Assembly (NCBI GenBank): GCA_007126575.1
Contig: SLBA01000084.1
Coordinates: 1 to 32,725, forward strand
DNA: 32,725 nt
DNA from: Gemmatimonadota bacterium
Lineage (GTDB): Bacteria > Gemmatimonadota > Gemmatimonadetes > Longimicrobiales > Gaopeijiaceae
Reading direction: 5' to 3'
The translations under genes were made by a program, and so were the position numbers. Shown in pieces: positions 1 through 32,725 of the stretch; position 1 is the first letter of the stretch, and each line of letters starts with the position of its first letter. The notes beneath the pieces were generated by a model that was not told the origin of the DNA, searched no databases, and saw nothing but the letters and a program-made list of their open reading frames with translations.

Positions 1-83
1 ACGATCGCGGGAACCGATCCTTGGCTCCGGCGGTACCGGAGTGCACCTGAAGGTCGGCTGTTCCCACGATCCGGAGTCAGACC

Positions 84-974
84 ATGACGCCTCGCGCCGT
101 TTCTCCCTCTCCCGCCCGCCCGCGGACTGGCCTTCGGACTCGGTTGCTCATCGGATTCGTGGTTATGACCGCGGTCACCCTGCTCCTTTCGGCCCCGCTG
201 ACCGGTCAGCAGGCCGCGATTCCGGCAGGGGCCGACGAGGCCGCGGAGCGTCTCGACCACTCTCCGCGACACGGGGAGTGGGTGACGGTGCCGGCGGGAG
301 ACGGTGACGAGATCCGGGCCTGGGTCGTCTATCCGGAGCGGGCGGATCCCGCCCCCGTCGTGGTGGTGATCCACGAGATCTTCGGCCTCACGGACTGGAT
401 TCGTGCGGTGGCGGATCAGCTTGCGGCCGACGGGTACGTGGCGATCGCTCCCGACCTGCTGTCGGGGATGGGTCCCGATGGCGGGGGGACCGAGTCGGTC
501 GACCAGCAGGGTGCGGTGGCGCTGATCCGGACCCTGGAGCAGCCGCACGCGATGCGCAGGCTGCAGGCGGCCGGTGCCTTCGCCATGGAACTCCCGGGCG
601 CGTCGTCGACGGTGGCCAGCCTCGGCTTCTGCTGGGGGGGGACGGCGAGCTTCGACATGGCTACCCTCGGCTGGGAGGCGCTCGGGGCGTCGGTCGTGTT
701 CTACGGTACCTCGTCCGAGGAGGAGGCGCTGGGCCGGGTCGAGATCCCCATCCTGGGGCTGTACGGCGAGGACGACGCGCGGGTCAACGTGACGATCGAG
801 CCCGCCGCCGAGGCGCTCGAGGCCCGCGGGCAGCGCTTCGAGTTCGAGATCTACCCGGGCGCGGGGCACGGTTTCCTGCGCCAGCAGGACGGTCGCGACG
901 GGGCCAACCTCGCCGCGTCGGAGTCGGCCTGGCACCGTGCGATCTCGTTTCTTCGGGACGTGCTGGGGGGCTGA
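84..974 (+). CDS. Exported dienelactone hydrolase family protein
   Basis: An alpha/beta hydrolase of the dienelactone hydrolase (DLH) family, 296 aa. It has an N-terminal hydrophobic signal segment (about residues 20-41), so it probably acts outside the cytoplasm, unlike classical cytosolic DLH. The DLH-type nucleophile elbow GFCWGG carries Cys183, followed by the acid in GEDDAR (Asp230/231) and the His in GAGHGF (His262), giving a complete Cys-Asp-His triad. The segment VVVIHEIFGL is the usual oxyanion-side strand of the family. A GGAG at 72-75 precedes the ATG by 8 bases, which supports this start. Substrate unknown; the family hydrolyses lactones and esters. It converges on the DUF429 gene with only 4 bp between stop codons. 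Confidence 0.88.
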   Translation: MTPRAVSPSPARPRTGLRTRLLIGFVVMTAVTLLLSAPLTGQQAAIPAGADEAAERLDHSPRHGEWVTVPAGDGDEIRAWVVYPERADPAPVVVVIHEIFGLTDWIRAVADQLAADGYVAIAPDLLSGMGPDGGGTESVDQQGAVALIRTLEQPHAMRRLQAAGAFAMELPGASSTVASLGFCWGGTASFDMATLGWEALGASVVFYGTSSEEEALGRVEIPILGLYGEDDARVNVTIEPAAEALEARGQRFEFEIYPGAGHGFLRQQDGRDGANLAASESAWHRAISFLRDVLGG

Positions 975-978
975 GTCT

Positions 979-1746
979 TCACCCGCCGGCGTCCGGACGG
1001 TAGACGATCTCCATTCGGAGGCCGGCTGCATCCACCGGGGGCGTGACGGGCAGCGTCGCGAGCCCGGCCGGATCCCCCTGCGCCGTGAGGGCCGCGGCGA
1101 GGGCGTCGAGGATGTCGTCGCGCGCCACCTCGCGGCGTAGCCACCGCTGGAGGGCGTCGTCGACGATCGCGTCGGTGCGGGGGTAGGTGCGCCGGAGGAT
1201 GTCGAGGCGTTCCCGAGCACCCTCGCGGTGCTTCTTTCCATGCCGGAGGGGACGTGCCCCGTTCAGGGCCCGGAAGAGGACCTCGGGGTGGACCTCGCGA
1301 ACGATCCTTCGGATCGCGCCCCTGTCCGCGGTCGAGGCGAGCATCAGGCGGTCGACCTGGCGGATCTTCGGTGCGATGCCCCAGGACTGGATCGACAGCC
1401 CCCGCCCGGATCGCTCCCGGTTGATCCGACTGGCTTCGGCGTGGCTCGAGGCCGAGAGCGCCGCGCGACAGGGGGCGGGAAAGACGCTCGAACCCCGGGG
1501 ATGACCCAGAAGCCGCCGCGCCTCGCGGTCGCAGCTCCGTTCACCCGGCCCGTCGTCGCGAAGCCCGATCGGGATGTCGACGAGGATCATCGAGGCCGTG
1601 CGGTGTGCCGCCCACAGCTCGGCGAAGTCGGGGTAGACGTGCGTTTCCCACGCCCCGCTCCGCCCCAGCGAGACGGCAAACCACCCGCTTCGGCAGCCGT
1701 CGACGCCGACCACGTGCCTCTCCTGTTCTTCATTCAGTTCACCCAT
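979..1746 (-). CDS. DUF429 domain protein
   Basis: About 255 aa. It begins shortly before VVGVDGCRSGWF, the N-terminal signature of DUF429 proteins, which have an RNase H-like fold with a conserved Asp after the first strand. Further matches are ILVDIPIGL, the SVFPAP stretch and the C-terminal DDILDALAAA helix. The reading frame is open upstream to 1836, but those 30 residues are low-complexity and Arg/Pro-rich, so the ATG at 1746 is preferred; no strong ribosome site is seen. Soluble, with no signal peptide. The biological role of DUF429 is not established; a nuclease or nucleotide-related role is only suggested by the fold. It is transcribed away from the small membrane protein at 1865. Confidence 0.8.
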   Translation of the reverse strand: MGELNEEQERHVVGVDGCRSGWFAVSLGRSGAWETHVYPDFAELWAAHRTASMILVDIPIGLRDDGPGERSCDREARRLLGHPRGSSVFPAPCRAALSASSHAEASRINRERSGRGLSIQSWGIAPKIRQVDRLMLASTADRGAIRRIVREVHPEVLFRALNGARPLRHGKKHREGARERLDILRRTYPRTDAIVDDALQRWLRREVARDDILDALAAALTAQGDPAGLATLPVTPPVDAAGLRMEIVYRPDAGG

Positions 1747-1864
1747 GGACCCGCCGCGCCTCTTTGGCCATCTTATCCGGCTGTGTCGGCTCTGATCCGG
1801 CACCTGAGTCCCCGGCGAGCCCGGTGCTCCCGTCAACCAGAACCGAAAGAACGAGTTTCGATAA

Positions 1865-2053
1865 ATGCTCTACTCCCTTGCTATCCTCGCGTTCGGCCTG
1901 ATCTTCTCTGCCCCCGGCTGGGCGGTCGCGCTCACCAACGTGGGTGAGCCCGCGATGTGGGCCGGGATCGCCGCTGGCACCCTGGCGTACATTCCCTTCA
2001 TGGCCACCGCCTGCTTCCCCCGCGCGGTCGAGGCGGTGATCGCCGAGCACTGA
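1865..2053 (+). CDS. Small two-helix membrane protein
   Basis: A 62-residue peptide with two hydrophobic segments (about 2-22 and 31-50) joined by a short loop containing TNVGEP, ending in a short charged tail. I do not recognise a family. The hydrophobic pattern and the fit into an otherwise empty gap between divergent DUF429 and the amidase support a real gene. The ribosome-binding site is weak, and the AT-rich GATAAATG context at the start could equally be a promoter element. It probably resides in the inner membrane. Confidence 0.5.
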   Translation: MLYSLAILAFGLIFSAPGWAVALTNVGEPAMWAGIAAGTLAYIPFMATACFPRAVEAVIAEH

Positions 2054-2130
2054 CGACCGGGTCGGGATCGTTCAAGGTTGTAGGGTGTCTACACGCGGAG
2101 TGAAGTCCCGCGCTCACCCCGATCCCGATC

Positions 2131-2811
2131 ATGAAGACAATCCAGCGTTCGGCATTCGCCCTGTTCTGCACCCTCTTCCTCGGCGCGCCCGGTGTCACGG
2201 CGCAGTCCGCGGACGAGGGGGTGATCCGCATTGGCCTGCAGGCGGGTCACTGGCGCTCGATCGAGGCACCGGACGAGCTGGCGCGGATCCGCTCGAACGG
2301 GACCCGGGGCGGCGGGAAGGAGGAGTGGGAGGTCACCCTCGACATCGCCGAGCGTGCCGCGGAGCTGCTCCGGGCTCGCGGGTACGAGGTCGAGATCCTG
2401 CCGGCGACGGTGCCCCCCGGGTATCGCGCCGACCTGTTCATCGCGATCCACGCCGACGGCTTCCACAGTCCGGCGGCCTCGGGCTTTTCGGTCGCTCCGC
2501 CCCGGCGGGACGCCACGGGCCGTGCGGGAGCCTTCGCCGAGGTCCTGGCCGGGAGCTATCGCGAGGCGACCGAGCTCCGGCATCGGGTCGCGACCCGGCG
2601 TATGCAGGGCTACTACGCCTTCAATTCCCGCAGGTACCACCACGCGCTCGATCCCTCGACGGTGGGGGTGATCATCGAGACGGGATTCCTGACGAGTCCC
2701 GTGGACCGCGAGATCCTCCTGAACGCACCCGACCGGTCGGCCCGTGGGATCGCGGACGCGGTCGAGCGCTTCCTGCCCGTCTCGGCGGTGGTCGCGAACG
2801 ACTCCCCGTGA
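2131..2811 (+). CDS. Exported N-acetylmuramoyl-L-alanine amidase (Amidase_3)
   Basis: A zinc amidase that cleaves the bond between N-acetylmuramic acid and L-Ala of peptidoglycan, 226 aa. A signal peptide runs to about residue 24 (VTA|Q). The catalytic domain follows at once: first zinc His in LQAGHW (His40; the family usually has D-P/A-G-H-G), Glu67 in EEWEVTLDIA, second His in AIHADG (His107), and the catalytic Glu in VIIETGF (Glu183). There is no SPOR, LysM or AMIN domain, so it is a minimal secreted form acting in the periplasm. A clear ribosome site is not seen. The next feature is a convergent pseudogene ending 7 bp away. Confidence 0.9.
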   Translation: MKTIQRSAFALFCTLFLGAPGVTAQSADEGVIRIGLQAGHWRSIEAPDELARIRSNGTRGGGKEEWEVTLDIAERAAELLRARGYEVEILPATVPPGYRADLFIAIHADGFHSPAASGFSVAPPRRDATGRAGAFAEVLAGSYREATELRHRVATRRMQGYYAFNSRRYHHALDPSTVGVIIETGFLTSPVDREILLNAPDRSARGIADAVERFLPVSAVVANDSP

Positions 2812-2818
2812 GCGGGGT

Positions 2819-3383
2819 TCAGCCCTCGGCCAGCCGGAAAAAGGTCTCGAGCTCCTCGAAGGGCGCCTGAAGGTTCGGCGAGAGCCGCGCACCGTCGATC
2901 CCGAGGGTGGGGATCGGTCGAAAGACGAGCCCGGCCTCGTCGTAGAGACGACGCGAGAGCTCGGGGCTGGGGTGTCCCTCGGCCTCGACCGTGAAGAGCG
3001 CCCCCGACAGCTCCCAGGACGTGGGCGACCGCCAGCGCAGGCCGGGCGTGGCATCGACCCGTTCCCGCGCCCGGCGCCACACCGCCTCGTGGTGCCGCAC
3101 CCTCGCCTACATCGGGATCTGCGCCTGGAACGCCAGGGCATCTCCGAGTGCCATCACCTAGGGCCGGTTGCGGGTTCCGTAGTCCTCGAAGCGCCGGACG
3201 CTCCCGGCCGCGAGCAGGTTGAAGCCCTCGGTGGTGTTGTGGGTCAGCGCCACCTCGTCGGCTCCGTAGCCCAGCCGCTCCGCCGCCCGCCAGCGACTCG
3301 GCATACCGGGCGCGGGCGTCGCCGAGCGCGGCGAGGGCGCCGGCGGCCGCGGCGGTGCGAAGAAAGGAGCGTCGGGAGGTCAC
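2819..3383 (-). pseudogene. Decayed Tat-exported class V aminotransferase (isopenicillin N epimerase-like)
   Basis: Remnant of a PLP-dependent class V aminotransferase (cysteine desulfurase / isopenicillin N epimerase group). Reading from 3383 (GTG start), there is a twin-arginine leader (SRRSFLRTAAAAGALAAL) and then RYAESLAGG. The frame then shifts to GYGADEVALTHNTTEGFNL, a typical N-domain motif. The sequence next jumps straight to RRFEDYGTRNRP, which lies late in the large domain, so the PLP-lysine core (roughly 150-200 residues) is missing. Two in-frame TAG codons follow (3158-3160 and 3107-3109) before a well-conserved C-terminal domain ending at 2819. The stretch expected between leader and RYAES is also short. 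Several independent lesions make a functional product very unlikely. Confidence 0.8.
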
Positions 3384-3440
3384 GGTGGAAGCCTGTGGGG
3401 TGAGGGGAGACGTCGATCATGATGCGGGGTCGGGAGGGAT

Positions 3441-3472
3441 TCGGCCACCCGGCCGATCGGGGATCGTGATCC
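3441..3472. promoter_or_regulatory. Palindromes upstream of rtcB
   Basis: Two short symmetric elements lie in the 125-bp gap upstream of rtcB: a 6-bp-stem hairpin (TCGGCC-accc-GGCCGA, 3441-3456) and a near-palindrome GGATC-gt-GATCC (3461-3472). A TACGAT at 3484-3489 could be a -10 box, but no good -35 is spaced from it. They could be operator half-sites or chance symmetry in GC-rich DNA. No sigma-54 promoter of the type that drives E. coli rtcBA was seen. Confidence 0.2.
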
Positions 3473-3508
3473 GGGCTCGAGAGTACGATTCCCCGGGAGC
3501 CACGCACC

Positions 3509-4687
3509 ATGAACGCACCCAGGGGAGGCGCCATCAAGATCTTCGGAGAGCACGACGACGAAACCCTCGCGCAGCTCGACGACGTCGCGTCCCGGGCGGA
3601 GCGGGTGGCGCTCATGGCGGACGGGCACCTGGGCTACATCATGCCGATCGGAGGTGTGGCGGCGTACCGTGATCGGGTACCGGTCTCCGGCGTGGGTTTC
3701 GACATCGCCTGCGGAAACGCCGCCATCCGGACGGATCTTCGGGTGACATCCCTTCCCGACCTCGAGACGGTGGCGGACGCGATCGAGGCCTCCCTGGCCT
3801 TCGGTGTGGGGAAGTCGAATGAGGCCTCCGACGCCCCGCGGGACCATCCGCTCTTCGAAGACGAGGCGTGGGCCGCCGTCCCCCGACAGCACCGGAGCCA
3901 ACTCCGGGCCAGGGCGCGCGAGCAGCTGGGCACGGTCGGGAGCGGAAACCATTACGTCGACGTGTTCGCCGACGAGCGGGAGCAGGTCTGGGTCGGCGTC
4001 CACTTCGGCTCACGGGGCTTCGGACACACGGTGGCCTCGGGGTTTCTTGCGCTTTCGAAGGGCGAGTCGTGGGGCTCCCGTGTGAAGCAGCACGAAGGGA
4101 TGCTCGAACTCGACAGCGAGCTGGGGCACGACTACTGGGAGCTCATGACGCTCGCGGGCGAGTACGCCTACGCCGGTCGCGAGTGGGCGGCGCGCAAGGT
4201 GGTCCGGGTCCTGGGCGGGCAGGAGGAGGAGCTGGTCCACAATCACCACAACTTCGCCTGGAGGGAGGAGCACGACGGGCAGGAGTACGTTGTGGTCCGA
4301 AAGGGCGCCACTCCGGCATGGCCGGGCCAGAGGTCCTTCGTGGGCTCGACGATGACGGAGCCCTCGGTGATCCTGGAGGGGGTCGAGGCGCCCGAGGGCT
4401 CCGATGCCCGGCGTCTCCAGCGCGAGGCGCTCTACTCGACGGTGCACGGTGCGGGGCGGGTGATGGGGCGTCGGCACGCCAAGCGGACGCTCGCGCCGGC
4501 CGACGTCGTGGAGCGGATCCGCGAGGCCGGGGTCGTGCTCCGCGGGGGAGGCCTGGACGAGGCGCCGCAGGCGTACAAGCGGCTCGACGAGGTCCTCGAG
4601 CGCCAGGGGCCGACGGTCGAGGTCCTCGAGGTCCTGCATCCGCTCATCGTCTGCATGGCCCCCGACCGATCCCTGCGGGCCGGGTAG
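3509..4687 (+). CDS. rtcB: RtcB-family RNA ligase
   Basis: RtcB joins RNA 2',3'-cyclic phosphate or 3'-phosphate ends to 5'-OH ends, using GTP and divalent metal, in tRNA splicing or RNA repair. At 392 aa it is close to E. coli RtcB (408). Metal-binding motifs are present: ADGH (Asp38, His40), DIACGN (Cys68), GSGNHYVDV, GVHFGSRGFGH and HNHHN. The guanylation motif HGAGRVMGR carries His313, equivalent to E. coli His337. The first motif is ADGHLGYIMPIGG rather than the commonest DVHPG form, which suggests a divergent RtcB subfamily. A GGGAG stands about 8 bases before the ATG. No archease or RtcA gene is adjacent. The stop codon is 4 bp from that of the convergent regulator. Confidence 0.9.
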   Translation: MNAPRGGAIKIFGEHDDETLAQLDDVASRAERVALMADGHLGYIMPIGGVAAYRDRVPVSGVGFDIACGNAAIRTDLRVTSLPDLETVADAIEASLAFGVGKSNEASDAPRDHPLFEDEAWAAVPRQHRSQLRARAREQLGTVGSGNHYVDVFADEREQVWVGVHFGSRGFGHTVASGFLALSKGESWGSRVKQHEGMLELDSELGHDYWELMTLAGEYAYAGREWAARKVVRVLGGQEEELVHNHHNFAWREEHDGQEYVVVRKGATPAWPGQRSFVGSTMTEPSVILEGVEAPEGSDARRLQREALYSTVHGAGRVMGRRHAKRTLAPADVVERIREAGVVLRGGGLDEAPQAYKRLDEVLERQGPTVEVLEVLHPLIVCMAPDRSLRAG

Positions 4688-4691
4688 GGTT

Positions 4692-7600
4692 TCAGTCGTA
4701 CCGCATTCCCGGCCAGAGGGCCAGGTTCCTCACATGGACCTCGGTGTCGACCGAGTGGCCGAAGATTCCCAGCCGCCAACGAACCTCTGCGTCGTTTCGC
4801 ACGCGCACCGGGAACCGGCTGACGAATTCCCCATTGAGGAAGGTGGAGAGCTCCCCGTCGGCGCGAAGCTGGATGGCCAGGTGGACCCAGTCGTCCGAGG
4901 GAAGGTGCTCTCCGACGTCGATGGGGATTCCGCCCATGAGGTGGTTGATCCAGCCGGCCTTCCCGGGGTCGAACTGTGCCAGATCTCCTCCCGGATAGCG
5001 GAAACAGACGAACTGCCGAAGGGCCAGGTCGAACCACTCGATCGTCTCGTCGGTCTCCGAGGAGATCTCCGAATCCATTAGGCAGAAGCGGACGTCCTGA
5101 CGGTCGATGCGGGTGAGCGGAAGCAGGAACTCGATTTCGGCGGTTCCGCCCTCGATCAGGCTTCGGGCCTCGCGCTGGACCAGGCCGTCGGTATAGCGCC
5201 CGTCCCCCCGGAGCCGGAGGACCGGATTCCCGTCGAGCGTCGCGGGCATCGGCGTGGGGTATCCCACCCGCTGCCACCGGTCGGGGTCGATTCGTTCGAA
5301 CCGATCCTCCAGAACCGTGCCCGAGCGCTCCTCCCCTCGTACCTCGATCTCGAACCCGGCGGTCATCCATCCATCCCAGGTCGCGCGAATCGTCGCCTGC
5401 CCGGGGCTGTTCGCAAAGACCCTCCCGTCGTCGGCGACCGAAGCCACGGCCGGGCGGTCCGACTCGAAGGTCGCCATGACCTCCCGCGTGGATCCGTCCG
5501 TCTGCTCGAGACGTGCGCTCAGCGGGAGGATCTCTCCCCAGGAGAGGATCACCGGCTCGTCCGCCGCATCGAGAACGTGGAGCCGATGGGGAATCGCCGA
5601 GGGCTCCTGGCCGCGCCAGTAGATCTTCGCACTCCGGTCCAGGGGGACCGGGAGGAACTCGGTCGCTCCGCTCTCTCGATCGAGGACCACGTGAGCCATC
5701 CCCATGTCCGAGATCGAGGTGTACGCAATGAAGCGACCGTCCGGTGAGCAGCCGAAGCGTGGGCCGGGAAGTCCGGCGGTTACGAGGGTCTCGGACTCGC
5801 CGGTCTCGACGTTCAGGACCTCGAGCCCCGTCCCCTCGGGATCGAGGGTCAGGTGCAGGAGTTCGTGCCCGCTGCCGCACCACTGCAGGGCACCGGTTCC
5901 CGCGTGTGGCGCCGACCGGAGGAGGGTGCCGTCGGGGCTCATGACGAACAGGCTGTCAGCAGTCGAGGCGGCGATCCGTCGACCGTCGGGGGAGACGCTC
6001 GCGGTGCTTCGGATGCCGAACCGGGACAGGAGGAGGGTGGGCTCGCCGGTCTCGAGGTCCATGCGATACAGATCGCGCGTGTACACGGGTGAATTCCGGT
6101 CCTCGGAGCTGTAGAGGATTGACCGTCCGTCCGGGAAGACATCGGCGAAGTAGTCGTCGCCTTCGGTTCGGACGACTGTACGAAGGGAGTCGGCACCCGT
6201 GCTCATGACGATCCAGGGTGGATCCTCGACCGTGGTGCCCCGCTTGAACCATGCAAGCTCGCCATCGGGGAGCCGGTGGACTCCCTCGACGGTCGACTCC
6301 CGAAGCCCCGGCTCCACCACCGTCTCGACCGTCCATTCCGAGGGGGGGCCGGCGTCGGGATGCACCGCCAGCGCCTGGTCCTCGTAGACCAGGAAGATAG
6401 ATCCACCCCCGCCCACCGGTTCGGGGTTCTCGCCCCGGGCCAGCGGTCCTCCGAGCGTCGCGGCGGCGGCCATCACGAGAAGCACCGATGCGGCCGACCC
6501 GATCCACCAGAGGACTCTTCTGGTTTCGGGCTTCGAGTCGGGGCTCCCCACGGGTACGAATCGGTCCCGGGCCGTGGCCCGGATCTCGTCGTGGCTGAAT
6601 CCCAGCGTGTCGTCGCGCGTCCAGCTCAGGACCCCTCGTTCGAGCAGGGCATGCAGCGAGGCCGAGAAGGTGGCCGAATCAAGGCCCGAACGCTCCTGGA
6701 GCACCCGGGGAGGCAGGGGGCGATGCGCATCGACGAGCACCTCGAGGATCCGGATCGAATCGTCGGTCAGGCCCTGGAGCTTCAGATCCAGGAGTCCCCG
6801 AACCGAGCTCGGAAGGGGGAGGTCGTCGGGGAAGCGATCCACGTGCAGGACCCACTCCCCCTCTTCGTCCGGCTCGAGGACCGCGCGCTCGTGAAGCGTC
6901 TGGAGCACCTCGACCAGGAAGAGGGGATTGCCTCGCGACAGCAGGTAGATGCGGTGCAGGATTCCGCCCACACCGGATTCCGGGTTGAACTCGGCCAGCA
7001 GGCTCACCGCTTCCCGCACATCGGCTTCGGAGAGCGGGCTCAGGTCGATCCGGAGCAGCCCGTCCCCTTCGGAGAGGAGGCGGACCGCACGCTCGAGCGG
7101 GACATCGTGCCCCTCCGACCGGCAGGTGAGGAGCGTCAGCACGGACTCTCGGTGGAGTCTCCGAACGGTCCTGAGGATCACCGAACGGCTCTTGGCGTCC
7201 GCCCACTGCAGGTCGTCGAGCGAGAGGACGAGTGGGGCGTCATCGGTGACCGCGGCGAGCAGGTCGTGCAGGGCCTCGGAGATCGCGGCCCCGGTGGGCT
7301 CCCCCAGGATCACGGGCCCCGGGTCGGGGGGCGCGCTTCCCCCGGTACCATTCATTCCGAGTCCCGGGAGGAGCGTCCGAAGAATTCGGTCCGAGTCCCG
7401 GCCGATGCCGGCGGCGCCCGAAAGCTTGAGAAGCTGACGGAGCACGTCGTTCAGGAAACTCCAGTCGAGGGTCTCTTCGCCATTCTGCGCCTTGACCCGG
7501 ACCGTCCGGGCGCCATCTGCCGCAGCGTACGTGGTGACCTGCTCGGCCAGTCGGGACTTGCCGATCCCGGCCTCACCAGTGATGAGCGCCCGCTGTGCCT

Positions 7601-8414
7601 TCCCCGTCCGGGCCACGCGCCAGGCCTGTACGAGTGCCGTGTACTCCGAGGTTCGCCCGACGAACTCCAGCGTCACGGTATGCGGGTCGTCGGCGCCCTC
7701 GTAGGGCCTCCTGCGCAGCTGACGGAGGTTGAAGGCCCGCCGATCGGCCTCTTCGAGGGTCGATCGGTCCTCGGAGAAGTCCTCCCTGACCCTCAGGATC
7801 TCGATGTCGGCCCGCTCGAAGTCTCGCTCCACGATGATCTGGTCGATCAGGGCCAGACGGATCGAGGCGCGGTAGGGCTGGACCCGGGCCGCGGCCTCGA
7901 GGAGGAGCATCCGGTCCGCGAGGTCCGAGGTCTGATGCGCCCACTCGAAGAGGGAAGAGGCCACGATCTGCTCCGCTTCGGTTCGGACGCGATCAGTCCA
8001 TCGCTGCCATTCCGGAAGCTCCGGGAGCACGAGATAGTGGAAGGGCGGCTCACGCCAGATCGCCTCCAGTGCCTCGGGTGATGCCGGCCGGGAGGGATTG
8101 CGGGTCAGGGTGCGCAGGTCCGACGAGATCCGATCGGAGGCCAGCTGGACCGGGTCGTCGGAGAGGAAGAGCTCCTCTCCGAGGTGCTTTCTGAGGAGCC
8201 AGAGTGCCTGCCGGAGCGACGCACGGGCCTTTTTCGGGGTAGTGTCGGGCCAGAAGAACTCGGCCAGCGTCGCACGGGAGACCGGCTCGTCCTCGAGGTG
8301 GAGGTACGCCAGGAGCGCCAGGGGTTTTCCGATCGGTATCGAAAGCTCGACTCCATCGCTGTCGACGATCTTCGGTGGGCCGAGGAGTTCGAGGCGGATC
8401 GGGTATGACGGCAT
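4692..8414 (-). CDS. Membrane-spanning BTAD/AAA transcription regulator with extracytoplasmic propeller, Ig-like and ConA-like domains
   Basis: A 1240-aa multidomain regulator. Residues 1-100 resemble an OmpR/SARP winged helix (FFWPDTTPKKARASLRQAL) and 100-250 a BTAD helical domain. Residues 255-560 form a STAND/AAA ATPase with Walker A GEAGIGKS (about 276-286) and Walker B LVLSLDDLQWAD. One transmembrane helix (about 635-660), flanked by KPETRR on the inner side, separates this from the rest. Outside, 680-950 is a TolB-like beta-propeller with SPDGR repeats, 950-1028 a bacterial Ig-like (Big_2) domain, and 1030-1240 a LamG/ConA-like jelly roll. Predicted topology is N-terminus in, so DNA binding and ATPase would be cytoplasmic and the sensor extracytoplasmic. 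Family knowledge supports each domain; their joint action is inferred. It is divergent from the hybrid kinase at 8720. No strong ribosome site is seen. Confidence 0.82.
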   Translation of the reverse strand: MPSYPIRLELLGPPKIVDSDGVELSIPIGKPLALLAYLHLEDEPVSRATLAEFFWPDTTPKKARASLRQALWLLRKHLGEELFLSDDPVQLASDRISSDLRTLTRNPSRPASPEALEAIWREPPFHYLVLPELPEWQRWTDRVRTEAEQIVASSLFEWAHQTSDLADRMLLLEAAARVQPYRASIRLALIDQIIVERDFERADIEILRVREDFSEDRSTLEEADRRAFNLRQLRRRPYEGADDPHTVTLEFVGRTSEYTALVQAWRVARTGKAQRALITGEAGIGKSRLAEQVTTYAAADGARTVRVKAQNGEETLDWSFLNDVLRQLLKLSGAAGIGRDSDRILRTLLPGLGMNGTGGSAPPDPGPVILGEPTGAAISEALHDLLAAVTDDAPLVLSLDDLQWADAKSRSVILRTVRRLHRESVLTLLTCRSEGHDVPLERAVRLLSEGDGLLRIDLSPLSEADVREAVSLLAEFNPESGVGGILHRIYLLSRGNPLFLVEVLQTLHERAVLEPDEEGEWVLHVDRFPDDLPLPSSVRGLLDLKLQGLTDDSIRILEVLVDAHRPLPPRVLQERSGLDSATFSASLHALLERGVLSWTRDDTLGFSHDEIRATARDRFVPVGSPDSKPETRRVLWWIGSAASVLLVMAAAATLGGPLARGENPEPVGGGGSIFLVYEDQALAVHPDAGPPSEWTVETVVEPGLRESTVEGVHRLPDGELAWFKRGTTVEDPPWIVMSTGADSLRTVVRTEGDDYFADVFPDGRSILYSSEDRNSPVYTRDLYRMDLETGEPTLLLSRFGIRSTASVSPDGRRIAASTADSLFVMSPDGTLLRSAPHAGTGALQWCGSGHELLHLTLDPEGTGLEVLNVETGESETLVTAGLPGPRFGCSPDGRFIAYTSISDMGMAHVVLDRESGATEFLPVPLDRSAKIYWRGQEPSAIPHRLHVLDAADEPVILSWGEILPLSARLEQTDGSTREVMATFESDRPAVASVADDGRVFANSPGQATIRATWDGWMTAGFEIEVRGEERSGTVLEDRFERIDPDRWQRVGYPTPMPATLDGNPVLRLRGDGRYTDGLVQREARSLIEGGTAEIEFLLPLTRIDRQDVRFCLMDSEISSETDETIEWFDLALRQFVCFRYPGGDLAQFDPGKAGWINHLMGGIPIDVGEHLPSDDWVHLAIQLRADGELSTFLNGEFVSRFPVRVRNDAEVRWRLGIFGHSVDTEVHVRNLALWPGMRYD

Positions 8415-8719
8415 CGCGGGGCTGTGCGCTGGATGAACAGGAACCTGGACGGGTCGGGGTTACGACGTGACGTGACCCTTGCGGGTCACGCACCTGCATA
8501 GTGATGCGATGACGGAAATGATGCCAGTGGGCCGCCGAATCGGGCCCTGCGCGGGCCGGGGGTTGATGACCTCCTCCCTTGCGGGACGGAATGTCGCATC
8601 GCAGGTTGAGGCGAGGGGATGGTCTTCGTCGGACCACCCGTCTTTTGTTCGGGCTCCCTCTTCCACGCAGTGCACGATTCCCGAGAAGGCTCCGACTCCC
8701 CGGTGTTCCAGGAGGTTCG
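8415..8719. other. Divergent intergenic region
   Basis: A 305-bp gap between the divergent 1240-aa regulator and the PAS hybrid kinase. It contains the inverted repeat at 8471-8490 and a strong ribosome site (GGAGG, 8711-8715) for the kinase. An open frame in register with the kinase extends up to 8579, but its residues are Arg-rich and unlike a domain, so the region is treated as non-coding. No convincing -35/-10 pair was found in either direction. Confidence 0.6.
8471..8490. promoter_or_regulatory. Perfect inverted repeat, possible operator
   Basis: Perfect 8-bp arms CGTGACCC and GGGTCACG separated by TTGC. It lies 57-76 bp upstream of the start of the minus-strand regulator and about 230 bp upstream of the kinase. 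There is no T-tract, so it is not a terminator; position and symmetry suit a dimeric regulator binding site, perhaps autoregulatory. Function is inferred. Confidence 0.4.
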
Positions 8720-10633
8720 ATGTCTGAGGAGGAATCCCCCACCAGCGTGATTCGCCTTCGTGCCGCCGTCGAGTCGGCTCCCAGCGGACTCCTGATGGTG
8801 GAATCGACGGGGCGGATCGTGCTGGTCAACCGCGAAATAGAGCGACTTTTCGGGTATCCCCGCGAAGAGTTGCTGGGCCAGTCCGTGGACCTCCTCGTGC
8901 CGGAGGCCCTGCGGGGAGGTCACCACGGGTTCCGCAGCGAGTTCTTCGAGAATCCCCAGGTCCGCGCGATGGGAGCGGGCCGGGAACTTCATGGACGGCG
9001 TAAGGACGGCGCTCGCGTTCCCGTCGAGATCGGACTCACTCCCGTGGACACCGAGGAAGGGCTCTTCGTTCTGGCGTCCGTCGTGGACATCACCGCCCGT
9101 CAGCGGGCCCAGGCTCGCTTCCAGGCCGCGGTGGAGTCCTCTCCGGCCGGTATGGTCATGGTCGACAAGACCGGAAGCATCGTCCTGGTGAATCGCGAGG
9201 TGGAACGGATGTTCGGGTGGGATCGGGAGGAGCTCCTGGGTCGGAAGCTCGAGGTTCTGGTTCCGGAGCGTTTCCGGTCGCACCATCCCGGCTTCCGGTC
9301 CGGGTTCTTCGAAAGTCCGGATACCCGACCCATGGGAGCGGGGCGAGACCTCTACGGGCTCCATCGGGACGGGAGCGAGATTCCCGTCGAGATCGGGCTC
9401 AACCCGATCGAATCCGAGGAGGGGGCCTTCGTCCTGTCGTCGATCGTCGACATCAGCCAGAGGAAGCGCGAGGAGGCGGAGCGCGAGGAGCTCGAGCGGC
9501 AGCTCCGCCACGCCCAGAAGATGGATGCAGTCGGAACCCTTGCGGGTGGGATCGCCCATGACTTCAACAATATCCTGGGGGCGATCCTGGGCTTCGCCGA
9601 ACTCCTGGAGGACGCGGTGGAGGGGGACCAGGCCCGGCAGGATCTCGAGGAGCTCGTGGCCTTCACCCAGCGAGGAAAGAGCCTGATTCAGAAGGTCCAG
9701 GCCTTCGGCCGGCGCCAGGAGGGGGAGCGGAGGCCCATGGCGCTCGACGGCCTCGTGGGCGAGGTGGGAAGCTTCCTTCGGTCGAGTCTGCCTCCGAGTA
9801 TCGAGATCCGGACATCGGTCGCGCCTCGGACCCCCCGAATACTTGCGGACCCCTCGGCGATGCATCAGGTCCTGATGAACCTGGGGATGAATGCGGCGCA
9901 ATCGATCAGCGAGCGAGGCACCATCAGCCTGGAGCTCACCCCTCTCTACGTGACGGACAGCCGCGCTCGGGCGCACCCCAGTCTCGTCGAGGGTCCTCAT
10001 GCCATGGTTTCGGTTCGGGATACCGGATCCGGGATCGAGGCCGAGATCCAGGACCGGATCTTCGAACCGTTCTTCACGACGAAGCCCCCGGGTCAGGGGA
10101 CCGGTCTCGGCCTTTCGATCGTGCACAGGATCGTCCGCGAACACGGGGGGGCCATCGAGCTCGAGAGCGCTGTGGGGGAGGGGACGAGCGTCCGGGTCCT
10201 GCTGCCCGCCGTGCTCACCGATGGGGGGGAGCCCCCGGCCGCGGGGGACGACGTTCCGAGGGGCGATGGACGGCGGATCCTGCTGGTCGACGATGAGCCG
10301 GGGCTGGTGAAGATCGGAAAACGGCAGCTCGAGCAGCTCGGCTACACGGTGGTCGTCGGCCGGGACGGCGACGAGGCTCTCGGGATCTTCCGGTCCGATC
10401 CGCGAGGCTTCGATGCGGTGGTCAGCGACTACCTGATGCCGAAGATGAACGGGCTGGAACTGGCCGAGGCCCTGACCCGAATCGAACCGGAGCTGCCGAT
10501 CGTCATGCTGACCGGATTCATCGACAATATCGAGAATGACACCATACGGGCCGCCGGCGTCCGCCTGGTCCTCCGCAAGCCCGCGACGATCGCCGAAACC
10601 GGAGCCGCACTCGCGAAGGTCCTGGAGGCCTGA
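8720..10633 (+). CDS. PAS-PAS hybrid sensor histidine kinase with receiver domain
   Basis: A 637-aa cytoplasmic hybrid kinase. Two closely similar PAS domains (about residues 10-130 and 131-251) are followed by a HisKA H-box GGIAHDFNN with phospho-acceptor His280. Next come the HATPase N-box ([10 protein letters not shown]), G1 (DTGSGI) and G2 (GTGLGLSIV), and a C-terminal receiver (about 520-637) with LLVDDE, phospho-acceptor Asp570 in SDYLMP, LTGF and the KPA lysine. It autophosphorylates on His and probably passes phosphate to its own receiver. No transmembrane segment or DNA-binding output is present, so a partner phosphotransfer or response protein is expected elsewhere. The ATG at 8720 is chosen because GGAGG lies 4 bases upstream and the longer frame to 8579 is low-complexity. 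It converges with the molybdenum hydroxylase gene (13-bp gap). Confidence 0.92.
8762..9487 (+). repeat. Tandem in-frame PAS duplication (two 363-nt units)
   Basis: Units 8762-9124 and 9125-9487 encode aligned 121-residue PAS modules with no gap. Matching segments include [44 protein letters not shown] and [18 protein letters not shown]. Constant spacing and high similarity along the whole unit point to an internal gene duplication rather than recruitment of two unrelated PAS domains. Confidence 0.85.
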
Positions 10634-10646
10634 AGAGGGTAGCGCG

Positions 10647-12839
10647 TCACCCCCAGCTCAGGTCATGCTTCGAGATCGGGAGCGATCGGATCCGGTGGCC
10701 CGTGGCCGCGTGGATCGCGTTGCAGAGGGCTGGGATCACGGGGGGCAGCGGAGGCTCCCCCAGCCCGGTCGGGGGGTGCTCGGTCGTGACGAAATGGACC
10801 TCGACCGGGGGCGCCTCCTGGATCCGCAGGAGGGGGAAGTTGTGGAAATTCCCCTGAAGGGCGCGGCCCTCCTGGATCGTGATCTCCTGGGCCAGGGCCT
10901 GCGACAGCCCTTCGAGCACGCCCCCCTGCGACTGATGCTCCGCGAAGCCGGGGTTGATGATCTGGCTTCCCACGTCTCCCACGGCCCAGACCCGGTCGAT
11001 CCGCAGGTCCCCGGCACGGCTCACGGTCACCTGCACGACCTCGGCGAAGTAGCCCCGGTGACTGAAGTGGAAGGCGAGTCCCTTTCCGGTCCCTTCGGGG
11101 AGGCCTTGGTCGTGCCATCCGGAGACTTCGGCGACCCGCTCGAGCACCCGGCGGGCCCGCACGGGATCCTGGCCCGGGTCCTCGCCCTCGTGGGCGAGCA
11201 TGTCGAGTCGGAACTGCAGGGGGTCCGCCCCCGCGGCCTCGGCGAGTTCGTCGACGAAGCACTGGTAGACGAAGGCGAGCCCGTTGCTGCCGGGCGCCCG
11301 AAGCGCTCCGGTCGGGATGCCGAAGGGGATCAGCGAGCTCTCGAGCCGGAAGTTCGGAACGAAGCCCGCCGGGAACTCGTTCGGGGAGACACCGGCGCTC
11401 GGGGCGAACCGTCCGTCGGAGCCGAAGGAGACGAAGTGGTTGTGCCATGCGGTCAGTCGACCCTCGGAGTCGACGCCTCCACGCATGCGATGGAATCCTG
11501 CGGGACGATAGAAGTCGTGCCGCATGTCGTCTTCTCGGGTCCAAAGGAGCTTGACCGGCTCCTCGATCTCGACGGCGATCCGGGCAGCCTCGACCATGTA
11601 GTCGTTCGAGAGGCGCCGTCCGAATCCTCCCCCGATCCGGAAGAGGTGGATCGTGATGTCGTCGGGGTCGAGGTCGAGGGTGCTCGCGACCAGGTTCGCC
11701 CCGTTCTGCGGCGTCTGCGTCGGGGCCCAGATCTCGAGGTGTCCGTTGCGGAAGTGGGCCGTGCAGTTCTGGGGTTCGAGGGGGGCGTGCGCCAGGAAGG
11801 GGTACTCGTAGTCGGCCTCGACCACCGCCGCCGCCGATGCCAGGGCGCCCTCGACATCGCCATCGCCGCGAAGCTCTCGTTCGGCCGGCTGCCCGAGGAG
11901 CTCCCGCGAGGCCTCCCTGAACCCCTCGCTGCTCTGCGAGGCCGTGTCGCCCTCGTCCCAGGTCACCTGCAGGGCGTTTCTGGCCGTGCGCGCCTCCCAC
12001 CAACTCTCGGCCACGATCGCCACCCCGTCCAGAAGCCCGTTCAGGGCCTCTCCACCCTCGACGACGAAGGCGTAGCGGACCCCGGGCATGGCGCGGACCT
12101 CGTCGAGGTTGGCGTCGACGACCCGGCCGCCGAAGACCGGACACTTCTGGAAGTGCGCGTAGAGCATGCCCGGCAGGGTGAAGTCGATCCCGTACTGCGG
12201 GAGCCCCGTCACGATCGCGTGGTTGTCGACCCCCTTGACCGTGGTGCCGATGATCCGGAAGTCCGCGGGTTCCTTGAGCGGGACCTCGTCCAACTCCGGC
12301 GCGGGCATCGAGGCGGCCTGCCCGGCCAGGTCCCCGTACGGGAGGGCACGGTCGCTGGGGTCATGATGGACCACTCCCGCCTGGGTGCGGCACGTTTCCG
12401 CGGAAACCCCCCAGCTGCGGGCGGCGGCCGCGACGAGCATGGCGCGACCCGCCGCACCGACCTGTCGCATGGGAAGCCAGTTCTGAGGGGTCGCATTGCT
12501 CCCGCCCGCGAACTGGCCCTGGAAGGCCGAGGGATCGAAGGAGGCCTGCTCGACCGTGACCTGCTCCCAGCTCACATCGAGTTCCTCGGCGATCAGCATG
12601 GGGAGCATCGTCTTCACCCCCTGGCCGATCTCGGGGTTCTTTGCCTGGATCGTGACCGAGCCGTCGGGGTCGATGCGGATGAAGACGTTCAGTTCCACGG
12701 TGGATCCGGGGGTTCCGGGGTCCGAGAGCGCAACGAGCCCCGAGGCGTCGAGGTGGGCGGCGATGAGCAGGCCGCCCCCGGTGATCGCCGAGACGCGCAG
12801 GAAGTGCCGGCGGGTCATGCCGGAGGTGGGCGGCGTCAT
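10647..12839 (-). CDS. Molybdenum hydroxylase large subunit (IorB-type, molybdopterin-binding)
   Basis: Molybdopterin-binding catalytic subunit of an IorAB-like xanthine dehydrogenase-family hydroxylase, 730 aa, the usual size for IorB. A Tat leader ([18 protein letters not shown]) begins at residue 8, so export to the periplasm as a folded complex with the 2Fe-2S partner is expected. Family motifs are [11 protein letters not shown] (about 67-77), a [17 protein letters not shown] loop (about 400-416) and the C-terminal GLGEPPLPP (about 686-695) carrying the conserved catalytic Glu. Start: ATG at 12839 overlaps the stop of the upstream 2Fe-2S gene (ATGA), indicating translational coupling; an in-frame ATG seven codons later is possible. 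Substrate (aldehyde or N-heterocycle) cannot be read from sequence. Confidence 0.9.
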
Positions 12840-13324
12840 CGGGCCTCCTCGACGTCTTCGACATCGGCTGCGGTCGTGCCCGATGCCTGGTGGATCGCCC
12901 GTCGGATCCTCAGGTAGGTTCCGCATCGGCAGAGGTTGCCAGCCATCGCCGCATCGATGTCCTCGTCGGTGGGGCGGGGATTGTCCTGCAGGAGCGCGGC
13001 CGCCGACATGATCTGCCCGGCCTGGCAGTACCCGCACTGCGGCACGTCGAGCTCCTTCCACGCCTCCTGAAGGGGATGGGTGCCATCGGGAGAGAGTCCC
13101 TCGATCGTGAGCACCTCTCCATCTTCGACCGATCCGACGGGAGTCGAGCAGGAGCGGGCTGGGGCGCCATTCAGGTGCACCGTGCAGGCGCCGCACTGGG
13201 CGATTCCACACCCGAACTTGGTCCCCTTGAGGTCGAGGACGTCCCGGAGGACCCAGAGCAGGGGAGTGTTCGGCTGAACCTCGACCGTGGTCTCTCGACC
13301 GTTGACTCGAAAACGAATGGGCAT
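12836..13324 (-). CDS. (2Fe-2S)-binding small subunit of molybdenum hydroxylase (IorA-type)
   Basis: A 162-aa electron-transfer subunit carrying two [2Fe-2S] clusters. The plant-ferredoxin-like N-domain has Cys39, Cys44, Cys47 (CGIAQCGAC) and Cys59. The helical C-domain has Cys97, Cys100 (CGYC) and Cys132, Cys134 (CRC), which lies near the molybdopterin in this family. It moves electrons from the Mo site of the partner to an external acceptor. It has no signal of its own, so it probably travels with the Tat-signalled large subunit. The start at 13324 is preferred because a GGAG lies inside the first codons of the longer frame (13348). The stop overlaps the next start by ATGA. Confidence 0.93.
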
Positions 13325-13472
13325 GGTCGGCGTTGCTCCTTGATGCACATGGCGTACTTCAGGGGTGGACAGAGACGGCTACCCGCCGGTCAAGGTATGT
13401 CGCGACCCCCCACGGCGCCACTTCACCCTTCGCCGGTGTGGAACCGCTGTGCCCGCGGGAACGGCCCCCCCC

Positions 13473-13814
13473 TCAGCGGACGATCATCACGGGAGTCGAG
13501 CCGCCCACCAGGAGCTCGGGGAGCCGACCGGTCCCGTGGCGGACCCCACCGTAGGGGTGCCCTCCGCGCGCTGCGCCGGCTGCAACCCTCAGCGATTTCT
13601 GCTCCCCCATGTCTGAAAACGAAAGGCTTTTCGTGGGTGGGTCGAAGAGCTCGGGCTCGGGGAAATGGATCTGTACCTCGTCATCGGTAAGGTTCTCCCA
13701 GATCATGGTCCCGCCGCGTGGGACAACCACCCGCCCGGGTTCGACGCGGGCGTGGCCATCGTGGTACTCGTAGATGTAGACGGTGATGGTTTCGGATTCG
13801 GGAAGCTTCTCCAT
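13473..13814 (-). CDS. Cupredoxin-like small protein, function unknown
   Basis: A 113-aa protein with a strand-rich pattern. RVEPGRVVVPRGGTMIWENL resembles the entry strands of cupredoxin-fold proteins, and it ends in STPVMIVR. Only one His (QIHFPEP) sits where a copper ligand might be and no Cys-x-n-His-x-n-Met set is seen, so copper binding is doubtful. There is no signal peptide. The start has a GGAG 8 bases upstream. It lies 35 bp downstream of the BTAD-TPR regulator and 148 bp upstream of the 2Fe-2S gene on the same strand, so it may be co-transcribed with both. I do not recognise a named family. Confidence 0.7.
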   Translation of the reverse strand: MEKLPESETITVYIYEYHDGHARVEPGRVVVPRGGTMIWENLTDDEVQIHFPEPELFDPPTKSLSFSDMGEQKSLRVAAGAARGGHPYGGVRHGTGRLPELLVGGSTPVMIVR

Positions 13815-13849
13815 GGGTGCGACTCCTCAGGTGGTTGGGAAGGGAAGGG

Positions 13850-16303
13850 TCAATTCGCCAGCTCGTCCTGCATGCGCGGGTCTTCGCGCAGTTCCTCGAG
13901 TGCCCCCGACTGCTCGAACAGCTGAGGGGGGTATCCGTTTCGGAGGGCTTCTCCGATCCAGCGGATGGCGTCTTCGCGGTCTCCGATCTGCTCGTAGATC
14001 TCTCCGGCTCGAAAGAGGACCTCGACGTGCCCGCTCGCGACCTCGAGGGCGTCGGCGAGGAGCGCCCGGCTTCGGGACGGCTCGTCCAGGTTGGCGTGGG
14101 CGGACGCCAGGTAGATCATGATGTCGGGGTTCCTGGGATTCACCTCGAGCGCGGACCCGCCGAGCTCCAGGACTCGCCGGAAGGCGTCGAGGGCCCGGGA
14201 CTCCTCGTCGGGAATCTGCCGGTAGGTCGACGCCAGGTGTCCCCACAGGGCGAAGTTGCGCTCGTTCAGCTCGAGCGCGGATTCGAAGGCCCGGGCGGCC
14301 TCCTCGAGCCGGCCCTGGTGGTAGTGGAGGGTCCCCAGGTTCGAGAACCCCACATCGGTGGGGCCGATCTCGAGGGAGCGGTCGAAGGCGATCTCGGCCT
14401 CCTCCAGACGACCCAGGAAGAAGTGGGTCGCTCCCAGGTTCGTCCAGCCCCTGGCATTGTCGGGGGTCACCTCGAGCACCTTCTGGAACTGCTCGAGCGC
14501 CTCCTCGTGCCGGGCCCTCCGATTATAGAAGGTGCCCAGCGCGTTGTAGCCGATCCAGAGGTCGGGGTTCAGCTCGATGGCGAGCTTCAGCTTCTCTTCG
14601 GCACGCGACGGCTCGCCGAGATCCCCCCAGGTCTGACCCAGCGCAGTGAGGGCCTCTCCGGAGAAGGGTTCGAGTTCCACCGCGCGCTCCAGCGGTTCCA
14701 GTGCTTCCTCGTGCCGACCGGTGGCCGCCAGGGTGAGCCCCAGCGTGAGGTGGGCCACGGCCAGGCGATCATCGAGTGCCAGGGCACGTTCGACCGCCTC
14801 GCGGCCGAGCTCCAGCTCCCGGGGGTCGAGGGTCAGCTGGTACCGTCTGAGGTGCGCCTTGCCGAGTCCCGAGAGTGCCAGGAGGTACTCGGGGTCCCGG
14901 TCCAGCGCTCGTTCGAAGAGCCGGATCGCCTCTTCCACGTTCTCGAGCCGCTCGAACCGCTGGAGGTGCCCAGAGGCGCTCACCTGGTCGGCGTACGCCT
15001 CGGGGTTCTGGGTCGCTCCGGCCGTGAGCGCCTCCCGCTCCCAGTCTTCGAGCTCGACATCGAGCAGGTCCTGGAAGGCGCCCAGGATCCCGTTCTGGAT
15101 CGCCATCGGGTCCGAGAGGGGTTCGTCGAGGGCCCACCGCCGGCGCAGCTCCACCCGTTGGGCGTCGACCAGCTCGGCCTCGACCCAGATCGAATCGCCG
15201 TTGAAGCGAAGCGTGCCGGTGATCGCCAGGTTGGCGCCGAACTGCTGGTGGGCCTGAGAGGGTGCGGACACTCCGGCCTCGCGGATCTCGACCTGCGGGA
15301 TGACCGAGAGGGTCCCCCGGAGCCCCTCGAACTGGCTGAGCCGGTCGGAGAGGTTCGCGGCGAGGCCGCGTGCGAAGTCGGCGGTCTGGGCGTCGCCCCC
15401 GATCGCACGGAAGGGGATCACCGCGATGCGCTTGTCCGCGGGGAGGGTGGTCGAGCCATTGCCGGGACCGGCCACCTCGACCCGGTCCTGCTGCAGCACG
15501 AACCATCCCGCGGCCGATCCCAGGGCGAGGACCCCGAAGATCACGATCAGGTGAGTGGCCCGGAGTCGGCTTCCGGCCAGGCGGTCCCGGAGCCCTCCGC
15601 CCTCGCCTCCGCCGCCGAGGACCCAGGTGATCGCGACCGCGAGTGGGAGGCCCACGAAATGGAAGGCGAGGAGGCCGAGGAACGCCGCGTGGGGGAGCAC
15701 GGCTCGTTCGACGAGGACATTCGTGAGCTCGAGGGAGCCCACGGCAAACCCGATATAGAGGAGCCCGACCTGGACGATGCGGCGCGATCGGATCTTTCGG
15801 ACCAGCCCCTGCACTCCGCTCGGCCCCGGCTGGGCCTCCCAGGGTTCGTACTCGCGCGCCCACTGGGCCATCTCGACGAGGGTACGCCGCTGGTCCTCGA
15901 CCCAGTGCTCGATCTCGGGAAAGACCGAGGCGTCCAGCTCTTCGAGAAAGGGTCCCCGATAGATGGCGAGTGCGTCCGCGGCGCGGCGGCCCGCGACGGC
16001 TTCGCGAAAGCGTTCCACATCGATCGTGACCCGTCCCGGGTCGACCCTGAGTCGTTCCTCTTCCAGCATGAAGACGCCCGGGCCGAGAACCTTCTGCAGC
16101 TTGTCGACCACCGCCTTCAGCTCGGCCTTCCGCTCCTCGGGAGGATGGTCCGGCCAGAGGAGGTTCGCGAGGCTCGTCGCCGAGCGGGGGCCGTCAAGGG
16201 CCAGGATCACCAGCAGTAGAAAGCCCGGGCTCTCCGGGGGAAGGGAAAGGGGGAGCCCATTCCGAAACGCTTCGGCGCGGCCCAAGGTGACGAGATCGAT
16301 CAC
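13850..16303 (-). CDS. BTAD-type winged-helix regulator with three TM helices, TolB-like and TPR domains
   Basis: 817 aa. Residues 1-95 form a winged helix (LLWPDHPPEERKAELKAVVDKLQ) and about 95-165 a short BTAD-like segment (YRGPFLEELD...EIEHWVEDQRR). After a basic RKIRSRR come three hydrophobic helices (about 175-195, 204-230, 248-271). A TolB/FlgO-like domain (about 295-425) begins RIAVIPFRAIGG, and a long TPR array (about 450-800) follows. With the N-terminus inside, three helices place the TolB-TPR half outside the cytoplasm. It is probably a membrane-tethered one-component regulator that senses an envelope partner; this is inferred from architecture. It is the first gene of the minus-strand run leading to the molybdenum hydroxylase and is divergent from the OM barrel gene. 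Confidence 0.85.
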   Translation of the reverse strand: MIDLVTLGRAEAFRNGLPLSLPPESPGFLLLVILALDGPRSATSLANLLWPDHPPEERKAELKAVVDKLQKVLGPGVFMLEEERLRVDPGRVTIDVERFREAVAGRRAADALAIYRGPFLEELDASVFPEIEHWVEDQRRTLVEMAQWAREYEPWEAQPGPSGVQGLVRKIRSRRIVQVGLLYIGFAVGSLELTNVLVERAVLPHAAFLGLLAFHFVGLPLAVAITWVLGGGGEGGGLRDRLAGSRLRATHLIVIFGVLALGSAAGWFVLQQDRVEVAGPGNGSTTLPADKRIAVIPFRAIGGDAQTADFARGLAANLSDRLSQFEGLRGTLSVIPQVEIREAGVSAPSQAHQQFGANLAITGTLRFNGDSIWVEAELVDAQRVELRRRWALDEPLSDPMAIQNGILGAFQDLLDVELEDWEREALTAGATQNPEAYADQVSASGHLQRFERLENVEEAIRLFERALDRDPEYLLALSGLGKAHLRRYQLTLDPRELELGREAVERALALDDRLAVAHLTLGLTLAATGRHEEALEPLERAVELEPFSGEALTALGQTWGDLGEPSRAEEKLKLAIELNPDLWIGYNALGTFYNRRARHEEALEQFQKVLEVTPDNARGWTNLGATHFFLGRLEEAEIAFDRSLEIGPTDVGFSNLGTLHYHQGRLEEAARAFESALELNERNFALWGHLASTYRQIPDEESRALDAFRRVLELGGSALEVNPRNPDIMIYLASAHANLDEPSRSRALLADALEVASGHVEVLFRAGEIYEQIGDREDAIRWIGEALRNGYPPQLFEQSGALEELREDPRMQDELAN

Positions 16304-16481
16304 CCTCCAGGTCCACCCCCCTTCGCCCCACGGAGTCGACCGCTTCCGGTACGGGCGACGGATCGGAAGCGGAACCTCGGTTCACGGGATCGGATTACAT
16401 CCACGTACGTCTCTGCAAGTTGACGCCACGGCGGCTCGTTTCGCAAGGCGACACCCCATGGGGCCCGATGGAACCGGGGTC

Positions 16482-16502
16482 CCGCCCGCTTGCACCGGGC
16501 GG
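16482..16502. promoter_or_regulatory. Inverted repeat enclosing a -35 box
   Basis: Perfect 7-bp arms CCGCCCG and CGGGCGG flank a 7-bp centre CTTGCAC. The centre contains the TTGCAC that serves as -35 of the plus-strand promoter described next. A protein bound to this palindrome would directly occlude or recruit RNA polymerase. It lies about 180 bp upstream of the BTAD regulator start on the other strand, making that regulator a natural candidate binder (inference). Confidence 0.45.
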
Positions 16503-16518
16503 AACCGCTCCGTAGCTT
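16490..16518 (+). promoter_or_regulatory. Sigma-70-like promoter for the OM barrel gene
   Basis: TTGCAC (16490-16495), a 17-bp spacer and TAGCTT (16513-16518), ending 73 bp before the ATG at 16592. Spacing is optimal and the -35 is close to consensus; the -10 is only fair. Confidence 0.45.
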
Positions 16519-16591
16519 CAAACCGAGCGGCCTCCGGGCCTCCCACGCGAGCCCCGCCGCGATCCGACCTCTCACCTACCGGGAGTCGAGC

Positions 16592-17137
16592 ATGACGGCA
16601 TCGATCCGAACCGCACTCCTTCTCTTCCTTCCGCTCGTCTTCGTTTCATCGCTGACCCCCCTCCATGCGCAGCAGCAGCAGGGAGACAAGGAGCTCCAGT
16701 TCTCTGCGTCGTTCCTCTCGACGATGGGGCAGGAAGGGGTTTCGGTGACGTCGGCGCTGGTCCAGGCCAAGGGCGGCTATTTCCTGACCGACCGGGTCGA
16801 GATCGGGGCCTTCCCGAGTCTCGTCTACGCGCGCGGTAGGGTAGAGATCGCGGGTCAATGGCAGACGGTCAGTGAGTCGAAGCTGGGTATGGGCGTCTTC
16901 TCGAGCTATTCGTTTCTCTCGGACGACGCCATGACCGTCCCCTATCTCGGGGCCCAGTTCTACAAGATGGATCTGACCGACGACGACGAGACCGGATGGC
17001 TCGGAGCGAACGCCGGCGTGAAGTTCTACCTCAATCGATCGACGGCCTTCGATGTCGGGGGCAACTACCTGATCGGGCTGGGGGACGGGGGCGGTGCGCT
17101 CGTCCTTTTCCAGGTCGGCCTCAGCTTCCTCCTGTAG
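16592..17137 (+). CDS. Small outer-membrane beta-barrel protein
   Basis: 181 aa. A signal peptide with a clear hydrophobic core ends at PLHA|QQQQ. The mature part alternates polar and hydrophobic residues (ELQFSASFL, GYFLTDRVEIGAF, KLGMGVFSSYSF, AGVKFYLNRSTAFDVGGNYLIG) and ends in VGLSFLL, the pattern of an eight-stranded OmpA/OmpW-like barrel. No specific pore or enzyme motif is visible. The GGGAG at 16581-16585 selects the ATG at 16592 over a longer frame starting at 16490. It lies 4 bp upstream of the WD40-CsgG gene, so the two are almost certainly one operon. Confidence 0.82.
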   Translation: MTASIRTALLLFLPLVFVSSLTPLHAQQQQGDKELQFSASFLSTMGQEGVSVTSALVQAKGGYFLTDRVEIGAFPSLVYARGRVEIAGQWQTVSESKLGMGVFSSYSFLSDDAMTVPYLGAQFYKMDLTDDDETGWLGANAGVKFYLNRSTAFDVGGNYLIGLGDGGGALVLFQVGLSFLL

Positions 17138-17141
17138 CGCC

Positions 17142-18698
17142 ATGACGACCGAGATCCGTTCGCTCGGAGCGCCCACGGCGCTGGCCCTTGCCGCAGTCGC
17201 GCTCGCCCCGTTGAACGCCCACGCCCAGGCACTGACCCTCAGCCCCGAGCGGACCCTGGAGCGGGAGAGTGCGGTCGCCAGCCTCGATTTCTCGTCCGAC
17301 GGTGCCCTCCTCCTGGTCGGCTCCGAGGAGGGCGATCTGGCCCTCTTCGATCCGGGTTCCGGGGAGGCCCTCCGAGAACTGAGAACCGACGCGGGACCCC
17401 TCCGCTTCGCGGGCTTCACCACCGGTGATACGGCGCTGGTGAGTGTCCACGAAGACGGTTCGATCCTGCACTTCGGCGTCGAGGGGGACGAGCCTCCGGC
17501 CCGGCTGAACACCGGGGACCGACCCACCCGGGTGGCCCTCGATACGGGGCGTCGATACCTGGCGGTCGCGACGACGGCCTCGACGATCGAGATCTTCGAC
17601 CTGCCGACGCGGCAGCGAATCGGGGTCATCGACGCGCGGGGCGATCTCGATGACCTCCTGCACCTGGGCTTCGACCGACTCGGCCGGCAGCTCCAGGCGG
17701 TCACGCAGCGGGGATCCGTCACCGCCTGGAACCCCTCGACGCTGCAGGTCCTGCGGCGGGTGACGCTGCGGGGCGAAGAGCTCTACGGATCGCGCTCGCT
17801 GGTGCACTCGGTCGGCGCGGATCGGAGCGCGAACGTGATCGTGGTCGCACTCGAGGAGGTCGCGCTGCCCAGGGGCGGGCTCCGAGGTCCCGCGCGCCCG
17901 GGAGACCTGGAGCGGCGGGATCAGCTGATCGTGTACGACTGGCACAGCGGGGCGGGGATCAAGGGTGTGCCGGTCCCCGACGGGGTGATCGAACACCTCG
18001 CCGTGGGCCCCGGGAACGATCACGCCGTGGTGAGCTACCGCGACCGGGTGAGTGTGATGGACCTGAGAGCGGCGGAGCGGGGGGCGCAGCTGACGGCGCC
18101 CGGACCGGTCACCCGCCTCGCGGTCTCTCCCGACGATGGGCGGCTCGCGGTGGGGACCGCCGACGGCCAGGTCGGCCTCTGGGAGATGGCGTACCGCCAG
18201 CCGGTCGCCGCCGACGAGCTCGACGAGGTCGTTCCCGGCCTCTCGGGCCGACTTCGGATCCTGGGCGATGACACGCCGGCGATCCGCCCCGAGGCGATGG
18301 AGGTGCCCGTGGTCGTGGCCGTCTTCCCCTTCGACGACCGTCAGGGAGACGAGAACATGCCCGCCATGGTCGCCGAGCTTCTGGTCACGCAGCTGGCCAA
18401 CTCCGAGCATGTCCGCCTGGTGGAGCGGCTCCGGATCGATGCGATTCTGGAGGAGCAGGAGCTTCAGCGTCAGGGCCTAACCGAGGCCAACGGCATCCGG
18501 CTCGGCCAGATCCTCAATGCCGACCTGATCGTCCTGGGAAGCATCGGCGCCTTCGGCACGAGCCACACCCTCAGCGCCCGCATCCTCGACACCGAGACAG
18601 GCGAGGCGATCAGCGGCCGCCAGGTGCTCTGCGAGGACTGTCGAGCCCAGGACTTCTTCGACCTGGTCCATCTTCTGGGCACCGCCATCGCGCGCTGA
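17142..18698 (+). CDS. Exported WD40 beta-propeller / CsgG-like fusion protein
   Basis: 518 aa. A signal peptide (cleavage near NAHA|Q) leads into a WD40-like propeller (about 35-380). The repeats are irregular, such as VASLDFSSDGALLLVGSEEGDLALFD and TRLAVSPDDGRLAVGTADGQVGLWE. A C-terminal CsgG/FlgO-like domain (about 390-518) begins VVVAVFPFDDRQG and includes LVERLRIDAILEEQ and ADLIVLGSIG. CsgG-type domains form or assist periplasmic/outer-membrane assemblies such as the curli pore; here the lipobox and long transmembrane hairpins of CsgG are not evident, so a pore is not assumed. The start is 4 bp after the barrel stop, suggesting a joint envelope function. Confidence 0.8.
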   Translation: MTTEIRSLGAPTALALAAVALAPLNAHAQALTLSPERTLERESAVASLDFSSDGALLLVGSEEGDLALFDPGSGEALRELRTDAGPLRFAGFTTGDTALVSVHEDGSILHFGVEGDEPPARLNTGDRPTRVALDTGRRYLAVATTASTIEIFDLPTRQRIGVIDARGDLDDLLHLGFDRLGRQLQAVTQRGSVTAWNPSTLQVLRRVTLRGEELYGSRSLVHSVGADRSANVIVVALEEVALPRGGLRGPARPGDLERRDQLIVYDWHSGAGIKGVPVPDGVIEHLAVGPGNDHAVVSYRDRVSVMDLRAAERGAQLTAPGPVTRLAVSPDDGRLAVGTADGQVGLWEMAYRQPVAADELDEVVPGLSGRLRILGDDTPAIRPEAMEVPVVVAVFPFDDRQGDENMPAMVAELLVTQLANSEHVRLVERLRIDAILEEQELQRQGLTEANGIRLGQILNADLIVLGSIGAFGTSHTLSARILDTETGEAISGRQVLCEDCRAQDFFDLVHLLGTAIAR

Positions 18699-18734
18699 CC
18701 CCGCGGTCACCGGTTCCCGCCGATCGTGTGGGGC

Positions 18735-18764
18735 TTGGCGCTCGGGCCGCATCTCCTGTAGGTT
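18735..18764 (+). promoter_or_regulatory. Possible promoter of the DUF885 lipoprotein gene
   Basis: TTGGCG (18735-18740), an 18-bp spacer and TAGGTT (18759-18764), 61 bp before the ATG at 18826. The spacer is one base longer than ideal and the -10 is off consensus. Confidence 0.35.
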
Positions 18765-18825
18765 GGCGCGTCCCCGAACCACAACGTGACCTCTTCCCGC
18801 ATACCCAGAATCCGGAGATCCGCCC

Positions 18826-20583
18826 ATGCGGCGTCCAGCGCTCCTCGTCGTACTGTTTGGCCTGCTGACCCTTCCGCTGCTCGCGGCCTGTGGAGGGTTG
18901 ACCGAAGAAGAGGCCCATCGCCAGGCGTATCACACCCTGGTCGATGACTTTCTCGCCTGGCACTTCGCCGACAATCCGGTGCGCGCCACCCGGCTGGGCA
19001 TTCACGACCACAACCACGCGCTTCCGGACATGAGCCGCGAGGCGCACGAGCGTCGGGCGGCGGACCTGAACCAGTGGCTCCGCAGCTTCGGTGCGATCGA
19101 CCCCGAGATGCTGGAGCTCGACGACCGGCTCGATTTTCAGGTGCTCGATCATGCGATCCGTGCCGAGCTCCTCGAGATCGAGGAGATCCGCTGGTGGACA
19201 AAGCAGCCCTCGATCTACATCGGGACGATTTCGGGTGGGATCTCGGTCATGGCGGATCGCAGCTTCGCTCCCATCGAGGAGCGTGCGCGCCACATCCTGA
19301 CCCGGCAGGGCCAGGTGGGCAGGATCCTGGCGGCGGCCCGCGAGAACCTGGGCGAGGTGCCCCGGCTCTGGGCGGAGTCGGCGGTCTCGCAGGCACGGGG
19401 AACGGCGCGGTATCTCAGGGAGGACCTCGTCCGGGCCCTCGACGATCAGGGGCTCGAGGAGGCCTCTCTGGAGCTTCGGTCCCAGCTGCAGCGAAACAGC
19501 CAGGCGGTGGCGGACTCGATCGACGCCTTCGCCGACTGGCTCGAGAGCGACCTGCTGCCGCGGGCCGACGGCGACTTCCGGCTCGGGACGGAGCTTTTCG
19601 AGCGCAAGCTGTGGCTGGACGAGCACGTGGAGCTGACGGTCGACGAACTCCGCGAGATCAACGAGCGCGAGATCGAGCGCTACCACGAGTGGATCGCCGA
19701 GGTGGCGGCCGAGATCGACCCCGATCGCGATCCGACCGACGTCATGGCCGAGATCACTTCGGAGTTCCCGTCGGAAGACGAGCTCGTGGAGACGGCGGAG
19801 CGCTACCAGGACGAGCTCCAGGAGTTCATCCGCACGAACGAGATCGTGACCCTCCCGTCCGACGATCAGCCCACCGTCCGCGAGACCCCGGACTACGCCC
19901 GGGGGGGCTTCGCCTCGATGAGCATGCCGGGACCCTTCGAGACCGAGGCGACCGAGGCCTACTACAACATCACCAACGTGCTCCCCGGCTGGACCGACGA
20001 GCAGAAGCGCGAGCACCTGACCTACTTCAACTACCCCGGACTGCTGGGGATCACGGTGCACGAGTCTTTTCCCGGGCACTTCGTGGACTTCCTCTACCGG
20101 CCCATGATCGAGTCGAGGGTCCGAAAGGTCTTCAACTGGGGCTCGCTCTCCGAGGGCTGGGCCCACTACGCCGAGCAGATGATGGTCGACGAGGGCCTCG
20201 GCGACGGGGATCCCGCGATCCGACTCGGGCAGCTGCGTCGGGCCGTGCAGCGGCATGCCCGCTGGTATGCCGGGCTCGAGATGCACGCCTTCGGGGAGAC
20301 CGTCGAGGGGGCCACCGAGCGCTACCGGGAGATCGCGTACTTCGCCTACTTCCCGGCGCTCCAGGAGGTGGAACGGGGCACCCGGAACCCGACCTACCTC
20401 TACTATGCGCTCGGCCGCATGCAGATCCTGCAGCTCCGCGAGGACTACCGGGCGCATCTCGAGGAACAGGGAGAGACCTTCTCGCTCCAGGAATTCCACG
20501 ACCGGTTCCTGCAGATCGGGCTTCCCGTGGCGCTCGCCCGCCAGGTCCTGATCCCGGGCGACGACCGGGCGTCGCTGCGGTAG
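18826..20583 (+). CDS. DUF885 family lipoprotein, putative metallopeptidase
   Basis: 585 aa. The leader ends in a lipobox LLAAC with Cys22, so the protein should be lipid-anchored in the envelope. The rest matches DUF885 proteins: an early FADNPVRATRLGIHDHN segment, RETPDYARGGFASM and the diagnostic THE-type motif TVHESFPGHF (His412, Glu413, His418), thought to be a zinc-peptidase-like site. Further matches are SEGWAHYAEQMM and the late YALGRMQILQLREDY. Length is typical for the family. CCGGAG precedes the ATG at 18826. Substrate is unknown; members are usually annotated as peptidase-like. It converges with the M24 gene, with 9 bp between stops. Confidence 0.9.
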   Translation: MRRPALLVVLFGLLTLPLLAACGGLTEEEAHRQAYHTLVDDFLAWHFADNPVRATRLGIHDHNHALPDMSREAHERRAADLNQWLRSFGAIDPEMLELDDRLDFQVLDHAIRAELLEIEEIRWWTKQPSIYIGTISGGISVMADRSFAPIEERARHILTRQGQVGRILAAARENLGEVPRLWAESAVSQARGTARYLREDLVRALDDQGLEEASLELRSQLQRNSQAVADSIDAFADWLESDLLPRADGDFRLGTELFERKLWLDEHVELTVDELREINEREIERYHEWIAEVAAEIDPDRDPTDVMAEITSEFPSEDELVETAERYQDELQEFIRTNEIVTLPSDDQPTVRETPDYARGGFASMSMPGPFETEATEAYYNITNVLPGWTDEQKREHLTYFNYPGLLGITVHESFPGHFVDFLYRPMIESRVRKVFNWGSLSEGWAHYAEQMMVDEGLGDGDPAIRLGQLRRAVQRHARWYAGLEMHAFGETVEGATERYREIAYFAYFPALQEVERGTRNPTYLYYALGRMQILQLREDYRAHLEEQGETFSLQEFHDRFLQIGLPVALARQVLIPGDDRASLR

Positions 20584-20592
20584 AGGACTCCG

Positions 20593-21993
20593 CTACCAGA
20601 CCAGGTGGAACTGCTCCTGGCGTCGGAAGACCCAGTGGCGCTCGCCGGCCTCGTCGAGGTAGGCCTCTTCTTCCTGGCGGCAGCTCACCGCCTTGTCGTC
20701 CCACTCGGGGATCGGGACCGTGGCCTGCAGCTCGATGGAGTGCCAGGTGGACGGGCGCAGCACCACGTCGCCGCGCACCGGCACCCCCTCCTGGGCGTCC
20801 CAGCGCCCGATGAGCGGGCCGGCGCCGTGTCCGTGGTCGCCGATCGGATGCGTGTAGACCGTGCCGTCGATCCCCTCGTCTTCCATCCGCGCCAGCGTCG
20901 AGGTGAGGATCTCGTTTCCGGTCCGACCCGGCTCCATTTCCTCGAGGAGCAGGTCCTGCATCCGGTTCGAGACAGCCAGGCAGGCCTGGAGCCCTGCCGG
21001 GACCCCGGTTTCGCCCTCGCGCAGGACATAGCCGTTGTGCTGGGTATCGGTCGTGAGCCCCATGAAGTCGAGGCCCACATCGGTCCAGATCAGGTCGCCG
21101 CGCTCGATCACCACCGGGCCGGACGCCGGCAGGTCGCCGGCCCGCTGCACCGAGACCGAGGGCTGGAACCAGGTGGTCATTCCCATCTCGCGGATCTTCT
21201 CGCGAAACCACCAGACCACGTCGTCGGTCGTCGTGACCCCCGGTTCGATGACGGCGTTCGAGAAGGCCTCGGAGATCATCGCGTGGACGGTCTCCATCAT
21301 CTGTCGGTATCGCGGCATCATGGCGGGGATCCGGTGCGCGATGTAGTCGATCGCCAGGCGAGGCTCCCGCTCCACCCGATCCACGTACGGCCCGAGGGCG
21401 CGCTCGAGCGCCTCGCGCTCCCCGGCGTGCAGACCGTCGGCGAAGGCATGCTCCTCGTCGATGTTCAGGACGATGTTGTCGGGGTCGCGCTCCTCGACCA
21501 GTTCCCGAAAGAGGCGCCACTGCTCATCGCCCCACAGCTCGGCGTCTCCCCCTGTGGGCGCGGGCCGCTCCGAACGGTAGATGGTATAGATGCCGCCCTG
21601 GCCGGTTCCCCCGAGTGCGATCCGCTCCACCCCCTCGTCCCGACCGCGGTCATGGAAGACGTAGATCGAGCGTCGTCGGGCCGCGAAGGTCGTGGGAGAG
21701 GTGATCGAGAAGAAGACCGGGTCCTCGGCGTACTCGCGCTGGGAGATAACCCACATCGAGACACCGTACTCGCGCATCAGCCGGGGAATGACTTCGGTCA
21801 CTCGCTCCTCGACCCACGCCTGCTGTTCGGCGGCGAGTTCGCGCAGCGGGGGAAAGGTGTGGTAACGGGCGGGGGCCTCGGACTCGTGGGGCACGACTCC
21901 CGGTTCCTGGGACTGGATCGACGCGGGCAGGGTGATCGATCCCACGAGGACGGCGACCGGGAGGAGCCGGAGGACGGAGCGAAGAGTCGGCAT
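20593..21993 (-). CDS. Exported M24-family metallopeptidase-like protein
   Basis: 466 aa. A signal peptide (MPTLRSVLRLLPVAVLVG, cleavage near IQS|Q) precedes an N-terminal creatinase-like domain and a C-terminal pita-bread M24 domain. Metal-binding residues can be matched: Asp303 in WTDVGLDF, Asp316 in TTDTQ, the His cluster HPIGDHGHGAGP (about 382-390), Glu in WHSIELQ, and an EEEA near the C-terminus. This suggests an Xaa-Pro aminopeptidase-like dimetal enzyme of the periplasm, though the last ligand is less certain. The frame is open far upstream (to 22302), but the hydrophobic leader fixes the start at 21993. It converges with the DUF885 lipoprotein gene, another putative exported peptidase. 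Confidence 0.85.
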   Translation of the reverse strand: MPTLRSVLRLLPVAVLVGSITLPASIQSQEPGVVPHESEAPARYHTFPPLRELAAEQQAWVEERVTEVIPRLMREYGVSMWVISQREYAEDPVFFSITSPTTFAARRRSIYVFHDRGRDEGVERIALGGTGQGGIYTIYRSERPAPTGGDAELWGDEQWRLFRELVEERDPDNIVLNIDEEHAFADGLHAGEREALERALGPYVDRVEREPRLAIDYIAHRIPAMMPRYRQMMETVHAMISEAFSNAVIEPGVTTTDDVVWWFREKIREMGMTTWFQPSVSVQRAGDLPASGPVVIERGDLIWTDVGLDFMGLTTDTQHNGYVLREGETGVPAGLQACLAVSNRMQDLLLEEMEPGRTGNEILTSTLARMEDEGIDGTVYTHPIGDHGHGAGPLIGRWDAQEGVPVRGDVVLRPSTWHSIELQATVPIPEWDDKAVSCRQEEEAYLDEAGERHWVFRRQEQFHLVW

Positions 21994-22159
21994 ATGCGGG
22001 GCACCGGAAAGAGGGGTACGGGGGCAGCGGAAGGACCGTGGCTCGAAGTGCGGGGTGACAGGGCACCCGGGGCCAAGATAGGTTCCGGGTGGGAACGCCG
22101 CAGCCCCCACACGTGTTTTCCAACCGAGACGGCTTCGATCCCCCGCGCCCCGAGCTGAC

Positions 22160-22531
22160 ATGTCCAGTCCCGAAACCGCCCAGCCCGCGATCGATGAGGC
22201 CCCTTCGAGCCCGACGATCCGCCTGACCCCCGCCGCGATCGAGAAAGTGCGCGAAATGCTCGAAGAGGAGGACCTTCTCGAAACGGGTGGGCTCCGCCTC
22301 ACCGCCCGGCACGGTGCCGGCTGCTCGGCTCCGCTTCAGTTCGGGATGATCCTCGAATTCGAGCCCGGCCCCGGCGACGAGGTCCTCGAGGGCAACGGGA
22401 TTCGGCTCTTCATCGACACCCGGAGTTCGTGGTCGCTCGACGGGCTGATGGTCGACTATGTGGACACGCCCGGGATGGGCGAGGGCTTCGCCTTCCGCCA
22501 CCCCAGGGGCGTCGGCGGTCGGGCCTGCTGA
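22160..22531 (+). CDS. IscA/HesB-like protein with incomplete cysteine set
   Basis: 123 aa. The sequence follows the A-type Fe-S carrier fold: IRLTPAAIEKVREML, GLRLTARHGAGCS, FGMILEFEPGPGDEV, IRLFIDTRSSWSLDGLMVDYV and GEGFAFRHP. IscA-like proteins normally bind iron or Fe-S with one Cys in the GGCSG loop and a C-terminal C-x-C. Here Cys55 is retained, but the C-terminal pair is replaced by a single terminal Cys123 (GGRAC). Cluster binding may therefore be altered or lost. A cytosolic protein with an unusually long N-terminus (about 18 Pro/Ser-rich residues). It is transcribed divergently from the M24 gene. Confidence 0.78.
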   Translation: MSSPETAQPAIDEAPSSPTIRLTPAAIEKVREMLEEEDLLETGGLRLTARHGAGCSAPLQFGMILEFEPGPGDEVLEGNGIRLFIDTRSSWSLDGLMVDYVDTPGMGEGFAFRHPRGVGGRAC

Positions 22532-22553
22532 CGGCGGGCGGGCGGTCACGACG

Positions 22554-22582
22554 TTGACGTAGACCCCTCCGACCTTCAGGTT
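22554..22582 (+). promoter_or_regulatory. Possible promoter of the small membrane protein at 22627
   Basis: TTGACG (22554-22559), a 17-bp spacer and CAGGTT (22577-22582), 44 bp before the ATG. The -35 is near consensus and the -10 weak. Confidence 0.35.
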
Positions 22583-22626
22583 GCGCGGCGAATCCCGATT
22601 CACGCTCACCTGGTCCGGAGGATCCG

Positions 22627-22863
22627 ATGGAACTCGATACACGCCCGCTGACGGTCGGCGACTGGATGCTGACCCTTCTGGTCCTGGCCATCCCCCTGGT
22701 CAACATCGCCATGTACCTGTTCTGGGCGATCTCGGACTCCGGAAACATCAACCGCAAGCGCTTCTGTCAAGCCTCGCTGATCTGGTTCCTGATCATCTTC
22801 GGGGTCAGCTTCGGGGCCGCGATCTTACTTGGGGGACTCGGGATGATGGGCGCGATGCTCTGA
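22627..22863 (+). CDS. Small two-helix membrane protein
   Basis: 78 aa with two transmembrane segments (about 12-36 and 50-76) separated by a polar loop, SDSGNINRKRF. The pattern MLTLLVLAIPLVNIAMYLFWA...N.NRKRFCQA resembles small uncharacterised membrane proteins of many bacteria, but I cannot name a function. GGAGG ends 5 bases before the ATG, strong support for a real start. It converges with mscL, with 4 bp between stops. Confidence 0.8.
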   Translation: MELDTRPLTVGDWMLTLLVLAIPLVNIAMYLFWAISDSGNINRKRFCQASLIWFLIIFGVSFGAAILLGGLGMMGAML

Positions 22864-22867
22864 CCCA

Positions 22868-23275
22868 TCAGCCCGCGCGGCTCTGCAGGAGATCCCGGAT
22901 CTCGGTCAGGAGCTTCTCTTCGGCCGAAGGCTCAGGGGGCGCCGGTGCGGCTTCCTCCTTGGCCTCTTCCTTCCGCTTCATCCGGTTGAAGCTGCGGACG
23001 AGCATGAAGACCGCGAAGGCCACGATCAGAAATGAGATCAGCGCGTTGATGAACAGTCCGATCCCGATCGTGACGGCCTCGCCCTCCGGACTGGTGCCCA
23101 CCTGGATCGCGATGTCGGCAAAATCCACCCCGCCGAGCAGGAGGCCGACCGGGGGCATGATCACGTCGTTGACCAGCGACTGCACCACGGTTCCGAAGGC
23201 GGCACCGATGATGATTCCCACCGCCATGTCCAGGACGTTGCCCTTGACCGCGAACTCCTTGAACTCGTTCAGCAT
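22868..23275 (-). CDS. mscL: Large-conductance mechanosensitive channel MscL
   Basis: A homopentameric inner-membrane channel that opens under high membrane tension to release solutes during hypo-osmotic shock. At 135 aa it matches E. coli MscL (136). The N-terminal amphipathic helix [20 protein letters not shown] leads into TM1 with the gate-region pattern [24 protein letters not shown] periplasmic loop follows, then TM2 ([20 protein letters not shown]) and a charged C-terminal helix with a Glu/Ala/Pro-rich linker. AGGAG and GAGG stand just before the ATG. It has its own good promoter (23352-23380). Confidence 0.97.
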
Positions 23276-23351
23276 CGATCCTCACTCCTGGAAGTCGGGC
23301 TCGAAGTAGCGGAGGGCTTGTCGGGTAGGCCCGGCCGCATGCGACCCGCCG

Positions 23352-23380
23352 ATACTAGCAGGCATGGCCGTACATGGCAA
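23352..23380 (-). promoter_or_regulatory. Sigma-70-like promoter of mscL
   Basis: On the minus strand, TTGCCA (23380-23375), a 17-bp spacer and TAGTAT (23357-23352), about 75 bp upstream of the mscL ATG. Both hexamers are near consensus and the spacing is optimal; this is the best housekeeping-type promoter in the window. Confidence 0.5.
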
Positions 23381-23425
23381 AGCGACGGTGATGGAGGGCG
23401 TGTCGTTCGTCAAGACGGTTCCGAC

Positions 23426-24250
23426 TCAGGGAGTCGCCCGTCTTCCATGTGCGACTACGAAGGTCCCCGGGATCCGGTATCCGTCCGTCGCGTGGAAGGG
23501 CTCGATCGACTGCAGATATTCGCGCTGGACGGCCTCGCGGATCTCCGGCTCGAACCGACTGTAGGCCATGGCGACCGGACCGCCGACGAAGGCCGCCTCG
23601 AGCGCGGCCTCGGCCGTGGGGAAGTGAAGGGTGGTGTCGATCCGCCGCTCCGCCAGATCGTCGAACCCGGCCCGGGCCATCACGTCCCGCAGGGCCTCTC
23701 CGGTACCGAGCTGGAAAAAGAGTGGGCAGACCTCGGTCCGGACGCGCGCGTCGACGATCGGAAAGACCTCGGCCCACCCGCAGGCGCTTCGTTCACCCCA
23801 GACACTTGCGACCGCCCGGCCCCCGGGACGCAGGACCCTCGCCATCTCGCGCAGCGCCGCGTCGGGGTCCGGCACGTACATGAGCCCCAGTGACGCGATG
23901 GCGACGTCGAAGTCCTCGTCGTCCAGCCCCAGCGCTTCGGCGTCCCTGCGTTCGAAGGTGACCCGGTCCGCCATCTCTGCCGGGAGGGCCTCGCGCGCCC
24001 TCTCGATCATGCCCTCCGAGAGATCGGTTGCGACGACACGTCCGGATGGGCCCACGGCCTCGGCCGCACGCACGGTCACCAGCCCCGATCCGCATGCGAC
24101 CTCGAGCACCTCGTCACCGGGCCGCAGCGCCGCCATCTCCAGAAGCGCGTTCTGCGCCGGCTCGAGTGGCTGGCTCCAGGCTCGATCGTAGACCTCCGAC
24201 GCCCGGTCCCATCCGTACCGCTGCACTCGAAGTTGAAGTCTGGCATCCAT
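23426..24250 (-). CDS. Class I SAM-dependent methyltransferase
   Basis: 274 aa. Motif I VLEVACGSGLVTV (residues 48-60) and the acidic ribose-binding residue in VVATDLSEGM identify a Rossmann-type methyltransferase of the UbiE/Methyltransf_11 kind. Later motifs are FDVAIASLGLMYVPDPDAALREMARVL and a C-terminal lid. The methyl acceptor cannot be deduced. The ATG at 24250 lies 2 bp after the stop of the OsmC gene, so translation is probably coupled; the longer open frame upstream is a shadow of osmC. It is the last gene of a three-gene minus-strand operon. Confidence 0.88.
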   Translation of the reverse strand: MDARLQLRVQRYGWDRASEVYDRAWSQPLEPAQNALLEMAALRPGDEVLEVACGSGLVTVRAAEAVGPSGRVVATDLSEGMIERAREALPAEMADRVTFERRDAEALGLDDEDFDVAIASLGLMYVPDPDAALREMARVLRPGGRAVASVWGERSACGWAEVFPIVDARVRTEVCPLFFQLGTGEALRDVMARAGFDDLAERRIDTTLHFPTAEAALEAAFVGGPVAMAYSRFEPEIREAVQREYLQSIEPFHATDGYRIPGTFVVAHGRRATP

Positions 24251-24252
24251 AC

Positions 24253-24840
24253 TCAGGGCTCCCTGGCGTCGGGGTGATTGGAGGGGGACGAGGCGGAGCG
24301 CAGGGGGGTCTCGGTACCGGGCTTCCGGATCCGCACCTCTCTGCGAAGCTCCTGTGGTTCGCGGAAGAGTGTCAGATAGGGACTGCGGACTTCGGCCAGG
24401 TCCAGCACTTCGCGCACCTCGGCCTCGGGCGCCGGACTCTGGACGTGCACGATCCATCGGATCGTCCGATAAGCCGGTGAATCGTCTCCGATGCCGAACT
24501 GGGCGCGGGTGTCGTAGTCGGCCTGCACCTCGACCTCGAGCTCGGTGATCGGGACCCCCGCGTGGGCGGCCCACAACGAATACCCGATCGCAAGACAGCT
24601 CGCGAGCGAGGCGCGTCCGAATACCCCCGGGTCCGGTCCCTCGGCGGAGCCGCCGGCCTTCGAGGGCATGTCGGCCGTGAAGCTCCAGGCACCGTCCTCA
24701 ACCTGACAGGTCAGGCCCTCTCGAATGCGTGCACGGGTCGATGCGGTGCCGCGGCCGAACGAGTCCATCCGCTCGAGCGCGGCGTGGATCCGATCCACTG
24801 AGGCGCGGATACGGGTCGCATGGGGATCGGGTTCGTTCAT
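24253..24840 (-). CDS. OsmC family protein
   Basis: 195 aa. OsmC/Ohr-family fold: central EGPDPGVFGRASLASCLAIGY with the conserved Cys82, then ITELEVEVQADYDTRAQFGI and a C-terminal SPYLTLFREP segment. OsmC and Ohr reduce organic hydroperoxides with two cysteines. The second position, normally in a helix before the last strands, shows no Cys here, so peroxidase activity is uncertain and it may belong to a one-Cys subgroup. AAGGTG lies upstream of the ATG at 24840. It is 16 bp downstream of the nitroreductase-like gene and 2 bp upstream of the methyltransferase. Confidence 0.86.
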   Translation of the reverse strand: MNEPDPHATRIRASVDRIHAALERMDSFGRGTASTRARIREGLTCQVEDGAWSFTADMPSKAGGSAEGPDPGVFGRASLASCLAIGYSLWAAHAGVPITELEVEVQADYDTRAQFGIGDDSPAYRTIRWIVHVQSPAPEAEVREVLDLAEVRSPYLTLFREPQELRREVRIRKPGTETPLRSASSPSNHPDAREP

Positions 24841-24856
24841 TCCGGCACCTTTTGGG

Positions 24857-26203
24857 TCAGGGTGGCGTGGGTCTCTCCGGCGCCGGAGGCTCCGCCTCGG
24901 GCCCATGCCACCGCTCCATGTGGCGGGCGTGGGTCTCGAGGTAGGCGCCCGGCTCGAAGTGGGTGTCGTAGTAGTCGGTGTCGATGTGCTGCGCCTGCAC
25001 GAATCCGGTCAGCACCATGGTGGGCACGGTGCCGGGGAACTTGCCGAAGGTGTCGAGCACGTACTGGGCGACCTCGGTCATGCAATCGATGAATTCATCG
25101 GTGTACGGTGTGACGCCGCCCTTCACCCGCCGGCTCTCCTTCCAGGGTCCGGGGCGCCCGGGGTCGTATGCGCCCTCGGGCCCGAACTTTCGCTCCACGA
25201 AGGCCTCCACGGCCGAACGCATGTCGGGGTGATAGGGAGGACACAGTCCCTCGTAGTGTCCGTCAAGGCCCACCGGCTCGGGAACGGTCCAGCGCTCGTC
25301 GCGCACGAAGCGGAACCCGAGGCCCTGGACGCCCTGATCGGCTCCCGCGCCGAGCACGCTCCAGCGGTTGAGCCCGTTGTAGAAGAGCCCGCCCAGCCCC
25401 ATGGCCTGCATGGTGAGCACGATGTTGTGGCCCATGAAGGCGAGCTCCATGCAGTTGGCCTCGTAGGCGCTCTGTTCGAGCACGGTGAGGGGAAACGGTT
25501 TGGCTTCGTCGAGCAGACCGGATCGATGGAAGGGTGCGAGCGACCCGGCGGGCCGACCGGAGCGATCGTCCATGATCGTGTAGCCGTTGCCCACGAAGAT
25601 GGCCATGAGCCCCAGCAGCTGTTCGCTGGCGTCCCCCATCGGCATGAAGAGGGTCGAGCCCGGCGCGTTCGCCATCCAGAGATTCGGCTCGAGCATGTGC
25701 CCCGGCTCCGAGGGCAGGTCGAGCCTGCGATCGTCGAGCTGCCGGGTATGCTCCCGGCACACGGCCAGGATCCGCTCGACGTCGTCGTCGATCGCCTCCA
25801 GCTCCCGGATGCGCGAGGGCTCGACGTCGCGGGTGTAGGTCAGATGGATCCCGCGGTCGTCGGTGTGAAAGAGGACGGGGGTGCCGATTCCGGCGGCCGT
25901 GGGCGTGGTGCGCCCGGTGTACCGATGAGTGAAGTGGCCGTGCTCCGAAGGCCGGCGGGGCCCGAAGGGTACGCCGAAATTCCAGCCCGAAACACCGGTG
26001 CCGGCGGCGATCAGGACGGCCGTCTCCAGCTCCGACAGGGGCAGGGGATCTTGCCGGGAGCGGAAGGCCAGGGGACCCGACGGAATCTCCATTCCGAATC
26101 CGAAGCGTCGGGCACGTCGACCGAAGAGAGCCTGCATGAGGGGAAATCTCTGCAGGTCGCCGAGGGGCGGATCAACGCTCCGGTCGCGGTTCGCGTGGGG
26201 CAT
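24857..26203 (-). CDS. Nitroreductase-like protein, function unknown
   Basis: 448 aa, cytosolic. The N-terminal part (LPLSELETAVLIAAGTGVSGWNFG, about 60-85) and later AFMGHNIVLTMQAMGLGGLFYNG resemble the FMN-binding helices of nitroreductase-fold proteins (compare the ...AAxxMGLG... helix), so a flavin-dependent oxidoreductase is plausible. The rest, including a C-terminal His/Asp/Tyr-rich stretch HIDTDYYDTHFEPGAY, is unfamiliar, and the protein is about twice the usual length. The start at 26203 has AAGGAG upstream at good spacing. First gene of an operon with OsmC and a methyltransferase, which hints at a redox or xenobiotic role (inference). Confidence in the coding call is high, in the function low. 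Confidence 0.75.
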   Translation of the reverse strand: MPHANRDRSVDPPLGDLQRFPLMQALFGRRARRFGFGMEIPSGPLAFRSRQDPLPLSELETAVLIAAGTGVSGWNFGVPFGPRRPSEHGHFTHRYTGRTTPTAAGIGTPVLFHTDDRGIHLTYTRDVEPSRIRELEAIDDDVERILAVCREHTRQLDDRRLDLPSEPGHMLEPNLWMANAPGSTLFMPMGDASEQLLGLMAIFVGNGYTIMDDRSGRPAGSLAPFHRSGLLDEAKPFPLTVLEQSAYEANCMELAFMGHNIVLTMQAMGLGGLFYNGLNRWSVLGAGADQGVQGLGFRFVRDERWTVPEPVGLDGHYEGLCPPYHPDMRSAVEAFVERKFGPEGAYDPGRPGPWKESRRVKGGVTPYTDEFIDCMTEVAQYVLDTFGKFPGTVPTMVLTGFVQAQHIDTDYYDTHFEPGAYLETHARHMERWHGPEAEPPAPERPTPP

Positions 26204-26442
26204 GAGGGGTCTCCTTCGGCGTTGAGGTTCGATGACGGCGCTACTCCCCCCGAATGGGACCGTCACCCTCCGGCCGGAGTTGGAATCGAAACAGACTTCA
26301 ACGAATGTACGGAACAAGGTGGGAATCGCGCGGTGGGAGTGCAAGGATCGATATTGGAAGGCCGAGGAGTGCCGCTTTCGGAACCTGAGCAGGGTCCCAC
26401 TTCGGGGACGCGCAGGGTGCGAGCCAACACGAGGAGAAGGGG

Positions 26443-27246
26443 ATGGATCGATATCGAGTGAAGCCGAACGGCGAGTTCCGTCTGGCCGAGGTGGATCCCT
26501 CGGAGCGACTGACCCATGAAGAGGGAAAGAGCCTGGGCAACGAGTACCTGGAAGAGCTGACGCTGCGGCTCCGCGAGCTCCAGGAGCTCCTGTACGCGCA
26601 GGGGAAGCACCGGCTCCTGGTGGTCCTTCAGGCCATGGACTCCGGGGGCAAGGACGGCGTGATCCGGCACGTCTTCCGGAGCGTGAATCCTCAGGGGGTG
26701 AAGGTGACGAGCTTCAAGGTCCCCTCGTCGCGGGAGCGGGCGCACGACTACCTCTGGCGAGTGCATCGCGAGACCCCCGCCACCGGCGAGATCCGGATCT
26801 TCAACCGGAGCCACTACGAGGACGTGCTGGTGGTGCGCGTGCACGACCTGGTTCCCGCATCGGTATGGGAGCGGCGCTACGACCACATCCGGGACTTCGA
26901 GCGGATGCTGGCGGACGAGGGCACGACGATCCTCAAGTTCTTTCTTCACATCTCCCGCGAGGAGCAGGCGGAGCGGCTTCAGTCCCGGCTCGACACGCCT
27001 CACAAGCGCTGGAAGTTCAGTGCCGCGGACCTGGAGGAACGCAAGCACTGGGATGCCTACCAGGAGGCCTTCGAGGTGGCCCTGAACCGGACGAGCACCG
27101 AGCGGGCTCCCTGGTACGTGATCCCGGCCAACTCCAAGTGGTACCGAAACCTGGTGACCGCCCGGATCCTCGTCGAGACGCTCGAGGGCCTCGAGATGAC
27201 GTATCCCGAGCCCGAGGGCGACCTGAGCGGGATCCGCATCGAGTGA
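26443..27246 (+). CDS. Polyphosphate kinase 2 family phosphotransferase
   Basis: 267 aa. PPK2 enzymes transfer phosphate between polyphosphate and nucleotides. The Walker A variant AMDSGGKDG (residues 64-72), the Arg-rich lid SSRERAHDYLWR (95-106) and the Walker B region IFNRSHYEDVLV (119-130) are all present, followed by the conserved RYDHIRDFERML and HKRWKFSAADLEERKHWD segments. The size fits single-domain PPK2 of the polyP:nucleotide phosphotransferase type; which nucleotide is used cannot be told from sequence alone. A strong GAGGAGAAGG precedes the ATG. Divergent from the nitroreductase-like gene, 107 bp upstream of the ThDP enzyme. Confidence 0.93.
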   Translation: MDRYRVKPNGEFRLAEVDPSERLTHEEGKSLGNEYLEELTLRLRELQELLYAQGKHRLLVVLQAMDSGGKDGVIRHVFRSVNPQGVKVTSFKVPSSRERAHDYLWRVHRETPATGEIRIFNRSHYEDVLVVRVHDLVPASVWERRYDHIRDFERMLADEGTTILKFFLHISREEQAERLQSRLDTPHKRWKFSAADLEERKHWDAYQEAFEVALNRTSTERAPWYVIPANSKWYRNLVTARILVETLEGLEMTYPEPEGDLSGIRIE

Positions 27247-27353
27247 TCGGGCAGCCCGGCCGGGGGGGAGCGGAACTCAACGACCGCACCCGGGGGTTCA
27301 TGATGCGGACCCAGTCCGCCCCGACCCTCCCGTCCGCCACCGGAGCCGCCGTC

Positions 27354-28972
<1,619 letters not shown>

Positions 28973-28976
<4 letters not shown>

Positions 28977-29521
28977 CTCGGACTGGTTGGTCCCCCCTCC
29001 TGCGGCTTGTCGTCGGGGCCGCCCTGCTCGGATGGCTGTCTTCACCGCTCCAGCCCGCGCTGCACGCTCAGTCGGTGCCCTCCGCTTCCGACACTCCGGA
29101 GCACTGGGAATTTCGAGCCGCGATCTCGTGGCTCGAGCTGGACCCGAGGAAGGGGTCGAGCATCGGCAGCGAATTCTCTTTCGTGCGCGACCGCCCCCTC
29201 TTCTGGAGGCTGCAACCCCTGGGAGGGGTGGTGGTATCGACGATCGGCCAGGGATTCGCCTACGGGGGACTCGGCCTGACCCTTGCCATGAACGAACGGA
29301 TCGAGATTCGACCGTCGGTCGCGGCGGGGTACTATTCCCGGGGAGCCGGGCCGGAGCTCGGCAGTCGGCTCGAGTTCCGTTCGGCGCTCTCAATCGAGGC
29401 CGCGCTCACCCGAAACCTGGCCCTGTCGATGTTCGTCTACCACCTCTCGAACGGCGGGCTCGGCGTTCGAAATCCGGGGCTCGAGGCGCTCGGGTTGGGT
29501 CTGACCGTACCGCTGAGATAG
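28973..29521 (+). CDS. pagL: PagL-type lipid A 3-O-deacylase
   Basis: 182 aa. An outer-membrane beta-barrel esterase that removes the 3-O-linked acyl chain of lipid A. The signal peptide ends at ALHA|Q. The C-terminal segment YHLSNGGLGVRNPGLE holds His157, Ser159 and Glu171, the same +2 and +14 spacing as the Pseudomonas PagL triad (His126, Ser128, Glu140). Barrel strands alternate hydrophobic residues and the chain ends in LGLTVPLR. The ATG overlaps the upstream stop (ATGA), so it is translationally coupled to the ThDP enzyme. It implies LPS with lipid A in this organism. It converges with the ABC permease gene (9-bp gap). Confidence 0.86.
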
Positions 29522-29530
29522 GCGGTCCGA

Positions 29531-30568
29531 TCACTGCCAGCGGAACCAGCGGAGCGCCAGGATGAAGGCCACGATGCCCCAGGTCGCCAAGAGCACGAGT
29601 TCGCCGGCTACGGCGGTGAAGGCCAGGCCGTCGTTGTAGACCGCCCGGAGCGCATCGTTGAGCGCGGTGAGGGGGAGGACCCGGATCAGAGGCTGCATGG
29701 CGTCGGGAAAGCGGGCGGTCGAGAAGAACACGCCGCAGAGCACCACCATCGGCATCACGATGGCGTTGATGATCCCGCTGGCGCCCTCGGTGGTGCGGGT
29801 CCGCGAACTCGCCAGGAGGCCCAGGCCGCAGAAGGACGCGGCCCCGATCAGCACGACCATGGTGAGGGAGAGGAGCCCGCCCGCCATCGGGACGTCGAAG
29901 AAGAGCCAGGCGGCCAGGATAAGGAGCGGGATCTCGCCGATCAGGAAGACGAAGCGGGCCAGGATCTGCGCCAGAAGGAAGTGGCCGCGTGGCATCGGCG
30001 TGGCGATCAGCCGCTTGAGCTGGCGGTTCTGCCGGCTCTGCGTGATGTAGAAGCCGATGCCCCAGAGTCCCGTGCTCATCAGGTTGAACCCGATGATGCC
30101 CGGGATCAGCCAGTCGATGTAGCGATGCCCGCGCTGCTCGATCTCCTGCGGGCGTATCGTGACCGGTGCCGGGCCTCCGGCCTCGCGCTGAATGCTGCGC
30201 TCCGCGGCGAGGCGCGCCGTTCGGGCCTCGGCCCGCGTGGGGTCGTAGCGGAACTCCAGGGTGGATTCATCGCCCGCGATCACGAGCGAGACCTCGCCTC
30301 TTCGAAGGGCGTCAGAGGCCTCCTCGACTCCCAGGATCCGGACCTCGATCTCGGGGTCCGCCCGCAGGGCCTCGATGAAGCGCTCGCCGCCGGAGCCAGA
30401 CTCGATCGCCACGCGGGGGGTGTCGGGCATGGGATCCGAGAAGGCCACCCCCAGCCCGATTGCCAGGAGCAGGGGGAACGCGAAGACCCAGAAGATGATC
30501 TCGGGTTCGCGAAGCATCACCCGAAGGCGACTGAGGGTGAGCTGGCCGAGCGACCTCAGGTCACCCAT
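29531..30568 (-). CDS. ABC-2 type transporter permease
   Basis: 345 aa. The N-terminal membrane helix (IIFWVFAFPLLLAIGLGVAF) is followed by a roughly 120-residue extracytoplasmic domain and a cluster of about five helices, including WLIPGIIGFNLMSTGLWGIGF, FLLAQILARFVFLIGEIPLLIL, VVLIGAASFCGLGLLA and MPMVVLCGVFFS. This is the layout of YhhJ/DrrB-like ABC-2 permeases, which export lipids, drugs or polymers. LKRLIATPMPRGHFL is the usual coupling region facing the ATPase. It overlaps the ATPase gene by 8 bp, giving a two-gene operon. Cargo unknown. Confidence 0.92.
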   Translation of the reverse strand: MGDLRSLGQLTLSRLRVMLREPEIIFWVFAFPLLLAIGLGVAFSDPMPDTPRVAIESGSGGERFIEALRADPEIEVRILGVEEASDALRRGEVSLVIAGDESTLEFRYDPTRAEARTARLAAERSIQREAGGPAPVTIRPQEIEQRGHRYIDWLIPGIIGFNLMSTGLWGIGFYITQSRQNRQLKRLIATPMPRGHFLLAQILARFVFLIGEIPLLILAAWLFFDVPMAGGLLSLTMVVLIGAASFCGLGLLASSRTRTTEGASGIINAIVMPMVVLCGVFFSTARFPDAMQPLIRVLPLTALNDALRAVYNDGLAFTAVAGELVLLATWGIVAFILALRWFRWQ

Positions 30569-31508
30569 CGCGCAGCTGCCGACCGGTGCGGGCCAGGAAG
30601 ACGTCGTCGAGGGTGGCCCGATGGGTGGTCAGCGAGGCGAGGTGGCCGCCCCGGCTCTTGACCAGGTCGACCAGGGCGGGGAGGGTCTCGTGCAACTCGT
30701 CGCAGGTCAGAAATCGCAGGGGGCCTCGTTCCCGGACCGATTTCACGCTGGGCAGCTCTCCCAGCTCCAGCACCTCGACCCGGACGGTGGGCTCGAATTC
30801 GATCACGTGCGCTCCGCCCAGGGTGGCGATGAGCTGCTGCGGGGTGCCCTCGACCAGGATGGCGCCGTGGTCCATGATCGCCACGCGGTCCGCCAGGCGC
30901 TCGGCCTCGTCCATGAAATGGGTGGTCAGCAGGATCGTCCCCCCTTCGTCGCGAAACGACTCGATGATCTCCCACAGTGCCCGTCGGGCCTGGGGGTCCA
31001 GCCCCGTGGTGGGCTCGTCGAGAAAGAGCAGGTCGGGGTCGCCGGCCAGCGCGCAGGCCACCGAGAGCCGCTGACGTTGTCCGCCCGAAAGGTCACGCAC
31101 GTACGCGCTCCGCTTTTCGGTCAGGTGCACCCGCTCGAGCAGCTCGGGCACCGTTGGCCCCCTGGGGTAGAAGGAGCGGAAGAGGCGCACCACTTCGCGG
31201 ACCTGGAGCTTGTCGGTGAGCCGGACCTCCTGGAGCTGGACTCCGAGTCGGCGGCGGATCGCCCTGCCCTGATCGGCCCAGCGCATCCCCAGGATCTCGA
31301 CCTCGCCGCGGTCCGGTTCCTGGAGGCCTTCCAGGATCTCGACGGTCGTGGTCTTCCCGGCACCGTTCGGGCCCAGGAGACCATAGCACTCCCCACGCGG
31401 GATCTCGAGGTCGAGACCACGCACCGCCTGCACCGCACCGAAGCTCTTGATCAGGCCTCGACAGCGGATCGCGGGAGAGTCGGTTTCGGGGGAGGGGTCG
31501 GTGGACAC
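30561..31508 (-). CDS. ABC transporter ATP-binding protein
   Basis: 315 aa. The nucleotide-binding subunit for the downstream permease. Walker A GPNGAGKTT (46-54), signature LSGGQRQRL, Walker B LLFLDEPTTGLD and the H-loop TTHFMDEAE are all intact. The C-terminal extension of about 80 residues (RVEVLELGELPSVKSV) resembles the DUF4162-like tail of drug/lipid exporters. The start is GTG at 31508, with GAGG 6 bases upstream. A TAGTAT on the minus strand (31523-31518) lies so close to the GTG that a transcript from it would be nearly leaderless. Divergent from glpX. Confidence 0.95.
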   Translation of the reverse strand: MSTDPSPETDSPAIRCRGLIKSFGAVQAVRGLDLEIPRGECYGLLGPNGAGKTTTVEILEGLQEPDRGEVEILGMRWADQGRAIRRRLGVQLQEVRLTDKLQVREVVRLFRSFYPRGPTVPELLERVHLTEKRSAYVRDLSGGQRQRLSVACALAGDPDLLFLDEPTTGLDPQARRALWEIIESFRDEGGTILLTTHFMDEAERLADRVAIMDHGAILVEGTPQQLIATLGGAHVIEFEPTVRVEVLELGELPSVKSVRERGPLRFLTCDELHETLPALVDLVKSRGGHLASLTTHRATLDDVFLARTGRQLRDG

Positions 31509-31570
31509 GTCGACCTCATACTACCTTGAACGGGTCCAGGGTCCCATCGCACTTCACGGAGTATCTCCGC

Positions 31571-32608
31571 ATGCCCGATTCATCAGAGCCGTCTCCCGCA
31601 ATCGATCGCAATCTAGGTATGGAGCTCGTGCGCGTCACCGAGGCCGCCGCCCTCTCGTCCGCGCCCTACATGGGGCGGGGTGACGGGAAGGCCGGCGACG
31701 GAGCCGCCGTGGCGGCGATGCGGGCGGTGCTGGGGACGATCCGGATGTCCGGGACGATCGTGATCGGAGAGGGCGAGAAGGACGACGCCCCCATGCTCTT
31801 CAACGGGGAGCAGGTCGGCACGGGCGACGCACCCGAGCTGGACCTGGCGGTCGATCCGGTGGAAGGCACCCGGCTTCTGGCGCTCGGGCGAGACAATGCG
31901 ATCGCCGTGATCGCGGCTGCGCCCGGAGGATCGATGTGGAAGCCGGGATCCTCGTACTACATGGACAAGCTGGTGGGAGGCTCCGAACTGAAGGGCGTGA
32001 TCGACATGAGCCTGTCGCCCACCGAGAACCTGGAGCGGGCCGCCGAAGCGACCGGGCGGCCGGTGGAGCAGCTCACCGTCTTCGTGCTGGAGAAGCCCCG
32101 GCACCGCGAGCTTGTGGCCGAGCTGCGGACCGCCGGAGCGCGCGTGTCGCTTCATACCGACGGCGACGTCATGGGCGCCATCCTGGCGGCCTATCCGGGG
32201 ACGGGGGTCGATCTTCTGATGGGGATCGGGGGCACGCCCGAGGGGGTCATCGCCGCCGTGGCGGTCAAGGCGCTGGGTGGGGTGATGCAGGGGCGTCTCG
32301 CCCCGCAGCTGAGCGAGGAACGCAGTCGACTGCGCTCGGAGCTCGACCCCGACGAGCTGCGGCAGATCCTGGCCGCCGATGACCTGGTCCGCAGCGACGA
32401 CGCCTTCTTCGCCGCGACCGCCATCACCGGCAGCCCCTTTCTCGAGGGCGTCCGCTACGACCGCGCACTCGGCGTGAGCACCGAGAGCCTGGTGATTCGG
32501 GCGGGATCCGGATCCGTCCGACACGTGCGGGGGATCCATCGCCTCGACGCCCGGCACATCTTCGGTCGCGACGCCCGCGAGCGCGTCATCGAGGTCGTCA
32601 GCGACTAG
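31571..32608 (+). CDS. glpX: Class II fructose-1,6-bisphosphatase
   Basis: 345 aa (E. coli GlpX 336). Hydrolyses fructose 1,6-bisphosphate to fructose 6-phosphate in gluconeogenesis. The metal and substrate motifs are intact: GEGEKDDAPML (66-76), DLAVDPVEGT (91-100), SSYYMDKLVGG, DGDVMGAI and GIGGTPEGV. The ATG at 31571 is used; an in-frame TTG 15 codons upstream lacks family similarity. A GGAG ends 9 bases before the ATG. The stop TAG is part of a CTAG tetranucleotide directly bordering AT-rich foreign-looking DNA, so the gene end is intact but its natural downstream region is gone. Confidence 0.94.
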   Translation: MPDSSEPSPAIDRNLGMELVRVTEAAALSSAPYMGRGDGKAGDGAAVAAMRAVLGTIRMSGTIVIGEGEKDDAPMLFNGEQVGTGDAPELDLAVDPVEGTRLLALGRDNAIAVIAAAPGGSMWKPGSSYYMDKLVGGSELKGVIDMSLSPTENLERAAEATGRPVEQLTVFVLEKPRHRELVAELRTAGARVSLHTDGDVMGAILAAYPGTGVDLLMGIGGTPEGVIAAVAVKALGGVMQGRLAPQLSEERSRLRSELDPDELRQILAADDLVRSDDAFFAATAITGSPFLEGVRYDRALGVSTESLVIRAGSGSVRHVRGIHRLDARHIFGRDARERVIEVVSD

Positions 32609-32725
32609 TACTGCTTTGTTATTTATGGCCCTGCTCGTGCTTGGATGACGCTGTGGATGACCTGAGCGAAGAGTTCTTCAAGTACGCTGCGCCGCAGGGC
32701 GGCGATGCTTCTTCGTGCCACCGGG
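32609..32725. mobile_element. Possible insertion sequence end (partial, window edge)
   Basis: Immediately after CTAG (the glpX stop context) the composition changes to AT-rich TACTGCTTTGTTATTTATGG. A minus-strand open frame whose stop lies 14 bp inside the boundary then runs off the window. Several IS families (for example IS5 and IS701) prefer YTAR target sites, which CTAG satisfies. The other end and the matching terminal repeat are outside the window, so the element and its family are unconfirmed. Confidence 0.4.
32623..32725 (-). CDS. Partial ORF, possible transposase C-terminus
   Basis: The last 33 codons of a minus-strand frame entering from outside the window and ending TAA at 32625-32623. 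The peptide is basic then helical (VARRSIAALRRSVLEELF), compatible with the tail of a transposase, but no catalytic motif falls inside the window. The call rests mostly on its position just inside a compositional boundary. It could also be an unrelated gene. Confidence 0.35.
   Translation of the reverse strand, partial: PVARRSIAALRRSVLEELFAQVIHSVIQARAGP

Follow-up and report, generated by a model that had tools for sequence, protein, structure and literature searches.

The gene at positions 4692-8414 encodes a 1240-aa protein that we consider fairly likely to be a one-component transmembrane transcription regulator, with an AfsR-like switch inside the cell and a periplasmic sensor outside. 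It is located in the window, i.e., the entire 32,725-nucleotide stretch of the Gemmatimonadota contig SLBA01000084.1 analysed here, and its product is predicted to place a SARP-type DNA-binding module and a STAND ATPase before a single membrane helix, and a TolB-like propeller, a Big_2 domain, and a weakly ConA/LamG-like end domain after it (Table 1).

The ORF starts with ATG, and its GC contents at the three codon positions (0.71/0.48/0.84) match those of coding DNA in this stretch. Purifying selection acts on this coding gene, with a dN/dS of 0.19 for the whole gene and 0.12 to 0.31 for its separate domains, relative to the sister-species ortholog on contig REBS01000111.1 (a Gemmatimonadales MAG). 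The C half is the faster-evolving part (82% identity to this ortholog vs. 93% in the N half), and the divergences of the two halves are correlated (Mantel r 0.84, 39 proteins). In the divergent intergenic region, a 41-bp block identical in the sister species (a comparison of two genomes only) is a candidate promoter/operator; neither SARP-type 11- or 22-bp direct repeats above chance nor a sigma-70-like promoter was found in this region.

Table 1. Coordinates and basis of the features assigned to the gene, its product, and the upstream region
Feature	Position	Strand	Basis
Whole gene, 1240 aa (winged helix-BTAD-STAND-TM-propeller-Big_2-jelly roll)	4692..8414	-	ORF, Pfam, GC, dN/dS
SARP-type winged-helix DNA-binding domain, residues 1-100	8115..8414	-	Profile match to AfsR/EmbR; AfsR contacts conserved
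BTAD/TPR-like helical domain, residues 101-245	7680..8114	-	Pfam BTAD in relatives; profile match
STAND-type AAA_16 ATPase and winged helix, residues 246-625	6540..7679	-	AAA_16; MarR_2/HTH_IclR at 548-597
Walker A GEAGIGKS (280-287) and Walker B D400-D401, within STAND ATPase			Motifs invariant
Predicted transmembrane helix, residues 634-656	6447..6515	-	dG -0.85; position conserved
Predicted periplasmic TolB-like PD40 beta-propeller, about residues 657-940, with C846 and C889	5595..6446	-	PD40; TolB model match
Big_2 Ig-like domain, about residues 941-1030	5325..5594	-	Pfam Big_2
Weakly ConA/LamG-like C-terminal domain, about residues 1031-1240, with C1111 and C1137	4695..5324	-	Weak Laminin_G_3; Cys alignment
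Candidate promoter/operator, 41-bp block	8490..8530	.	Identical in sister species; two genomes only

The predicted cytoplasmic half

A preliminary description of this DNA proposed a winged helix-BTAD-AAA arrangement for the N-terminal half, which is borne out by profile matches to AfsR and EmbR, an AAA_16 domain, and intact Walker motifs. The profile of residues 1-245 (31 sequences) matches both AfsR (8hvr, 8.5e-16) and EmbR (2fez, 1.1e-15) end to end, and the SARP homology to these two proteins covers residues 5-235. Pfam AAA_16 is called at residues 250-425 (5.7e-22, above the curated cut-off), and both Walker motifs are intact in all 12 sequences compared. Pfam calls BTAD in 6 of 11 close relatives and not in the 1240-aa protein itself, on which the Pfam wHTH model makes no call either.

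Most of the residues by which AfsR contacts DNA (taken from PMC10936776) are retained. W74 and R87 of AfsR correspond to W55 (31/31 relatives) and R68 (29/31), R94 corresponds to R75 (R or K in all 31), and K76, at another DNA-contact position, is R or K in 22/31, while T88 is replaced by Q69 (29/31). The base-reading R92 of AfsR is L73 here, at a position that varies among relatives, as would be expected if paralogs recognise different sites. The unconserved R92 equivalent and the silent Pfam wHTH model might instead mean that the DNA-binding domain has lost its function, leaving the protein as a STAND scaffold in the membrane. We give this very little credence, as the remaining contact residues are near-invariant in the 31 relatives and residues 1-245 have a dN/dS of 0.17 (vs. 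the sister ortholog).

AfsR restrains its own SARP domain through the NOD and TPR domains, an inhibition that is relieved when ATP binds (PMC10936776). The 1240-aa protein has the features that define the SARP/BTAD class, i.e., a winged helix followed by BTAD, most of the AfsR contacts, and a NOD/STAND ATPase with Walker motifs. The soluble C-terminal TPR sensor of AfsR is absent, and a membrane helix and a propeller half are found in its place; the protein is therefore not classed as AfsR. A match to the TOMM kinase/cyclase model (TIGR03903) was rejected (86.9 bits vs. a cut-off of 705.75), the matching part being the STAND domain.

The predicted membrane helix and outer half

The protein probably crosses the inner membrane once. 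Its sole predicted membrane-inserting segment, residues 634-656, has a dG of -0.85 by our in-house approximation of the biological hydrophobicity scale (vs. +7.2 for the next-best segment), in agreement with the helix suggested earlier at about residues 635-660 with a positive-inside flank. Directly preceded by RR (residues 632-633), it follows the STAND winged helix and is itself followed by a conserved Gly-rich linker; a helix occupies this junction with the C half in 11/11 close family members. Among 63 non-redundant proteins of at least 600 aa, an automatic rule detected the junction helix in 37 of the 38 that carry the C half vs. 8 of the 25 without C-half homology (Fisher 1.6e-8), some of these eight having other outer halves. 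The single exception (L043) has a TM segment (dG -3.26) that the rule missed, since a mis-set start shifted it out of the permitted position range; with it, the C half is accompanied by the helix in 38/38 non-redundant family members, all in Gemmatimonadota. Five BTAD-STAND proteins from other phyla (Nocardioides, Deinococcus, Meiothermus, Cupriavidus plasmids) have no TM helix. With a DNA-binding domain and at least one TM helix in one polypeptide, the protein is, by prediction, a transmembrane transcription regulator.

Two features bear on its orientation. K/R residues are more frequent on the N side of the helix than on the C side (mean 4.0 vs. 1.4; N side higher in 34/37), and the C half has an even number of cysteines in 36/37 sequences (p 5.5e-10 if independent) vs. 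18/37 for the N half, although the 37 sequences share ancestry and neither the charge nor the cysteine counts are independent draws. The C-half cysteines mostly number four, members with 0, 2, 4, and 6 being included; such even numbers fit disulfides, and therefore an oxidising compartment. Together, the positive-inside bias and the paired cysteines indicate an N-in/C-out topology, placing the C half outside and not in the cytoplasm, the location that the preliminary description had named as contradicting its proposal. The same description had named, as a second such outcome, a buried helix of the ATPase, with which the entire protein would be cytoplasmic. The TM prediction is approximate and the segment is Ala- and Gly-rich, but we regard a buried helix as highly improbable: the segment is the only one with a negative dG, follows the STAND winged helix, always occurs with the C half, and keeps its position while its sequence diverges, and the charge asymmetry and paired C-half cysteines likewise argue against it.

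A large cytoplasmic module carried by a single helix would also suit regulated proteolysis, in which the sensor would set off a cut at the membrane or close to it, freeing the N half to work in the cytoplasm. The aligned sequences diverge most in the stretches flanking the helix on both sides, which is compatible with this alternative; however, no conserved protease-candidate neighbour occurs among the compared loci, and we consider it unlikely.

For the outer half, the propeller and the Ig-like domain proposed earlier are recovered, whereas the jelly roll is weaker than had been stated. Pfam calls PD40 at residues 744-772 (3.6e-7) and Big_2 at residues 956-1012 (3.7e-5), both above the curated cut-offs. 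AlphaFold models of both halves (two sequences only) were poor, with mean pLDDT of 38 and 48 and the propeller alone usable; the confident part matches TolB with Z 18.4 and rmsd 2.7 over 173 residues. The protein has a PD40 propeller, and its assignment as a full TolB was rejected (25 bits vs. the NCBIfam equivalog cut-off of 343). The end domain weakly resembles LamG/ConA, matching Laminin_G_3 at 0.014 here and 3.8e-4 in the best relative, with no PDB match below 0.4.

Cysteines serve as signal input in ToxR-type regulators, and the paired cysteines here might themselves be the input of a thiol-redox or envelope-folding sensor. All close relatives have four C-half cysteines (C846 and C889 being invariant in 11 sequences), and in one subfamily, the C75-type genes, a PpiC-type rotamase gene lies directly downstream in the same direction in 7 loci (L038:5588-7024 and six related), the partner of C75 having a lipoprotein-like start. 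Yet structural disulfides would yield an identical pattern, and no rotamase gene lies beside the 4692-8414 gene. This possibility, to which we assign a low probability, refines the reading as a transmembrane regulator more than it contradicts it.

Family members and neighbouring genes

The cross-genome search for the domain order, suggested in the preliminary description, recovered the same full order in close relatives from at least seven genera of the family. Longer relatives (about 1320-1405 aa), with about 80-100 extra residues N-terminal to the helix, are present in other families of Gemmatimonadota. Rather than being a lone oddity, the protein thus belongs to what looks like a whole receptor class, found across the phylum with 38 non-redundant members and several per genome. 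At least six BTAD proteins with a predicted helix are encoded in this genome (those at 4692-8414 and 13850-16303, and C75, C20, C32, and C140), together with three apparently soluble ones (C67, C97, and C12); the assignments for C32 and C12 were read from sequence only. A scan of genome contigs matched just the ortholog in the sister species and, through the propeller alone, a single locus from Acidimicrobiia, and the viral-contig search gave one weak STAND match only.

Several of the proteins encountered differ in architecture. The product of 13850-16303 (-) has a BTAD-like N-terminus, two or three TM segments, a TolB_N/FlgO-like stretch (by eye), and many TPRs, and C140 (L056:5539-8523, -) is a membrane-tethered BTAD-TM-FGE-sulfatase-peptidase S9 fusion with enzyme-like outer domains. 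L149, L152, and L156 (about 1030-1070 aa) have the BTAD-STAND-TM order but an outer half of another, shorter kind, the first two sharing a 'SWGDP' motif. L173 (G192:C10) is a 717-aa BTAD-STAND protein with a very hydrophobic anchor (dG -4.7) as its tail. In G098:C5 and G096:C219 (L157 and L164), the regulator gene occurs in two tandem copies, suggesting local duplication. Also in the window, 17094-18698 (+) encodes a CsgG-like domain fused to a WD40-like propeller.

Known systems and proposed mode of action

The protein shares with AfsR, a large SARP (SARP-NOD-TPR) of Streptomyces, the order of winged helix, BTAD, and STAND, as well as contact and Walker residues. Instead of the soluble TPR sensor of AfsR, however, its STAND domain leads via the membrane helix to the predicted periplasmic half with propeller, Ig-like, and putative jelly-roll domains. 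EmbR (SARP and FHA, Mycobacterium) is similar throughout the SARP domain, but receives its input via the FHA domain and lacks both STAND and a membrane helix. The outer half shares the PD40 propeller fold with TolB, which is soluble, periplasmic, and has its own N-terminal domain, whereas the propeller here is tethered and fused to a regulator. Similarly to ToxR/CadC-type regulators, one polypeptide is predicted to combine a cytoplasmic N-terminal winged helix, a single TM, and a periplasmic C half; in those regulators, neither a STAND ATPase nor a BTAD is known to separate the winged helix from the TM.

STAND ATPases are usually regarded as cytoplasmic switches with soluble sensors; the usual picture of a transmembrane regulator is a winged helix joined to a small periplasmic domain. 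Each of the two types is known, and their combination was not found in the literature searched: no description of a membrane-bound BTAD/SARP-STAND protein was found, an absence that is not proof. The text of a census of transmembrane regulators (PMC10269533) mentions no BTAD and no AAA/STAND domain among those it covers. As the DNA-binding domain is missed here by the Pfam wHTH model, Pfam-based surveys such as this census could overlook the class.

We propose that the AfsR-like module (SARP winged helix, BTAD, and STAND ATPase) may be restrained inside the cell by the protein's own C-terminal part, and be joined by the single membrane helix to a disulfide-bonded periplasmic sensor consisting of the TolB-like propeller, Ig-like, and ConA/LamG-like domains. 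The signal would probably come from the envelope, as a glycan, a protein, or a folding state. A change in the sensor would pass through the helix, upon which the STAND switch would bind ATP and, by analogy with AfsR, inhibition would be lifted; the SARP domains could then recruit RNA polymerase at target promoters from the membrane. We infer that an envelope ligand would control the switch without a kinase. For the phylum as a whole, we put the chances as about even that these proteins are membrane STAND receptors with an AfsR-type switch operating across the membrane: the nucleotide state of the DNA-binding STAND ATPase would depend on a periplasmic ligand, or on the condition of the envelope, sensed by the same polypeptide, again with no kinase, and the outer sensor halves would differ between members.

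The class unites a STAND switch and a transmembrane regulator, in many copies, in a phylum with few tested regulators. It offers a direct test of the idea that a binding event in the periplasm can drive an ATP-dependent transcription switch, and could tie an envelope signal directly to gene expression.
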